Assembly (NCBI RefSeq): GCF_022865125.1 | Contig: NZ_CP094828.1 | Location: 3,465,219 to 3,529,218, forward strand | Direction: 5' to 3' | From: Acuticoccus sp. I52.16.1 | Lineage (GTDB): Bacteria > Pseudomonadota > Alphaproteobacteria > Rhizobiales > Amorphaceae | Length of the DNA: 64,000 bases | Part shown: piece by piece, positions 1 to 64,000 of the stretch | How positions within the stretch are numbered: the stretch's first letter is position 1 | How the letters are laid out: every line of letters begins with the position of its first letter | Translations under genes and position numbers: made by a program | The notes under the pieces: generated by a model | Told to the model about the DNA's origin: nothing | Databases searched by the model: none | The model's input: the letters and a program-made list of their open reading frames with translations, nothing else

Positions 1-1030
1 GGGCGCCGACTTCGCCGACCTCGCCGGCTTCCCCGAGCGGCGCCGCCAGTCCGAGGCGCGCGGCAAGCTGCGCGGTCTCGGCGTCGCCATGTGCATCGAG
101 GCCGCCGGCGGTCCCTACGGGCGCACCTCGCCCGACTATTCGGACGTGATCGTTGGGGAGGACGGGCGCATCGTCCTCACCGGCGGAGCCTTCAGCGCCG
201 GGCAGGGGCTGGAGACGGCGATGATCGACCTCGCCGCCGGCGCGCTCGGCCTGTCGCCGGGCGACTTCCGCTACGTCCAGGGGGATACCGACGACGTGCC
301 CAAGGGCAAGGGCATGGGCGGCTCCTCGGCGATGATCTCGTGCGGCTCGGCCGCCCTGGAGGCCGCGCGCGACCTCATCGAGAAGGCCACGAAGAAGGCC
401 GCCGATAGGCTGGAGGTCGCCGAGGTCGACGTCGAGTACGAGGCCGGCAGCTTCCGCGTCGTCGGGACCGACCGCACGGTGAGCCTCGCCCAGCTGGGTG
501 CGGACGCGGCGGCGGCGGGCGAGCGGCTTGCCGGCAACGGCGCCTTCCAGCCGCAGGAGGCGACCTTCCCCAACGGCTTCCACGTCTGCGAGGTGGAGGT
601 CGACCCGGACACCGGCGAGACCCGCATCGTCGGCTACAGCGCGGTCGAGGACATCGGCCGGGTGCTGAACCCGCAGCTCGCCTCGGGCCAGATCCACGGC
701 GGCGTGGTGCAGGGCCTCGGACAGATCCTGCAGGAGGACGTGGTCTATTCTCCCGGCGACGGGCAGCTCCTGTCGGCCAGCCTGATGGACTATTCCGTCC
801 CCCGCGCCGACGACATGCCCACCGTGCGCACCGCCTTCTGCGCGGTCGAGACGGCGCTCAACCCGCTCAAGGTCAAGGGCGTCGGCGAGGCGGGTTCGGT
901 CGGCGCCGTCGCGGCCGGGCTCAACGCCGTCAACGACGCGCTCGCCCAGCGCGGCGTCCCCTCGTTCGACATGCCGGCGACCCCGTCACGGGTGTGGGAG
1001 GCGCTCCACAAGGCACAGGGTGTGCGATGA
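1..1030 (+). CDS. Xanthine dehydrogenase/CO dehydrogenase family molybdopterin-binding subunit, C-terminal part
   Basis: The reading frame is open from the left edge (frame starting at base 2), so this is the 3' part of a longer gene; about 342 codons are visible. It shows the hallmarks of the molybdopterin-cytosine-dinucleotide-binding large subunit of the xanthine oxidase/CoxL family: a glycine/serine-rich GKGMGGSSAM cofactor segment and, near the end, VKGVGEAGSVGAVAAGLNAV. The Glu in GVGEAG (codon 887-889) aligns with the catalytic Glu next to molybdenum. Such enzymes hydroxylate heterocycles, aldehydes or CO together with FAD and 2Fe-2S subunits, which would lie to the left or elsewhere. 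The CoxL-specific loop lies outside the window, so substrate cannot be assigned. It needs molybdenum, which gives some context to the modE/modA pair at 46 kb. Confidence 0.9.
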   Translation, partial: GADFADLAGFPERRRQSEARGKLRGLGVAMCIEAAGGPYGRTSPDYSDVIVGEDGRIVLTGGAFSAGQGLETAMIDLAAGALGLSPGDFRYVQGDTDDVPKGKGMGGSSAMISCGSAALEAARDLIEKATKKAADRLEVAEVDVEYEAGSFRVVGTDRTVSLAQLGADAAAAGERLAGNGAFQPQEATFPNGFHVCEVEVDPDTGETRIVGYSAVEDIGRVLNPQLASGQIHGGVVQGLGQILQEDVVYSPGDGQLLSASLMDYSVPRADDMPTVRTAFCAVETALNPLKVKGVGEAGSVGAVAAGLNAVNDALAQRGVPSFDMPATPSRVWEALHKAQGVR

Positions 1031-1176
1031 CGACGCTCGCCTCCGGCGCACGGCCGGCGCGATGACTGTTTGTCGGACGATGACGGGCATGCGGGATCGT
1101 TGCCGCCGTCTGCCGCGTTGTGAGGGGGCCCGCTGTATGGTACCGGGTGCCCTCGAGTATTTGGTGGAGTCCGCCA

Positions 1177-1587
1177 ATGATAGCACGATTACTTTTCAGC
1201 GTTGTTTTGGTAACTGTCGGGTTGGTGTCGTCGGCTGGCGCAGAAGAGCAGCTCAGCGCACGGCAAATCCGGGAATTCATGCTTGGGGCCAAGATGTCCG
1301 GCGTTTTGGTCGAGACCAACGAGCGCTGGTATGAGTGCGTCGCGCCCAGCGGGGATACGGTCTACAACCTGGAGGGGCACATCTCGACCGGGTTCGTCGA
1401 GATCGAGGAATCGGGCCGCACCTGCTTCACCTATCCCCGCATGCAGACGACGTCTCGCTCCTGCTTCCACGTGCAGATGGAGGAGGGCAAGCGCGTCTTC
1501 GTCGAGGAAACCTCGCGCATCAAGTTCCGTGTCGACGAGATTGACCGCGGGTTCGATCAATGCCCCGCTTCACAGCCGGTCAGCTGA
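1177..1587 (+). CDS. Small secreted protein of unknown function
   Basis: 136 residues. I place the start at ATG 1177 because a GGTGGAG ribosome binding site lies just upstream (about 1164-1170) and the protein then begins with a clean signal peptide (MIARLLFSVV... ending SAGA-EE), so it is probably periplasmic. The mature part has cysteines spaced along the chain (WYECVA, RTCFTY, RSCFHV, DQCPA), suggesting one or two disulfides, and alternating strand-like segments. I recognise no domain. It stands alone between the molybdoenzyme end and the TauE-type exporter. Confidence 0.7.
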   Translation: MIARLLFSVVLVTVGLVSSAGAEEQLSARQIREFMLGAKMSGVLVETNERWYECVAPSGDTVYNLEGHISTGFVEIEESGRTCFTYPRMQTTSRSCFHVQMEEGKRVFVEETSRIKFRVDEIDRGFDQCPASQPVS

Positions 1588-1671
1588 CCGCCGCCTCGGC
1601 CAGACCGCTCGGGCCCCGCTGACACCCGTCGCGCACCCTCGCTCCGTGGGGCTTCGTCCGGCGCGGCGGCG

Positions 1672-2409
1672 ATGACGATCTTCCTCGTCCTCAGCACGAT
1701 CTTCGTCGGCTCGGTCATGAAGGGGGCGATCGGCATCGGTCTGCCGCTGCTGGCGACGCCGGTGCTGTCGATCTACCTCGGCGTGCCGGCGGCGGTGGCC
1801 ATCGTGTCGATCCCGATCGTCGCGACCAACGCCCGGCAGGTGGTGAAATTCCGGGCCGACGTGTTTCGTCAGCGCTACCTCGCGGCCTTCCTCGTCGCCG
1901 GGGGTGTCGGCGTGGTCCTCGGCACCACGGTCCTCGTCAGCGCGCCGGTGGCGCTGCTGCAGATCGGGCTGGGCGGCGCGGTGCTGGCCTACCTCGCGAT
2001 CCAGCTCCTCATGCCGCCGCTCGTCATCACACCGGCGCAGAGCCGCGTTCTGGGCGGCCCCGTGGGCCTCCTCACCGGGTTGTTGCAGGGGGCGGTCGGC
2101 ATCTCCAGCGTGGTCAGCATCACCTTCCTGCAGGCGCTGCGGCTGGAACGGGCGGCCTTCGTCGGCTCCATCTCCTCGATGTTCCTGATGTTCTCGACCA
2201 TCCAGATCGCGGCGCTGGTGGTGGAGGGGACGATGACGCGCGAATATGCCGCCCTCGGCGCGCTCTCGCTGCTGGCGGCCGGGGCGGGGATGTGGCTGGG
2301 CGACAAGTTCGCCTCCCGCATGACGGCGACGCTCTTCCGCCGCGTCGTCTTTGCGATGCTCGGCCTCCTGTCGGCGATGCTCGTCATCGGCGGTGTCGCC
2401 GCCCTCTGA
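1672..2409 (+). CDS. Sulfite exporter TauE/SafE family inner-membrane protein
   Basis: 245 residues, almost entirely hydrophobic, with about eight predicted membrane segments and the internal two-fold repeat typical of the family: an N-terminal GAIGIGLPLLATPVLS segment and a second-half counterpart around GLLTGLLQGAVGISSVVSI. Family members move sulfite, sulfoacetate or other organosulfur anions across the inner membrane; the substrate cannot be read from sequence. The length matches the family. No clear Shine-Dalgarno is visible before ATG 1672. It seems to be a single-gene unit. Confidence 0.85.
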   Translation: MTIFLVLSTIFVGSVMKGAIGIGLPLLATPVLSIYLGVPAAVAIVSIPIVATNARQVVKFRADVFRQRYLAAFLVAGGVGVVLGTTVLVSAPVALLQIGLGGAVLAYLAIQLLMPPLVITPAQSRVLGGPVGLLTGLLQGAVGISSVVSITFLQALRLERAAFVGSISSMFLMFSTIQIAALVVEGTMTREYAALGALSLLAAGAGMWLGDKFASRMTATLFRRVVFAMLGLLSAMLVIGGVAAL

Positions 2410-2543
2410 CGCCATCCGCGCCGCTCGCCCGCCGGCCCCGGCGACCCGTCGCCACGGCGTGCCCCGCGTGCCCCACATCGCACCCCCGTGCCCGCGATCG
2501 CGGTGCGGCGCACAAAGCCGCACCTTGGTCCAATTCAAACGAC

Positions 2544-2577
2544 TTGACCGATGCGACTGGTTCTCAATAACAATTGG
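2544..2577 (+). promoter_or_regulatory. Candidate promoter/operator for sitABCD
   Basis: TTGACC (2544-2549) resembles a -35 element and is followed about 17-18 bp on by an AT-rich stretch (TCAATAACAATT, 2564-2575) that could hold the -10. This is the only AT-rich patch in front of sitA. A CCAATT (2530-2535) and its complement AATTGG (2572-2577) flank it. SitABCD operons are usually repressed by a metal-sensing Fur/Mur or MntR protein, so an operator here is expected; I cannot match the site to a named consensus. Confidence 0.35.
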
Positions 2578-2599
2578 CGGGGCAACAAGGGGTGCTATG

Positions 2600-3499
2600 A
2601 TGCACGATTGTGCGCGGTGGCTGGCTGCGGCCGGGGTGATCGTCGCGATGGCCGGACCCGCCGCCGCGGCCGACCGGATGAAGGTCGTCACGACCTTCAC
2701 CGTCCTCGCCGACATGGCCCGGAACGTCGCCGGGGATGCGGCCGACGTCGTCTCCATCACCAAGCCCGGCGCCGAGATCCACGGCTACCAGCCCACCCCG
2801 CGTGATATCGTCGGCGCCTCGGACGCCGACCTGATCCTGTGGAACGGCCTCAACCTCGAGCGCTGGTTCGAGCAGTTCCTCGCCAATCTCGGCGACGTGC
2901 CGTCGGTCACGCTGTCGGACGGGATCGAGCCGATCCCCATCGCCGCGGGTTCCTACGAGGGGCGGGCCAATCCGCACGCCTGGATGGGCCTCGCGAACGC
3001 TCTCCACTATGTGGATAATATCCGCGACGCCTTCGTCGCTCAGGACCCGGACAACGCCGCCACCTACGAAGCCAACGCCGCCGCCTACAAGGACGAGATC
3101 AGCGCCACCCTCACCCCCCTGCGCGACGCGCTGGCGGCGGTGCCCGAGGACAAACGCTGGCTCGTCACCTGCGAGGGCGCGTTTAGCTACCTGGCGCGTG
3201 ACTTCGGCCTCCAGGAGCTCTACCTCTGGCCGATCAACGCCGATCAGATCGGCACCCCGCAGCAGGTCCGCGCGGTGATCGACGGGGTGCGCGAACACGA
3301 GATCCCCGTGGTCTTTTGCGAAAGCACGGTCAATACTGCACCTGCCGAGCAGGTCGCGCGGGAGACGGGTAGCCGATACGGCGGCGTCCTCTACGTAGAC
3401 TCGTTATCGACGGCCGATGGACCGGTGCCCACCTACCTCGACCTCCTGCGCGTGACGTCCGAGACCATCGTCGACGGTCTCACCGCGGCCAGGCCATGA
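2600..3499 (+). CDS. sitA: Manganese/iron ABC transporter, periplasmic binding protein SitA
   Basis: 299 residues, cluster A-I metal-binding protein. ATG codons at 2597 and 2600 are both possible; AAGGGG at 2587-2592 fits 2600 better. A signal peptide (about 1-24, ending PAAAA-D) exports it. Candidate metal ligands are H61 (EIHGY), H126 (NPHAW), E241 (FCESTVN) and D267 (YVDSLST). The C-terminal region ([20 protein letters not shown]) is characteristic of SitA/YfeA rather than ZnuA, and there is no histidine-rich loop as zinc binders have. It delivers Mn2+ or Fe2+ to SitBCD, encoded just downstream. Confidence 0.93.
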
Positions 3500-3510
3500 C
3501 ACCCCGAGAG

Positions 3511-3538
3511 CGCACCGCCGCCGCCGTCCCCCGGTGCG
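3511..3538 (+). other. Intercistronic hairpin between sitA and sitB
   Basis: CGCACCG (3511-3517) and CGGTGCG (3532-3538) form a perfect 7-bp inverted repeat with a 14-nt loop, 12 nt after the sitA stop. There is no T-tract, so it is not a typical intrinsic terminator. It may protect the sitA message from 3' decay or dampen expression of sitBCD. The hairpin would bury a GTG at 3534, which argues for the later sitB start. Confidence 0.5.
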
Positions 3539-3563
3539 GCCGATGCCAGAGAGGAAACCCAGC

Positions 3564-4505
3564 GTGCTCGACCAGCCGAAGGTGACACGTCACGCGCCGG
3601 CGCCCGGCGGGCACGGCATGGCCGGCGGTCCGGCGGAGGCGACGGCCGACGAAGCCGGCATCGTCGCGCGCGACGTCACCGTCACCTACCGCAACGGCCA
3701 CACCGCGCTGACCCACGCGACCTTCGAGGTGCCGCGCGGCAGCATCGCCGCGCTGGTAGGGGTGAACGGCGCCGGCAAGTCGACCCTCTTCAAGTCCATC
3801 ATGGGGTTCGTCCCCGCCGCCCAAGGCGAGATCCGCCTCCTGGGCCGCACCGTGCGCGACGCGCTGCGCCTCAACCTCGTCGCCTACGTCCCGCAGTCCG
3901 AGGAGGTCGACTGGTCGTTCCCGGTGCTGGTCGAGGACGTCGTCATGATGGGGCGCTACGGCAAGATGGGCTTCCTGCGCCGCCCGTCGCGGGCCGACCA
4001 CGCGGCCGTCGCCACCGCGCTCGACCGCGTCAACATGGCCGACTTCCGCCACCGGCAGATCGGCGAGCTGTCCGGCGGGCAGCGCAAGCGCGTCTTCCTC
4101 GCCCGCGCCCTCGCCCAGGACGGCCAGGTGATCCTGCTCGACGAGCCGTTCACCGGCGTCGACGTGAAGACCGAGGACCAGATCGTCGCCCTCCTGCGCG
4201 AGCTGCGCGCCGAGGGCCGGGTGATGCTGGTCTCCACCCACAACCTCGGCTCCGTGCCCGAGTTCTGCGACCGGACCGTCTTCGTCAAAGGCACCGTCCT
4301 CGCCTACGGGCCGACCGAGACGACCTTCACCCGCGAGAACCTGGAGCGCGCGTTCGGCGGCGTCCTGCGGCACTTCACCCTGTCCGGCCAGATGCTGCAC
4401 GACGACGACGACCCGCGCGAGATCTCCATCATCACCGACGACGAGCGCCCCGTGGTCCACTACGGCGACTGCGCCCAGCGCGCCAACCCGGAGGAGGGCG
4501 CCTGA
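3564..4505 (+). CDS. sitB: Manganese/iron ABC transporter ATP-binding protein SitB
   Basis: 313 residues from GTG 3564, chosen because GAGGAAA (3551-3557) is well spaced before it; an in-frame GTG at 3534 and ATG at 3543 lack such a site. All ABC ATPase motifs are intact: Walker [10 protein letters not shown] (about residues 66-74), Q-loop [10 protein letters not shown], signature LSGGQRKRV, Walker [13 protein letters not shown], and the switch His in STHNLG. It energises metal uptake through SitCD. A 30-residue N-terminal extension precedes the domain, and the C-terminal tail has a DDDD run (HDDDDDP) and an EEGA end. Confidence 0.93.
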
Positions 4506-5416
4506 TGGCCTTCCTCGCCACGCTCGCCGAGCCCTTCTCCTACGGCTACATGACGAACGCCATGTGGGTCTCGGCGATGGTCGGCGGGGTCTGTGCCTTC
4601 CTGTCGGCCTACCTGATGCTCAAGGGCTGGTCGCTCATCGGCGACGCGCTCTCGCACTCCGTGGTGCCGGGCGTCGCCGGGGCGTACATCCTGGGCCTGC
4701 CGTTCGCCATCGGCGCCTTCCTGGCGGGTGGGCTGGCGGCGACGGCGATGCTCTTCCTGTCCAACCGCTCCGGCCTCAAGGTCGACACCATCATCGGCCT
4801 CATCTTCACCGCCTTCTTCGGGCTCGGCCTCTTCATGGTGTCGCTCAACCCGATGGCGGTCTCGATCCAGACCATCACCATGGGCAACATCCTGGCGATC
4901 ACGCCGGAGGACACCCTGCAACTCGTCGTCATCGGCGCCGTCTCGCTGGCGGTTCTCCTATTGAAGTGGAAGGACCTCATGGTCGTCTTCTTCGACGAGA
5001 ACCACGCCCGCTCCATCGGCCTGCGGCCGGGCCTTCTCAAGGGGGTCTTCTTCGTCCTCCTCTCGGCTGCCACCGTCGCCGCCATGCAGACGGTGGGTGC
5101 CTTCCTGGTCATCGCCATGGTGGTGACGCCGGGCGCCACCGCCTACCTCCTGTGCGATCGCTTCCCGCGGCTCATCGTGGTGTCGGTCACGATCGGCGCG
5201 GTGACGAGTTTCGTCGGCGCCTATGCCAGCTACTTCCTGAACGGGGCGACCGGCGGCATCATCGTCTCGCTTCAGACGCTGGTGTTCCTCGCGGTTTTCC
5301 TCGGCGCGCCCAAGCACGGCCTGCTCGCCGCCCGCCGCAAGGCCGCCGCGGCACTGGAGCCGGAGCGCCCCGCGCCGGCGCCCGCGGCGCCCGTGGTCGC
5401 GGAGAGCCGCCCGTGA
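4505..5416 (+). CDS. sitC: Manganese/iron ABC transporter permease SitC
   Basis: 303 residues, ABC-3 family permease with about eight membrane helices; conserved MLKGWSLIGDALSHSVVPG lies in the N-terminal third. Its start overlaps the sitB stop by one base (TGATG at 4503-4507), so translation is coupled. The C-terminal tail is Ala/Pro/Glu rich (PERPAPAPAAP) and probably cytoplasmic. It pairs with SitD as the channel of the Mn/Fe importer. Confidence 0.92.
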   Translation: MAFLATLAEPFSYGYMTNAMWVSAMVGGVCAFLSAYLMLKGWSLIGDALSHSVVPGVAGAYILGLPFAIGAFLAGGLAATAMLFLSNRSGLKVDTIIGLIFTAFFGLGLFMVSLNPMAVSIQTITMGNILAITPEDTLQLVVIGAVSLAVLLLKWKDLMVVFFDENHARSIGLRPGLLKGVFFVLLSAATVAAMQTVGAFLVIAMVVTPGATAYLLCDRFPRLIVVSVTIGAVTSFVGAYASYFLNGATGGIIVSLQTLVFLAVFLGAPKHGLLAARRKAAAALEPERPAPAPAAPVVAESRP

Positions 5417-6273
5417 CCCTCGCCGACCTCGCGATGCCGTTCCAGTTCCCGTTCATGCAGAACGCCTTTCTGATCGCGGTCATCGTTGCGATCCCCTGCG
5501 CGCTGCTGTCCTGTTTCCTCGTCCTCAAGGGCTGGGCGCTGATGGGGGACGCGGTCAGCCACGCCGTCCTGCCGGGGGTGGTGCTGGCGTGGATCCTCAA
5601 CATTCCCCTCATCATCGGCGCCTTCGCGGCGGGGATGACGTGCGCGCTCGCCACCGGCTACCTCTCCCACAACAGCCGCGTGAAGCGTGACACCGTCATG
5701 GGCGTGGTCTTCTCGGGCATGTTCGGCGCCGGCATCGTCCTCTACACCTCGATCACCTCCGACGAGCACCTCGACCATGTGCTCTTCGGCAACATGCTGG
5801 GCGTCGGTCGGGCCGATCTCCTGACGGCGGGCGCGATCTCGCTCGCCGTCTCGCTCGCCCTGCTGCTGAAGTGGAAGGACCTGCTGCTGCACGCGTTCGA
5901 CCCAGCGCAAGCGCAGGCGTGCGGCCTCGACACGGGCCTCCTGCACTACGGGCTCCTGGCGATCCTCTCGCTGACCATCGTCGCGACGCTGTCCTCGGTG
6001 GGCATCATCCTCGCGGTGGGGCTGCTGATCGCGCCCGGGGCGATCGCCTTCCTCCTGGTGCGAAGCTTCGGCCGGATGCTGGTGGTCGCCGTCGCGGTCA
6101 CGATCGCCGCCATGGTCGCCGGCACCTACGCCAGCTTCTTCCTCGACAGCGCCCCCGCACCGACGATCATCCTGGTGCTCACCGCGGTCTTCGTCGTCGC
6201 CCTGGTGCAGCGCGAGTTGGTGACCCGCGCCCGCTCGCGCCGCGCCATCGCCGCCCCAGAAGTCGCCGGCTGA
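5413..6273 (+). CDS. sitD: Manganese/iron ABC transporter permease SitD
   Basis: 286 residues from GTG 5413, overlapping the sitC stop by four bases (GTGA). The same frame is open further upstream inside sitC, but the coupling and the family alignment (MPFQFPFMQNAFLIAVIVA) favour 5413. It is an ABC-3 permease with LVLKGWALMGDAVSHAVLPG, paralogous to SitC, and forms the other half of the heterodimeric channel. It is the last gene of the sit operon. Confidence 0.92.
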   Translation: MTLADLAMPFQFPFMQNAFLIAVIVAIPCALLSCFLVLKGWALMGDAVSHAVLPGVVLAWILNIPLIIGAFAAGMTCALATGYLSHNSRVKRDTVMGVVFSGMFGAGIVLYTSITSDEHLDHVLFGNMLGVGRADLLTAGAISLAVSLALLLKWKDLLLHAFDPAQAQACGLDTGLLHYGLLAILSLTIVATLSSVGIILAVGLLIAPGAIAFLLVRSFGRMLVVAVAVTIAAMVAGTYASFFLDSAPAPTIILVLTAVFVVALVQRELVTRARSRRAIAAPEVAG

Positions 6274-6323
6274 CCGGGCGACATCGGCGCACACCACCGC
6301 GCCGGCGCCGCCCTCGCCACCTA

Positions 6324-6345
6324 GTCAATGACAATGAGTTGTGAC
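6324..6345. promoter_or_regulatory. AT-rich inverted repeat before the CHAD-CYTH gene
   Basis: GTCA (6324-6327) and TGAC (6342-6345) bracket an AT-rich core with two ATGA/CAATGA units. It lies 42 nt before the CHAD-CYTH start and 50 nt after sitD. It could be an operator or promoter element for the downstream gene; the half-sites are short, so support is weak. Confidence 0.25.
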
Positions 6346-6386
6346 ACTGCTGGGCGCAATCAGTACGCCTGGGCAAAGGTCCAACC

Positions 6387-7826
6387 ATGTCGTTCCAATT
6401 CAAGTCCGCCGACGCTTCGCTGCAGGACGGTGTCCGCCGCGTTGCGCGTTCGCAGATCCGCCGCGCCCTGGAGGAGGCCGCCGCGACCACCGATCCAGCC
6501 GAGGCCGTCCACAGCGTGCGCAAGCGGTGCAAGAAGGTGCGCGGCCTCATCCGCCTGGTGCGTCCGGGTCTGCGGGGCTACGGCGCCAAGAACGCCGCGC
6601 TGCGCGATGCGGCGCGCCCGCTGTCGGGCGTGCGCGACACCGCCGTCATGGTCGAGACCTACGACAAGCTCGCCAAGGCCTTCCCCGACCGGCTCGACCG
6701 CGCGGCGAGCGCTACGGTGCGCGCCCACCTCGTCGACGCGCGCCGCGCCGCCCATGTCGACGACGCCGCGTTCGGTGACGCCATGGCCGAGTTCCGTTCC
6801 GCCCTCGCCGCGCTGCTCGACGAGATCGCCACCTGGAAGGTCGACGGCAAGGCCGCCGACGTGGTGGCCGAGGGGGCCGGCCGCGTCGCCAAGGACGCCA
6901 CCAAGGCGCTCGAGGCGGCGCTGAAGAAGCCGACGCCGGACCGTCTTCACGAGTTGCGCAAACAGGTGAAGTACCACACCACCCACATCCGCCTGCTGCG
7001 CGAGGTGTGGCCCGGACCGATGAAGGCCGTCGCCGACGAACTCTCCTACCTCGGCGACCTCCTGGGCGACGAGCGCGACCTCGCCCTCTTCGTCGAGACG
7101 CTGCGGGCCGGCCCGCTGGCGCCGGAGCTGACCGCCGACGTGATCGCGCTGGCGGTGCAGCACCGCGCCGCCGTGCAGGCCGAGGCGCTGGCCCTCGCCC
7201 AGCGCGCGTTCGCGGACGAGCCCAAGGCGGTCGCCGAGCGGATCGAAATGCTGTGGCGGGTGTGGCGCCGCGGCGTCTCCGCTCCGGCCGAGATCTCCGG
7301 CGAGGGTGACGCCGGGGCCGCGTCCGAGGAGGAGCCGGCGGATCCGGGCGCCCCGGTCGCCGGCACCGAGATCGAGCGCAAGTTCATGGTGGTGGGGGAC
7401 ACCTGGCGCGACGCGGTGCGCGAGACGATGGCACTGCGCCAGGCCTATATCGCCAACACCGAGACGCTCAGCATCCGCGTGCGCATCAAGAACGACAGTG
7501 AGGCGACGCTCACGGTCAAGAGCGCCGCCATGACGCTGGCGCGCACCGAGGTGGAGTTCAAGATCCCGCTCGGAAAGGCCGAGGCGCTGATGAGCCTTGC
7601 CACCGGCCTCACCATCGAGAAGCGCCGCCACGTCGTCCCCGTCGGCGGGATCGACGTCGAGGTCGACGAGTTCGTCACCCCCGATCCGGCCCTGGTGATG
7701 GCCGAGGTCGAGCTGTCCCGGCCCGACGCGCCGCTGCCGGTCGCGGCCTGGCTCGGCCGCGAGGTGACGGGAAACCCGCGCTACTACGGTGCCACCATGG
7801 CCGCCGCCGTCCGTCCCGCCGACTGA
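6387..7826 (+). CDS. CHAD domain - CYTH domain protein (inverted order)
   Basis: 479 residues. The N-terminal half (about 1-290) is a CHAD domain: helical, rich in conserved His/Arg/Lys, with paired motifs AVHSVRKRCKKVRGLIRL (about 33-50) and RLHELRKQVKYHTTHIRLLR (about 188-207), the basic surfaces that bind polyphosphate. A Pro/Glu-rich linker (about 305-325) leads to a CYTH domain (about 326-479) with the ExExK signature E328-I-E330-R-K332 and further conserved Arg/Lys/Glu such as SIRVRIKND and EVEFKIPLG. CYTH enzymes hydrolyse inorganic triphosphate or make cAMP. Most fused proteins run CYTH then CHAD; here the order is reversed. An AAAGG site precedes ATG 6387. It is probably transcribed alone and may act in polyphosphate or triphosphate metabolism. 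Confidence 0.88.
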   Translation: MSFQFKSADASLQDGVRRVARSQIRRALEEAAATTDPAEAVHSVRKRCKKVRGLIRLVRPGLRGYGAKNAALRDAARPLSGVRDTAVMVETYDKLAKAFPDRLDRAASATVRAHLVDARRAAHVDDAAFGDAMAEFRSALAALLDEIATWKVDGKAADVVAEGAGRVAKDATKALEAALKKPTPDRLHELRKQVKYHTTHIRLLREVWPGPMKAVADELSYLGDLLGDERDLALFVETLRAGPLAPELTADVIALAVQHRAAVQAEALALAQRAFADEPKAVAERIEMLWRVWRRGVSAPAEISGEGDAGAASEEEPADPGAPVAGTEIERKFMVVGDTWRDAVRETMALRQAYIANTETLSIRVRIKNDSEATLTVKSAAMTLARTEVEFKIPLGKAEALMSLATGLTIEKRRHVVPVGGIDVEVDEFVTPDPALVMAEVELSRPDAPLPVAAWLGREVTGNPRYYGATMAAAVRPAD

Positions 7827-7993
7827 GGCCGCCGCCCCCGGCAAGGTCGAGGACAGCGGCGCCGGCCACGCCGCGATCCCCGTCCGGCGATGCCGCCGCG
7901 GCCCGTCGCACGGACCCGGACGCTTGACACGGCGGGCGACGTCCTCGCGTTAGAAGGACGTCGCCGACCGACCGAGAATGCCCGGAGCTTCCC

Positions 7994-8971
7994 GTGACCG
8001 ACACCACCGACCGCGCCTTCACCGGGGGCGCCTATGGCATGGGCCTCGAGAACTGGTTCGGCGGGGCCACCAGCCTGTTCCGCCGCCGCTACGCGCGCGA
8101 TCCTTCCGGTGCCGACGTCGCGGTGCTGGGCGTCCCGTTCGACCAGGCCGTGACCAACCGGCCTGGCACCCGCTTCGGTCCGCGCGCGGTGCGCACGGCC
8201 TCGTCGGCCGTCGCCTGGCCCGGCGGACCCTGGCGCTGGACCGACGACCCCTTCGCCCACCTCGACGTGGTCGACACCGGCGACCTCACCTACGACATCG
8301 GCGATCTCCCCGCCTTCGCCGCCACCCTGGAGGCGCGCGCGGCCGAGATCATCGCCACCGGCGCCAAGCTCTTCACCCTCGGCGGCGATCACTTCATCAC
8401 CTACCCGATCCTCAGGGCGCACGCCGCGCGGCACGGCCCGCTCGGCCTCGTGCAGTTCGATTCCCATAGCGACACCTGGCGCGACACCGGCCCGCGCATC
8501 GATCACGGCACCATGTTCTTCCGCGCCGTCGAGGAGGGGATCATCGACCCGGCGCGCTCGGTCCAGGTCGGCATCCGCTCCGGCAACGAGGAGACCTTCG
8601 GCCTCACCACCATCGACGCCGACGCCGTCGCCGACCATCCGCCCGCCGCCGTCGCCGAGCGTATCCGCCAGATCGCCGGCCCCGGCCCCAGCTACCTGAC
8701 CTTCGACATCGACGTTCTCGACCCCGCCTTCGCCCCCGGCACCGGCACCCCGGTGTGCGGCGGCATGACCCCCAACACCGCCGAGCGCATCCTGACCGGC
8801 CTCGCCGGCGTGCCGTTCGTCGGCATGGACGTGGTGGAGGTCTCGCCCGCCTACGACGTGTCGGAGATCACGGCGCTGGCTGCGGCGACGATGGCGCTCA
8901 ACATGATGGGCCTCTTCGCCGTGATGGCGGGCGCGCCGGGCTTCGGCCCGCGGCCCACCGGCGCGCTCTGA
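7994..8971 (+). CDS. speB: Agmatinase/ureohydrolase family protein
   Basis: 325 residues from GTG 7994, with GGAG at 7984-7987. It is a ureohydrolase (arginase fold) with the binuclear manganese ligands in place: H133 (GGDHF), D156/H158/D160 (FDSHSD), D238/D240 (FDIDVLD). Length and the GTPVCGGMT segment fit proteobacterial agmatinases, which cleave agmatine to putrescine and urea; guanidinobutyrase or guanidinopropionase activity in the same fold cannot be excluded. No transporter or decarboxylase partner lies beside it. Its Mn requirement sits well with the nearby SitABCD, though that may be chance. Confidence 0.85.
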   Translation: MTDTTDRAFTGGAYGMGLENWFGGATSLFRRRYARDPSGADVAVLGVPFDQAVTNRPGTRFGPRAVRTASSAVAWPGGPWRWTDDPFAHLDVVDTGDLTYDIGDLPAFAATLEARAAEIIATGAKLFTLGGDHFITYPILRAHAARHGPLGLVQFDSHSDTWRDTGPRIDHGTMFFRAVEEGIIDPARSVQVGIRSGNEETFGLTTIDADAVADHPPAAVAERIRQIAGPGPSYLTFDIDVLDPAFAPGTGTPVCGGMTPNTAERILTGLAGVPFVGMDVVEVSPAYDVSEITALAAATMALNMMGLFAVMAGAPGFGPRPTGAL

Positions 8972-9127
8972 GCGCAGGAACCGGGCGGTAAAGCCACACC
9001 CCAGCCTCCTCCGGCCGGCGCGCGTGCGTGCGGCAAGCTCCGGCCCAGCGTCCTCTGCCACCACCCTCGCGGCTCACCAGCACTCTGGGCGAGCGGGTTT
9101 GGATTGAAGGCTAGAGGAGTCGATCGC

Positions 9128-11149
9128 TTGATCTCGCGCTTACCGGTCTGGGTGAAACTGAGCACCCTCAACGTCATCGTGATGCTGTCGCTGGCGATGG
9201 GCCTGATGGCCTTCGCCGTGCTCACGATGGAGCACAACGTCGGCAACCGCCTTCTCCAGAGCCAGAGCCAGAACCTGCGCCTCGCCGCCCACGAGCTGGA
9301 ATTCTTCGCCGAGGGCGTCGCCATCGAGATGGACCGCGACGGCAACGTCACGCGCCTGTCGATCGCCCAGTGGCCCGACTTCGCCACCGCCGAGACGGCC
9401 GACCACACCTACATCGATCGCGTCGGTACCATCACCGGCGAGACGGCGACGATCTTCGCCTACGATCCCGCGCAGAACGACTTCGTGCGCCGCACCACCA
9501 ACATCATCAAGGACAACGGCGAGCGGGCGGTGGGCACCGTGCTGGGGGCGGGCAGCGCCGCCACGCCGCCGATCATGAGCGGCAACGCCTTCCTCGGCAG
9601 CGCCGTCATCCTGGGCAAGTCCTACCGCACGCTCTATCAGCCGATCTTCGCCAGCGATCCCGCCATCCCGCAGACCGCGCAGGGCGTCGCCGGTATCCTC
9701 TATGTGGGCGTGAACGACGAGGTGGTGCTGAGCGAGATCTCCTCGTTCGCCTGGGAGCTGGGCGCGATCGCCATATTCGTCACCCTCGCCGGGCTGGCTC
9801 TGTCGGCCTTCTTCGGCTGGAATCAGCTGCGGCCGCTGCGCCGCGCGGCGGACGACATGGCCGCCATCGCCAAGGGCGTCCACGTCGACGTCGAGCAGAC
9901 GCGCAAGGACGAGATCGGCGAGATGCAGGGCGCGCTCATCGTGCTGGCCGAGGTCGCCGAGACCGCGGCGCAGCGCGCGCAGATCATCGAGCAGCTCGAC
10001 GAGCCGGTGATCACCACCGAGGCCGACAAGGCGTTGACGATCAACTACGCCAACGCCTCCGCGCGCGAGCTCCTCAAGCAGCTCGCCGCCAAGGATGCCG
10101 CGGTGCCGGCCGATCCGGTCGGCCGAACGCTCGGCGAGATTCACCCCGCCGGCCGCAAACTCGACGTCGCCGCGCTCGCCAAGGGGGCCACGCCCAAGCC
10201 GATGACCGCACGCTACGGCGACGAGGTGATCGTCTTCCGCCTCGGTGCGGTGCGCGACCGCCAGTCGGCCTTCGCGGGCGCGTACGTGTCGATCGAGGTG
10301 GTGACGCAGCGCGAGCGCACGGCGACACAGTTCGAGACCGACGTCGCCGGCCTGATGGACACCGTGCGCAGCGCGCTGGAGGTGTTGAAGGAGCGCACCG
10401 GCGCGCTGGAAAACGCGGCCGCGTCCGGCACCAAGGACTCCGGCGAGGCGGCGACCGTCGCCATGGAGGCCGCCGACGCGATCCATACCGTCGCCGCCGC
10501 CGTCGAGGAACTGAACAACTCCTTCTCGGAGGTGGCCGTGCGCATCGCCAAGAACGCGGAGTTGGCGAGCGACGCCGCGTCCACCACACGCGGCGCGGCG
10601 GAGACGGCGGCCGCGCTCGACGTCGCCGGCAAGCGCATCACCGAGGCGGTCAGCCTGATCGCCGCGATCGCCGAGCAGACCAACCTGCTCGCCCTCAACG
10701 CCACGATCGAAGCCTCGCGGGCGGGCGAAGCGGGGCTCGGCTTCGCGGTCGTGGCGAGCGAGGTGAAGTCGCTCGCCGACCGCTCGGCCAAGGCGACGTC
10801 CGAGATCTCCGGCGAGGTGGACCGCTTCAACGCCGCCGGCCGCACGCTGATCGCGGCGATGGATCATGTCCAGGAGGCGATCCGCAACGTCGACGAGGTG
10901 TCGACGGCGGTGGCCGCGGCGGTGAACCAGCAGCAGGCGACGACGCAGGACATCGCCCGGACGGTGGTCGACGTCGCCAGCTCCGCCGGCCGGGTGAAGA
11001 CCCTGTCGCAGGCGGTCAACAAGGAGTCCGAGCGCACCGGCGAAGTGGTCGCCGAAGTGAGCCGGGTGACGAGCCAGCTCGACGAGACCGGCCGCGAACT
11101 CTCCGCCCGCGCAAGCAAATTCCTCACCGTGATCCGCCACGCCGCCTGA
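9128..11149 (+). CDS. Methyl-accepting chemotaxis protein
   Basis: 673 residues if translation starts at TTG 9128, which has AGAGGAG at 9113-9119; a TTG at 9104 is also in frame. Layout: TM1 (about 12-33), a periplasmic Cache-like sensor (about 35-205), TM2 (about 208-231), HAMP (about 232-285), a PAS-like segment (about 290-400), and the cytoplasmic signalling hairpin with the conserved tip [20 protein letters not shown] (about 515-535) that contacts CheA and CheW. The ligand is unknown. Family proteins cluster at the cell pole and direct swimming. A strong terminator follows the gene. Confidence 0.9.
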
Positions 11150-11173
11150 CGCGGCCCACCCTCCGCGCCACAA

Positions 11174-11204
11174 GCGGACCGCCCCCCGGCGGTCCGCTTT
11201 TTTT
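11174..11204 (+). terminator. Rho-independent terminator after the chemoreceptor gene
   Basis: GCGGACCGCC (11174-11183), loop CCCC, GGCGGTCCGC (11188-11197), then seven T residues. This is a perfect 10-bp GC-rich stem, 24 nt after the stop at 11149. It is the clearest intrinsic terminator in the window. Confidence 0.95.
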
Positions 11205-11550
11205 ATGCCGCCCGTCATCACACACGGGCCGGCGCGGTCGCGGATCGACCCGTAACGGCACGGCGGCTTGCGCCGGGGTCGTCGGTGCGGCTCGGTCGGG
11301 CCGATCTTTGGGCCGGGCAGGGGGACGCTGGGCCGGGCAGGGGGCCGCCTGACGCCGCCGGCTCGCGCGGCTCGGCATGCACGCGGCAACGCGAATTCCG
11401 CAGGCCCGGGCGGCAAGGCGACGAGCGCGCTATCTGCCACGCCCGCAGGGGGCAGGGAGAGGCGCGGCTCGGGTGGAGAGGTGACACCGCGGCGGCCTCG
11501 AGCAGGGGGACGGCGGACGGCGGGGCGCGAGCGGCCCGGCCCCGGCGGGG
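11205..11550. other. Non-coding stretch between chemoreceptor terminator and mprF end
   Basis: The 346 bp between the terminator and the mprF stop hold no convincing gene. The only structure I see is a 16-nt direct repeat at 11309-11344. The frames open here are short, Arg/Pro/Gly rich and without ribosome binding sites. Confidence 0.5.
11309..11344. repeat. Two-copy 16-nt direct repeat
   Basis: TGGGCCGGGCAGGGGG occurs at 11309-11324 and again at 11329-11344, a period of 20 nt, in the non-coding gap between convergent genes. A related GCAGGGGGCAGGG lies at about 11443-11455. No function is apparent. Confidence 0.6.
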
Positions 11551-14163
11551 TCAGGCGGCGCGACCCTCGGCGGCACGATCCTCGGCGGTCCGGTCTTCGG
11601 CGGTGTCCTCGCCCTCCAGGCCGCGGGGGCCGCGCGAGACGATCCACGTCGCGTCGATCATGACGCGGGCGACCGAGCGGGCCCCCGTGTGGGCGAGGTA
11701 GCGCGGGCGCCACTCGGGCTTGAACTTCGCCTTGTAGTCGCGCAGGCCGCTGAAGTTGTAGAAGGCGCCGCCCCGGCGGTAGACGGTGGCGCCGACGCGG
11801 CTCCATGCCGGTGCCAGGCGGTGCTCGGCGAGGCCTGCCAGCGGCGCCATGCCGAGGCTGAGCCGCGCCACCCCTTCCGCCTTCAACGCGTTGATCAGTG
11901 CCACGAAGAGGAAGTCCATCGTCCCGTTCGGCAGGTCCGGGCCGTGGCGCATCAGGTCGATGGTGACGTCCTCACCCCGCCCGCAGCGCCACAGCGTCGC
12001 GAAGGCGACAGGCGTGCCCGCGTGGCGCACCAGAGCATGGTCGAACCGGGCGAGATAGGCCTCGGACCAGAAGCCGACGGAGAAGCCCTTCTCGCGCCCC
12101 GCCTGTCGTTCCAGCCACGCGTCCGAGATCGGCCGCAGCGCCGCGGCGAGCGGGGCGACCTCGCCCGCCGGGACGATCTCGAAGGTGAGGTCCGCCCGTT
12201 CGGCACGCGCCGTCATCTGGCGGAAGCGCGTGGCGCGCGAGCCGCTCATGGTGAAGGCGGCGAGGTCGACCACCGCCTCCTCGCCCAGCTTGGCGAAGGC
12301 GAAGCCGGCCTCGATGTAGACCGGCAGCGTGGCCGCGCTCACCTGGTAGAAGGCCGGAACGCCGCCGTTGCGGTGCGCCAGCTCGCGGAAGCGCCAGACG
12401 AGGCGCGCGGTGGCGGCACGGCAGCGGGTCACCGGGTCACCCATCGCCAGGTAGGTGCCGCGCTGCACCTGGTACATGATGAAGCCGCCGTCCTCGTCGA
12501 ACAGGAAGCGCTTGTCGCCGAGGAAGGCGAGGTTGGCGTTCGGGTCCGGCGCGCCGGCGACCGCAGCGGCGATGCGCCCCGCGCAGGGCGCCTCCGCCCC
12601 GTTGGGGATCGCGATGTGCGTCGCGCGCCACAGCAGCAGCAGCGCCAGCACGACCGACGCGCCGACGCTCGCCCGCAGGAACCGCGGCGCGTCGGACTGG
12701 ACGGCGAACTCCCACCAGTGGGTGCCCTCCCAGTCGACATCGCCCCGGGCGACGAGGCCGACGGCGATGGACAGCGCGATCGCCGCCGCGATGCCGGCGA
12801 TGCGCCGCACGCTCACCGCTTGCAGCGCGCTGCCGCCCCGGTCGAACGCGCCGCGGGCCGCGATCAGCGCCACCATGAGGACGACGCAGGCCGCGGCCTC
12901 CTCGAAGTCGAAGCCCTTGGCGAGGGAGACCACCGCCTCGGCCGCCAGCAGCGCCAGCGCCGCCACCCAGGAGGCCCGCATCTGCCGCTTCAGCCCCGAC
13001 GCGACGATGAGCAGCGCCGCCCCCGCGACGCTGGCGACGAAGTGCGACGCCTCGACGAACGGGAGCGGAAGCACGGCGCTGATCCCGGACATGCGCCAAG
13101 CCGCGCTCGGGACGGCGCCCGAGATCAGGAGCAGGAGGCCGAGGCCGAAGACGGCCGTCGACAGGACCAGCGGCGCCAGCGGTCTCAGCAGCGGGACGAG
13201 CAGCATCGGCAGCGCGCTGAGCCGATTGCGCTGCGGCGCCAGCTCCGCCACCGCGAAGGCGATCGCCGCCAGACCGAACGGCGCGACGTAGTAGACGAGG
13301 CGGAAGACGAGGAGCGCCGCCAGCAGCGCCGAGGGCGCGCCGGGCACGGAGATCAGGATGACCGCCTCGAACGCGCCGACGCCGCCGGGGGCGTGACTGA
13401 GGACGCCGGCGACGGTCGCCATCGCGAAGATCGGCAGGAAGGCGAGGAACGTCATGTCGCTGCCGGCGGGCAGTACGAACCACAGCCCCAGCGCGGCGAG
13501 CCCGGTGTCGGCGATGCCGAGGGCGACGACGGCAGCCCCGGTGCGGGCCGTGGGCAGGGTGAGCGCCTGCCCGCCCAGCCGCAGCGTGCGCCCGCCACGG
13601 GCGATCCACGCGCCGATCGCGAGCGTGACCCCCAGCCCCAGCGCCAGCCCCGCCTCCGCCGGCAGGCCCACCAGCGGCGTCAGTACCCCCGGCGCGGCGA
13701 TGAGGCTGATCCCCGCCAGGCCGGCGATGCCCAGCCAGAAGAACACCGCGCCGAAGAGGGTCACGGCGATGGTGGCGCGTGCGGTGAGCCCGGCGCGGCC
13801 ATAGCGGCGCAGGCGCACCGCCCCGCCGGTGACGACCCCGAAGCCCAGGACGAAGGTGAACGCCCAGCTGATGAACCCGGTGAACACCGCGAGCCGGGGA
13901 GACACCGCCGCCCCCGCCTGCCGCAGCGCCAGCCACTCGAACCCGATCAGCGCGGCATAGGAGCCGGCGGTGGCGAAACCGGCGGCGAGGAGGTCGATCC
14001 CGCGGGTCGCGTGTACCGCACTGGCGACGTCCTTGGCCGCGACCCCTTCCAGCATGTCGACCAGGAGGACCGCGACCGCGCCCGCCAACAGGAGCGCGGC
14101 CACCGCGGCGAGCCGGCGCGGATGCAGGAGCCGGCGCCGCCGCACGAGGGCGCGCATGCGCAT
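11551..14163 (-). CDS. mprF: Bifunctional lysylphosphatidylglycerol synthetase/flippase MprF
   Basis: About 870 residues from ATG 14163; the frame continues upstream but that stretch is low-complexity and the protein naturally begins MRMRALVRRRR followed by the first helix. The N-terminal ~540 residues form about 14 membrane helices (the flippase, UPF0104-like). The C-terminal ~320 residues are a cytosolic DUF2156 aminoacyltransferase domain containing WLERQAGREKGFSVGFW and RLSLGMAPLAGL. MprF transfers Lys (or Ala) from tRNA to phosphatidylglycerol and flips the product outward, lowering surface charge and raising resistance to cationic peptides. The C-terminal tail carries a short AEDR repeat not expected in the family. 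Transcribed alone, with a 583-bp upstream gap. Confidence 0.9.
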   Translation of the reverse strand: MRMRALVRRRRLLHPRRLAAVAALLLAGAVAVLLVDMLEGVAAKDVASAVHATRGIDLLAAGFATAGSYAALIGFEWLALRQAGAAVSPRLAVFTGFISWAFTFVLGFGVVTGGAVRLRRYGRAGLTARATIAVTLFGAVFFWLGIAGLAGISLIAAPGVLTPLVGLPAEAGLALGLGVTLAIGAWIARGGRTLRLGGQALTLPTARTGAAVVALGIADTGLAALGLWFVLPAGSDMTFLAFLPIFAMATVAGVLSHAPGGVGAFEAVILISVPGAPSALLAALLVFRLVYYVAPFGLAAIAFAVAELAPQRNRLSALPMLLVPLLRPLAPLVLSTAVFGLGLLLLISGAVPSAAWRMSGISAVLPLPFVEASHFVASVAGAALLIVASGLKRQMRASWVAALALLAAEAVVSLAKGFDFEEAAACVVLMVALIAARGAFDRGGSALQAVSVRRIAGIAAAIALSIAVGLVARGDVDWEGTHWWEFAVQSDAPRFLRASVGASVVLALLLLWRATHIAIPNGAEAPCAGRIAAAVAGAPDPNANLAFLGDKRFLFDEDGGFIMYQVQRGTYLAMGDPVTRCRAATARLVWRFRELAHRNGGVPAFYQVSAATLPVYIEAGFAFAKLGEEAVVDLAAFTMSGSRATRFRQMTARAERADLTFEIVPAGEVAPLAAALRPISDAWLERQAGREKGFSVGFWSEAYLARFDHALVRHAGTPVAFATLWRCGRGEDVTIDLMRHGPDLPNGTMDFLFVALINALKAEGVARLSLGMAPLAGLAEHRLAPAWSRVGATVYRRGGAFYNFSGLRDYKAKFKPEWRPRYLAHTGARSVARVMIDATWIVSRGPRGLEGEDTAEDRTAEDRAAEGRAA
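11566..11610 (-). repeat. 15-nt tandem repeat coding the MprF C-terminal tail
   Basis: Three in-frame 15-nt units (11566-11580, 11581-11595, 11596-11610) encode successive TAEDR/AAEDR-type pentads at the extreme C terminus of MprF, just before the stop. The last unit has diverged. In-frame unit length means copy-number change would keep the reading frame. Confidence 0.65.
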
Positions 14164-14746
14164 CACCGCACGGGGCGATGGGCCGGGCGGCCGGTGGGGC
14201 GGTCGGCCTGGGAGGCGGCAGGATTTCGCATTGCCGCGAAGGTAATTGACGCGGCTGGTGTGGCCGTGTCCCGCCGTCCACCTCCGCGCCGCCCCCTGCA
14301 CAACATTCGGGCGCTGCGCCGAATTGCTCGCTCGACGCCCACCGGCACCGGCCCATGTTCAGTGAGGCAAGGGTTGAACGCACGGACATTGCTGGAGGAA
14401 CGGTTTCGCCGGCGACCGCCGCGGGTCCCCGTCGCCCCGGCCGCCGAGGCCCGCCCCCGCAGGAGCGCGATCGACGACGCCGGGCGCTCCCGCGTCGCGC
14501 AGCCATCGCCGGCCAGTGCGGCCGTGCGGGCGGGCGAGCATCGCCGCGGGCACTTTCTGCAATCCGCAATGTCGCTCAGACCCCGTCCGTGCGCCGGACG
14601 CGGCCGTGCCGCCTGGCCGGTGCCGGGCAGCGAGCACGCCGTCCACCGTGCCGGCGACGATTTCACCCCGTGCGGCCGATCGCGCTAGAAGAGGCGGCAG
14701 GCCCTGTGGGCCGTGCCCCCCGCGTCCCCTCTGCGAAGCGTCCGCC
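14164..14746. other. Divergent intergenic region between mprF and the M20 peptidase gene
   Basis: 583 bp without a convincing gene on either strand; open frames here are Arg/Pro rich with no family resemblance. It must carry the promoters of mprF (leftward) and the M20 peptidase gene (rightward). The lowest-GC spots are around 14221-14250 and 14331-14400. I cannot pick out a definite -35/-10 pair or a riboswitch. Confidence 0.4.
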
Positions 14747-15949
14747 ATGACCGAAATCCGAACCGTCCTCTCCCACCCCTCCTTCGAGGCCGCGCGGGCG
14801 GACCTGCGCCGCAATCACGACCGTCTCGTCGCCGAGCTGATTGAGCTGACCGAGATCCCCGCGCCGCCCTTCATGGAGGAGCGGCGCGCCGAGGCGATGC
14901 GGGCGAAGATGACCGCCGCCGGGCTGGACGAGGTCGCGATCGACGCGGTCGGCAACGTCACCGGGCTGCGGCGCGGGCGCGGCAACGGCACCGCCGTGGT
15001 GGTGGCCGCGCACCTCGACACGGTGTTCCCGGCGGGCACCGACGTCACGGTGCGGCGCGAGGGGACGCGGCTGCTGGCGCCCGGCATCGGCGACGACACC
15101 AGCGGCCTCGCCGCGATGCTGGCCTTCGTGCGCGCGCTGGACGCCGCCGCGATCGAGACCGAGCACGACATCCTGTTCGTCGCCGACGTCGGCGAGGAGG
15201 GGCGGGGCGACCTGAGGGGCATCCGCCACCTGTTCGCCCGCGAGGACGCGGCGCGCATCGTCGCCTTCTTCACGCTCGACACTCCGTCGATGGACGAGAT
15301 CGTCGTCACCGCGGTCGGCTCCAAGCGTTACCACATCGTCTTCCGCGGGCCCGGCGGGCACAGCCTGATGGCGTTCGGCACGGTGAACCCGATGTACGCG
15401 CTGGGCGCGGTGATCGCAAAGATGGCGGCAATCGAGGTGCCGCGGGAGCCGCGCACCACATTCTGCGCCAGCGTGGTGGGCGGCGGAACGTCCATCAACG
15501 CGATCCCCGAGGAGGTTTGGCTCGACGTCGACCTGCGCTCCACCTCGGCCGACGAGCTGGCTCGGCTCGACGCCACGCTCGCCGACCTCGTCGCCGCGTC
15601 CGTCGCGGCGGAGAACGCCCGCGGCTCGACCGCGAACGGCGTCGTCACGGCCGAGGCCGTCAAGATCGGCGACCGCCCCGCAGGGGCGACCGCGCCCGAT
15701 GCCGCCATCGTCGCCGCCTCGCGCGCCGCGCTGACGCACTTCGGATTTCCCGCCCGGCTCGGCGCCTCGTCGACGGATGCCAACATCCCCATGAGCCTGG
15801 GCGTACCCGCGGTGAAGCTCGGCAGCGGCGGACGTGGCGGGCGCATCCACACCCTGGAGGAGTGGATCGAGCTGGAGCCGGAGGAGACCCAGCGCGGCCT
15901 CTCGGCCGGCCTCGCCGCGATCCTCGCCGTCGCCGGCCTCTCCGGGTAG
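14747..15949 (+). CDS. M20 family metallopeptidase
   Basis: 400 residues from ATG 14747. The M20 zinc-peptidase pattern is complete: AAHLDTVFP (first metal His and catalytic Asp), GIGDDTSGLAAML (bridging Asp), DVGEEGRGD (catalytic Glu pair), FTLDTP and a late GGRGGRIHTLEEW with the last metal His. The central dimerisation domain is present (PGGHSLMAFG). It most resembles tripeptidase T/deacetylase-type members, which cleave small peptides or N-acyl amino acids. It lies just before a gamma-glutamyltransferase-like gene and the TRAP/hydantoinase genes, so it may process the same imported substrate, but a separate promoter is possible. Confidence 0.85.
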   Translation: MTEIRTVLSHPSFEAARADLRRNHDRLVAELIELTEIPAPPFMEERRAEAMRAKMTAAGLDEVAIDAVGNVTGLRRGRGNGTAVVVAAHLDTVFPAGTDVTVRREGTRLLAPGIGDDTSGLAAMLAFVRALDAAAIETEHDILFVADVGEEGRGDLRGIRHLFAREDAARIVAFFTLDTPSMDEIVVTAVGSKRYHIVFRGPGGHSLMAFGTVNPMYALGAVIAKMAAIEVPREPRTTFCASVVGGGTSINAIPEEVWLDVDLRSTSADELARLDATLADLVAASVAAENARGSTANGVVTAEAVKIGDRPAGATAPDAAIVAASRAALTHFGFPARLGASSTDANIPMSLGVPAVKLGSGGRGGRIHTLEEWIELEPEETQRGLSAGLAAILAVAGLSG

Positions 15950-16073
15950 CTGCCGCGCGCCGGAGTGGCCCGCCGCTCGCATGCGGCTTTACCGGGGGCG
16001 GGGTGCGCGCTCTAATGGCATGCAATCGGCGGTGTCCGCCGGTCCGCCGGCGCCCGCCAGACGAGGAGACGAC

Positions 16074-17756
16074 ATGCCCATCGGTCATCGTGCCATCGGT
16101 CGCCGCCACATGGTCTCCGCCGGCAACGCGCTCGCCGCCCGCGCCGCGGACCAGGTGCTGGAGGCCGGCGGCAACGCGGTCGACGCCGGGGTCGCCGGCG
16201 GCCTCGCCCTCGGCGTGGTGCAGAGCGACTATGTCAACATCGCCGGCGTCGCGCCGATCATGATCCGCCAGCCCGACGGCACGGCCGTCACGATCGACGG
16301 TCTCGGCGCCTGGCCGGCCGCGGTGACGCCCGATCTCTTCATGCGCGAGCATGGTGGCGAGATCCCGCTCGGTATCCTGCGCACGGTGGTTCCGGCCGCG
16401 CCCTCCGCCTGGATCGAGGCCCTGTCGCGGTTCGGCACCATGACCTTCGCCGAGGTCGCCGCCCCCGCCATCCGCCTCGCCCGCGAGGGGTTCGCGGTGC
16501 ATTGGCTGCTGCACAACATGATCGCATCGCACGAGGCGGAGTACGCCAAGTGGCCGTCCAATGCGGCGATCTACCTGCCGGGCGGGCGGGTGCCCCGGAT
16601 CGGTGAGCGCTTCGTCCAGAGCGACCTCGCCGCTACATTGCAGAACATGGCCGACTGCGAAAGCGCCGCGCCGGGCGACCGCCGCGCCGGCCTCGCCGCC
16701 GCCCGCGCCGCCTTCTACCAGGGCGACATCGCCCGCCAGATCGTCGATTTCCATGCGCGCGAGGGGGGGCTGTTGACGGCGGCCGACCTCGCCGGCCACC
16801 GCTCGGAGGTGGCGCGGCCGCTGCCGGCGCGGTTCGCGGGGGGAACGGTGCTGTGCTGCGGCGCCTTCTGCCAGGGGCCGTTCCTCGGCCTCGTCATGCA
16901 GCTCCTCGACCGGATGGACTGGAGCGATGTCGTCCAGGGCAGCGCCACCTACTTCCACCGCGTCGTCGAGTGCGTGAAGCTCGCCTTCGCCGACCGCGAG
17001 GCCGTCCTCGGTGATCCCGCCTTCGTCGACGTCCCGGTCGCGCGCCTGCTCTCGCCCGAGTACGCGGCCGAGCGTCTCGCCCTCTTCGATCCGCGCCGCG
17101 CCGCACCGGACATGCCGGCCGCCGGCGTCGGTACGGTGGGGCCGGTGCGCGTTTCCGAGGCGGTGCCCGCGCCGGGCGACACCTCCTACATCGCCGTGGT
17201 CGACGCGTCCGGACTTGCGATCTCCGCCACCCCGTCGGACGTTTCGTACGAGAGCCCGGTGGTCCCAGGCACCGGGCTTGTCCCGTCCTCGCGCGGTTCG
17301 GCGAGCTGGGCCGACCCGGCGCATCCCAGCTCCGTCGCCCCCGGAAAGCGCCCGCGGCTGACCCCCAACCCCGCCATCTGGGTCGACGCCGAGGGCCGGT
17401 CGATGCCGCTCGGTACCCCCGGCGGCGACGTGCAGATCCAGGCGATGGCGCAAGTGCTGCTGAACCGCGTCATCTACGGCATGGACCTCGAGGAGGCCGT
17501 CCTCGCCCCGCGCGTGGCCTCCTACAGCTTCCCCAACAGCTTTGCCCCGCACGAGAGCCACCCCGGACTGGTGCGGGCCGAGTCGCGCATCCCCGCCGCC
17601 GAGCTGGTGGCCCTCAAGGCGCTGGGCCACCGGGTCGACATGTGGGGCGATTGGACCCACCTCGCCGGCGCCGTCTGCGCCGTCGCGATGCGGCCGGACG
17701 GGGCGCTGGAGGGGGCCGCCGACCCGCGCCGCCCGACCGGAACCGCCGGCGTATGA
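16074..17756 (+). CDS. Gamma-glutamyltransferase family (Ntn) hydrolase, diverged
   Basis: 560 residues from ATG 16074, with GAGGAGA at 16063-16069. The fold is that of the gamma-glutamyltranspeptidase family: an N-terminal AGGNAVDAGVAGGLALGVV, an autoproteolysis site and a nucleophile Thr in GDTSYIAVVD, and LGTPGGD near the end. Differences from true GGT are clear: the TTH at the cleavage site is TSY, the DxREMAP arginine motif is replaced by IDGLGAWPAA, and the PLSSMSP serines by RLTPNP. I see no signal peptide, whereas classic GGT is periplasmic. The family tie is firm but the substrate is probably not an ordinary gamma-glutamyl peptide. The downstream TRAP and Hyu genes suggest a cyclic amide or acylated amino acid pathway. 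Confidence 0.8.
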   Translation: MPIGHRAIGRRHMVSAGNALAARAADQVLEAGGNAVDAGVAGGLALGVVQSDYVNIAGVAPIMIRQPDGTAVTIDGLGAWPAAVTPDLFMREHGGEIPLGILRTVVPAAPSAWIEALSRFGTMTFAEVAAPAIRLAREGFAVHWLLHNMIASHEAEYAKWPSNAAIYLPGGRVPRIGERFVQSDLAATLQNMADCESAAPGDRRAGLAAARAAFYQGDIARQIVDFHAREGGLLTAADLAGHRSEVARPLPARFAGGTVLCCGAFCQGPFLGLVMQLLDRMDWSDVVQGSATYFHRVVECVKLAFADREAVLGDPAFVDVPVARLLSPEYAAERLALFDPRRAAPDMPAAGVGTVGPVRVSEAVPAPGDTSYIAVVDASGLAISATPSDVSYESPVVPGTGLVPSSRGSASWADPAHPSSVAPGKRPRLTPNPAIWVDAEGRSMPLGTPGGDVQIQAMAQVLLNRVIYGMDLEEAVLAPRVASYSFPNSFAPHESHPGLVRAESRIPAAELVALKALGHRVDMWGDWTHLAGAVCAVAMRPDGALEGAADPRRPTGTAGV

Positions 17757-17796
17757 GGCGCCGCCCGCTCCCCTCATTCGAGATCGGGCGAAATAC

Positions 17797-17840
17797 GCTC
17801 AAAATTGCGGCGTTCAGCCTACTTCGGCAACATTTTGAGC
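17797..17840 (+). other. Long stem-loop after the GGT-like gene
   Basis: GCTCAAAAT (17797-17805) pairs perfectly with ATTTTGAGC (17832-17840). The inner TGC (17806-17808) can also pair with GCA (17827-17829) with a 2-nt bulge. It starts 41 nt after the stop and has no T-run, so it is either a weak terminator or a regulatory element for the TRAP operon that starts at 18014. Confidence 0.45.
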
Positions 17841-17908
17841 TTGACACCTAGGCCCGACATTGACTTGCCGGCGTGTGAATGCCATTCCGATAAAAGAAAA
17901 TCTATTCC

Positions 17909-17923
17909 GATTTTCGAAATTTC
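17909..17923 (+). promoter_or_regulatory. Candidate IclR operator in front of the TRAP operon
   Basis: GATTTTCGAAAT at 17909-17920, 93 nt before dctP, contains the palindrome TTTCGAAA. The same 12 bases occur on the minus strand in the promoter of the IclR gene (25475 back to 25464). A further half-site GAAAATC lies at 17896-17902. AT-rich palindromes are rare in this GC-rich sequence, and this one is confined to the two control regions expected for the regulator of this island. Confidence 0.55.
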
Positions 17924-18013
17924 TCTTCGCCGGGTCTTCTCTTCGCCAAGGGATCGGCGGGAGGCGCTTCGTGTCGACTGTGAGACCAGCTGTCCGAACA
18001 ATGGAGAAGCCCC

Positions 18014-19033
18014 ATGACGATTGCGCGTAGTATCCTCAAGTTCACGATTGCAGCGGTGGCCGCCACCAGCCTGTCGAGCGCGGCATTCGCGGCCGACTAT
18101 AGCTGGAAGATGCAGTCCAACCTCAATCCGGGCGAGCCGGGCTTCGTCGCCGCCGAGGACTTCATCGCCTCCGTCGAGGAGATGAGCGGCGGGCGCATCG
18201 AGATCGAGCTGTTCCCCAACGGCGCGCTCTTCCCGATCCCGGACGGCCTCGAGTCGATCAGCTTCGGCATCGCCGAGATGGCGGTGCTCACCGGCGGCTA
18301 CTTCGCCGGCAAGATGGGCCCCATCGCCAACCTCGAGACCGGCGTCCCCGGCTCGTTGCAGACCCCGCTGGAGCGCCACACCTTCTTCTACGAGGAAGGC
18401 TTCATCGACATCGCCCGCGAGGCGTTCGCCAAGGAAGGCGTCTACTACGTCGGCCCGCAGCTCTCCTCGTCCTGGGACGTGATCTCCAAGGTGCCGCTGC
18501 GCTCCGCGGCCGACTTCGAGGGCCTCAAGATCCGCACCTTCGGGCTCGAGGCGAAGTGGTTCGAGTCCCTCGGCGCCTCGCCCGTCTTCATGGGCGGCAG
18601 CGAGATCTACACCGCGCTCTCCACCGGCGTCCTCGACGCGGCGCGCTGGTCGAGCCCGGCCGGCCTCTACAAGAGCTCCTACCATGAGGTGGCCAAGTAC
18701 TACCTCAGCAACTCGCCGATGCCGGTGCCGAACAACTTCTATGCGATGAACCTGGAACTCTGGGAGTCGCTCCCCGACGACCTCAAGGCCATCATCGACA
18801 ACGCCGCGATGACGTCGTCGCTGAAGTACCTCTCGCTCGCCGCCCTGACCGATGCCGACGCTCTCGCCAAGATGCAGGAAGCCGGCGTCGAGGTGACGAC
18901 GATCCCGGCCGAAGAGTGGGCCGAGATGCAGAAGAAGGCCGAGGCGCTGTGGGCCGCCTACGCCGAAGAGGACGAGCTGACCGCCAAGGGCGTCGAGCTG
19001 CTCAAGGCCTACATGGCCAAGCTCGGCCGCTGA
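18014..19033 (+). CDS. TRAP transporter substrate-binding protein DctP (first system)
   Basis: 339 residues from ATG 18014 (GGAGAAG at 18003-18009). A signal peptide (about 1-27, ending SSAAFA-AD) sends it to the periplasm. It is a DctP-family solute-binding protein: the ligand-anchoring Arg lies in LKIRTFGLEAKWFESLGASP, followed by the hinge-region ALSTGVLDAARWSSP. TRAP proteins bind organic acids or amino-acid derivatives and pass them to the DctQ/DctM membrane pair, encoded next. The context (GGT-like hydrolase before, HyuAB after) suggests an amide, lactam, hydantoin or N-acyl amino acid ligand. Confidence 0.92.
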   Translation: MTIARSILKFTIAAVAATSLSSAAFAADYSWKMQSNLNPGEPGFVAAEDFIASVEEMSGGRIEIELFPNGALFPIPDGLESISFGIAEMAVLTGGYFAGKMGPIANLETGVPGSLQTPLERHTFFYEEGFIDIAREAFAKEGVYYVGPQLSSSWDVISKVPLRSAADFEGLKIRTFGLEAKWFESLGASPVFMGGSEIYTALSTGVLDAARWSSPAGLYKSSYHEVAKYYLSNSPMPVPNNFYAMNLELWESLPDDLKAIIDNAAMTSSLKYLSLAALTDADALAKMQEAGVEVTTIPAEEWAEMQKKAEALWAAYAEEDELTAKGVELLKAYMAKLGR

Positions 19034-19035
19034 CC

Positions 19036-19072
19036 GACGAAGGGCCGCTCCGGCTTCGGCGCGGCCCTCGTC
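19036..19072 (+). other. Intercistronic hairpin between dctP and dctQ (first system)
   Basis: AGGGCCGC (19041-19048) pairs perfectly with GCGGCCCT (19061-19068). Outer bases GACG (19036-19039) and CGTC (19069-19072) extend the stem with one bulged A, and CCG/CGG can pair in the loop. It starts 2 nt after the dctP stop. No T-tract follows, so it probably stabilises the dctP message rather than terminating. Confidence 0.55.
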
Positions 19073-19106
19073 CCACGTTTCGTCCCGCGTCGCGACCGGA
19101 GGTCAG

Positions 19107-19634
19107 GTGAACACATTCATCCGCATCGTCGACGCGATCGTCGCGCTGGTGGGCAAGTTCGCCGCCTACCTGGTGCTGGCGATCCTCGCCACCATCGTCG
19201 CCGAGATCGTCTACCGCGCCGTCGTCGGCCGCTCGCTCGGCTTTGCCGAAGACCTCGCCTCGTGGCTGCTGGTGGCCGTGGTCTTCCTCGGCGGCCCCTA
19301 CGCGGTGCAGCAGGCGAAGTTCGTTCGTGTCGACGCCGCGTTCGAGCACTACAGCCCGCTCTGGAAGGCCCTCGTCGACACCGTCGTCTCGACCCTCCTG
19401 CTGGCGGTCTTCCTCTACGCGATGATCAAGCTCGGGTTCGACTTCGCCCACAAATCCTACGTGCAGGGCGAAGTCTCGGCGACGGGCGCCTGGAACGGCC
19501 CCGTATGGGTGCCCAAGTCGCTCGTGCCCATCGGCTGCACGCTGCTGGCGCTCGCCTGGGTCTCCCACATCCTCAAGAGCTGGCGCGACCGCAACGCGCC
19601 GCCCGCCGACCCGCACGTCGAGGTCGGGCCATGA
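19107..19634 (+). CDS. TRAP transporter small permease DctQ (first system)
   Basis: 175 residues from GTG 19107, with GGAGGT at 19098-19103. Four membrane helices (about 15-35, 48-68, 88-110, 135-158) and the DctQ-type motif LGFAEDLASWLLVAVVFLGG. It joins DctM to form the sodium-coupled membrane part of the importer. Its stop overlaps the dctM start by four bases. Confidence 0.9.
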   Translation: MNTFIRIVDAIVALVGKFAAYLVLAILATIVAEIVYRAVVGRSLGFAEDLASWLLVAVVFLGGPYAVQQAKFVRVDAAFEHYSPLWKALVDTVVSTLLLAVFLYAMIKLGFDFAHKSYVQGEVSATGAWNGPVWVPKSLVPIGCTLLALAWVSHILKSWRDRNAPPADPHVEVGP

Positions 19635-20944
19635 GCGAGCAGGCGCTCGTCACCATCCTCCTCTTCGGCTCCATGTTCCTGGTGCTGGGGATCGGCGTGC
19701 CGATCGCCATCGCACTGGGCGGGCTCAGCGTCGTCTTCATTCACTTCTTCTGGTCGGACCGGGCGCTGAACCTTCTGCCGGTGCGCTCCTTCGCCGTCGC
19801 CTCCAGCTTCGAGTACCTGGCAATTCCGCTCTTCGTCCTGATGGCGGCGGTGCTGCAACGCTCCAAGATCGCCGAGGACATGTACGACACCATGCGGGTG
19901 CTGTTCGGCAACCTGCGCGGCGGCCTCGCGGTCGGCACCATCGTCATCTGCACCATCTTCGCCGCCATGGCCGGCATCAGCGGCGCGGCGACCATCGCGA
20001 TGGGCGTCATCGCCATTCCCGCGATGCTGGGCCACGGCTACCACAAGGGCCTCGCGGTCGGCTCCGTGGCGGCGGGCGGCTCGCTCGGCATCCTCATCCC
20101 GCCCAGCGTCACCATGATCGTCTACGGCCTGGTGACGGGCACCTCCATCGGCCAGCTCTACGCCGGCGGCGTGGGGCCGGGGCTCCTCATCGCCGCGCTC
20201 TTCTGCGCCTACGTGCTCTTCGTCGGCTGGCGCAATCCGGCCAAGGTCGGCGGTATCGTCACGCACCCGGAGGGCGAGCGGCCCAGCAAGATCAAGGCGC
20301 TGCGGGGCATCGTCCTGCCGTTCGTCCTGATCGCGACCGTGCTCGGCTCGATCCTCGGCGGCTTCGCCAGCATCTCCGAGTCGGCCGCCGTCGGCGCGCT
20401 CGGGGCGATGATCCTCGCCGCCGTCCGCCGGCAGCTCACGCCGCGCCTCATCCACGCCGCGCTGCTGGAGACGCTGCTCCTGAGCTGCATGATCTTCTGG
20501 ATCATCATCGGCGCGTCGGCGCTCGCCAACTTCTACACCGCCACCGGCGCCGCCCGTATCATCGAGGCCGCGGTCCTGGGGCTCGACGCGAACCCGTGGG
20601 TCGTCCTCGTCTCTATCCAGGTCGTGCTGCTCCTCATGGGGATGGTGCTCGATTCCACCGGCATCATCCTCATCACCGCGCCGATCTTCCTGCCGATCGT
20701 CACCGCGCTCGGGTTCGACCCGGTGTGGTTCGGCGTGCTCTACATCATCAACATGGAAATGGGCTTCCTGAGCCCGCCCTTCGGCTACAACCTCTTCTAT
20801 ATCCGTGCCGTCGCCCCGCCGTCGGTCGGCATGGTGGACATCTACAAGTCGGTGCTCCCCTTCCTGGGGCTGATGATCGTCGCGCTCGCCATCTGCATGG
20901 CCTTCCCGCAGGTGATCACCTTCCTGCCGGGGCTGATGTTCTGA
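19631..20944 (+). CDS. TRAP transporter large permease DctM (first system)
   Basis: 437 residues from ATG 19631, overlapping dctQ by ATGA. About 12 membrane helices with the hallmark GSLGILIPPSVTMIVYGLVTG and, in the second half, MGMVLDSTGIILITAPIFLPI and EMGFLSPPFGYNLF. It is the transport channel of the DctPQM importer. A 76-bp gap separates it from hyuA; the two are probably one operon. Confidence 0.92.
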   Translation: MSEQALVTILLFGSMFLVLGIGVPIAIALGGLSVVFIHFFWSDRALNLLPVRSFAVASSFEYLAIPLFVLMAAVLQRSKIAEDMYDTMRVLFGNLRGGLAVGTIVICTIFAAMAGISGAATIAMGVIAIPAMLGHGYHKGLAVGSVAAGGSLGILIPPSVTMIVYGLVTGTSIGQLYAGGVGPGLLIAALFCAYVLFVGWRNPAKVGGIVTHPEGERPSKIKALRGIVLPFVLIATVLGSILGGFASISESAAVGALGAMILAAVRRQLTPRLIHAALLETLLLSCMIFWIIIGASALANFYTATGAARIIEAAVLGLDANPWVVLVSIQVVLLLMGMVLDSTGIILITAPIFLPIVTALGFDPVWFGVLYIINMEMGFLSPPFGYNLFYIRAVAPPSVGMVDIYKSVLPFLGLMIVALAICMAFPQVITFLPGLMF

Positions 20945-21020
20945 CACCCTCGACCCACACGACCCGAAGCGTCGGCCGCGCCGGGAGCGCGGGCGGGCGC
21001 CTTCCTTCCAAGGACGCAAC

Positions 21021-23027
21021 ATGAGCGGATGGCAACTCGGGATCGACATCGGTGGCACCTTCACCGACGTCGTCGCCTCGCACCCGGGGACCGGCGAAAC
21101 GCGCACCGGCAAGGTGCCGAGCCGCGCCGACGACCCGATCGAGGCGCTGATCTCCGCCATCGGCGCCGTCGGCCTCGAATGGGACGAGGTCGCCGAGCTG
21201 ACCCACGGCACGACGATGGTCACCAACGCCATCGTCGAGAACCGAATCGACGAGGTCGCCCTCGTGACCACCGCCGGCTTCGGCGACACGATCGCCATCG
21301 GCCGCGTGCGCCGACGCTACATCTACCACCTCGACCGCCTGCCCAAGGAACCGCCGCTGGTCCCGGCCGCGCGCCGCTTCGAGGTCGGCGAGCGGGTCGA
21401 CCACACCGGCGCCGTCGTGGAGCCGCTCAGCGAGGCGGAGGTTGCGCGCGTGGTCGCGGCGGTGAAGGGGAGCGGGGTGCGGGCGGTCGCCGTCTGCCTC
21501 ATCCACGGCTACCGCAACCCGGTGCACGAGCGCCAGCTCGGCGCGGCGCTGCGGGGCGTCGTCGAGCACGTCTGCCTCAGCCACGAGATCAGCCCCTCGA
21601 TCCGCGAGTACGAGCGCAGCAACACGACGATCCTCAGCGCCTCGGTGATCGACCGCGTGCGCCGCTACCTCGCCAAGATCGACGCGCAGAAGCCGGACGG
21701 CTCCAGCCTCACCTTCTTTCACTCGTCGGGCGGCATGGCGGCGACGTCGGTCATCGCCGAGCAGCCGCTCCTGCTGGCGATGTCCGGACCCGCCGCGGGC
21801 GTCGGCGCGTCGGTCACCACCATGGCCGCGCTCGGGATCGACAAGGCGCTCACCTTCGACATGGGCGGCACCACGACCGATTGCTGCCTCGTGCTGGACG
21901 GCAAGGCTGAGGTCTCAAGCGACCGCGAGCTGGGGAGCCGGCGCATCCGCATGCCGATGGTCTCGGTCCACTCCATCGGCGCCGGCGGCGGCTCCATCGC
22001 CCGGCTGGCACAGGGCGTGATGCAGGTCGGCCCGCGTAGCGCCGGTTCGCAGCCCGGCCCCGCCTGCTACCAGCTCGGCGGCACCGAGGCGACGATCAGC
22101 GACGCCAACATGGTGCTCGGCTACCTCGCGCCGGACAAGACGCTCGGCAACGCCATCACGCTGAACCGCGACGCGGCGGTGGCGGTCGTCGCCCCCATCG
22201 CCGAGGCGATCGGCGTCTCGGTGGAAGAGGCGGCGCTCGGCATGCTCCAGGTCGCCAATTCCAACATGGTGCGCGCCCTCAACAACGTGACCGTGGAGCG
22301 CGGCATCGACGGGCGCGAGTGCACGCTGATCGCGTTCGGCGGCGGCGGGCCGATGCATGCCGCCGAGGTCGCCCGCCATTTCGGCATCCGCGCCGTGGTG
22401 TGCCCGGCCTTCTCGTCGAGCTATTCGGCGCTGGGGTGCGTCGCCTCGCGCATGAGCCTGTCGCAGCAGCGCACCATCAACATGCCGAGCGCGGCCTGGA
22501 AGGCGGACGAGATCGCCGCCATCCGCGCCGAGCTCGCCGAGACGCTGATGGCGCCGATGCGCGCCGCCGGCCACGACGCGGCGCACTGCGCCCTCGCCGA
22601 GGTCGCCCTCATCCGCTACAGCGGCCAGAGCTACGACGTGCCGGTCCCCGATGCGGCGCTCGGCGACCTCGGCCGCCTCACCGCGCAGTTCCGCGCCATG
22701 CACCACACGCTCTTCGGGTTCGACACCGACGAACCGTGGGAGCTGACCGCGATCCGCACCACGGTCGAGGACACGCGCCCCAAGACCGTCGCCCCCGCCC
22801 CGCAGCCGAGCGGCGAGGCCTACCGGCGCGGCGCCCGCCCGGCCTACTTCGCCGGCACCGGCTGGACCGAGACAGCCGTCCTCGACCGCGCCAAGGTCCC
22901 CGCGGAGGAGACCTTCGCGGGGCCGGTCATCCTGGAAGACGCGTGGTCCACCATCATCGTCCCCCCCGGCGACACCGCCCGCGCGGACGCCGCCGGTCAT
23001 GTCCACATCGCGGTCGGAGAAGCGTGA
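21021..23027 (+). CDS. Hydantoinase/oxoprolinase family protein, subunit A (HyuA-type)
   Basis: 668 residues from ATG 21021 (AAGGA six bases upstream). N-terminal actin-like ATPase features: GIDIGGTFTDVVA phosphate loop, LTHGTTMVTNAIVENR, then the hydantoinase A core with TFDMGGTTTDCCLV and SIGAGGGSIA. Such proteins use ATP to open cyclic amides (N-methylhydantoin, 5-oxoproline, caprolactam) or to carboxylate ketones, always with a HyuB partner, here encoded one base on. Neighbours argue for a cyclic amide or lactam rather than acetone or acetophenone. The exact substrate is not deducible. Confidence 0.88.
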   Translation: MSGWQLGIDIGGTFTDVVASHPGTGETRTGKVPSRADDPIEALISAIGAVGLEWDEVAELTHGTTMVTNAIVENRIDEVALVTTAGFGDTIAIGRVRRRYIYHLDRLPKEPPLVPAARRFEVGERVDHTGAVVEPLSEAEVARVVAAVKGSGVRAVAVCLIHGYRNPVHERQLGAALRGVVEHVCLSHEISPSIREYERSNTTILSASVIDRVRRYLAKIDAQKPDGSSLTFFHSSGGMAATSVIAEQPLLLAMSGPAAGVGASVTTMAALGIDKALTFDMGGTTTDCCLVLDGKAEVSSDRELGSRRIRMPMVSVHSIGAGGGSIARLAQGVMQVGPRSAGSQPGPACYQLGGTEATISDANMVLGYLAPDKTLGNAITLNRDAAVAVVAPIAEAIGVSVEEAALGMLQVANSNMVRALNNVTVERGIDGRECTLIAFGGGGPMHAAEVARHFGIRAVVCPAFSSSYSALGCVASRMSLSQQRTINMPSAAWKADEIAAIRAELAETLMAPMRAAGHDAAHCALAEVALIRYSGQSYDVPVPDAALGDLGRLTAQFRAMHHTLFGFDTDEPWELTAIRTTVEDTRPKTVAPAPQPSGEAYRRGARPAYFAGTGWTETAVLDRAKVPAEETFAGPVILEDAWSTIIVPPGDTARADAAGHVHIAVGEA

Positions 23028-24610
23028 TGGCCCGTGTCGATCCGTTCATGGTCGAGGTGATCCGCAACGGCCTCTCGTCGATCGCCGAGGAGATGTCGCT
23101 CGTCGTCATGCGCGCCGCCCGCTCGCCGGTGCTGCGCGAGGCGGGGGACCTCTCCTCCAGCCTTTCCGACGCCGACGGCTTCCAGATCGCGCAGGGGCAG
23201 GACATTCCCATGCACATGGGTGTGATGAGCTTCACCATCCGCGAGTTCCTGAAGCTCGTCCCCAAAGCGCGGCTCCAGCCCGGCGACGTGTGGATGCTGA
23301 ACCTTCCCGCCATCGGCGGCAATCACCTGCCGGACGTGAAGGTGATCCGCCCCATCTTCATCGACGGTGAGATCCGGGCCTTCGCCATCAGCCTCGCCCA
23401 CTGGGGCGACACCGGCGGCGGCGCGCCCGGCAGCTACTTCGCCGACGCCTACGACTGCTGGCAGGAGGGGCTGCGGATCCCGCCGCTCCGGATCGTCGCC
23501 GAAGGCGTGCTCGACGAGGAGAAGCTCGGCTTCGTTCTCGCCAACGTGCGCGCGCCGGAGACCTGCCGCGGCGACCTCTTCGCCCAGATCTCCGCGACGC
23601 GCGCCGCCGAAGGCCGGCTGACCGAGATGTTCCGCAAGTGGGGCGCGGGCACCCTGAAGGAGGCGTTCGCCGCGCTGCACGACGGGGCCGAGCGGCAGAT
23701 GCGCGCCGCCATCGCCGCCCTGCCGAACGGCGTCTACGAGGGCGCGGATGCGATGGACGACGACGGGCACGGCGGCCCCGGCGCCGTCATCCGCGTGCGC
23801 CTGACGGTGAAGGACGACAGCCTCGTCTTCGACTACACCGCCTCGGACGACCACGTTCCGGGGCCGATCAACACCACCAAGTACATCACCGCCGCCTCCG
23901 CCTACTACGTCGCCAAGGCGGTCTGCGGACCGGAGATCCAGGCGAGCGGCGGCTGCTACCGGCCGATCGAGGTGATCACCCGGCCCGGCTCGATCTGCGA
24001 GGCGGGGGCCGACAAGCCGGTCGTCGGCGGCAACCACGAGACCTGCCAGCGCATCGCCGACGCCGCCTTCCGCGCGCTCGAAGCCTGCGTGCCGGAGCGG
24101 CTCACCGCGGGCGGCCCCACCACCTCCGGCCTCGCCATCTTCGGCGCCACCCGCGAGGACGGCCAGTGGGTGACGCTCTACGAGACGCACGGCGGCGGCG
24201 AGGGCGCGCGGATCGACCGCGACGGCGTCGACGTCGTGCGCGCGCACATGGCCAACGTGATGAACACCTCCGCCGAGGTGGTGGAGACCGAGTACCCGGT
24301 CGACGTTCCCTTCCAGCGCCTGCGGCCGGCGTCGGGCGGGCGCGGGCGCCACAGCGGCGGCCTCGGCATGGAGCGGGCCTACCGCATGCGGGTCGACGAC
24401 GTCTCGCTGACGACGATGTTCGACCGGCGCGACGTGCCCCCCTACGGCCTCCAGGGCGGCGAGCCGGGCGCACTGTTCGCGATGACGCTGACGAAGGCCG
24501 GCGCCGCGGAGGAGACCCCGCTGCCGGGCAAGAGCAACCTGCGCATCCACAAGGGCGATGTCGTCACCGTGCGCTCGTGTGGCGGCGGCGGCTACGGCGC
24601 GCCGGAATAG
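23027..24610 (+). CDS. Hydantoinase/oxoprolinase family protein, subunit B (HyuB-type)
   Basis: 527 residues from ATG 23027, sharing one base with the hyuA stop (TGATG). Hydantoinase B domain throughout: VEVIRNGLSSIAEEMS start, metal-region MHMGVMSFTIREFL, HWGDTGGGAPGS, and the C-terminal glycine-rich GDVVTVRSCGGGGYG. It forms the catalytic partner of HyuA. Length is typical for split HyuB. The stop is one base away from the convergent IclR gene. Confidence 0.88.
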   Translation: MARVDPFMVEVIRNGLSSIAEEMSLVVMRAARSPVLREAGDLSSSLSDADGFQIAQGQDIPMHMGVMSFTIREFLKLVPKARLQPGDVWMLNLPAIGGNHLPDVKVIRPIFIDGEIRAFAISLAHWGDTGGGAPGSYFADAYDCWQEGLRIPPLRIVAEGVLDEEKLGFVLANVRAPETCRGDLFAQISATRAAEGRLTEMFRKWGAGTLKEAFAALHDGAERQMRAAIAALPNGVYEGADAMDDDGHGGPGAVIRVRLTVKDDSLVFDYTASDDHVPGPINTTKYITAASAYYVAKAVCGPEIQASGGCYRPIEVITRPGSICEAGADKPVVGGNHETCQRIADAAFRALEACVPERLTAGGPTTSGLAIFGATREDGQWVTLYETHGGGEGARIDRDGVDVVRAHMANVMNTSAEVVETEYPVDVPFQRLRPASGGRGRHSGGLGMERAYRMRVDDVSLTTMFDRRDVPPYGLQGGEPGALFAMTLTKAGAAEETPLPGKSNLRIHKGDVVTVRSCGGGGYGAPE

Positions 24611-24611
24611 C

Positions 24612-25373
24612 TCAGCCGAACGCGCCGAGGCGCTTGGAGAGGTCGGCCGCCTTGGCGGCGAGCAGCTCGCGCACCGCCGCCGGGCCGGGCTCGGCGAAGC
24701 GCGACTTCAGCCCGCACGTGCCGAGCGCGAAGAGCACTGTGCCGTCCGGCGACAGGAGCGGCACCGCGTAGCTCAGCACGCCTGCGTCGAACTCGTTGTC
24801 GCACACGGCGAAATGCTCGGCGCGCACGGTGGCGAGTTCGGCGCGGACCGCGTCGGCGGTGGTCTTGGTGTCGCCGGTGTAGGGCGTCATCGGCCGGGCG
24901 AGCACGTCTTCGATGAACCGGGCGCTCTGGAAGGCCAGCACCGCCTTGCCGGTGGCGGCGGCATGCAGCGGCATCGTGCGGCCGGGGTTGACGATTGCCT
25001 GCGTCGGCGCCGCCGGTTCGCGCACGGCCACCGTATGCACCTGATGCTTGACGAGGCGCACGATGAAGATCGTCTGCTCCAGCTCGTGGCTCAGGGCGTC
25101 GAGGATGTCGCCGACGCGTTCCTCCAGCGTCTGTGTCGACAGGGTGGAGAGGCCGAAGCGGCGCGCCCGCGGGCCCAGCACATAGTGCTTCTCGGTGCGC
25201 GCGCGGGCGACGAGGCCGGCCTCCACCAGCGTGTTGACGAGGCGGTGGGTGGTGGCGCCCGGCAGATCCAGCTCGGTGGCGAGCTCGACCAGGACCATGC
25301 CGTCGGGCGCCTCGGCGAGCCGTTCGAGCGCCTGGAAATATCGTTCGAGCGGCCGGCTCTCGGTCTTCGACAT
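24612..25373 (-). CDS. IclR family transcriptional regulator
   Basis: 253 residues. N-terminal winged helix (about 10-70: LAEAPDGMVLVELATELDLP then TTHRLVNTLVEAGLV) and a C-terminal IclR effector domain (about 80-250). AAGGG precedes ATG 25373. It is transcribed toward hyuB, with which it converges. By position it should control the M20/GGT-like/TRAP/Hyu island. The palindrome in its own promoter matches one in front of dctP, suggesting autoregulation plus control of the transport-hydrolase operon. IclR proteins may repress or activate. Confidence 0.9.
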   Translation of the reverse strand: MSKTESRPLERYFQALERLAEAPDGMVLVELATELDLPGATTHRLVNTLVEAGLVARARTEKHYVLGPRARRFGLSTLSTQTLEERVGDILDALSHELEQTIFIVRLVKHQVHTVAVREPAAPTQAIVNPGRTMPLHAAATGKAVLAFQSARFIEDVLARPMTPYTGDTKTTADAVRAELATVRAEHFAVCDNEFDAGVLSYAVPLLSPDGTVLFALGTCGLKSRFAEPGPAAVRELLAAKAADLSKRLGAFG

Positions 25374-25394
25374 GGTCGCCCTTCAAAATTATCG

Positions 25395-25407
25395 ATTTTC
25401 GGAAAAT
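25395..25407 (-). promoter_or_regulatory. Candidate IclR operator 1 (proximal)
   Basis: ATTTTC-G-GAAAAT is a perfect inverted repeat with a one-base centre, 21 nt upstream of the iclR start. Binding here would block the gene's own promoter. Confidence 0.55.
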
Positions 25408-25462
25408 GTCCGCGTCGATCGTCGCCGGCGCATGGTTGCCCCTGCGCCTTGCCGGTTCCGCG

Positions 25463-25475
25463 GATTTCGAAAATC
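25463..25475 (-). promoter_or_regulatory. Candidate IclR operator 2 (distal)
   Basis: GATTT-CGA-AAATC on the plus strand is an inverted repeat. Read on the minus strand it is GATTTTCGAAATC, matching 12 consecutive bases of the site at 17909 before the TRAP operon. It lies about 90 nt upstream of iclR, a similar distance to that between the 17909 site and dctP. Confidence 0.55.
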
Positions 25476-25512
25476 AGAATATCTGTGGCGGGTGGAGAAT
25501 CAAGCGGCCCGC

Positions 25513-27858
25513 TCAGGCGATGCGCAGGTCGCAGTCCATCTCCGGCATGGCCGCGGTGGGGATCCGCTCCGGGCGGCCGAAGATGTAGCCCTGCACCAGA
25601 TGGCAGCCGTGGCGGCGAAGGTGCTCGAGCTGCAACGGCATTTCCACCCCCTCGGCCAGGATCGGCACCTCCAGCGCGTTGCCCAGCGAGAGGACCGCCC
25701 GCAACACGCCGTCCGCGCGCAGGTCGTTGCCGATGTTGTCCACCAACGCCTTGTCGAGCTTGATCTTGTCGAACGGGAAGGTCCGCAGCAGGCCGATCGA
25801 CGAGTAGCCCACGCCGAAGTCGTCCATCGAGACCGAGACGCCGATCGCGCGGATCGCCTCCAGCGTCGCCTGCGAGGCGGCGTGGTCCTTGGCGAAGCAG
25901 GTCTCGGTCACCTCCAGCTCCAGGCGCTGCGGCGAGAGGCCGGATTCGTCGAGTGCGGCGACCAGCGCCGGGATCAGGCCGGGGTCGGTGAGTTGCAGCG
26001 GCGAGACGTTGACGGCGACGCTGAGCGGCCGGGTCCACCGCGCGGCCTCGCGGCAGGCGGTGCGCAGCACCCAGTTGCCGAGGTCGACGATGAGCCCCGT
26101 CTCCTCCGCCTGGGCGATGAAGTCGCCCGGCATGACGAAGCCGCGTTCGGGGTGGTTCCACCGCACCAGCGCCTCGTAGCCGACCGGTGAATCATCCTCG
26201 AGGCTGACCTGGAGCTGGTAGTGCAGCTCCAGCTGGTCGCCGGCGATGGCCTCCGCAAACTCCTTGACGAAGGTGCGGCGGCGCCATGCGATCTCGTCCA
26301 TGCTGCGGTCGTAGACGAGGATCGCCTGCTCGCAGGACCGGGCCTGCTGCTGTGCCAGCGCCGCGTTGTTGAGGAGGGTGCCGAGCTTCGTCCCGCTTTC
26401 GGACGTGAAGGCGACACCCACGCTGATGGCGCACGTCAGCGTGCTGCCGTCGCGACCGACGCCGGCGATGAAGGCGCCCGCCAGTTCCTCGGCTAGGGCG
26501 AGCGTCTCGTACCGGTCGCGGCTTTGGGTCAGGATGACGAACTCGTCGCCGCCGAGCCGGCCGATGAGGCACTCCGCGCCGCACTGCTCGCGCAGCCGCT
26601 CGGCGAGGTTGCCGAGGACGATGTCGCCCACGCGCTGGCCGTGCACCTCGTTGACGACGCGGAAATCGTCGAGGTCGAGGGTGAGGAGGGCGAACTCGGC
26701 CGCGGCGGGGCTGCGGCGCAGCCGGTCGGCCGCGGCGTTGCGGAACCCGTCGCGGTTGAGGAGGCCGGTGAGCGAATCGAAGCGCTCCAGATAGTCGATC
26801 GTGCGCTCCTGCTCGAGGCGCCGGCTGATGTCGCGGAAGGCGAACACGGTCAGCGGCGTCGCCGAGGCGCGCATCCGCTCGCTGCGGATGGCCAGCTCCA
26901 CCGGCACCGCGCTACCGTCCACGCGCAGGATCTCCGAGACGATCAGCTTGTCCTCCGGTAGCTCGGCCGCACCGGGGACGAGGTCGCCCATCGCCATGCC
27001 GAGGAGGGCCTCGCGCGAGCGTTGAGTCATCCCCTCGAACGCGGCGTTGACCTCGACGAGGCGGCCTTCGGAGGCGACGACCATGCCGTCGACCGCGCTC
27101 TCGGTGAAATGGCGCAGGCGCGAGGCGGACAGGAGCCGGGCCTCGCGGTCGAGGATGAAGGTGCCGAAGCCGACGCTGGTGATCAGGATGCCGACGACCA
27201 CCACCGCGATCGCCATGAAGCCGCGCGCGCTCTCGTCGACCGTGGCGCCGCCGTCGTAGGGAAGGGGGGCGATCCCCATCGCGCTCATGCCGATGAAGTG
27301 CAGGCTCGCGACCGTCAACGCCAGGAGGCCGGCGCTGAGCATGATGCCGCGCACGGACCCCACGTGGGCATGCGAGAAGGCGAAGACGCCGAGCCCGACC
27401 GCTGCCACCACCGAGGCGACGACCGACGGGATGTTCCACGTCACGACCGCGTTCACTGTCAGGGCGGCCATGCCGACATAGTGCATCACCGCCACCGCGG
27501 CGGCGAAGGCGAGACCGCCCATGATGCGCGGGAAGGGGATCGTCTCGCAGGCGAGGCCGAAGGCGATGCTACAGCCGATGGTCGCCAGCAGCAGCGAGGC
27601 GATGGTCAGCTCGGGGTCGTAGGTGACGGGGACGCCGGGCATGTAGGCGAGCATCGCGACAAAGTGCGTGCACCACACGGTCGACCCGGCGACGATCGCG
27701 CCCACGACGATCCACCCGATGCGGGCGGTCGACGAGCTGGAGAAGGTGCGTTGGAGCAGGCGCACCGTGATCAGCGATCCGGCTGCACAGATCACGATCG
27801 CGACCACGAGCAAGGTCAGATCGTGCTCCAACAGGATGCAAGATGCCAAGCGGTACAT
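25513..27858 (-). CDS. MHYT-PAS-GGDEF-EAL membrane c-di-GMP protein
   Basis: 781 residues. The N-terminal ~230 residues hold seven membrane helices with repeated MHYT sensor motifs (THFVAM, MHYVGM, LHFIGM), thought to bind a metal and sense a diatomic gas or redox state. A PAS-like segment (about 240-355) follows, then a GGDEF domain with the active motif intact at residues 436-440 and an EAL domain with EAL intact at 562-564 plus the DDFG loop (MDDFGVGYSS) and AEGVE. Both cyclase and phosphodiesterase activities are therefore possible, set by the sensor. No co-transcribed partner. Confidence 0.92.
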   Translation of the reverse strand: MYRLASCILLEHDLTLLVVAIVICAAGSLITVRLLQRTFSSSSTARIGWIVVGAIVAGSTVWCTHFVAMLAYMPGVPVTYDPELTIASLLLATIGCSIAFGLACETIPFPRIMGGLAFAAAVAVMHYVGMAALTVNAVVTWNIPSVVASVVAAVGLGVFAFSHAHVGSVRGIMLSAGLLALTVASLHFIGMSAMGIAPLPYDGGATVDESARGFMAIAVVVVGILITSVGFGTFILDREARLLSASRLRHFTESAVDGMVVASEGRLVEVNAAFEGMTQRSREALLGMAMGDLVPGAAELPEDKLIVSEILRVDGSAVPVELAIRSERMRASATPLTVFAFRDISRRLEQERTIDYLERFDSLTGLLNRDGFRNAAADRLRRSPAAAEFALLTLDLDDFRVVNEVHGQRVGDIVLGNLAERLREQCGAECLIGRLGGDEFVILTQSRDRYETLALAEELAGAFIAGVGRDGSTLTCAISVGVAFTSESGTKLGTLLNNAALAQQQARSCEQAILVYDRSMDEIAWRRRTFVKEFAEAIAGDQLELHYQLQVSLEDDSPVGYEALVRWNHPERGFVMPGDFIAQAEETGLIVDLGNWVLRTACREAARWTRPLSVAVNVSPLQLTDPGLIPALVAALDESGLSPQRLELEVTETCFAKDHAASQATLEAIRAIGVSVSMDDFGVGYSSIGLLRTFPFDKIKLDKALVDNIGNDLRADGVLRAVLSLGNALEVPILAEGVEMPLQLEHLRRHGCHLVQGYIFGRPERIPTAAMPEMDCDLRIA

Positions 27859-27878
27859 GAGGACTCCCAGACCGAGAC

Positions 27879-27914
27879 CTCAAGATAGCCATGAGCGCTT
27901 GGCTCATGCTTGAG
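27879..27914. promoter_or_regulatory. Nested inverted repeat in the 5' region of the MHYT gene
   Basis: Outer arms CTCAAG (27879-27884) and CTTGAG (27909-27914) enclose inner arms CATGAGC (27890-27896) and GCTCATG (27902-27908), with a 5-nt bulge on one side. It lies 20-56 nt upstream of the MHYT-GGDEF-EAL start, so it is either a 5'UTR hairpin or a dyad operator. Confidence 0.5.
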
Positions 27915-28052
27915 ATCTTGGGCCATGAAACTGCTCGCCGCCTCGCCCTCGATCGAGCGTCACACGGATATATCATACAGAACGAGGGAAAATGGCGAAA
28001 ATGGGGCGAGCGCGGGGATATAGCAGGTGTTCGTAAACTCTGAAAGGGGTGT

Positions 28053-28676
28053 GTGCTCTTGCAGTTAGACCGAAATGCGGCGCACTGTCTCATGCTCGAC
28101 GTCGACGGAGTCGTCGTCACCGGCCGGCCGGCCGACGGAGCCGGCTGGGCGACCAGTATCGAGCGCGACCTCGGTATCACATCCCAGGCTTTGCAGGCGA
28201 AATTCTTCGCGCCCCACTGGAGAGACATCGTCACCGGCCGCCGCGATCTCGCCGCGGTGCTGGCGCAGGTGCTCCCCGCGCTGGCCCCCGGCGTGGACGC
28301 GGCGCGGTTCATCGCCTACTGGTTCGCGCACGACGCCCGGCTGGAACCGGCGGTGCTCGCCGAGTGCGCGGCATTGCGCCGCGCCGGCGTGCGCGTCCTC
28401 CTGGCGACCAACCAGGAGCATCTGCGCGCCCGCTACCTCATGGAGACGCTGGGTCTCGCCGACCATGTCGACGGGATGATCTACTCCGCGGACGTCGGCG
28501 TCGCCAAGCCGCATCCCGCCTTCTTCGCCGCGGCCGCCGCCCGCAGCCGCGTCTCCCCGAGCGAGATCGCGCTGGTGGACGACACCATGGCCAATATCAC
28601 CGCCGCCCGTGCCGCGGGCTGGGCGGCACACCACTGGACGCCGGGTGCGAGCCTTCCGGCGCTGCTGGGCCGATGA
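28053..28676 (+). CDS. HAD superfamily hydrolase
   Basis: 207 residues from GTG 28053; TTG 28059 is better spaced from GAAAGGGG (28042-28049) and equally possible. HAD motifs are intact: nucleophile D16 and acid D18 (LDVDGVV), motif II Thr (LLATNQEH), motif III Lys (VGVAKPHP), motif IV Asp pair (VDDTMANI). The all-helical cap fits subfamily I phosphatases (epoxide hydrolase N-terminal-like/YihX group). The substrate is probably a small phosphorylated metabolite. It lies before the qor gene but qor has its own control site. Confidence 0.85.
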   Translation: MLLQLDRNAAHCLMLDVDGVVVTGRPADGAGWATSIERDLGITSQALQAKFFAPHWRDIVTGRRDLAAVLAQVLPALAPGVDAARFIAYWFAHDARLEPAVLAECAALRRAGVRVLLATNQEHLRARYLMETLGLADHVDGMIYSADVGVAKPHPAFFAAAAARSRVSPSEIALVDDTMANITAARAAGWAAHHWTPGASLPALLGR

Positions 28677-28712
28677 CTGCCGCGTCGCCTTGCAGGCCGG
28701 GTCGGGCGGATA

Positions 28713-28722
28713 TATTCGAATA
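28713..28722 (+). promoter_or_regulatory. TATTCGAATA palindrome before the quinone oxidoreductase gene
   Basis: Perfect 10-bp palindrome 30 nt before the start of the quinone oxidoreductase gene, within TATATTCGAATAAAA. Near copies occur between dctP2 and gntR (32849-32864, 32896-32905) and before the acyl-CoA dehydrogenase operon (40003-40012, 40050-40059). It is the likely operator of the GntR/UTRA regulator at 32960. Confidence 0.6.
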
Positions 28723-28752
28723 AAAAAGCGGCGCTGCGAAGAAGGAGCTGTC

Positions 28753-29727
28753 ATGCCCAAGGCCATCATCCTCCGCAACTACGGCGGTCCCGAGGAGCTG
28801 AAGCTGGAGGACATCTCCACCCCCGAGCCGGGAGCGGGCGAGCTGCGCCTCCGGGTCACGGCCGCCGGCATCAACTTCCACGATGTGTATGTCCGCTCCG
28901 GGCTCTACCGCACCCTGGCCCTGCCGGGGATCCCGGGGATCGAGGTGGTCGGCGTCGTCGAGGCGCACGGCGAGGGCGTCACCGCGCCCGCGCTCGGCAC
29001 CCGCGTCGCCTGCGTCACCGGCAAATACGGCGGCTACTCGCAGGCGGCGATCGTGCCGGCGGCGCTCGCCCTGCCGCTGCCGGACGACGTGAGCGACGAG
29101 ACCGCCGCCGCCGCCACCTTGAAGGGCCTCACCGCCTGCATGCTGTTGAGCGCTTGCTACCCCGTCGCGGCCGGCACGACCGCCCTGGTCCACGCCGCGG
29201 CCGGCGGCGTCGGTCAGATCCTCACCCGCTGGGCCAAGGCGAAGGGCGCCACGGTGATCGCCACCGTCGGCTCCGAGGCGAAGGCGCAGATCGCCCGCGA
29301 CTGCGGCGCCGACCACGTGATCCTCTACCGCGAGGAGGACTTCGTCGCCCGCGTGAAGTCCCTCACCGATGGCCGCGGCGTCGATGTCGCCTACGACGCA
29401 GTCGGCAAGGATACCTTCGCGGGCTCGCTCGCCTGCCTCGGAATGCTCGGCCATCTGGTGAACTACGGCCAGGCGTCAGGGCCGGTGCCGCCGCTCGACG
29501 TGTCGTCGCTGGCCGCGAAGTCGAACACGCTGGCGCGGCCGATCATCTTCCACTACGTCGCCGACCCGGCGCGGCGTACGGCCATGGCGCGCGAGCTGTT
29601 CGCGGCGATGAGCGCCGGCGTCGTCGTCCCGCGCATCGATCTGACGCTGCCGCTGGGCGAGGCGGCGGCCGCGCACCGCGCGCTGGAGGGCCGGGGCCTC
29701 GCCGGCTCGGTCATCCTGAAGCCCTGA
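28753..29727 (+). CDS. Quinone oxidoreductase (zeta-crystallin type MDR, zinc-free)
   Basis: 324 residues from ATG 28753, with GAAGGAG at 28741-28747. Medium-chain dehydrogenase/reductase fold: GroES-like N-terminal domain (GINFHDVYVRSGLY) and a Rossmann domain with HAAAGGVGQILTRWAKAKG for NADPH. The zinc-binding Cys/His set of alcohol dehydrogenases is absent, so it is a QOR-type reductase of quinones or enones. The upstream palindrome places it in the GntR-linked regulon, where it may reduce an enone intermediate. The stop codon lies inside an 8-bp tandem repeat. Confidence 0.85.
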   Translation: MPKAIILRNYGGPEELKLEDISTPEPGAGELRLRVTAAGINFHDVYVRSGLYRTLALPGIPGIEVVGVVEAHGEGVTAPALGTRVACVTGKYGGYSQAAIVPAALALPLPDDVSDETAAAATLKGLTACMLLSACYPVAAGTTALVHAAAGGVGQILTRWAKAKGATVIATVGSEAKAQIARDCGADHVILYREEDFVARVKSLTDGRGVDVAYDAVGKDTFAGSLACLGMLGHLVNYGQASGPVPPLDVSSLAAKSNTLARPIIFHYVADPARRTAMARELFAAMSAGVVVPRIDLTLPLGEAAAAHRALEGRGLAGSVILKP

Positions 29728-29758
29728 AGCCCTGAAGCCCTGAAAACCTGAAGACCTG
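29715..29758. repeat. 8-bp tandem repeat at the 3' end of the quinone oxidoreductase gene
   Basis: Five units of CCTGAAGC or a close variant (29715, 29723, 29731, 29739, 29747) plus a partial sixth. Because 8 is not a multiple of 3, the TGA in successive units falls in all three frames. The array covers the last codons and stop of the oxidoreductase gene and fills the gap to the convergent dctQ2. Confidence 0.85.
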
Positions 29759-29764
29759 CGGCGC

Positions 29765-30265
29765 TCAGGCCCGGCGGAGCGCCGTAAGGTCGCTCCACAG
29801 GAGCCGCAGCATCTCCACCAACATCAGCAGGAAGGCGATCGGCATCATCACCGCCACGGGCCACAGCGGCCAGGTGTCGGTGCCGATCTGCATCGTCCGC
29901 CCGCTGGCGGTGGCCTTGGCGACGAACGTGCCGCTGAAATAGAGGATCGCGGCGTAGACGGCGATCTCCACCGCCAGCACCGCCGCGCCGACGGCCATCG
30001 CCCCACGCCGGGGCAGCAGGTCGGCCAGCAGCTCGAACCGGGGAAAGAGGCCCTCCTTGTGGGCGATCGGCAGCGCCCAGAAGACGATCAGCGGGAAGAG
30101 CACCCGCTCGATCAGGTTGTATCCGCCGGGGATCAGGTCGGTGTGCAGGACATAGCGGCCGAAGATGCCGCCCACGGTGATGAAGACCATCGCCAGGATG
30201 CACAATCCCGCCGCGACCCCGGCGAGGTTGCGCTCCACCGCCCACAGCATGTTCCAGACGCGCAT
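29765..30265 (-). CDS. TRAP transporter small permease DctQ (second system)
   Basis: 166 residues, four membrane helices, DctQ family; begins MRVWNMLWAVERNLAGVAAG. It is the last gene of the dctP2-dctM2-dctQ2 order, reversed relative to the first TRAP system, and starts 10 nt after dctM2 ends. It pairs with DctM2 in the membrane. Confidence 0.87.
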   Translation of the reverse strand: MRVWNMLWAVERNLAGVAAGLCILAMVFITVGGIFGRYVLHTDLIPGGYNLIERVLFPLIVFWALPIAHKEGLFPRFELLADLLPRRGAMAVGAAVLAVEIAVYAAILYFSGTFVAKATASGRTMQIGTDTWPLWPVAVMMPIAFLLMLVEMLRLLWSDLTALRRA

Positions 30266-30275
30266 CGCGGCCCCC

Positions 30276-31583
30276 TTATCGGATGTTGGCCGGCAGCCAC
30301 GTCACCAGCGGCGGCCAGAAGAGCATCGCCGAGGTGACGCACACCGCCGCGACGAAGGCGAACAGCGACGTTGGCCGGAAGACCTGGGTCACCGGTAGCT
30401 TGGCGACGCTCGCCGCCGCGTAGGTGGAGAGGCCGACCGGCGGGGTGAGCAGGCCGAGGCTGATCATGAACGACGCCAGGATGCCGAACCACAGCATGTC
30501 GATCTGCGCCGCTTCCAGCATCGGCTGCACGATCGGGATGAGCAGGATGATGACCGCGATCGATTCAAGGATCATCCCGGCGAGGAAGATCACCAGCATC
30601 AGCACGCCGACCAGCAGCAGCGGCTGGTCGATCAGCGGCTCGGCGAGCGACAGCACCTGCCGCGGGATCTGCGAAAACGACAGGAAGCGCGAGAACACCT
30701 GCGCGGCGATGACGAGAAGCACCAGCATCGCGGTGATCTTGGCGGAGGTGGTCAGCGCCTCCAGGATGTCGCGCAGGCCCACCCGGCGCATCACGATCAT
30801 GCCCACGAGCGCGGCGAAGGCTCCCATCGCCCCCGCCTCGCCGACCGTGACGATGCCGCCGTAGATCGAGCCGAAGACCACCGTCATCAGGAAAAGGACG
30901 AATATGAAGGAGGCGACGGTTCCGGCGGTGATCGGCTCCTTCTCGATCGGCTGATCGTCGACGAGCCGGGCCTCCGGCTTGACGTCCGGGAAGGCCCACA
31001 GGCAGCCGATGAAGACCAGCATGCACAGCATCGCCGGGCCGATGGAGGCGATGAAGAGCGCGCCGATCGGCACCAGCGTCATCGAGCCGTAGACGATGAC
31101 GATGATGCTGGGCGGGATGATGGCCGACAGCGACCCGCCGATCGCCGCCAGCCCCACCGAGAAGACGCGGGTGTAGCCGGAGCGCTCCAACTCCGGTCCG
31201 GCGAGCGCGGCGAGGGAGGCCGCGCTGGCGCTGCCGGAGCCGGAGACGGCGCCCAGCATGCCGCCGGTGAGGATCGTCGCGACCCCCAGCGGCAGGCGCC
31301 GCCGTCCCGCCAGCCGGCGCCCGACCTTGAAGAGGTCGACGATGACGTCCCCCTTCAGCAGGATCTGCGCCATCAGGAGGTAGAGTGGGACGATCGACAG
31401 CGAGAAGGTCGACGCGGTGTAGAAGATGTCCTGCCCGACGAGGCCGTGCAGCACCCGCGGCCCCGCCCAGAGGTAGACGCCGACGAGCCCGGCGCCGAAC
31501 AGGCACGTCGCGACCGCTTGGCCGAGGAACAGCGCCAGGACGAACCAGGCCCCGACGAACCAGAGCGTTGCTTCATGTGACAT
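30276..31583 (-). CDS. TRAP transporter large permease DctM (second system)
   Basis: 435 residues, about 12 membrane helices with AIGGSLSAIIPPSIIVIVYGS and the second-half ESIAVIILLIPIVQPM. DctM channel subunit of a second TRAP importer, 61 nt downstream of dctP2 with a very stable hairpin in the gap. It is distant in sequence from the DctM at 19631. Confidence 0.92.
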   Translation of the reverse strand: MSHEATLWFVGAWFVLALFLGQAVATCLFGAGLVGVYLWAGPRVLHGLVGQDIFYTASTFSLSIVPLYLLMAQILLKGDVIVDLFKVGRRLAGRRRLPLGVATILTGGMLGAVSGSGSASAASLAALAGPELERSGYTRVFSVGLAAIGGSLSAIIPPSIIVIVYGSMTLVPIGALFIASIGPAMLCMLVFIGCLWAFPDVKPEARLVDDQPIEKEPITAGTVASFIFVLFLMTVVFGSIYGGIVTVGEAGAMGAFAALVGMIVMRRVGLRDILEALTTSAKITAMLVLLVIAAQVFSRFLSFSQIPRQVLSLAEPLIDQPLLLVGVLMLVIFLAGMILESIAVIILLIPIVQPMLEAAQIDMLWFGILASFMISLGLLTPPVGLSTYAAASVAKLPVTQVFRPTSLFAFVAAVCVTSAMLFWPPLVTWLPANIR

Positions 31584-31619
31584 GGGGGCCGGGTACTCCG
31601 TGGACGCGGTCAGTCGGCT

Positions 31620-31637
31620 GGGGCGCCGAAGCGCCCC
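31620..31637 (-). other. UUCG-capped hairpin between dctP2 and dctM2
   Basis: On the minus-strand transcript the sequence reads GGGGCGC-UUCG-GCGCCCC: a perfect 7-bp GC stem closed by a C(UUCG)G tetraloop, the most stable loop class known. It begins 7 nt after the dctP2 stop. No U-tract follows, so it is likely an RNA-stability element raising binding-protein output over permease. Confidence 0.7.
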
Positions 31638-31644
31638 TCGGCGG

Positions 31645-32751
31645 TCACATTCCCAGATATTCGCCGATGCCGTCCGGCAGCACGCCGCCCTCGGCGACGA
31701 TCAGCTCGGCATAGAGCTTGGCCGCCGCCTTCGCCGGATGGCCCTCGCCCTCCAGCTTCTCGATCCATTCCACCCAGGTGTCCTGCGCGGCCTTGGCGAT
31801 GTGCTCCTGCATCGCGGGGTCGAGGTCGGTGACGGAGACGAAGGTGGCGCCGGCTTCCAGCGCCGCGTCGCGCACCGCGTCCATGCCCTCTTCCCACTGC
31901 GCGGCGGCGTCGAGCGACACTTGGCGCGCCGTCTCGTCGATCATGGCCTGCTGCTCGGGGCTGAACCGCTCCCAGGTCTGCGGGGTCATCGCCAGGTAGC
32001 TCTCCCACTGGCCGATCGACACGCCCTCGATGGTGTACTTCAAGAGCTGCTCCATCGAGTAGCTCTTCCAGTCGACCACGGCGAGGACGATGCCGTCGAT
32101 CGTGCCGCGCGACAGGGCCTCGTAGGCCTGCGAGGCGGGCATGGTGACGGGGGTCGAGCCCAGCTTGTCGAGGACGATGGTCTGTAGCGCGGAGCCGGCG
32201 CGCATGGGGACGCCCTCGAAGTCCGCCGGTGCCTTCAGCTCCTTGCCGGTGGTGGAGATGGAGTAGGCCGCGGTGGCGCCGATGCCCCAGGCCTTCAGGC
32301 CTTTGTCGCCGACTTCATAGTCGTAGAAGGTCTTGCCCGGCGCGATTTCGGTGTCGCTGTCGAGGAGGTTCTGGAAGGCGCGCGTGACCATCACCGCGTC
32401 GGTCTCGTAGGTCGGCAGCTGGGTGATCTCGCTGAGTGGGAAGGCGCCCTCGTGATAGGGCGCGACGAGCGGGTCGACGATGTCGACGACGCCGTTCTGC
32501 AGCGCGTCCAGCTCGCGCCCGAGGCCGGTCAGTTCGCCGGCATAGAAGGCGGTGAAGCTGATATCGCCGTTGGACTTGGCCTCGAGCGCCTCGATGAACG
32601 GCTTCTTGTGGGCCGCGACCCACAGGTGAGCCGGCGGCAGCGAGGAGGCGATGGTCAGGTCCTGCGCCGTGGCGCTGGAGGCCGACGCGGCGGCGAAGAG
32701 GGCGAGTGCGGCCGAGCACGCGCCGAGACGGCGCGCGATGTTCATTGTCAT
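31645..32751 (-). CDS. TRAP transporter substrate-binding protein DctP (second system)
   Basis: 368 residues from ATG 32751; GGGAGG lies 9-14 nt upstream on the minus strand. Signal peptide about 1-30 (SSATAQ-DL). DctP-family solute-binding protein: ligand-binding Arg region FEGVPMRAGSALQTIVLDKLG and YEALSRGTIDGIVLAVVDW. It probably binds a carboxylate. Context links it to the acyl-CoA dehydrogenase/CaiB/PrpD/GMC operon through a shared operator motif, so the ligand may be an alcohol-acid or a branched or unsaturated acid. Confidence 0.92.
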   Translation of the reverse strand: MTMNIARRLGACSAALALFAAASASSATAQDLTIASSLPPAHLWVAAHKKPFIEALEAKSNGDISFTAFYAGELTGLGRELDALQNGVVDIVDPLVAPYHEGAFPLSEITQLPTYETDAVMVTRAFQNLLDSDTEIAPGKTFYDYEVGDKGLKAWGIGATAAYSISTTGKELKAPADFEGVPMRAGSALQTIVLDKLGSTPVTMPASQAYEALSRGTIDGIVLAVVDWKSYSMEQLLKYTIEGVSIGQWESYLAMTPQTWERFSPEQQAMIDETARQVSLDAAAQWEEGMDAVRDAALEAGATFVSVTDLDPAMQEHIAKAAQDTWVEWIEKLEGEGHPAKAAAKLYAELIVAEGGVLPDGIGEYLGM

Positions 32752-32848
32752 GGTGGCTTTCCTCCCAGTTTGCCTCGTCTTATGGAGGCTATGGGTCCGC
32801 CGGATCGTTCTGGGCGAACCGGTCCAGTTATGCGTCGATGTTATTCTC

Positions 32849-32864
32849 CGAATATATTCGAACG
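32849..32864. promoter_or_regulatory. GntR operator candidate in the dctP2-gntR divergent region (left)
   Basis: CGAATATATTCG (32849-32860) is a perfect 12-bp palindrome and continues as TATTCGAACG, so two overlapping copies of the TATTCGAA motif are present. It lies 98 nt upstream of dctP2. Confidence 0.55.
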
Positions 32865-32895
32865 TGAAAACCCGAGCAAGTGAAGTTGGCTTATT

Positions 32896-32905
32896 TATTC
32901 GAATG
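32896..32905. promoter_or_regulatory. GntR operator candidate in the dctP2-gntR divergent region (right)
   Basis: TATTCGAATG, one base from the perfect TATTCGAATA, 54 nt upstream of gntR. With the site 41 bp to its left it could allow joint control of both divergent promoters. Confidence 0.55.
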
Positions 32906-32959
32906 ACATATCTTCTGATCGACGACGACCGGGCGCCCGCCCGAGCAGAGGAGTGACGA

Positions 32960-33685
32960 ATGCCGGACGGGCGACCCGCGGCCATTCATCACGCGGTCCT
33001 GGCTGACGAATTGCAGCGCGAGATCGTCGGCGGATCCTTCCAGGTCGGCGACCTCTACCCCACCGAGGCGGCGTTACAGGAGCGCTTCGGCGCCGGCCGC
33101 TACACGGTCCGCAAGGCGCTGAAGATCCTCTCCGAGCGCGGCCTCATCGAGCGGCGGCGCAAGCGTGGCTCGGTCGTCACCTCCACCAAGCCGCTGTCGC
33201 AATACGTGCACAGCCTGCGTGACATTCGCGGGCTCACCGAGTTCGGCCGCACCACCGAGCTCAAGGTCGCCCAGCAAGGCTTCGTCGCGCTCGAGGACGA
33301 CGGCGGGGCGGCCCGCTCGGCGGGGCGCTATTACCGCATCGCCGGCCTGCGCCGCCGCAGCGCCGACGGCATGCCGCTGTGCTGGTCCGACATTCTCGTC
33401 GCCGAAGCCTATGCCGACGTGCGCGAGGAGGCGCTGCGCGGGGAATCGCCGATCTACGAGCGGATCCTGGCGCGCTTCGGCCTCAAGCTCGACTACGTGG
33501 AGCAGAGCGTGTCGGCCATCCCGCTGAAGGCGGGGATGGCGTCGCTGCTGGAGGCGGACGGCGAGACCGCCGCGCTCCTCGTCTCACGCCGTTACGTCGA
33601 GACCGGCGGCACGGTGTTCGAGCGATCGCACAACATCTACCCCGGCAGCCGCTACGTCATGACCAACATGTTCCGCGAACGCTAG
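32960..33685 (+). CDS. GntR family transcriptional regulator (HutC/UTRA type)
   Basis: 241 residues. N-terminal GntR winged helix (about 10-75: LADELQREIVGGSFQVGDLYPTE start, then ALQERFGAGRYTVRKALKIL as recognition region) and C-terminal UTRA ligand-binding domain (about 95-240). It is divergent from the TRAP operon and its last base touches the stop of the convergent GMC gene (33685/33686). Copies of TATTCGAATA flank it and occur before the neighbouring catabolic units, so it is the probable regulator of the whole island, sensing the substrate or a CoA-ester intermediate. Confidence 0.9.
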   Translation: MPDGRPAAIHHAVLADELQREIVGGSFQVGDLYPTEAALQERFGAGRYTVRKALKILSERGLIERRRKRGSVVTSTKPLSQYVHSLRDIRGLTEFGRTTELKVAQQGFVALEDDGGAARSAGRYYRIAGLRRRSADGMPLCWSDILVAEAYADVREEALRGESPIYERILARFGLKLDYVEQSVSAIPLKAGMASLLEADGETAALLVSRRYVETGGTVFERSHNIYPGSRYVMTNMFRER

Positions 33686-35317
33686 TCACGCGGCCGCGCG
33701 CCGGGTCTCGGCGCGGATCATCTCCGCGCCCTTCTCGGCGATGACGTAGGTCGCCGCCATGGTGTTGGCGGAGGGCATGGAGGGCATGATCGAGGCGTCG
33801 ACCACGCGCAGCCCGTCCAGGCCATGCACCTTGAGGTCGGCGCCGACGACGGCATTGGGGTCGCTCGCCGGCCCCATCCGGCACGAGCTGATGAAGTGGA
33901 AGACGGTCGACCCTAGGCGCTTGGCGTAGGCGAGGATCTCGTCGTCGCTGGTGACCTCGGGGCCGGGGCTTTCGAGGCCGACGAGGTAGGGCGCCATCGC
34001 CTTCGTCTCCATCAGCCGCCGCGTCCAGCGCACGCCGGCGATGATGACGCGCCGGTCGGTCTCGTTCGAGAGGTAGTTGGGTTGTACCACCGGCGCCTCG
34101 CGCGGGTCGAGGCTCTCGGCCCGCACGTAGCCCCGGCTTTCGGGCCTCTGCTGCCAGGCGCCGCAGGTCATGCCGTCGTAGTCGGCCAGCAGGCCCGCGA
34201 TGCCGCCGGAGAAGCTCGCCGGCGCGAAGGTGAACTGAAGGTCCGGCAGCTCCAGCGCCGGGTCCGACTTCCAGAACACGAACGCCAGCGACGGGCTGAG
34301 CGACAGGACGCTCGGCCGGCGCATCGCATACTTGGCGAGTTCCGCCGCCAGCGGCAGGCCGCGCACCATGCGGTTGATGGTCCGCACCCCCTTCACCCGC
34401 GCGGTGGCGCGGATCGCCCAGTGGTCCTGCAATCCTTCGCCGACGCCGGGCAGCGCGTGCACCACCGGGGCGCCCAGCACGCCCAGCAGCGCCGCGGGAC
34501 CGACGCCGGAAATCTGCAGCAGGCGGGGCGAGTTGAGCGAGCCGCAACTCAGGACGACCTCGCACCGGGCGCGGATCTCCTGCACCGTGCCGTCCGGCCG
34601 CAGCACCGCGACACCCACCGCGCGCTTGCCGTCGAACAGGATGCGCTGCGCGGTCGCCTCGGTCATCACCGTCAGATTCGGCCGTTTCGATGCCGGGCCG
34701 AGGAAGTTGCGCGCCGAGCTCTTGCGACGCCCCCCCTCGATGACGCGCTGGTAGATGCCGGTGCCCGCCTGGGTGGCGCCGTTGTAGTCGTCGTTGCGGG
34801 GGATGCCGAGCTCCTGCGCGCCGGCGATGAAGGCGTCGCAGAGCGGGTGCGGCCAGTCGAGGTCGGTCACCGGCAGGGCGCCGCCGCGGCCGCGATAGGT
34901 GTCGTCGGCGAGGCCGACGCGGCGCTCGGTGCGGCGGAAGAGGGGGAGGAGGTCGTCGTAGCTCCAGCCCGGATTGCCGCGCTGGGCCCAGCTGTCGTAG
35001 TCCGCCCGCTGGCCGCGGTTGTAGCACATGCCGTTGATGGAGCTGGACCCGCCCAGGGTGCGCCCCTGCGTCGCCGGGATGCGCCGGTCGGCGGTCCCTT
35101 CGCTGGGCTCGGAGGTGAAGGTCCAGGTGTATTTCGGGTTCACCAGAGTCTTGATGTAGCCGGCCGGCATGTGGATGAACGGGTAGCGATCCCGCGGCCC
35201 CGCCTCCAGCACGCACACGGAGTGCCGCCCGTCCTCGGTCAGCCGGTCGGCCAGCAGGCAACCCGCCGTGCCGGCGCCGACGATGACGTAGTCGAACGTC
35301 CCCGCCGGCGCACTCAT
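33686..35317 (-). CDS. GMC family FAD-dependent oxidoreductase (choline dehydrogenase-like)
   Basis: 543 residues. N-terminal FAD-binding DYVIVGAGTAGCLLADRL, the GMC signature QGRTLGGSSSINGMCYNRG (about 83-101), and the catalytic C-terminal region with the active-site His in FHFISSCRMG and the NTMAATYVIAEKG flavin loop. It oxidises a primary or secondary alcohol to aldehyde or ketone. It is the last gene of the minus-strand operon, so it may supply the first oxidation of an imported alcohol. No Shine-Dalgarno is obvious before ATG 35317. Confidence 0.9.
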   Translation of the reverse strand: MSAPAGTFDYVIVGAGTAGCLLADRLTEDGRHSVCVLEAGPRDRYPFIHMPAGYIKTLVNPKYTWTFTSEPSEGTADRRIPATQGRTLGGSSSINGMCYNRGQRADYDSWAQRGNPGWSYDDLLPLFRRTERRVGLADDTYRGRGGALPVTDLDWPHPLCDAFIAGAQELGIPRNDDYNGATQAGTGIYQRVIEGGRRKSSARNFLGPASKRPNLTVMTEATAQRILFDGKRAVGVAVLRPDGTVQEIRARCEVVLSCGSLNSPRLLQISGVGPAALLGVLGAPVVHALPGVGEGLQDHWAIRATARVKGVRTINRMVRGLPLAAELAKYAMRRPSVLSLSPSLAFVFWKSDPALELPDLQFTFAPASFSGGIAGLLADYDGMTCGAWQQRPESRGYVRAESLDPREAPVVQPNYLSNETDRRVIIAGVRWTRRLMETKAMAPYLVGLESPGPEVTSDDEILAYAKRLGSTVFHFISSCRMGPASDPNAVVGADLKVHGLDGLRVVDASIMPSMPSANTMAATYVIAEKGAEMIRAETRRAAA

Positions 35318-35387
35318 GCCGCGCCCGTCGCGTCGCGTGGTGTCATGGTCCCCTCCCAGGGTCGTGATTTTTATGGCGTCGTTGGGG

Positions 35388-36176
35388 TCAGCTGCCCGTG
35401 AATCGGGGTGAGCGCTTCTCGTTGAAGGCGGCGGTGCCTTCGCGCCGGTCGTCGGTGGCGACGAGGGGGGCGTAGGCCTCGATCTCGAACGCCATGCCGT
35501 CGCCGAGGGACATGTCGAGCCCGCGCCGCACGGCCTGCTTGGCCCGGTTCACCGCGAGCGGCGCGTTGGCGGCGATCGTCGCGGCGGTGGCGAGCGCGGC
35601 GGCCATCAGCTCGTCCGGCGCCAGCACGCGGTTGACGAAACCCCACGCGTGGCCCTCGGCTGCGGTGAACGGGGCGCCGGTGAGGATCACCTCCATCGCC
35701 CGGCGCTGCCCCATCGCGCGCGGCAGGTTCTGCGTACCGCCGGCGCCGGGGATGATGCCGAGTTTCACCTCGGTCTGCGCGAAACGGGCGGTATCGGCGG
35801 CGTAGATGAAGTCGCACGCGGCCGCGATCTCGCAGCCGCCGCCGAACGCCGCGCCGTTGACCGCGGCGATCACCGGCACCGGGCAGGCGACGATGGCGCG
35901 GGCCATCCGCTCGAACACGCGGTGCTGCGCGTTCCACGCCGCGTCCGTCATGCCGAGGCGCTGCTTCAGGTCGCCGCCGGCGCAGAACGCCTTGTCCCCG
36001 TCGCCGGTGAGGACGATGCAGCGCGCGCCGCCGGTGTCGAGCTGGTAGGCCTCGAAGACGGCGATGAGGTCGTGCCCCATCTGCGTGTCGAGCGCGTTGC
36101 GCGCCTCCGGCCGGGTGAGGGTGACGACGTCGACATGATCGCCGTGACGGGTGTGGGTGAGGGTCTGGTAGGTCAT
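35388..36176 (-). CDS. Enoyl-CoA hydratase/isomerase family protein
   Basis: 262 residues from ATG 36176, overlapping the MmgE/PrpD stop by ATGA. Crotonase fold with both catalytic glutamates present: E116 (GGGCEIAAACD) and E136 (AQTEVKLG), plus the oxyanion segments FCAGGDLKQ and IIPGAGGTQNLPRAMG. It would hydrate a 2-enoyl-CoA, presumably the product of the acyl-CoA dehydrogenase encoded two genes upstream. Confidence 0.9.
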   Translation of the reverse strand: MTYQTLTHTRHGDHVDVVTLTRPEARNALDTQMGHDLIAVFEAYQLDTGGARCIVLTGDGDKAFCAGGDLKQRLGMTDAAWNAQHRVFERMARAIVACPVPVIAAVNGAAFGGGCEIAAACDFIYAADTARFAQTEVKLGIIPGAGGTQNLPRAMGQRRAMEVILTGAPFTAAEGHAWGFVNRVLAPDELMAAALATAATIAANAPLAVNRAKQAVRRGLDMSLGDGMAFEIEAYAPLVATDDRREGTAAFNEKRSPRFTGS

Positions 36177-37591
36177 TTCGGGTGTCCGATGGTGGCGAGG
36201 CGGTCGAGCCATGGGGCGACGGGGCCCATGGTGTCGAGCGCCATGCCGGCCTCGAAGGTCGCGGCGATCGCCGCGGCGTCGGCGCCTGGGGCGAACCGCG
36301 TCAGGCAGTCGCGCCACTTCTCGAGGTGCGCGGCGGGGGGGATCGGGTCGTCGGGCGAGCCGGGATTGGCGGTGCAGGTGGCGCTGACCTCGGTGCCGTC
36401 GCGCAGCCGCAGCGTCACCGTCACCGGCGCCTTGCCGACCTCGCCGCCCTGGCCGAGCCGCCCCTCGCGCTCCGCCAGCACGATATCCCCGAAGCGGGCG
36501 CGCAGGCGCGGCCGGTCGACCGCCTCCTGGGTGAAGCTGGCGAGGTCGATGCGCCCGTCGGCGAGACAGGCGGCGATGGCGTAGGGGCCGCTGAAGAGTG
36601 CCTCCAGCGCGGTCGTCGGGTTGGGGTGGACGAGCGCGCGCGTGCCGCCGGGCGCGGTCTCGATCCGGGCCGAAGCGACATCGTCGAGGCCGATGCCGCG
36701 GGCTTGCAGCTCCAGCGTCGCGTGGATCATCTTGTGCAGCATGTAGCAGCACGGGTAGCGCTTCAGCTCGAAGCCGGGGGAGGCGATGACGTAGGGATCG
36801 CCCAGGGTGATCTCGGCCGGCCAGGCGTCCGTCTCGCCGCCCGAGTAGGCGAAGAGGAAGCCGCTCGCCTCCAGCGGTTCGGCCGCGCCTGCGAGCCCGG
36901 CGTCCGCCCACCGCACCGCGCGCAGCCCCGCCTCCGCCGCGAGGCCGACGTGCAGCGACTTGATCGGCGTGCCGAAGTTGCGGCGAATCCCGGATGCGCT
37001 GCTGGCGGCGATCGACAGCGCCGCCACCGTGGTCGCCTCCGCGAGGCCGAGGAGCCGGGCGACGCCGGCGGCCGCCCCCAGCGTGCCGAGGGTGCCGGTG
37101 GCGTGGAAGCCCAGCTCGTAGTGCCGGAAGCCGAGCGCTTCGCCCAGGCGGATCATCACCTCGGTGCCGACGCACACCGCGTCGATCAGGGCGGCGCCGG
37201 TCATGCCGTCGGGGCGGGCGGCGAGACAGGCCGTCAGCACCGGCACCGTCGGATGGCAGACCGCCTGCATGCTGACGTCGTCATAGTCGAGGATGTGGGA
37301 GGCCATGCCGTAGAGCTTGGCCGCGTCGTCGGCCATCAGGCGGCCGGGGGACCAGATCGCCGGCACCGCGCCCGGCCAGCCGTCCGGCGCGCGCGGGAGC
37401 GCGGCGCCGAGGCGCTGCACTTCCGGCTCGGTGCCGCCGGCGAGCATCACCGCCATGGTGTCGACGATCGAGGCGGTGGCGAGTTCGCGCGCGCGGCCGG
37501 TCGGCGCCGCGGTGGCGACGAAGTGGGCGAGGCGGGCGGTCGCGGCCCGCTGGGTGGCCTCGCCTGCGGTCGTGCGCTCCATGACGTTCAT
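36173..37591 (-). CDS. MmgE/PrpD family protein
   Basis: 472 residues from ATG 37591; AGGAGA lies upstream on the minus strand. MmgE/PrpD fold: the N-terminal domain holds DTMAVMLAGG and SHILDYDDVSMQAVCHPTVPVL, and the later part GVTGIRRNFGTPIKSLH-like GIRRNFGTPIKSLHVG. The family includes 2-methylcitrate dehydratase, cis-aconitate decarboxylase and iminodisuccinate epimerase. Without prpB/prpC here a methylcitrate role is unlikely; it probably acts on a carboxylic acid or hydroxy acid of this pathway. Confidence 0.87.
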   Translation of the reverse strand: MNVMERTTAGEATQRAATARLAHFVATAAPTGRARELATASIVDTMAVMLAGGTEPEVQRLGAALPRAPDGWPGAVPAIWSPGRLMADDAAKLYGMASHILDYDDVSMQAVCHPTVPVLTACLAARPDGMTGAALIDAVCVGTEVMIRLGEALGFRHYELGFHATGTLGTLGAAAGVARLLGLAEATTVAALSIAASSASGIRRNFGTPIKSLHVGLAAEAGLRAVRWADAGLAGAAEPLEASGFLFAYSGGETDAWPAEITLGDPYVIASPGFELKRYPCCYMLHKMIHATLELQARGIGLDDVASARIETAPGGTRALVHPNPTTALEALFSGPYAIAACLADGRIDLASFTQEAVDRPRLRARFGDIVLAEREGRLGQGGEVGKAPVTVTLRLRDGTEVSATCTANPGSPDDPIPPAAHLEKWRDCLTRFAPGADAAAIAATFEAGMALDTMGPVAPWLDRLATIGHPK

Positions 37592-37614
37592 ACGCTTCTC
37601 CTGTCCCCCGCGGG

Positions 37615-38808
37615 TTAGCCGATGACGCGCGCGGTGCGCAGCGTGTCGAGCGCTTCGGTGTCGTAGCCGAGGGCGGCGAGCACCGCGGCGGTGTCGGCGC
37701 CGAGGGCGGGCGGTGCCTCGCGGGCGGCGGGCCGCGCACCGTCGCCCCGCACGGGAAGCGCCACGGCGCGGTGGTCGCCGCCCCCCGCCAGCGGCAGCTC
37801 CTCCAGCATGCCGACGGCTGCGACCTGCTCGTCGGCGACCACCTGTGCGACGTCGTTCAGCAGCGAGCAGGGGGCGCCCTCCGCCCGCAGCCGCGCGACG
37901 ATCTCGGCACCGGCGAGAGAGGCGGTGTGCGCCTCGATGGCGGCCTTCAGCTCGGCGCGATTGGCGACGCGCGCGGCGTTGTCGGCAAAGCGCGGGTCGG
38001 CGGTCAGCGCCTCGCAGCCGAGGCCGCGGCAGACGCTGGCGAACAGGCGGTCGTTGCCGGCGGCGATGAAGACGTAGCCGTCGCCGCACGCGAACACCTC
38101 GTAGGGGGCGGTCATCCCGACGCCGGAGCCGAGGCGCTTGGGGACCCGGCCGGAGGCGAGGTAGCTCGCGATGACGATGGACATCCAGCCGAGCCCCGTG
38201 TCGAGCAGGCTCGCCTCGACGGTGGCGCCTTCGCCGGTGCGCTCGCGGTTGAGAACCGCCGCGAGGCAGCCGAGCGCCGCCCAGACCCCGGTGCCGAGGT
38301 CGACGATGGAGACGCCCGCGCGCACCGGCTCGTCGCCGTCGTGGCCGGTGACGCTCATGATGCCCCCGAACGCCTGGATCAGCGGGTCGTAGCCGGGGAG
38401 GCCGCGCATCGGGCCGACCTGGCCGAACGCGCTGATGGCGCAGTAGATCAGCCGCGGGTCGGCCGCGCGCAGGGCGTCGGCGCCGAGGCCGACCTTCTCC
38501 GCGCTGCCGGGCTTGAGGGAATGGACGAGGATGTCCGCCTCGCCCGCCAGGCGGCGCAGGATTTCCTGGCCCTCGGGGCGCGTGGTGTCGACGCAGATGC
38601 TCTTCTTGTTGCGGTTGAGCGCCATGAAGGTGGCCGAGCGGCCTTCGGGGTCGACCGGGCTCCAGGCGCGCGTATCGTCGCCGGGGCCGACGCGCTCGAC
38701 CTTGATCACCTCGGCGCCGAGGTCGCCCAGGATCTGCGTGGCGTAGGGGCCGGCGACATTCTGCGTGAGGTCGAGGACCTTGAGGCCGGCGAGGACGGTG
38801 GCGAGCAT
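37615..38808 (-). CDS. CaiB/BaiF family (class III) CoA transferase
   Basis: 397 residues from ATG 38808, 8 nt after the acyl-CoA dehydrogenase stop. Class III features: GLKVLDLTQNVAGPYATQILGDLGAEVIKVE at the N terminus, NRNKKSICVD, and the catalytic Asp in SIVDLGTGVWAALG. It moves CoA from a donor such as succinyl-CoA to a carboxylate, activating the pathway acid without ATP. Stop to the next start is 23 bp, so it is part of the same operon. Confidence 0.9.
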   Translation of the reverse strand: MLATVLAGLKVLDLTQNVAGPYATQILGDLGAEVIKVERVGPGDDTRAWSPVDPEGRSATFMALNRNKKSICVDTTRPEGQEILRRLAGEADILVHSLKPGSAEKVGLGADALRAADPRLIYCAISAFGQVGPMRGLPGYDPLIQAFGGIMSVTGHDGDEPVRAGVSIVDLGTGVWAALGCLAAVLNRERTGEGATVEASLLDTGLGWMSIVIASYLASGRVPKRLGSGVGMTAPYEVFACGDGYVFIAAGNDRLFASVCRGLGCEALTADPRFADNAARVANRAELKAAIEAHTASLAGAEIVARLRAEGAPCSLLNDVAQVVADEQVAAVGMLEELPLAGGGDHRAVALPVRGDGARPAAREAPPALGADTAAVLAALGYDTEALDTLRTARVIG

Positions 38809-38816
38809 GATGCGTC

Positions 38817-39974
38817 TCAGTAGGAGCGGGGCAGGCCGAGGACGTGCTCGGCGAGGTAGGAAAGGATGAGGTTCGTGGAGATCGGCGCGATCTGGTAGAG
38901 GCGCGTCTCGCGGAACTTGCGCTCCACGTCGTACTCCTCGGCGAAGCCGAAGCCGCCGTGGAACTGCAGGCACGCCTCGGCGGCGGCCCACGAGGCGTCG
39001 GCGGCGAGCATCTTGGCCATGTTGGCCTCGGCGCCGCAGGGCTCGTCCGCCTCGAACAGGGCGGCGGCGCGGTGGACCATCAGCTCGGCGGCGCGCATTT
39101 GCGCGTAGGCCTTGGCGATGGGGAACTGAACGCCCTGGTTCTGGCCGATCGGCCGGCCGAACACGGTGCGCTCCTTGGCGTAGGCGACGACGGTGTCGAT
39201 GAACCACTTGGCGTCGCCGATGCACTCGGCCGCCACCAGGATGCGCTCGGCGTTCATGCCGGAGAGGATGTAGCGGAAGCCCTTGCCCTCTTCGCCGATG
39301 AGGTTCTCGGCCGGCACGCGCACGTTGTCGATGAAGATCTCGGTGGTGGAGTGGTTCACCATGGTGCGGATCGGGCGGATGGTGAGGCCGTTGCCGAGCG
39401 CCTCGCGCATGTCGACGAGGAAGACCGAGAGGCCGTCGGTCTTGCGGGCGACGTCGCCGAGCGGGGTGGTGCGGGCGAGCAGCAGCATCAGGTCCGAATG
39501 CTCGGCGCGCGAGGTCCAGATCTTCTGCCCGTTGACGACGTAGTCATCGCCGTCCCGCACCGCGACGGTGCGCAGCGCGCCGGTGTCGGTGCCGCTGGTC
39601 GGCTCGGTGACGCCGAACGCCTGGAGGCGCGTCTCGCCGGACGCGATGCCGGGGAGGTAGGCGGCGCGCTGCGCCTCGTTGCCGTGCCGCAGGAGGGCGC
39701 CCATGATGTACATCTGCGCGTGGCAGGCCGAGCCGTTGCAACCGCTGCGCTGGATCTCCTCCAGGATCGCGGCGGCGGCGGAGAGCGGCAGGCCGGTGCC
39801 GCCATACTCCTCCGGGATGAGGGCGGCGAGGTACCCCGCCTCGGTCAGCGCCTCGACGAAGGCGGTCGGGTAGAGGGATGCGGCGTCGAGCTTGCGCCAG
39901 TACTCACCGGGGAAGGCGGCGCAGACCTTCCGCACGCCCTCCCGGATATCCGGGAAGCTTTCTTGAGGGTCCAT
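38817..39974 (-). CDS. Acyl-CoA dehydrogenase
   Basis: 385 residues, full ACAD fold with FAD-binding FGVTEPTSGTDTGALRT and the C-terminal FHGGFGFAEEYDVERKFRETR. The usual late catalytic Glu (YEGT) is replaced by YQIAPIST, but a Glu is available in GMNAERILVA, the position used by isovaleryl-CoA and long-chain dehydrogenases, so activity is expected. First gene of the operon running to 33686. It probably inserts the 2,3 double bond into a CoA ester made by the CaiB-type enzyme. TATTCGAACA lies 28 nt upstream. Confidence 0.9.
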   Translation of the reverse strand: MDPQESFPDIREGVRKVCAAFPGEYWRKLDAASLYPTAFVEALTEAGYLAALIPEEYGGTGLPLSAAAAILEEIQRSGCNGSACHAQMYIMGALLRHGNEAQRAAYLPGIASGETRLQAFGVTEPTSGTDTGALRTVAVRDGDDYVVNGQKIWTSRAEHSDLMLLLARTTPLGDVARKTDGLSVFLVDMREALGNGLTIRPIRTMVNHSTTEIFIDNVRVPAENLIGEEGKGFRYILSGMNAERILVAAECIGDAKWFIDTVVAYAKERTVFGRPIGQNQGVQFPIAKAYAQMRAAELMVHRAAALFEADEPCGAEANMAKMLAADASWAAAEACLQFHGGFGFAEEYDVERKFRETRLYQIAPISTNLILSYLAEHVLGLPRSY

Positions 39975-40002
39975 CCGGACCTCCGGTTATTGTCGGACGT
40001 TT

Positions 40003-40012
40003 TATTCGAACA
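40003..40012 (-). promoter_or_regulatory. GntR operator candidate before the acyl-CoA dehydrogenase operon
   Basis: TATTCGAACA, 8 of 10 matches to the perfect palindrome, lies 28 nt upstream of the operon's first start codon. This is nearly the same distance as the perfect copy has to the quinone oxidoreductase gene (30 nt). Confidence 0.55.
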
Positions 40013-40048
40013 TATCGACGCGAGGCTGTCGAGCCGTGCGACGTGCAT

Positions 40049-40540
40049 TTATTCGAATGTAGCGGGTGAGGCGTCGGGGACATAGGCCTGCACGTCCTTC
40101 AGCGAGCGCAGCACGAAGCTCGACCGGGTGTGGCGGATGCCGCGCACCCGGTACAGCTTTTCACGCAGGAACGCCTCGTAGCCTTTGGTGCCGGCGACGG
40201 CGACCTTGATGAGGTAGTCGTACTCGCCGGTGGTGAGGTGGACCTCCAGCACCTCCGGAATGTCGCGCATCGTGCGGCCGAACGCGTCGAGGATCTCGTC
40301 GTCGTGTCGCTCGAGGATGACCTCGATCATGACGATCTCCGGCGCGCCGAGCAGCGCCTGGTCGAGCACCACGGTATAGCCGCGGATGATGCCCTGCTCC
40401 TGCAACCGCTTGACCCGCTGCCAGCAGGGGCTGGCCGAGAGGCCGACCTTCTGGGCGAGCTCGGCGTTGGAGATGCGGCCGTCACGCGTCAGCTCGCGCA
40501 GGATCTGCTGGTCGATACGATCGAGGGTCGATGGGGGCAT
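40049..40540 (-). CDS. Lrp/AsnC family transcriptional regulator (BkdR-like)
   Basis: 163 residues from ATG 40540. N-terminal helix-turn-helix (about 8-60: ILRELTRDGRISNAELAQKVGLS then SPCWQRVKRLQEQGII) and a RAM effector domain (about 70-150). It is divergent from the branched-chain ketoacid dehydrogenase operon, as BkdR is in pseudomonads, and is its likely branched-chain-amino-acid-responsive regulator. The last codons and stop overlap a TATTCGAATG motif (40050-40059). Confidence 0.9.
   Translation of the reverse strand: MPPSTLDRIDQQILRELTRDGRISNAELAQKVGLSASPCWQRVKRLQEQGIIRGYTVVLDQALLGAPEIVMIEVILERHDDEILDAFGRTMRDIPEVLEVHLTTGEYDYLIKVAVAGTKGYEAFLREKLYRVRGIRHTRSSFVLRSLKDVQAYVPDASPATFE
40050..40059. 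promoter_or_regulatory. TATTCGAATG motif at the 3' end of lrp
   Basis: One mismatch from the perfect palindrome, 47 bp from the 40003 site. It coincides with the final Phe-Glu-stop codons of the Lrp gene, so part of the match may be coding coincidence. Distance to the acyl-CoA dehydrogenase start is 76 nt. Confidence 0.4.
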
Positions 40541-40669
40541 GGGCGAAAGAAATGGCTGCCGGATGGGAAATCGGAAGAATGATCTTCGATATATTCGGCC
40601 GTTTTGTCCAACTTCAAAAGGATCTTTCTGCGGCGGCCCACTACCCTCCACGGTGAGGAGGACGCGCCG

Positions 40670-42116
<1,447 letters not shown>

Positions 42117-42117
42117 C

Positions 42118-43131
42118 ATGGCGCGGATGACGATGATCGAGGCCATCCGCGACGCGCACACGCTGGCGATGGAGCGCGACGAGGACGTCGTCGTGATGGG
42201 CGAGGACGTCGGCTATTTCGGCGGCGTGTTCCGCTGCACGGCGGGCCTGCAGGCGCGCTTCGGGGTGTCGCGCTGCTTCGACACGCCGATCAGCGAGCTC
42301 GGCATCGTCGGCACCGCGATCGGCATGGCGGCGTACGGGCTGAAGCCGATCGTCGAGATCCAGTTCGCCGACTACATGTACCCGGCCTACGACCAGATCG
42401 TCAGCGAGGCGGCGCGGCTGCGCTACCGCTCGGCGGGGGAGTTCACCTGCCCGATGGTGGTGCGCATGCCGACCGGCGGCGGCATCTTCGGCGGGCAGAC
42501 GCACAGCCAGAGCCCGGAGGCGCTGTTCACCCACGTCGCGGGGCTGAAGACGGTGGTCGCCTCCAACCCGCGCGACGCCAAGGGGCTGCTGCTGGCGGCG
42601 ATCGCCGACCCGGACCCGGTGATCTTCCTGGAGCCGAAGCGGCTGTACAACGGCCCGTTCGACGGGCATTTCGACCGCCCGTCGGTGCCCTGGTCCAAGC
42701 ATCCCGCCGGCGAGGTGGAGGAGGGGTACTACGAAGTGCCGCTCGGCAAGGCGGCGGTGGTGCGTGAGGGGGCCGACGCGACGTTGATCGCCTACGGGAC
42801 GATGGTGCATGTGGCGCTGGCGGCCGTCGAGGAGAGCGGCGTCGACGTCGAGGTGATCGACCTGCGCACCCTTCTGCCGCTCGACCTCGAGGCGGTGACC
42901 GCGTCGGTGGCGAAGACGGGCCGGTGCATCGTCCTGCACGAGGCGACGCTGACCTCGGGCTTCGGCGCGGAGGTGGCGGCACTGGTGCAGGCGGAATGCT
43001 TCTACGCGCTGGAGGCGCCGGTCCTGCGCGTGGCGGGCTGGGATACGCCCTATCCGCACGCCCAGGAGTGGGACTACTTTCCCGGCCCGGATCGCGTGCG
43101 CCGCGCGATCGACCGGGTGATGGAGGGCTGA
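42118..43131 (+). CDS. bkdA2: Branched-chain 2-oxoacid dehydrogenase E1 component, beta subunit
   Basis: 337 residues. Transketolase pyrimidine-binding domain with VMGEDVGYFGGVFRCTAGL at the N terminus and the C-terminal transketolase domain (VIDLRTLLPLDLEAV, GWDTPYPHAQEWDYFP). GGVF and PYPHAQE are typical of the BCKDH rather than PDH beta subunit. Forms the alpha2beta2 E1 with BkdA1. Confidence 0.93.
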   Translation: MARMTMIEAIRDAHTLAMERDEDVVVMGEDVGYFGGVFRCTAGLQARFGVSRCFDTPISELGIVGTAIGMAAYGLKPIVEIQFADYMYPAYDQIVSEAARLRYRSAGEFTCPMVVRMPTGGGIFGGQTHSQSPEALFTHVAGLKTVVASNPRDAKGLLLAAIADPDPVIFLEPKRLYNGPFDGHFDRPSVPWSKHPAGEVEEGYYEVPLGKAAVVREGADATLIAYGTMVHVALAAVEESGVDVEVIDLRTLLPLDLEAVTASVAKTGRCIVLHEATLTSGFGAEVAALVQAECFYALEAPVLRVAGWDTPYPHAQEWDYFPGPDRVRRAIDRVMEG

Positions 43132-43134
43132 GCG

Positions 43135-44484
43135 ATGGCCGAACGGACCTTCCGCCTGCCCGATATCGGCGAAGGCATCGCCGAGGCCGAGATCGCCGAC
43201 TGGATGGTCGCGGTCGGCGACCTGATCGCCGAGGACGACGTCATCTGCGAGGTGACGACCGACAAGGCGACGGTGGAGATCCCCGCCTCGGCGAGTGGCC
43301 GCGTGACGTGGATCGCCGGCAAGGCGGGCGACGTGGTCGCCATCGGCGGCGACCTCATCCGCATCGAGACCGACAGCGCCGCGGCGCCCACCGAGACACG
43401 CGCCGAAACGCCCTCCGAGACGCCGGCGCCGGCCGAACCCGCTGCCGCCGCCGAGACGTCGACCGACACGGCGCCGCCCGTCGAGGCGCCAGCCCGGCCC
43501 GCCGCCCCCGAAGCGTCGCCGGCGAAATCCGCCGTGCCCGAAGCGCCGCCGCGCCGCCGAACGGGCGGGCCGCGGGCGGCGGCGATGGCGGTCGGAGCGT
43601 CGGGGCGGCCGTTGGCGGCGCCCTCGGTCCGGGGACGGGCGCGCGACCTCGGCATCGACCTGCGCCGGGTGCGCGGCACGGGACCGGCCGGGCGCGTCCT
43701 GCACGAGGACCTGGAGGATTACCTCGCCCACGGCAGCGGGCCGGGCGGCGGCGGCGCGGGACGGATGGAGCGGCCCGGTACCGAGGACGTGCGCGTCACC
43801 GGCATCCGCCGCACCATCGCGGAGAAGATGTCGCTCTCCAAGCAGCGCATCCCCCACTTCGCCATCGTCGAGGAGGTGGAGGTGGAGGCGCTGGAGACCC
43901 TGCGCGCCCGCCTCAACGCCCGCTTCGGCGAGGCGCGCGGCCGGTTGACGCTGCTCCCCTTCCTCATCCGCGCGCTCGCCGAGGCGATCGTCGACCATCC
44001 GGAGGTGAACGCCCGCTACGACGACGAGGCCGGTGTCGTCACCCGCCACGGTGCGCTGCACGCCGGCATCGCCACGCAGACGCCCGCCGGGCTGATGGTC
44101 CCGGTCGTGCGCCACGCCGAGGCGCTGACCCTGTGGGAGACCGCGCGCGAGATCCGCCGGCTGTCCGACGCGGTGCGCGAGCGGCGCGCCTCGCCCAAGG
44201 AGCTGGCCGGGTCGACGCTGACGGTGACCTCGCTCGGTCCGCTGGGGGCGGTGGCGACGACGCCGATCATCAACCACCCGGAAGTCGCGATCGTCGGCGT
44301 CAACAAGATCATGGTGCGGCCGGTGTGGAACGGGTCGGAGTTCGTGCCGCGGCGGATGATGAACCTGTCGTGCAGCTTCGACCACCGCGTGGTCGACGGT
44401 TACAACGCGGCAGAGTTCGTCGCGACCGTCAAAGGGCTCGTCGAGGAGCCGGCGATGCTGTTCATGGAGTGGCGCGATGCGTGA
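43135..44484 (+). CDS. bkdB: Branched-chain 2-oxoacid dehydrogenase E2, lipoamide acyltransferase
   Basis: 449 residues from ATG 43135, 3 bases after bkdA2. One lipoyl domain (about 3-78) with the modified Lys K44 in TTDKATVEIP, a long Ala/Pro/Glu linker (about 80-150), an E1/E3-binding domain (about 163-200: APSVRGRARDLGIDLRRVRG), and the catalytic acyltransferase with H417 and D421 in DHRVVDG. It forms the core of the complex. Confidence 0.94.
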   Translation: MAERTFRLPDIGEGIAEAEIADWMVAVGDLIAEDDVICEVTTDKATVEIPASASGRVTWIAGKAGDVVAIGGDLIRIETDSAAAPTETRAETPSETPAPAEPAAAAETSTDTAPPVEAPARPAAPEASPAKSAVPEAPPRRRTGGPRAAAMAVGASGRPLAAPSVRGRARDLGIDLRRVRGTGPAGRVLHEDLEDYLAHGSGPGGGGAGRMERPGTEDVRVTGIRRTIAEKMSLSKQRIPHFAIVEEVEVEALETLRARLNARFGEARGRLTLLPFLIRALAEAIVDHPEVNARYDDEAGVVTRHGALHAGIATQTPAGLMVPVVRHAEALTLWETAREIRRLSDAVRERRASPKELAGSTLTVTSLGPLGAVATTPIINHPEVAIVGVNKIMVRPVWNGSEFVPRRMMNLSCSFDHRVVDGYNAAEFVATVKGLVEEPAMLFMEWRDA

Positions 44485-44493
44485 GGCGGGGCG

Positions 44494-45873
<1,380 letters not shown>

Positions 45874-45934
45874 GGCGGTCCGGCCGGCGTCGGAAGCCTT
45901 GCCGGCAGGGGCGAAGAGCCCGCATCATGGGCCG

Positions 45935-46303
45935 ATGAGCGACCGAGATGCACCCGAGTTCCGACTGCGGCTGGTGTTCGGCCCCGACGCGATGATCGGG
46001 CCGGGCAAGGCGGAGCTCCTGGAACGGATCCGGGCCACCGGGTCGATCGCCGCGGCGGGGCGCGAGATGGGCATGAGCTACAAACGCGCCTGGCAGCTCG
46101 TGGAGACGCTGAACGGGATGTTCCGCGAGCCGCTGGTGGAGCGCACGCGCGGCGGCGCCAAGGGCGGCGGCGCGGCGATCACAGCCACCGGCGAAGCCGT
46201 CATCGCCGAGTATCGCGCGCTGGAGGCGCAGGCCCGGAACGCCGGCGCGCCGCATGCGGCACGGCTGCGGGGGCTCCTGAGGGATATTCCCGGCCGAACA
46301 TAA
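45935..46303 (+). CDS. ModE-like HTH regulator without molybdate-binding domains
   Basis: 122 residues from ATG 45935. It matches the N-terminal LysR-type winged helix of ModE: LLERIRATGSIAAAGREMGMSYKRAWQLVETLNGMF (about 27-62) then LVERTRGGAKGGGAAITATGEAVI. The TOBE/MOP molybdate-binding domains of full ModE (about 260 residues) are absent, as in short ModE relatives. It precedes modA by 67 bp. A sequence repeated before modA lies over its own stop codon (46283-46305). Confidence 0.85.
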   Translation: MSDRDAPEFRLRLVFGPDAMIGPGKAELLERIRATGSIAAAGREMGMSYKRAWQLVETLNGMFREPLVERTRGGAKGGGAAITATGEAVIAEYRALEAQARNAGAPHAARLRGLLRDIPGRT

Positions 46304-46305
46304 CG
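46283..46305. promoter_or_regulatory. Candidate ModE box 1
   Basis: First copy of a 23-nt direct repeat: GATATTCCC at 46283-46291 and GAACATAACG at 46296-46305. It overlaps the end of the ModE-like gene. The second copy is 48 bp downstream. Confidence 0.5.
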
Positions 46306-46330
46306 CTTGCTCGCCGGTGGGAGGGTCTGC

Positions 46331-46353
46331 GATATTCCCGCGTGAACATATCG
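46331..46353. promoter_or_regulatory. Candidate ModE box 2 before modA
   Basis: Second copy of the repeat: GATATTCCC at 46331-46339 and GAACATATCG at 46344-46353. With C46330 it forms an inverted repeat, CGATAT at 46330-46335 and ATATCG at 46348-46353. It lies 17 nt before modA, where a bound repressor would block transcription or translation start. Confidence 0.55.
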
Positions 46354-46370
46354 ACTCGAGGATCCCTTCC

Positions 46371-47189
46371 ATGACGAGATCGGCGAACTCTCGACGCGAC
46401 CGCCACCCGCGCCTCGCCTTTGGTGCGGCTGCGCTGGCGACCTTCGTCGCCGGCGTCGCGGCGCATCCGGGCGCGGCCACGGCGGACACGGATGCGGTGA
46501 CGGTCTTCGCGGCGGCGAGCCTCACCAACGCCATGGCCGAGATCGAGACGGGATTCGAGGCGGCGAGCGGGCATGACCTCGTGGTGTCGCTCGCCGGCTC
46601 CTCGGCGCTGGCGCGGCAGATCCAGCAGGGGGCGCCGGCGGACGTCTTCATTTCCGCCAACCCCGGCTGGATGGATGCGCTGGAGGCGGACGGCCTGCTG
46701 GAGGAGGGGAGCCGCTTCGACCTCCTGAACAACGCGATCGTGCTCATCGAACACGGCGCCGACGCCGATCCGGTGACGATCGATGCCGAACTTGACCTCG
46801 TCGGCCTGCTGGGCGACGGGCGCCTGGCGATGGCGCTGGTCGACGCGGTGCCGGCCGGAATCTACGGCAAGGCCTCGCTGGAGAGCCTCGGCCTGTGGCC
46901 GGCGGTGGCGGCGCACGTCGCGCAGTCGGACAATGTGCGGGCGGCGCTGGCACTGGTGGCGACCGGCGAGGCGCCCTACGGCATCGTCTACGCCACCGAC
47001 GCCGTCGCCGAGGACGACGTGACGGTGGTGGGCACCTTCCCGGCCGACTCGCATCCGCCGATCGTCTACCCCGCGGCGGACCTCGCCAACCGCGACACTC
47101 CCGCCGAGGCCGCCTTCCTCGACTACCTGCGCGGTCCCGAGGCGCGCGAGGCGTTCGAGCAGCAGGGCTTCGTGGTGCTGCCGCGATGA
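46371..47189 (+). CDS. modA: Molybdate ABC transporter substrate-binding protein ModA
   Basis: 272 residues from ATG 46371. Signal peptide about 1-38 (twin Arg near the start: SRRDRHPR, so Tat export is possible). ModA fold: VTVFAAASLTNAMAEIETGFEAASG, VVSLAGSSALARQIQQGAPADVFISAN, and the C-terminal YPAADLANR...A EAAFLDYLRGPEARE. It captures molybdate for a ModBC permease, but no modB or modC follows; the next gene is an unrelated HD hydrolase. The permease must be elsewhere. Confidence 0.92.
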   Translation: MTRSANSRRDRHPRLAFGAAALATFVAGVAAHPGAATADTDAVTVFAAASLTNAMAEIETGFEAASGHDLVVSLAGSSALARQIQQGAPADVFISANPGWMDALEADGLLEEGSRFDLLNNAIVLIEHGADADPVTIDAELDLVGLLGDGRLAMALVDAVPAGIYGKASLESLGLWPAVAAHVAQSDNVRAALALVATGEAPYGIVYATDAVAEDDVTVVGTFPADSHPPIVYPAADLANRDTPAEAAFLDYLRGPEAREAFEQQGFVVLPR

Positions 47190-47270
47190 CGCGGGCGGCC
47201 GGCGCGCGTTTTCGGCCGGCGTGTCGCGTCGCGGCATGATCGACACGGCGCCTCGTGCTATCACCGGCGC

Positions 47271-47852
47271 ATGACGACCGACCCGTTCACCCGCCAACTC
47301 GACTTCCTCAACACGATCGACGCCCTGAAGGGGATCGACCGGGCTTCGCCGATCATCGATCGCAGCCGGCGCGAGAATTCGGCCGAGCACTCCTGGCACA
47401 TCGCCATGTACGCTCTGGTGCTGGAGGACCATGCGCCCGAGGGGGTCGACATCGGCCGCGTCGTGCGCATGCTCCTGATCCACGACATCGTCGAGATCGA
47501 CGCCGGCGATCTGCCGATCCACGGCGCGCACGACTTCGCCCGGCAGGCGGAGCTGGAGCGGGCGGCGGCCGAGCGGATCTTCGGCCTGCTGCCGCCCGAG
47601 CAGGCGGCGACCTTCCATGCCTTGTGGCACGAGTTCGAGGCGGCGGAGACGCTCGACGCGCGCTTCGCCAAGTCGCTCGACCGGTTGCAGCCGATGATGC
47701 AGAACATCGCCACCGGCGGCGGCACGTGGACGACCTATGCGGTCGACGAGCGCCAGATCCTCGACCGTTGCGGCCCGTCGATCTCCGGCGGCTCGCCGAG
47801 CTTGTGGCAGAAGACGAGAGACCTCGTGCAGAAGTTCTTCCAGACGGCGTAG
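47271..47852 (+). CDS. HD domain phosphohydrolase (YfbR/HDDC2-like)
   Basis: 193 residues. HD-superfamily metal ligands in order: ENSAEHSWHIAM (about 35-46), LIHDIVEIDAGD (His71-Asp72, Asp80) and a late Asp in LDRLQPMM. Length and motif order fit the YfbR/HDDC2 group of 5'-deoxynucleotidases. Soluble, no signal peptide. It stands alone after modA with an 81-bp gap. Confidence 0.85.
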   Translation: MTTDPFTRQLDFLNTIDALKGIDRASPIIDRSRRENSAEHSWHIAMYALVLEDHAPEGVDIGRVVRMLLIHDIVEIDAGDLPIHGAHDFARQAELERAAAERIFGLLPPEQAATFHALWHEFEAAETLDARFAKSLDRLQPMMQNIATGGGTWTTYAVDERQILDRCGPSISGGSPSLWQKTRDLVQKFFQTA

Positions 47853-48024
47853 GCGGGCGCGGGCGGCCACGGCGTCCGGCTCGGCGCGGAGGTCACAGCG
47901 GCGCGCGCTCTTCGGCCCGCGCGCGATCTCGTGAAGGACGGTGAACGAAGGGTGTGATATTGCAAGACCTACGGAATAGGACTTGAATAACCCATCCCCC
48001 TTCGCAAGTCGGCAGGTTACGAGA

Positions 48025-48921
48025 ATGAGAGGCGTCATTTCCGCCATCGTGGTCGCGATCGTCGCAGCGTGCGCCGTGCCTCAGGCGGCGCATGCGCAGA
48101 CGTCGACGCAAGCCGGCACCTACAACGGGCACGCCCTCCCGGAGGCGACGAAGCGGCGGATGAAGGCGACGAAGGCCAGCATCCCCGCCAAACTGCGCCG
48201 GACTCTGGACGAGTTGAAGGCGCAGCGCCTGGTGCCGGCGATGAAGCGGACGGCCGCGCGCTACGGGATCGACCCGATACACATTCTCGCCGCCGTCGTC
48301 GGCGAGCACGTCTTCAACTACGACATTCGCGACAACTTGCAGGAGGTCGCCCTGCATTATGCGCGGCGGCTGCGCACGACCACCTTCTCGTGCGGCGGCG
48401 TGCCGCTGGAGACGGTGCTCGAGCTGCCGCAGTTCCGCGGCTGCAAGGGCAGCTCCAACAGCTACTGGACCTGCGTCGAATCGACCTGGTACGCCAGCGT
48501 GCGGGGGCGCACGGTCGGCCGCGAACGCCTGCCGCGCCGCAACCTGACCGAGTCCTGCTTCAACCCGTTCGCGACCGGCCAGACCTACGGCCTCGGCCAG
48601 CTGTCGCCGGTGACGGCCCTGAAGATGATGGACACGACCAAGCTTCCCAAGATCACCTACAAGGATGCCGACGCGCTCTACGAGCGGATCCTCGACCCGG
48701 ACGAGTCCATCAACGTGATCGCCGCCGTCATCGTCGATTCGATCGCCGCCTACCGCGCCGTCGGGGTGGACATCTCCGATCGTCCGGGCATCACGGCGAC
48801 GCTCTACAACGTCGGCAATCCCTGGGCGCGGGCCCGCAAGTCGCGCGGGCGTCCCAAGGTGAACTACTACGGCGCCTACATCGAAGACCACATCGCCGTC
48901 CTGGAAGACTTCCTGAACTGA
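48025..48921 (+). CDS. DUF1402-like secreted protein
   Basis: 298 residues from ATG 48025, which gives a tidy signal peptide (MRGVISAIVV...AAHA-QT); a TTG at 47983 would add 14 residues. The mature protein looks like the rhizobial DUF1402 family: RYGIDPIHILAAVVGEHVFN, FNPFATGQTYGLGQLSPVTAL and ATLYNVGNP. The last segments recall lytic transglycosylase-type folds (GQLSP after a helix), so a cell-wall role is possible but unproven. Four cysteines lie in the middle (FSCGG, RGCKG, WTCVE, ESCFN). Single gene. Confidence 0.65.
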   Translation: MRGVISAIVVAIVAACAVPQAAHAQTSTQAGTYNGHALPEATKRRMKATKASIPAKLRRTLDELKAQRLVPAMKRTAARYGIDPIHILAAVVGEHVFNYDIRDNLQEVALHYARRLRTTTFSCGGVPLETVLELPQFRGCKGSSNSYWTCVESTWYASVRGRTVGRERLPRRNLTESCFNPFATGQTYGLGQLSPVTALKMMDTTKLPKITYKDADALYERILDPDESINVIAAVIVDSIAAYRAVGVDISDRPGITATLYNVGNPWARARKSRGRPKVNYYGAYIEDHIAVLEDFLN

Positions 48922-49114
48922 CCCCCCGGCCGGGCGGCGCGCGGCCGTCCGCGGCCGACGCCGGCGTTCGGCGAAGGGGGCGTCCGCTGCGGCCTCATGG
49001 GCGATTGGCTTTCGGGGCCATCCGGGCGAAAAGCATCCTTGACCGGGGGCGGCGGCGATCGCACGTGTCCCGGTGATGACAAGGCATGATCGGCTGTTTC
49101 GTGGATAATGTAGC

Positions 49115-49780
49115 GTGAGAACCATTCGTCTCGTTCTGTGGGGTCTCGTCCTGGTCGTCGGCGCGGTGGTCGCGGGAGTGACCGTGGGCCGCCTCCTGAC
49201 CGACGAGCCCGTCGTCGCGAGTGGTTCGCTGGGCGCCGCGCAACAGCGTGCGAAGTACGAGAACGCCGGCGGCCCCTTCGACGCGGTCGACACCAAGGGC
49301 GAGCCGGTGAGCGCCGCCGACCTCGAGGGCAAGCCGCGGGCGATGTTCTTCGGCTTCACCCACTGTCCGGACGTGTGCCCCACCGCGATGCTGGAGGCCC
49401 AGCAGTGGCTGGACGCGCTGGGCCCGAAAGCCGGCGACATCAACATCGTTTTCGTCACCGTCGACCCCGAGCGCGACACGCCGGAGATCCTGGATCAGTA
49501 TATCGGCGCCTTCGACGAGCGGATCATCGGGCTTGTGCCGACCAGCGAGCAGGCGCTCGCTGCGATGGCCGAAGGCTACGGGATCGTCTACAACAAGGTG
49601 CCGCTGGGCGAGGGCGACTACACGATGAACCACACGGCCGACACGCTGCTGTTCGACGCGGACGGCACCTATGCCGGGTTCATCCCCTTCACGCCGTTCT
49701 CGGCGCGGCAGAGCGAGGAGCTGACCGCACAGGCGACGAACAAGGCGGTCGAGCAGTTGAAGGACCTGGTGGGCGGGTGA
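49115..49780 (+). CDS. SCO1/SenC family copper-binding thioredoxin-like protein
   Basis: 221 residues from GTG 49115. One N-terminal membrane anchor (about 5-28) and a periplasmic thioredoxin-like domain with the copper ligands C84 and C88 (CPDVC) and H173 (MNHTADT). SCO proteins deliver copper to the CuA site of cytochrome c oxidase or keep it reduced. CtaA (heme A synthase), also needed for the oxidase, lies 5 kb away. The stop overlaps the start of a 43-residue membrane protein gene. Confidence 0.92.
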   Translation: MRTIRLVLWGLVLVVGAVVAGVTVGRLLTDEPVVASGSLGAAQQRAKYENAGGPFDAVDTKGEPVSAADLEGKPRAMFFGFTHCPDVCPTAMLEAQQWLDALGPKAGDINIVFVTVDPERDTPEILDQYIGAFDERIIGLVPTSEQALAAMAEGYGIVYNKVPLGEGDYTMNHTADTLLFDADGTYAGFIPFTPFSARQSEELTAQATNKAVEQLKDLVGG

Positions 49781-49908
49781 ACACGGCGGCGACCATCTCC
49801 ATCACGGCGGCGATCTTCCTGCTCGCCCTGGCCGTGACGATGTGGGTGACGATGGGCGCCACGATCTTCGGCGTGATCGCCCAGTTCGGCCAGCTCATCT
49901 GCGGCTGA
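49777..49908 (+). CDS. 43-residue membrane protein co-translated with SCO1
   Basis: Starts at GTG 49777, sharing GTGA with the sco stop, so it is translationally coupled. The peptide (MNTAATISITAAIFLLALAV... to GQLICG) is almost wholly hydrophobic: one long membrane helix, or two short ones, with a Cys two residues from the C terminus. I know no family for it. It could be a small subunit or assembly peptide of the oxidase system. Confidence 0.6.
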   Translation: MNTAATISITAAIFLLALAVTMWVTMGATIFGVIAQFGQLICG

Positions 49909-50168
49909 CCTCCCCAGCCACGCCACCCCGCCATCGCATCCCATGGTCCAGCGCGTGCGAAACGCCGCGGCCTCGTCACGTATCGCGCGCCGTGTGGCGG
50001 CGGGGGCCGTGTTCGGGGACGGGGCGGCGTGCGGCGGCACCGCGGCCGTGTCCGGCCGCTTCCGCACGGCCCCTCCGTGGTTTTCGCCGGGGCGGCGGCA
50101 GGCTAGAACCGCTCCATGTCACGCCTTCTTCCTCACCTGATCCCCTGCCGCACCGCGGGTCGGCGCCG

Positions 50169-50906
50169 ATGACACGGCTCGACGTGGCGCTGGTGGAGCG
50201 CGGCCTCAGCCGCACGCGCAGTCAGGCGCGCGAGGCGATCCTGCGCGGGGTGGTCCGGGTCGACGGGGCAGTCGTCACGCGTGCGGGGCATCGCGTCGCC
50301 CCGCAGGCGCGGCTGGAGACCGAGGGCGAGACCTATGTCAGCCGCGCCGCACACAAGCTCGTCGCGGCGCTGGATCACTTCGCGATCGACCCGGCGGGCG
50401 CGCACGCGCTCGACATCGGCGCCTCGACCGGCGGCTTCACCGAGGTGCTGCTGGCGCGCGGTGCGGCGCACGTGGTGGCGCTCGACGTGGGGCGCGACCA
50501 GCTCGTCGCCGCGCTGCGGCGGGACGCCCGCGTCACCGTGATGGAGGGCTTCAACGCGCGGGCGCTGACCGCGGCGGACCTTGCGTACGCGCCCGACCTC
50601 GTCGTGTCGGACGTGAGCTTCATCTCGCTGCGGCTGGCGCTGCCGCCGGCGCTGCGGCTCGCGGCGCCGGGGGCGCGCCTCGCCGCGCTGGTGAAGCCGC
50701 AGTTCGAGGTCGGGCCGGCGCACATCGGCAAAGGCGGCCTCGTGAAGGACGAGGCGGCGGCACGGCTGGCGCTGGACGAGGTCGTCGCCGCCGTCACCGC
50801 CTGCGGCTGGCGGGTCGCCCCGCCGATCCCGTCGCCCATCGAAGGCGGCGACGGCAACCGCGAGTGGCTGATCGCGGCGGAACGCGACGCCGGGGCGCGG
50901 CCGTGA
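50169..50906 (+). CDS. tlyA: TlyA family rRNA methyltransferase/haemolysin (S4-FtsJ)
   Basis: 245 residues from ATG 50169. N-terminal S4 RNA-binding domain (about 1-60: RLDVALVERGLSRTRSQAREAILRG) and an FtsJ-like SAM methyltransferase domain with HALDIGASTGGFTEVLLARGA and DLVVSDVSFISLRLALP. TlyA 2'-O-methylates rRNA. Its stop overlaps the next gene's GTG, so the two are co-translated. In many Hyphomicrobiales it follows dxs, which is absent here. Confidence 0.9.
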   Translation: MTRLDVALVERGLSRTRSQAREAILRGVVRVDGAVVTRAGHRVAPQARLETEGETYVSRAAHKLVAALDHFAIDPAGAHALDIGASTGGFTEVLLARGAAHVVALDVGRDQLVAALRRDARVTVMEGFNARALTAADLAYAPDLVVSDVSFISLRLALPPALRLAAPGARLAALVKPQFEVGPAHIGKGGLVKDEAAARLALDEVVAAVTACGWRVAPPIPSPIEGGDGNREWLIAAERDAGARP

Positions 50907-51988
50907 GCTGCGCCCCCGTCGGCACCTGCGCGCTCTTCGGCCGCTGCGGCGGATGCAGCGCGCTGGATCGTCCGGCCGACGTCTACGCGGCCGGCAAACG
51001 GGACGCCGTGGTGGCCGCGCTCGCCGCCCGCGGGATCGAGGCCGAGGTCGCCCCGCTGGAGCGGATGCCCTTCGCCAGCCGCCGGCGCGCCACCTTCACC
51101 GCCGTCTCCGACCGGGACGGCACACGGGTCGGCTACCAGGCCGCCCGCTCGCACGAGGTGATCGACGTCGCCGCCTGCCCGGCGCTCGACCCGGCCCTCG
51201 CCGCCGCGCTCCCCGAGATCCGCTCGCTGGGCACCGCGGCGGCGAGCGGCGGGCGCGCGCGCCTCACCGCGACGCTGTGCGACAATGGGATCGACCTCGC
51301 CATCACCCGCGAGCGCGCCAAGCCCGCGAAGGGGCCGAAGGGGAGGCGCCGGAGCAAGGCCGACAAGGCGCGCCCGCTGCTGGTGGAGGCGCAGAGCCTG
51401 CTGCGCGTCACCGTCGACGGGGAACTCGCCATCATGCGCGAGCCGCCGCTGGTGCGCTTCGACGGAGTGGACGTCCCGTTTCCGCCCGCCGCCTTCCTGC
51501 AGGCCAGCCGCGCCAGCGAGGCGCGGATGACCGAGCTGGTGCTCGCCGGCGTCGGTGCGGCGGGCACGGTGGCGGACCTCTTCTGCGGCCTCGGCACCTT
51601 CGCCGTGCCGCTCACGCGCCAGGCCAAGGTGCTGGCGGCCGAGCTGGACGGCCCGGCCCTCGATGCGCTGGAGGCCGGCATGGGCCGGACCGCCGGGCGC
51701 CGCGGCCTGACCGCGGAGCGGCGCAACCTGATGCACCACCCGCTCGGCGCCAAGGAGCTCACCATGGAGGCGGTCGTCTTCGACCCGCCGCGCGCCGGGG
51801 CGGAGGCGCAGGCCGTCGCGCTCGCCCAGACCCGCGTGCCACGCGTCGTCGCCGTGTCGTGCGAGCCGCGCACCTTGGCGCGCGACCTCGCCATCCTCGT
51901 CGCCGGTGGGTATAAAATCACGCAGGTGGTGCCGGTCGACCAGTTCGTCGGCACGGACCATATCGAGGTGATCGCAACGTTGGAGTGA
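50903..51988 (+). CDS. Class I SAM-dependent RNA uridine-5 methyltransferase (TrmA/RlmD family)
   Basis: 361 residues from GTG 50903, overlapping tlyA by GTGA. N-terminal CALFGRCGGC cysteines can bind a [4Fe-4S] cluster. The SAM domain has ADLFCGLGTFAVPL, DPPRAG and the catalytic Cys in VSCEPRTLARD. No TRAM domain is evident, as in the short RlmD-like branch. It makes 5-methyluridine in rRNA or tRNA; the exact site is unknown. Confidence 0.88.
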   Translation: MSCAPVGTCALFGRCGGCSALDRPADVYAAGKRDAVVAALAARGIEAEVAPLERMPFASRRRATFTAVSDRDGTRVGYQAARSHEVIDVAACPALDPALAAALPEIRSLGTAAASGGRARLTATLCDNGIDLAITRERAKPAKGPKGRRRSKADKARPLLVEAQSLLRVTVDGELAIMREPPLVRFDGVDVPFPPAAFLQASRASEARMTELVLAGVGAAGTVADLFCGLGTFAVPLTRQAKVLAAELDGPALDALEAGMGRTAGRRGLTAERRNLMHHPLGAKELTMEAVVFDPPRAGAEAQAVALAQTRVPRVVAVSCEPRTLARDLAILVAGGYKITQVVPVDQFVGTDHIEVIATLE

Positions 51989-51992
51989 CGCG

Positions 51993-53057
51993 ATGACACC
52001 GGTGGAGCGCTTCGCCTTGCGCGCCCGCTTCGGGCTCGCCCAGGCCGCCCGGGTGGGGTGGTACGCCTCCCAGAACGCCGCGGGCGTGCGGGTCGGCCGC
52101 GAGGCGGGGCGAGACCTGCCACCCCCGCCCAAGCCGGTGATCGAGGCGCCCGCCGGCATCCCCGACCGTGCCACGCTGCTGCGCCACGTGCGCAAGCTCC
52201 TGGTGCGCGACCTCGCCAACGTCGAGGCGGGGCTCTACCCGATGCCGACCGACGAGCCGGACGGCCTGCGCGGCCTGCTGGCCCGGCGCGACATGTACCT
52301 GAGGGACATCCCGAGCATCGTGCGCCGCCGGGCCACCGGATCGCACCAGGAGGTCGACCGGTCCGAGGGCAAGCGCCCGCGCTACTACATGCAGAACTTC
52401 CACTTCCAGACCGACGGCTGGATGACCGAGGACTCCGCCAGGCTCTACGACACGCAGGTCGAGACGCTGTTCTTCGGCGCCGCCGCGGCGATGCGCCGCC
52501 AGGGCCTGGTGCCGATCGCCGACATGGTCCGCACCCGCGACCAGCGCAGCCTGCGCATGCTCGACGTCGCCAGCGGATCCGGGGCCTTCCTGCGCGACGT
52601 GCGCCTCGCCTTCCCGCGGCTGCCGGTGATCGCGAGCGACCTGTCCGAGCCCTATGTGCGGCTGGCGCGGGGCAAGCTGGCGCCGCGGCCCGGAGCGGGC
52701 GCGGTGGTCGGCGCGGCGGAGGGGCTGCCCTTCCGCTCCGACGCGTTCGACATCGTCTCCACCATCTACCTCTTCCACGAGCTGCCGCCGAAAGTGCGGC
52801 CGCTGGTGGCGGCGGAGATGGCGCGCGTTGTCGCACCGGGCGGCCGCATCGTTGTCATCGATAGTTTGCAAACCGGTGATACCGCTGAATTGGATGGCTT
52901 GCTCGAGTTGTTCCCCCAGCTCTTTCATGAGCCGTACTATCGCTCCTACTTGACTGAGGACGTAAGTGCACTATTCGCTGCTGCTGGGCTCGAGCTTATG
53001 GCCAGTTGGCCCGCGTTCCTCTCTAAGGTGCAGCTCTTCCAAAAGGTGCAACGCTGA
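51993..53057 (+). CDS. Class I SAM-dependent methyltransferase
   Basis: 354 residues. A ~190-residue N-terminal part of unknown type (contains RYYMQNFHFQTDGWMTEDSA) precedes a methyltransferase domain with LDVASGSGAFLRDV (motif I), DIVSTIYLFHELPP and VAPGGRIVVIDSL (motif post-II). Resembles UbiE/small-molecule methyltransferases. The last ~70 codons (from about 52845) use AT-ending codons (TTG, AGT, GTA, CTA, CAA) that the rest of the gene avoids. Confidence 0.85.
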   Translation: MTPVERFALRARFGLAQAARVGWYASQNAAGVRVGREAGRDLPPPPKPVIEAPAGIPDRATLLRHVRKLLVRDLANVEAGLYPMPTDEPDGLRGLLARRDMYLRDIPSIVRRRATGSHQEVDRSEGKRPRYYMQNFHFQTDGWMTEDSARLYDTQVETLFFGAAAAMRRQGLVPIADMVRTRDQRSLRMLDVASGSGAFLRDVRLAFPRLPVIASDLSEPYVRLARGKLAPRPGAGAVVGAAEGLPFRSDAFDIVSTIYLFHELPPKVRPLVAAEMARVVAPGGRIVVIDSLQTGDTAELDGLLELFPQLFHEPYYRSYLTEDVSALFAAAGLELMASWPAFLSKVQLFQKVQR

Positions 53058-53131
53058 GGAGTGGTCCGTCGCGTACGTTGGCCGGATCAGAGTTTTCACC
53101 TGGGACGCCCCGTTGTGGCGGCGAGGCTGAA

Positions 53132-53512
53132 ATGAAGCGTTTGCCGAATGGGTTTCGCAAGACCGCTCTCGTGGTCTTGGGTATCGTGTGCCTCGTGGTC
53201 GGGGCGATCACCGCGCCGACCCCACTGCCGACCGGCGTGCCGCTGCTGGCCATCGGCATCGTCCTCCTCGTCACCATATCGGCCACCGCGCGCCTCTACG
53301 TGCGCCGTCTACGCGCGGCGTCGGCTCCGGTGGACCGCGGCTTCGCCTTCGTGGAGACGCGCACGGCGCGGCCGATGTCCATCGTGCTGAAGCGCACGCG
53401 CCCGCTGGCACGCAAGATCGAGGCGAAGGCGGCGATGAAGGCGGCCACCGCGGCGCTGCAGTCGGTGCGCCACCGCAAGGACCGCCCGTCCACGGCCGGC
53501 CAGCCCGACTGA
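53132..53512 (+). CDS. Small two-helix membrane protein
   Basis: 126 residues from ATG 53132, with GAGG at 53123-53126. Two membrane helices around 11-30 and 34-55 joined by a Pro-rich turn (TAPTPLPTGVP), then a basic cytosolic tail (RLYVRRLRA ... RKIEAKAAMKAATAALQSVRHRKDR). The layout recalls PGPGW-type small membrane proteins. Its first third shares the lower-GC codon use of the preceding gene end. Confidence 0.7.
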   Translation: MKRLPNGFRKTALVVLGIVCLVVGAITAPTPLPTGVPLLAIGIVLLVTISATARLYVRRLRAASAPVDRGFAFVETRTARPMSIVLKRTRPLARKIEAKAAMKAATAALQSVRHRKDRPSTAGQPD

Positions 53513-53588
53513 GCGGCCCATTAACAAGACCGTTTGACGGCTTCGCGGCGTTGACCCAGAAGGGTGGCAAACCTCTGGAGGAACCGTC

Positions 53589-54869
53589 ATGGCCGAGCGA
53601 GACCCCGGCTTCAACACCCTGTCCATTCACGCCGGCGCGCAGCCCGACCCGACCACCGGCGCCCGCGCCACGCCGATCTACCAGACGACGTCGTTCGTGT
53701 TCGACGACGTCGACCACGCCGCGTCGCTGTTCGGCCTGCAGGCGTTCGGCAACATCTACACCCGCATCACCAACCCGACGAACGCGGTCCTGGAGGCGCG
53801 GGTCGCGGCGCTGGAAGGTGGCACGGCCGCGCTCGCCGTCGCCTCCGGCCACGCCGCCCAGCTCAACATCCTGCACACGCTGATGCATCCGGGGGCCGAG
53901 CTGGTCGCCTCCAACAAGCTCTACGGCGGCTCGATCAACCAGTTCACCCACTCGTTCAAGAACTTCGGGTGGAATGTGAAGTGGGCCGACGCGGACGACC
54001 CGGCCTCCTTCGCGGCCCAGGTCACCGACAAGACGCGGGCGATCTTCATCGAATCGATCGCCAATCCCGGCGGCGTGGTGATGGACATCGAGGCGATCGC
54101 CAAGGTGGCCAAGGACGCCGGCGTGCCGCTCATCGTCGACAACACGATGGCGACCCCCTACCTCATCCGCCCGTTCGAGCACGGTGCCGACATCGTCTGC
54201 CACTCGGCGACCAAGTTCCTGGGTGGTCACGGCAATTCCATCGCCGGCGTGATCGTCGACGGGGGCACCTTCAACTGGAGCGGCGACAAGCGCTACCCGA
54301 TGCTCTCCGAGCCGCGCCCCGAGTACGACGGGATGGTGCTCGCCGAGACGTTCGGCAACTTCGCCTTCGCCATCGCCTGCCGCGTGCTGGGTCTGCGCGA
54401 CCTGGGCGCGGCGCTGTCGCCGATGAACGCCTTCCTGGTGCTCACCGGCATCGAGACGCTCGCGCTGCGCATGCAGCGTCACTGCGAGAACGCGCAGAAG
54501 GTGGCCGAATTCCTCGCCGGTCACCCGAAGGTGTCGTGGGTGAGCTATCCGGGCCTGCCGGGTGACAAGTACAATGCGCTCGCCAAGAAGTACTGCCCCG
54601 ACGGTGCCGGTGCCGTGTTCACCTTCGGCCTTGCGGGCGGCTACGACGCGGGCGTGTCGCTGGTGTCCAACCTCGAGCTGTTCTCGCATCTGGCCAACAT
54701 CGGCGACACGCGCTCGCTGGTGATCCACCCCGCGTCCACCACGCACCGCCAGCTGTCGGACGAGGCGAAGGTGAAGGCGGGCGCGGGCCCGGACGTGGTC
54801 CGCCTGTCGGTCGGTATCGAGAATGCCGAGGACATCATCGCCGACCTCGACCAGGCGCTGAACAAGTAG
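53589..54869 (+). CDS. metY: O-acetylhomoserine aminocarboxypropyltransferase (sulfhydrylase)
   Basis: 426 residues from ATG 53589, with GGAGGAA upstream (53577-53583). Cys/Met metabolism PLP enzyme: PLP lysine K209 in HSATKFLGGHG, substrate-side YTRITNPTNAVLEARVAALEGG and IVDNTMATPYLIRPFEHGAD. The C-terminal SHPASTTHRQL-type motif (HPASTTHRQLSDE) marks the homoserine branch. It combines O-acetylhomoserine with sulfide to give homocysteine. The 76-bp leader shows no SAM-II-type pattern I can confirm. Confidence 0.92.
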   Translation: MAERDPGFNTLSIHAGAQPDPTTGARATPIYQTTSFVFDDVDHAASLFGLQAFGNIYTRITNPTNAVLEARVAALEGGTAALAVASGHAAQLNILHTLMHPGAELVASNKLYGGSINQFTHSFKNFGWNVKWADADDPASFAAQVTDKTRAIFIESIANPGGVVMDIEAIAKVAKDAGVPLIVDNTMATPYLIRPFEHGADIVCHSATKFLGGHGNSIAGVIVDGGTFNWSGDKRYPMLSEPRPEYDGMVLAETFGNFAFAIACRVLGLRDLGAALSPMNAFLVLTGIETLALRMQRHCENAQKVAEFLAGHPKVSWVSYPGLPGDKYNALAKKYCPDGAGAVFTFGLAGGYDAGVSLVSNLELFSHLANIGDTRSLVIHPASTTHRQLSDEAKVKAGAGPDVVRLSVGIENAEDIIADLDQALNK

Positions 54870-54957
54870 GCGGCGTGCCGGGGCGCCTCGATGGTTCCCC
54901 GGCGCGGCCCCGGCGGCCGAGCCGTGCCCGGTCGCTCCGCCCCGCGCTCGCCCTGCC

Positions 54958-55989
54958 TCAGGCGGTGGCGGCCGCGAGCGGGGCGCGCCTCGCCGCGACG
55001 ACCCGCGTCGCATTGTCGACACTGAGCCACAGCAGCACCGCGGCGACGAACTGATGCGTCAGCGCCAACGGCAGCGGGACGTGCCACACCACGGTGGCGA
55101 TGCCGATGGCCACCTGCACCAGCACGAGCCCCGCCAGCCGGCTCGTGCGCCCGGCCGCGCCGCCCCCACGCGCCACGAACGCCAGCGCGAGCGCAACGAC
55201 CAGCACCAGATAGCCCATCAGGCGATGGTCGAACTGAACGGTCAGCGGGTTCTCGAACATGTTGATCCACCAGGGATCCATGAGCCCCAGCCCCTCTGGG
55301 ATGAGCGCGCCTGCCATCGTCGGCCATTCGTCCGAGGCGAGGCCCGCGTCCAGCCCCGCGACCAACGCGCCCAGCGAGATCTGCCCCAGGATCAGGAACG
55401 GCATCAGCCGCGACAGGGTCGCCACGCCGGGCGCGACCGGTGAGCATCGCGCCCGGCCCGCGAGGCGGACCGAGAGCCACACCGCCAGCGCCAGGATCAC
55501 GCAGGCCAGCGTCATGTGCACGGCGAGGCGATACTGGCTGACGTCGACCCGTTCGGTGAGCCCGGAGGTGACCATCCACCAGCCGACCGCGCCTTGCAGG
55601 CCGCCCAGCGCCAGGAGCCCCAGCCCCCACGGCTTGAACCACCCCGGCAGCATCCCGCGCGCCCAGAAGAACGCCAGCGGGATCGCGAACACCAGGCCGA
55701 TCGAGCGCGCCACCAGCCGATGCGCCCATTCCCAGAAGTAGATCGATTGGAACTCGCCCAGGGTCATGCCGTGGTTGACGAGTTCGTATTCGGGGATCTG
55801 CTGGTAGAGTGCGAAGGCCTCGCGCCAGCCGGCCTCGGTCAGCGGCGGAATCACCCCGACGAGGGGTTGCCACTGGGTGATCGAGAGGCCGGAATCGGTG
55901 AGGCGCGTGCCGCCGCCGACCACCAATGTTGCGATGACGAAGGCCGCGACGATCCGCAGCCACCAGACGATTGAAGCGTGCGATTGCAT
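54958..55989 (-). CDS. ctaA: Heme A synthase (COX15/CtaA)
   Basis: 343 residues from ATG 55989 (MQSHASIVWWLR), which fits alphaproteobacterial CtaA; the frame also offers ATG 56037. Eight membrane helices in two similar four-helix halves, each with paired heme-ligand histidines: WEWAHRLVAR and LAVHMTLA in the first, FDHRLMGY and LTHQFVAA in the second. Signature GGGTRLTDSGLSITQWQPL follows helix 1. It oxidises heme O to heme A for cytochrome oxidase, linking it to the SCO1 gene at 49 kb. Confidence 0.92.
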   Translation of the reverse strand: MQSHASIVWWLRIVAAFVIATLVVGGGTRLTDSGLSITQWQPLVGVIPPLTEAGWREAFALYQQIPEYELVNHGMTLGEFQSIYFWEWAHRLVARSIGLVFAIPLAFFWARGMLPGWFKPWGLGLLALGGLQGAVGWWMVTSGLTERVDVSQYRLAVHMTLACVILALAVWLSVRLAGRARCSPVAPGVATLSRLMPFLILGQISLGALVAGLDAGLASDEWPTMAGALIPEGLGLMDPWWINMFENPLTVQFDHRLMGYLVLVVALALAFVARGGGAAGRTSRLAGLVLVQVAIGIATVVWHVPLPLALTHQFVAAVLLWLSVDNATRVVAARRAPLAAATA

Positions 55990-56107
55990 GGGATCTGGTC
56001 TAGCCCTGACGGCGCGCCGTGCCAAAGCCTTTGTCATGCGGTGCGACGACAGGGAGCGCCGCCGGTGTGAGGCGAGGGCGGCGCCGGACGCAGATGGGAG
56101 AGACGAC

Positions 56108-56308
56108 GTGAACGTGCGGGTGAAGAAGCTGATCGGGACGGTGGCGACGATGGTCTTCCTGATCGTCTACGTGCTGATGGCGATGGTGCTGGCCGTGCGG
56201 CTGCTGCCGGGGACCGGCGGCGTGACCCAGCTCGCCTACTACGTGGTCGCGGGGCTGATCTGGATCGTCCCGGTCGGCGCACTGATCAAGTGGATGCAGC
56301 GCGCCTGA
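56108..56308 (+). CDS. DUF2842 family small membrane protein
   Basis: 66 residues from GTG 56108, with GGGAGAG at 56096-56102. MNVRVKKLIGTVATM... then two membrane helices (about 10-32 and 40-60) and a short basic end (KWMQRA). Matches the alphaproteobacterial DUF2842 family, of unknown function. Divergent from ctaA. Its 3' end overlaps the convergent gene below by 23 bp. Confidence 0.8.
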   Translation: MNVRVKKLIGTVATMVFLIVYVLMAMVLAVRLLPGTGGVTQLAYYVVAGLIWIVPVGALIKWMQRA

Positions 56309-56864
56309 CCCACCGCCCGACGGCCGCGATCGCCTTGGCGAGAAGGATGGCGAGGCTTGCCGTCAACGTCGCGTAGGCGATGGCGATGCCCCAGCGGCCG
56401 TCCGCCCGCGCTTCGACCCCGAACGGTGCGCCGTCCGCCAGGCGCCGCATCTCGGCGCCACCGTGGCCGGCCAGCATGCGTCCGCCGGCGACCGGCACCG
56501 CCAGCGGGGCGGCCGGCTGCTCGGCCGCCAGTGCGGCCGCACCAGCTTCGGCTTCGGCGAGTTCCGCCTCGGCCTGGGCGGTGACCAGTTCCGCCTCGGC
56601 CTGCGCGATGGCCGCGTCGTCCAGCACCTCCATGGTAGCGATCTCCGCGTCGAGGCGCGGGTTCGGCGCGATGGGGGCGTCCCCCGTGTCGCCGGGCGCG
56701 CGCGGCTGGGCCAGGGCTGCGCCGGCGCGCGGGCGTGGGGCGAGGCCCGCGGCCGAGACGGCTGCCGGGCGGGTCCGCTCGAACTCGAACAGTGCCGGTC
56801 CGGGCAGCGGACCGAGGACGGCGGCGAGCACGGCGACGATCGCCAGGGCGCCAAGCCTTCGCAT
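56286..56864 (-). CDS. Hypothetical membrane-anchored protein, Ala/Glu rich
   Basis: 192 residues from ATG 56864, with GGGAGA spaced six bases upstream. N-terminal signal or anchor helix (MRRLGALAIVAVLAAVLGPL), a central Ala/Glu-rich probable coiled coil (AQAEAELVTAQAEAELAEAEAG), and a C-terminal membrane helix (WGIAIAYATLTASLAILLAKAIA). No family recognised. High GC gives long open frames by chance, but the ribosome binding site and ordered hydrophobic segments support a real gene. Confidence 0.55.
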   Translation of the reverse strand: MRRLGALAIVAVLAAVLGPLPGPALFEFERTRPAAVSAAGLAPRPRAGAALAQPRAPGDTGDAPIAPNPRLDAEIATMEVLDDAAIAQAEAELVTAQAEAELAEAEAGAAALAAEQPAAPLAVPVAGGRMLAGHGGAEMRRLADGAPFGVEARADGRWGIAIAYATLTASLAILLAKAIAAVGRWVRRAAST

Positions 56865-57023
56865 CCTGCATCTCCCGAGCGGTGAACCTCGGGTCACGAT
56901 CGCATCCAGGCCTGTGCCCAGGCTCGGCCCGCCGGGACGGCACGCAGCGACGCGCGGGGCGCGGAAAAGCCCCCATCCCCCGCTTGCGCCGGCGAAACAA
57001 ACCCTATACGTCGAGGCACAGCT

Positions 57024-57100
<77 letters not shown>

Positions 57101-57433
57101 TTGTTTTCAAAGCCTCAGCCGCGGTCTCGGACCGGCGATGAACCGCCACGTATGGTGAACGGTCGTCGTCGATCGTCCATCGCCGGCGCAACGCCTTGCG
57201 CGCGGTGGCAAAGGTCGGCCGATCCACGGCCGGGCCGCTCGGTTTCCGCTGTACGGCGCCCTCCAATCGGCATCGGCCGCGAACATCCGGCGACATCGAC
57301 CGGCCCCGACGCGCCCGTCGCGTTGCACGACGTCACGCCCATGATCCTTCGAGGCACGACGCGGCGGACCTTTTGCGCACCGACTTCCACTTTTTCGACG
57401 CCGTCGGGGTTCTCGCGGGCGCGGGGGCGGCGC
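57101..57433. other. Gap after tRNA-Pro
   Basis: 333 bp between the tRNA and the convergent MFS gene. I see no credible gene, no copy of the tRNA 3' end that would mark an integrated element, and no clear terminator. Frames crossing it on the minus strand run into the tRNA and lack ribosome binding sites. Confidence 0.5.
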
Positions 57434-58918
57434 CTACGTCGATCCCGAGGCGGTGTCGTGGTCCGCGGGGGCGGGCGTCTCGCCTGCCTGGGCGGCGGCG
57501 ACGTCGAGCGACTCGGCGGCAGGGGCGGGCGCGGTGATGAGGTCGTCGTCCTCGTGCGGCGCCTCGATGGTGTCGCCGTTGGGCTCGTCGTCGTCGTCCA
57601 CGCCGGCGGCGAAGGGGGTGAACCCGACCGGCATCTCCATCGACGGGTCGTCCTCCTCGATGATCTCCGGCGTGATCGCGCCGCCGACGACGGCGGTCGA
57701 GGCGTAGTCGAAGTCGCTGCGGAACTCTTCCTTGGGGCGGCGGCGGATGGTGATGCGCGCGCTGACGAAGAGCACCAGCGTCACCGCGCTACAGGCGATC
57801 GTCAGGAACAGGCCGCCCGGGCCGATGAGGGCCATCATCGTCGAAGCCACCAGCGGGCCGAAGATCGACCCGACGCCGAAGACGATGAGGAGCGCGGCCG
57901 AGGTCGGCACGATCTCCTCCGGCGGCGTCCAGTCGTAGGCGTGGGCGGCGGCCAGCGAGTAGATCGGCAGCATCGTCAGACCGACGACGAAGCCGAAGGC
58001 GAGGATCATGATGTCCGGCAGGAAGTCGGCGAAGGCCATCAGCAGGCCGATGGCCGCCGTCGCCGCGGCCGCTCCCAGCAGCACCAGGCGGCGGTCGACG
58101 AAGTCCGAGATGCGGCCGAGCGGGTACTGACCGATGGCGCCGCCCATGACCGAGGCGGAGACGAAGATGGCCGCCTCGTCCGTCCGGAAGCCGGAATCGA
58201 TGGCGAAGATCGAGCCCAGGCCGTTGAACGAGCCCGCCATCACGCCCGACAGGAACGAGCCGACGAACGCCGCCGGCGCGGTCTGCCACAGGATGCCGGG
58301 ATTGAACTTCACCACCGGGATCGGCGCCGGCTGGCTCGCCTTCGTCAGCGCCACCGGAACGGCCGCGATGGACAGCATGATCGAGCACATGGCGAAGAGG
58401 GCGAACGAGGAGATCGGCTGCACGGCGACGCCGAGCTGGCCGATCGAGATCGTGGCATAGGTGATGACGATGTACGTGCTCATCACCGTGCCGCGGGTGG
58501 TGTTGGTCGCCTTTTCGTTGAGCCAGCTCTCGATGATGACGAGCAGGCCCGAGATGCAGAAGCCGGTGCCGAAGCGGAACACCATCCACGACACCTCGTC
58601 CGTCACCAGCGGGAAGGAGAGGGCGGCGGCGGAGACCAGCGACACCATCGCCGCGAAGGCGCGGATGTGGCCGGCACGCAGGATGAGATAGGGGGCGAAA
58701 ACGCAGCCGGCGACGAAGCCGGCATAATAGGTGGAGCTGAGGAGGCCGATGGCGACGCGCGAGAAACCTTCCAGGTCGGCGCGCAGCGGGATGAGCGTCG
58801 CCTGCAACCCGTAGCCCAGGTAGAGCAGCGCCGTCCCCAGGAGGAGCGCTGCCACGGGCGCGAGGGCACTGCGTACGCTGACCCGCTCCGGAGTCGCCTC
58901 GATCGTTCCACTCGACAT
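57434..58918 (-). CDS. MFS transporter (YcaD-like) with acidic C-terminal tail
   Basis: 494 residues from ATG 58918. Twelve membrane helices with MFS features (FRFGTGFCISGLLVIIESWLNEKA after helix 4). The WLNE region and length resemble the YcaD/sugar-phosphate-type MFS group. After the last helix (about 405) comes a ~90-residue acidic tail (IIEEDDPSMEMP, GVDDDDEPNGDT, HEDDD), unusual for the family and perhaps a binding or regulatory segment. Substrate unknown. Confidence 0.87.
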   Translation of the reverse strand: MSSGTIEATPERVSVRSALAPVAALLLGTALLYLGYGLQATLIPLRADLEGFSRVAIGLLSSTYYAGFVAGCVFAPYLILRAGHIRAFAAMVSLVSAAALSFPLVTDEVSWMVFRFGTGFCISGLLVIIESWLNEKATNTTRGTVMSTYIVITYATISIGQLGVAVQPISSFALFAMCSIMLSIAAVPVALTKASQPAPIPVVKFNPGILWQTAPAAFVGSFLSGVMAGSFNGLGSIFAIDSGFRTDEAAIFVSASVMGGAIGQYPLGRISDFVDRRLVLLGAAAATAAIGLLMAFADFLPDIMILAFGFVVGLTMLPIYSLAAAHAYDWTPPEEIVPTSAALLIVFGVGSIFGPLVASTMMALIGPGGLFLTIACSAVTLVLFVSARITIRRRPKEEFRSDFDYASTAVVGGAITPEIIEEDDPSMEMPVGFTPFAAGVDDDDEPNGDTIEAPHEDDDLITAPAPAAESLDVAAAQAGETPAPADHDTASGST

Positions 58919-59097
58919 TGGGCCCGCCTGGGTAAGCCGCGGTAGTTGGGACGCCGGATATCGTGCCGCGTGAGCACGTGTCGAGGGGAAAATTCCTCGT
59001 TCGCGTGATCGAAGGGTGTGGGCGAAGGTTTCGCACAAGCCCCGGTGGTGGCGGGGCTTGTCCGGTGGTGTCGCGGGGCAGGTCCGCCCAGCGCTGC

Positions 59098-59118
59098 CGC
59101 GGCGCTTCAGGCGCCGCG
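59098..59118 (-). other. Hairpin downstream of xseB
   Basis: CGCGGCGC (59098-59105) and GCGCCGCG (59111-59118) form a perfect 8-bp stem with a 5-nt loop, 23 nt after the xseB stop on the minus strand. A second hairpin, ACAAGCCCC (59035-59043) with GGGGCTTGT (59053-59061), lies further on. Neither has a T-tract. They may end or stabilise the Sua5-HDAC-xseB message. Confidence 0.4.
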
Positions 59119-59141
59119 ACGGTGGCACGAACGCGGCGCGA

Positions 59142-59477
59142 TCAGAACGGGATGTCGTCGTCGATCGGGGTCGGCTCGGCCGGGCGGGAGGCCGGTCGCG
59201 GCTCGGCCTTGCTCTCGGCGCGCGGTTCGGCCTTGTCGAGCGGTTCGGTGCCGGCGGGCTCGCCGCCGGCCTTGAGACGCACCTTCTCGACGCGCATCTC
59301 GGCGTTCTTCAGGAGCGCGTCGCAGCGGGTCTTCAGCGCCTCGCCGCGCTCGTAGTAGGTGATCGACTCCTCGAGCGGCACGTTGCCCTTCTCCAGCTTG
59401 TCGACGATCTCCTCCAGCTCGCCCATGGCGGCCTCGAAGGTCATGCTTGCGACGTCGGGCCGGTTGGCTTCGCTCAT
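59142..59477 (-). CDS. xseB: Exodeoxyribonuclease VII small subunit
   Basis: 111 residues. The XseB core (about 12-72) is FEAAMGELEEIVDKLEKGNVPLEESI...YYERGEALKTRCDALLKNAE, a helical hairpin that wraps XseA. A ~35-residue charged Pro/Ala/Glu tail follows (ESKAEPRPASRPAEP, ending DDDIPF). Last gene of the sua5-HDAC-xseB group, 12 nt after the HDAC gene. XseA is not in the window. Confidence 0.93.
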   Translation of the reverse strand: MSEANRPDVASMTFEAAMGELEEIVDKLEKGNVPLEESITYYERGEALKTRCDALLKNAEMRVEKVRLKAGGEPAGTEPLDKAEPRAESKAEPRPASRPAEPTPIDDDIPF

Positions 59478-59489
59478 GGGGTGTTCTCC

Positions 59490-60413
59490 TTACGCGGACA
59501 TCAGCTCGGAGACGTGGGCGGCGACGCAGCGTCCGAGCGCGGCGAGATCGTATCCGCCCTCCAGCGACGATACGACCCGTCCCCCGCAACAGCGGTCCGC
59601 CACCTCCAGTATTCGCTGCGTGATCCACACGAAATCGTCGTCGGTGAGGCGGATGCCGCCGAGGGGGTCGTCCTCGTGCGCGTCGAACCCGGCGGACAGG
59701 ATCAGGAATTCCGGCTCGAAGGCGTTGAGGGCCGGCATCACCGCGCCGTCGAACAGGGTGCGATAGAGCGAGCTCGACGTTCCCGGCGGCAGCGGCACGT
59801 TGAGGATGTTGCCGACGCCGCGCTCGTTGGCCTCGCCGGTGCCGGGATAGAGCGGGCTCTGGTGGGTCGAGATATAGAGGACGCTGGCGTCGTCCCAGAA
59901 GATGTCCTGCGTGCCGTTGCCGTGGTGGACGTCGAAGTCGACGATGGCGACGCGGCCGACGCCGTGGGCGCGCTGGGCGTGCCGGGCGGCGATCGCCACG
60001 TGGTTGAGGAAGCAGAAGCCCATCGCGCGGTTGTGCTCGGCATGGTGGCCCGGCGGGCGGCCGATGACGAAGGCGTTCTTGTCCTCCCCGGCGAAGAGCG
60101 CGTCGGTCGCCGCCATCAGAGCGCCGCTGGCGACGCGGGCGGCCTGCATCGTCGAGGGGCCCATCGAGGTGTCGGCGTCGACGGCGACGAGGCCGTGTTC
60201 GGGCACCAGCGCATCGAGCTTGGCGAGGTAGCCGGCGGGATGGACGGCGGTGATCGCCGCGTCGGGCGCGGGGGCGGCGGTGCGTCGGGGCAGCGGCTCG
60301 AACTTGGGGTGGGCGAGGGCGCGCTCGGCGACGGCGAAGCGCTCCGCGCACTCCGGGTGGCCCGGCGGCGTCTTGTGCCGGCCGAAGACGGGGTCGGTGT
60401 AGATCAGGGTCAT
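59490..60413 (-). CDS. Histone deacetylase family protein (AcuC/amidohydrolase type)
   Basis: 307 residues from ATG 60413; upstream extension of the frame runs through other genes and is not used. Zinc-dependent deacetylase motifs intact: RPPGHHAEHNRAMGFC (tandem His), VDFDVHHGNGTQDIF (metal Asp and His), SAGFDAHEDDPLGG (second metal Asp) and LEGGYDL. Bacterial members deacetylate acetylpolyamines or acetyl-CoA synthetase. Start overlaps the Sua5 stop by 4 bp, so co-translated. Confidence 0.9.
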   Translation of the reverse strand: MTLIYTDPVFGRHKTPPGHPECAERFAVAERALAHPKFEPLPRRTAAPAPDAAITAVHPAGYLAKLDALVPEHGLVAVDADTSMGPSTMQAARVASGALMAATDALFAGEDKNAFVIGRPPGHHAEHNRAMGFCFLNHVAIAARHAQRAHGVGRVAIVDFDVHHGNGTQDIFWDDASVLYISTHQSPLYPGTGEANERGVGNILNVPLPPGTSSSLYRTLFDGAVMPALNAFEPEFLILSAGFDAHEDDPLGGIRLTDDDFVWITQRILEVADRCCGGRVVSSLEGGYDLAALGRCVAAHVSELMSA

Positions 60414-61489
60414 CGAGAGCCGTCGCCTTGTCGTTGAGTGTGGTCCGCGCCGGGTCCGTCCGGGGGGCATGCGGCGGGTGCGTCCTGGGGCCGGGGCGCT
60501 GCGGCGCGCTTCAGGCGGTCGCGGATGGCGAGGCCGATGCCGAAGGCCGGGATCGGCGAGACGGCGATCGTCGCCGCGCCGGTGGCGTCCAGCCGGCGCA
60601 GCCCTTCGTAGAGGCCGCGGGCCGCCTCGTCGAGGTCGCCGGTCGGTGACAGGCGCACGGTGCGGGCGGTGCTGGCCGCCGATGTCTCGGTGCCCAGTGC
60701 CAGCCAGGCTTCGTCGGGGCGCACGTCCGCGGCCGCAACGTCGAGCCGCACGCGCGCGGCCGGTGCATAATGCGAGGCGAGGAGGCCGGGCGAGCGCAGC
60801 GGCCCCAGGGCGTGCGCCGGGGGCGAGGTGGCGAGCGGGCCGAGCCGCGCTTCCAGCGCCTCGACCGGCACCGCGCCGGGCCGCAGGAGGCGTGGCGCCC
60901 CCGTCAGGTCCACCACGGTGGACTCGACGCCGACCGGGCACCCGCCCGCATCGACGATGAGGTCGATCCGGTCGGCCAGCTCCGCCGCGACGGCCTCCGC
61001 GGTCGTCGGCGAGACGCGACCCGAGCGGTTGGCGCTGGGCGCGACCAGCGGTCCCGTCGCCGCCGCCACGCCGCGGAAGAAGGGCGAGGCGGGGATGCGC
61101 ACCGCGACGGTCATTCCGCCGGCAAGCGCGGCGGGCGCGACGGCGGCCGAGTCGGTGAGTTCGAGCACCACCGTCAGCGGTCCGGGCCACAGGTCCGCCA
61201 GCGCAAGGGCCGGGCCGGTGGCGGCAAAGGCGGCGGCCTGTTCGAGGTTCGCCACGTGCACGATCAAGGGGTTGCTCGACGGGCGGCCCTTTGCGGCGTA
61301 GAGACGCGCCACGGCGGCATCGGATGCGGCGAGGGCGGCGAGACCGTAGACGGTCTCGGTCGGCAGCGCCGCGAGGCCGCCTGCGGACAGGACCGCGACG
61401 GCACGGGCGTGCGCGCGGTCCTGCGGCATGGCCGGGATCCGTTCCGCGCCGCCGAGGGTGCCACCGTCCGTGTGAGCGCCTATTGTCAT
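60410..61489 (-). CDS. L-threonylcarbamoyladenylate synthase (Sua5/YwlC)
   Basis: 359 residues. The YrdC catalytic domain (about 25-210: PTETVYGLAALAASDAAVARLYAAKGRP, SANRSGRVSPTTAEAV) is joined by a linker (SPGLLASHYAP, the conserved Sua5 motif) to the C-terminal Sua5 domain (about 240-335). It makes threonylcarbamoyl-AMP for the t6A37 modification of tRNA. First gene of the minus-strand group. No good ribosome site before ATG 61489; ATG 61429 is an alternative. Confidence 0.9.
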   Translation of the reverse strand: MTIGAHTDGGTLGGAERIPAMPQDRAHARAVAVLSAGGLAALPTETVYGLAALAASDAAVARLYAAKGRPSSNPLIVHVANLEQAAAFAATGPALALADLWPGPLTVVLELTDSAAVAPAALAGGMTVAVRIPASPFFRGVAAATGPLVAPSANRSGRVSPTTAEAVAAELADRIDLIVDAGGCPVGVESTVVDLTGAPRLLRPGAVPVEALEARLGPLATSPPAHALGPLRSPGLLASHYAPAARVRLDVAAADVRPDEAWLALGTETSAASTARTVRLSPTGDLDEAARGLYEGLRRLDATGAATIAVSPIPAFGIGLAIRDRLKRAAAPRPQDAPAACPPDGPGADHTQRQGDGSR

Positions 61490-61517
61490 AGAAGCGTGTT
61501 ATAAGGGGGGAGAGCAC

Positions 61518-63284
61518 ATGACGTATACCGCCGCTGTCGAGGAGATGCTGTTCGCGCTGGAAGAGGTCGCCGGTCTGGCCGAAGCGCGCGAGGCGGGGGC
61601 GATCGACCTGGGCGAGGACGACGCCCGTGCGATCCTGACCGAGGCCGGCCGCTTCGCCGAGGACGAGCTGGCGCCGCTCAACGAGATCGGCGACCGCGAG
61701 CATTCCCGGCGCGACGGGCACGATGTGATCACGCCGCAGGGTTGGGCCGAGGCCTACCGCGCCTGGGTCGATGCTGGCTGGGGCTCGCTGACCGGCGAGG
61801 AGGCGTACGGCGGCCAGGGCCTGCCGATGGCCTTGCAGATCGTCCTGACCGACATCGTCAACCAGGCCAACGCCGGCTTCTCGCTCAACCCGCTGCTGAC
61901 GGTGGGCGCGGTGGAGGCCCTCCAGGCGCACGCCTCGGACGCGCTGAAGGCCACCTACCTGCCGAAGATGATCGCCGGCGAATGGGCCGGAACGATGAAC
62001 CTCACCGAGCCGCAGGCCGGCTCGGACCTCGGCACGCTGAAGACGCGCGCCGAGCCGGAGGGCGACCACTACCGCCTGTTCGGGCAGAAGATCTTCATTT
62101 CCTACGGCGAGCACGACCTCACCGAGAACATCATCCACCTCGTGCTCGCGCGCCTGCCGGACGCGCCGGAGGGCACGCGCGGCATCTCGCTCTTCCTGGT
62201 GCCGAAGTTCCTCGTCGCGGAGGACGGATCGCTGGGCGCGCGCAACGACGTGGCGTGCGTCGGCGTCGAGGACAAGCTCGGCATCCACGCCTCGCCGACC
62301 TGCACCATGGCCTATGGCGACAAGGGCGAGGGCGCGATCGGCTACCTCGTCGGCCAACCGGGGCGCGGGCTCAATGCGATGTTCACGATGATGAACCAGG
62401 CGCGCGTGTCGGTCGGCATGCAGGGCGCGGCGGTCGCCGAGCGGGCGACGCAGCGCGCCGTGGCGTTCGCGATGGACCGCAAGCAGGGGGCGACGCCGTC
62501 CTGGACCGCGGGCGGCCCGGCGCCGATCGCCTATCATCCGGACGTGAAGCGGATGCTTCTGTCGATGCGCGGGCTGACGCGGGCGGCGCGAGCGATCTGC
62601 TATGCCTGCGCCGTCGCCATCGACCGTGGACGGCCCGGCAAGCCCGACGCCGCCTTCTGGAAGGCGCGCGCCGACCTGCTGACGCCGATCGCTAAGGCGT
62701 TCGCGTCGGACATCGGCGTCGAGGTCTCCTCGCTCGGCATCCAGGTGCACGGCGGCATGGGGTACGTGGAGGAGACCGGCGCGGCGCAGCATTTCCGCGA
62801 CGCGCGGATCTTCACCATCTACGAAGGGACCAACGGCATCCAGGCGATCGACCTGGTCCGGCGCAAGATCGTGATGCAGGACGGCGCGGTGCTCGCCGCC
62901 TACCTGAAGGAGCTGCGCGGCATCGCCGAGGCCGCCCGCGGCGCCAACGACCTGTCGCTCGGCGAGGCCGGCAAGCAGCTCGAGGGGGCGATCGACGCCG
63001 TGGCGAGCGCAGCGGCGGCGCTGGCGGCCGCGCTCGCCGCCGGCGAGGTCGACAAGGCGCTCGCCGGGGCGACGCCGTTCCTGCGGGCCATCGGCCTGAC
63101 CGCGGGCGGGGCCTATCTGGTGAAGGCGGCGCTGAAGGCGCAGGAGGGGGCGGCACCCTCCCGCGCCGGCCTCGCCCGCTTCTTCGTCGACGGGTTCGTG
63201 ACGTCGGTGCCGGCGCTCGCGGCCAACGCCGTCGGCGGGGCGGACGACATCCTCGCCGCGACGCCGGACATCCTGGCGGCTTGA
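61518..63284 (+). CDS. Acyl-CoA dehydrogenase, long form with C-terminal extension
   Basis: 588 residues from ATG 61518, with a purine-rich GGGGGGAGAG site upstream. N-terminal AcylCoA_dh-N extension, core with MNLTEPQAGSDLGTLKT, GIQVHGGMGYVEETGAAQHFRDARI and the catalytic Glu in FTIYEGTNGIQ, plus the ~130-residue C-terminal helical domain of the FadE/DmdC-like group. It oxidises fatty acyl-CoA or 3-methylmercaptopropionyl-CoA; the substrate is not determinable. Unlike the enzyme at 38817 it keeps the late Glu. Confidence 0.9.
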   Translation: MTYTAAVEEMLFALEEVAGLAEAREAGAIDLGEDDARAILTEAGRFAEDELAPLNEIGDREHSRRDGHDVITPQGWAEAYRAWVDAGWGSLTGEEAYGGQGLPMALQIVLTDIVNQANAGFSLNPLLTVGAVEALQAHASDALKATYLPKMIAGEWAGTMNLTEPQAGSDLGTLKTRAEPEGDHYRLFGQKIFISYGEHDLTENIIHLVLARLPDAPEGTRGISLFLVPKFLVAEDGSLGARNDVACVGVEDKLGIHASPTCTMAYGDKGEGAIGYLVGQPGRGLNAMFTMMNQARVSVGMQGAAVAERATQRAVAFAMDRKQGATPSWTAGGPAPIAYHPDVKRMLLSMRGLTRAARAICYACAVAIDRGRPGKPDAAFWKARADLLTPIAKAFASDIGVEVSSLGIQVHGGMGYVEETGAAQHFRDARIFTIYEGTNGIQAIDLVRRKIVMQDGAVLAAYLKELRGIAEAARGANDLSLGEAGKQLEGAIDAVASAAAALAAALAAGEVDKALAGATPFLRAIGLTAGGAYLVKAALKAQEGAAPSRAGLARFFVDGFVTSVPALAANAVGGADDILAATPDILAA

Positions 63285-63633
63285 CGGACGGCGGCGGACC
63301 GCGACCACGCGATGGCCGCCGCGTCGGGCGGCCTCGCCGGCCTCGTCGCCGGGAGGGTGCACGCCGTCCCGGCGCCCTTTGTCCGCCGGCGCACACAGTA
63401 CGACAACCGTGGCGCGAATGCCGCATAGCCGGCAAAAGAGCGTGTTTTTTGCGGGCCGACCAGTCAGCGCCTCTTGGCGCGGGATGGCAACCCTCCACAG
63501 ATGGGGGACTTTCGACGGTCGAGACGGATTTGTAGTCTTGAAATCGTCATGGACCGAAACCTATCTTTCCCACATGGCCGCTAGATTCGCTGGCCTGTTC
63601 AGGCGACGTTCTAGGAAAGGAACCCGCGCACAC
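63285..63633 (+). other. Gap before rsfS
   Basis: 349 bp without a credible gene. The second half (from about 63400) is lower in GC and should contain the rsfS promoter; GAAAGG-like purine stretches occur close to the start. I cannot assign a definite -35/-10 pair or terminator. Confidence 0.4.
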
Positions 63634-64000
63634 ATGGCATTGACGTCAAATGGGGCGATCTCGCCTCATAGTGAGGATGCAGGCGAAATCGCCGTGCCCC
63701 TCGCCGTCGTCCTCGACAGCCTGGAAGATTCCAAGGCCGAGGACATCGTCGCCATCGATGTGACCGGCAAGACCCCGATCGCAGATCACATGATCGTGGC
63801 GTCCGGCCGCTCTCACCGCCACGTCGGCGCCGTGGCCGACCGTCTCCTTCGCGATCTGAAGGACAACGGCGCCAAAGCCGTCAAGGTGGAAGGCCTCAAT
63901 AGCTGCGATTGGGTCCTGATCGACACCGGTGACGTCATTATCCACGTCTTTCGGCCGGAGGTGCGAACCTTCTACAACCTCGAAAAGATGTGGCAGATGG
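63634..64000 (+). CDS. rsfS: Ribosomal silencing factor RsfS, 5' part
   Basis: The frame is open to the right edge; 122 codons are visible. After a short leader (MALTSNGAISPHSEDAGE) comes the RsfS domain: DSLEDSKAEDIVAIDVTGK, the conserved IADHMIVASGRSHRHVGAVA, and VEGLNSCDWVLIDTGDVIIHVF, FYNLEKMW. RsfS binds ribosomal protein L14 and blocks subunit joining under starvation. It usually sits between nadD and rlmH; here nadD is not upstream. AGGAAAGGAA is upstream of ATG 63634. Confidence 0.95.
   Translation, partial: MALTSNGAISPHSEDAGEIAVPLAVVLDSLEDSKAEDIVAIDVTGKTPIADHMIVASGRSHRHVGAVADRLLRDLKDNGAKAVKVEGLNSCDWVLIDTGDVIIHVFRPEVRTFYNLEKMWQM

Follow-up and report, generated by a model that had tools for sequence, protein, structure and literature searches.

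Two kinds of described protein provide the background for the gene reported here. The E. coli protein YgiF (PDB 5A60) carries a CYTH and a CHAD domain in one chain, the CYTH domain N-terminal and the CHAD domain C-terminal. It is described as a tripolyphosphatase whose helical domain binds polyphosphate; its C-terminal CHAD stimulated the tripolyphosphatase activity, and this CHAD is reported to lack a central pore and to have shorter helices (PMC6537752). In a network of CYTH proteins, clusters 1 and 4 include CHAD-bearing members; cluster 1 holds YgiF and cluster 4 is mostly actinobacterial (PMC8233210). The second kind comprises proteins with one of the two domains. NE1496 (NeuTTM; PDB 2FBL, 3TYP), solved as a short CYTH chain without CHAD, is presented as a highly specific tripolyphosphatase and possible metabolite-proofreading enzyme, with Tyr-28 and Lys-52 as its catalytic pair, and according to the same source an equivalent of Lys-52 is seemingly absent from YgiF (PMC3440374). 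CtCHAD (6QVA), RcCHAD (6QV5) and PptA (6RN5) are CHAD chains solved without a CYTH domain.

The window analysed here, by which we mean the whole stretch of 64,000 nucleotides from Acuticoccus sp. I52.16.1, encodes a single protein that contains the same two domain families as YgiF in the reverse order. Its gene is laid out as follows:

6387 to 7826, plus strand: CHAD-CYTH fusion gene, 479 amino acids, ATG start, TGA stop included (supported by same-genus orthologues).
6387 to 7271, plus strand: CHAD domain, residues 1-295, with the Pfam core at 21-240 (Pfam, structure model, CtCHAD and RcCHAD matches, residue counts).
7272 to 7355, plus strand: linker, residues 296-323, variable and predicted to be disordered (orthologue alignment, structure model).
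7356 to 7811, plus strand: CYTH (triphosphate tunnel) domain, residues 324-475, of the short NE1496/NeuTTM type (Pfam, 3TYP/2FBL match, fold).
7368 to 7382, plus strand: ExExK signature, residues 328-332 (E328, E330, K332; sequence, alignment, residue counts).

The first-pass annotation had read this protein as a CHAD domain followed by a CYTH domain, and the Pfam searches bear it out: CHAD (PF05235) matches residues 21-240 (E 5.5e-28; 98.9 bits against a cut-off of 25.6) and CYTH (PF01928) matches residues 327-445 (E 2e-11; 44.5 bits against a cut-off of 23.2). Three other genomes of the same genus keep the fusion in an uninterrupted frame, at 69, 61 and 46% identity, and we therefore conclude that it is neither a chance arrangement nor a frame error. 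No second CHAD or CYTH place was found in the genome of the window beside the fusion gene.

An AlphaFold2 model built from a 35-row alignment has a mean pLDDT of 90.9 and a pTM of 0.76, and we read it for each domain separately rather than for their mutual placement. Predicted helices run from residue 12 to 295 and strands from 324 to 459, so that the limits of 1-290 first given for the CHAD part were correct within a few residues. The N-terminal part matches the solved stand-alone CHADs with Z scores of 17.7-19.8 (19.8 for RcCHAD; 19.6 over 284 residues, at 3.8 Å, for polyphosphate-bound CtCHAD), and the fold is common to all three over almost the whole of this part; taken with the Pfam score, this identifies it as a CHAD domain. 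The best YgiF row, 5A60, reaches a Z score of 14.1 and places residues 1-287 of the model on residues 210-428 of YgiF, which is its C-terminal CHAD; 201 residues align with the YgiF domain versus the 284 with CtCHAD. For the CYTH part, the model matches NE1496 (2FBL; Z 15.3 over 140 residues, 3.4 Å) and AtTTM3 (5A68; Z 13.7). By sequence, too, NE1496 is the closest solved CYTH protein (E about 1e-11, residues 327-475).

E328, E330 and K332 form the ExExK signature where it had been reported, and together with Y354, R364, R366, K378, R386, E388, E390, K412, R414, D427, E440 and E442 they are identical in all 12 rows compared; aligned to NE1496, Y354 and K378 correspond to the catalytic Tyr-28 and Lys-52. 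By alignment, then, the catalytic CYTH residues that we checked are retained. In the CHAD part, H42, R45, K49, R83, H188, R191, K192 and K195 are identical in 26 of 26 rows. The residues of CtCHAD that contact polyphosphate and were mutated are His253, Arg256, Arg260, Arg296 and Arg418/Tyr419 (PMC6537752). The first four align with H42, R45, K49 (a conservative change) and R83, and Arg418/Tyr419 align with T198/T199 and are not retained, so that, of the five contact sites compared, four are retained or show a conservative change. The fused proteins also show drift of some histidines that are conserved in nearly all stand-alone CHADs: position 230 is histidine in 22 of 23 other CHADs and arginine in the window protein and in A. 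yangtzensis, and positions 197 and 200 are alanine and glutamine in the fusion protein of a further Acuticoccus genome (G006). Metal binding by CHAD histidines has been argued to be unlikely (PMC6537752); copper resistance has been tied to YgiF and two of its histidines (PMC10892726).

From these observations, and from the phylogeny given below, we consider it likely that the gene encodes a single-chain polyphosphate-processing enzyme that was fused once in Acuticoccus, independently of the YgiF type. The protein is probably cytoplasmic. Judging from the kept residues and the fold, its N-terminal CHAD would grip polyphosphate chains or granules through a basic patch, and the tethered NeuTTM-type CYTH would, by analogy with YgiF, hydrolyse tripolyphosphate or short chain ends with the help of metal ions. 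The fusion would mainly provide co-localisation and equal dosage of the two domains. A competing reading, which we hold to be doubtful but the best of the alternatives, is that the CHAD serves as a phosin-like granule tether, while the CYTH acts on another triphosphate (thiamine triphosphate, ATP) or is a metabolite-cleaning tripolyphosphatase that makes no use of long chains. It would accord with the strict specificity and the possible proofreading role reported for NeuTTM (PMC3440374), and with the apparently flexible connection of the domains in the model; however, linkage to a polyphosphate binder suggests a substrate derived from polyphosphate, and the stimulation of YgiF by its own CHAD, as described in PMC6537752, points the same way.

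In the orthologue alignment, variability is concentrated in the linker, which differs in length and whose pLDDT falls below 50 at residues 298-306 and 313-316. Because it varies in this way and is predicted to be disordered, we expect tethering rather than a fixed facing of the CHAD helices towards the CYTH tunnel, and domain order is probably of little weight for the chemistry. The suggestion of the first-pass annotation that the swap changes how the polyphosphate-binding helices face the catalytic tunnel is thus not supported as stated: no fixed orientation follows from such a linker, and its apparent flexibility makes the argument from facing a weak one. A variable and predicted disordered linker, and the existence of relatives that encode CHAD and CYTH as separate genes, would also suit a scheme in which two separate proteins are made from the gene through an internal translation start or processing of the linker, but the frame is unbroken across the linker in all four orthologues, and we regard the production of a single chain as far more probable than this scheme, which we judge improbable.

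How unusual the order is was assessed in several samples of genomes. Separate searches with Pfam CHAD and Pfam CYTH covered 219 genomes from the phylum and matched 118 and 119 of them, respectively. A script then paired rows with the same contig, strand and frame length. Among the matches listed, it took in all 150 CHAD rows and, of the 150 CYTH rows, the strongest 133; on visual inspection, none of the 17 weaker CYTH rows lies on a contig with a listed CHAD row. Among the matches listed for these 219 genomes there are 37 same-frame pairs, 36 of them CYTH-CHAD (in one of these, the second pair of G043, the CHAD row is interrupted by a stop) and one CHAD-CYTH, which is the window gene. That CYTH-first is the usual order, as the first-pass annotation had assumed, is borne out by these counts. 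Ten further pairs are adjoining separate genes, nine with CYTH followed by CHAD (all in family f23) and one with CHAD followed by CYTH (G581); an eleventh neighbour line is the second piece of the G043 CHAD.

Frames of at least 430 amino acids without a listed partner comprise, among the matches listed, 29 CHAD rows and 12 CYTH rows. In 28 of the former the CHAD domain lies near the C-terminal end (144-323 residues before it, 44-122 after), and in the remaining one (G485, L184) it occupies residues 232-522 of 540. Ten of the CYTH frames begin with the CYTH domain and continue for 250-306 residues; the other two (G424, G531) end with it and contain no CHAD by profile. None of the partnerless long frames was thus seen to be a hidden CHAD-CYTH protein.

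We also searched with a profile of the fused protein (A2) in overlapping samples: 397 genomes of the order (179 matched), 398 of the phylum (111 matched) and 367 of the class (18 matched at E 1e-25). Among the matches listed, the only CHAD-CYTH fusions are four from Acuticoccus; the profile is tuned to the CHAD and CYTH kinds of the window, and reversed fusions of another kind would escape it. Each listed row with a frame of at least 430 amino acids in the order and phylum samples was settled by inspection of the sequence or by a search for domains. Several candidates were set aside in this way. Three (G224, G290, G356) have a single frame figure of 459-469 and a stop between the domains; in G368 the two domains lie in separate overlapping frames, and in G102 in separate frames. 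By profile, the long frames of G126, G092, G278, G302, G424, G582, G531, G107 and G324 each contain just one of the two domains.

In a collection of named genomes, a query with the single protein returned no relative, whereas an alignment-based query did find relatives. The resulting 57 loci, with one genome per species, include two CHAD-CYTH fusions (L033 and L034), both from Acuticoccus and identical with cases already counted (G002 and G006). Four further loci have a CHAD gene followed by a neighbouring CYTH gene (L041 from Rhizorhapis, L050, L067 from Chromatocurvus and L069 from Devosia), two have the opposite succession (L063, L083) and three have the genes on opposite strands (L048, L054, L058); in the remaining 46 the flanks examined contain no short CYTH. 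The contig bearing L050 is assigned to a metagenome-assembled genome of Anaerolineaceae, and in the 54-row tree described below its CHAD is almost the same as that of an alphaproteobacterial genome of family f31 (L095/L097; G115, G194); the contig is possibly misbinned on that account. In all the samples searched, the CHAD-CYTH order is not widespread. Protein-domain databases very likely list this architecture already. Among the papers listed by searches of the open-access literature, none has a title or an abstract opening that mentions a protein with an N-terminal CHAD and a C-terminal CYTH. What sets the fusion apart is the reversed order, its separate origin and its narrow spread; both domains are already known.

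Unfused genes of the two kinds are often neighbours. Among 145 CHAD rows, a non-random sample gathered by similarity, a short CYTH gene lies just downstream on the same strand in 12 and just upstream on the same strand in 20. One genome (G014) has CHAD and then CYTH in one frame interrupted by one stop codon, the ATG of the CYTH following six bases after the stop, and the arrangement in G224, G290 and G356 resembles it. In such tandems the step to a fused form can be short, and readthrough of the stop could yield some fused product. These one-frame, single-stop tandems (L012, L093 and L124 in G014; L117, L118 and L119) occur in four genomes of one genus (f6 g7). One assembly (G213; locus L113, positions 514 to 2955, minus strand) contains a short NE1496-type CYTH followed by a stand-alone-type CHAD with no intervening stop, that is, the same kinds of domain as the window protein in the opposite order. 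Its CHAD groups with CYTH-then-CHAD tandems (SH-aLRT 86 in a 129-row tree; 98/79 with L009 in a 54-row tree), and the G213 fusion is therefore probably a separate event from both the YgiF and the window fusions.

A tree was built for each domain. The CHAD sequences were analysed in a tree of 129 rows, thinned from the 145 by dropping the stand-alone CHADs of L176-L205 except at four loci, and in a tree of 54 rows, in which the stand-alone rows were hand-picked and the bootstrap was not fully settled. The CYTH tree has 58 rows and 145 columns, weak inner branches and no YgiF-type rows; an iterated short-CYTH profile found no YgiF-type CYTH at E 1e-3, and these sequences were left out for that reason. 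The four fused proteins form one clade in each: the CHADs with SH-aLRT 99 in the 129-row tree and 100/99 in the 54-row tree, and the CYTHs with SH-aLRT 99 among the short CYTHs. Neither the CHAD nor the CYTH tree gives the fused clade a supported sister, so that no relative is shown as its direct precursor; in the 129-row tree, the fused CHADs belong to a set of 28 rows (support 95) to which tandems like that of Devosia do not belong.

In 17 rows a long N-terminal part precedes the CHAD, and a branch with 100/100 support separates these rows, one from Acuticoccus itself (L172, G004) among them, from the fused ones. They represent the YgiF-type clade, E. coli YgiF itself not being among the tree rows; Pfam recognizes a CYTH in the long N-terminal part of 15 of the 17 (not in L018 or L184). 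Stand-alone CHADs occur on the YgiF-type side as well, five in the 129-row tree and two in the 54-row tree. Forcing the four fused and the 17 YgiF-type CHADs together in the 54-row tree costs 158 log-likelihood units (p-AU 7e-10); the constraint was picked once the split was visible in the first tree, and some of the 17 were flagged for long branches and odd composition. The ancestry of the fused CHAD is separate from that of the YgiF type, and from the trees and the short CYTH type we conclude that both domains of the window protein derive from stand-alone kinds. An independent fusion, raised as a possibility from the sequence at the outset, is strongly supported by the CHAD trees and the AU test. 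That the window protein is instead a rearranged, domain-swapped CYTH-CHAD of the YgiF type is very improbable: one Acuticoccus genome, in which no reversed fusion was found, does carry an ordinary CYTH-CHAD, but the AU test, under the model used, rejects a single clade of fused and YgiF-type CHADs, and the CYTH, by its matches of the short NE1496 type, groups with short CYTHs in a tree built without YgiF-type rows. Under the independent origin that we favour, a stand-alone CHAD gene would have been joined, once in the Acuticoccus lineage, to a stand-alone short-CYTH gene downstream of it; a step with adjacent genes is suggested by the relatives in which the two are neighbours.

Within the genus, four of eight Acuticoccus genomes carry the CHAD-CYTH fusion (G000, G002, G005, G006). 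The ordinary CYTH-CHAD is that of G004 (L172, positions 490 to 2160, minus strand), a protein of 556 amino acids with its CHAD at 269-552; a weak additional match in this genome (E 9.8e-4) was dropped when the ORFs of the region showed no clear CHAD. No CYTH match was found in the other three genomes (G001, G003, G007), of which G001 is only 89% complete, and the fusion protein may therefore be dispensable. A PPK1-family match is present in all eight. The genes that flank the fusion in the window are as follows:

2600 to 6273, plus strand: genes for a ZnuA-type binding protein, an ABC ATPase and two permeases (ZnuA by Pfam, the rest by ORF list and similarity).
7994 to 8971, plus strand: arginase-family gene downstream, which also adjoins the fusion in G002 and G005.

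The ZnuA-type metal ABC transporter operon lies just upstream of the fusion, and this order is kept in G005; within the stretch read, the operon was not found beside the fusion in G002 or G006. In G007 an arginase-family orthologue is present and the fusion is absent from 1.5 kb on either side. The upstream stretches of the four fused genes, compared with a view to a shared control site, align poorly.

In the reversed fusion, known parts are combined in an unusual but comprehensible way. No new chemistry is demonstrated; the fusion makes a neat case for the evolution of domain fusions and a handy natural construct for the study of CHAD function. A broader reading, which we offer tentatively as possible rather than probable, is that of a two-part machine of CHAD and a NeuTTM-type CYTH that recurs and, outside the YgiF lineage, has undergone fusion on two or more occasions and in either order; since fusion occurs in both orders, the CHAD would act in such a machine as a flexible tether or feeder that makes a strict tripolyphosphatase nibble long polyphosphate or work on granules. 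Natural fusions in both orders, together with unfused neighbours, offer a comparison for the role of CHAD in a polyphosphate-cutting enzyme, one that bears on geometry versus mere tethering. We stress that proteins combining CHAD and CYTH are not one family by descent, and function should therefore be transferred to them from YgiF only once the kinds of CHAD and CYTH that they contain have been checked.
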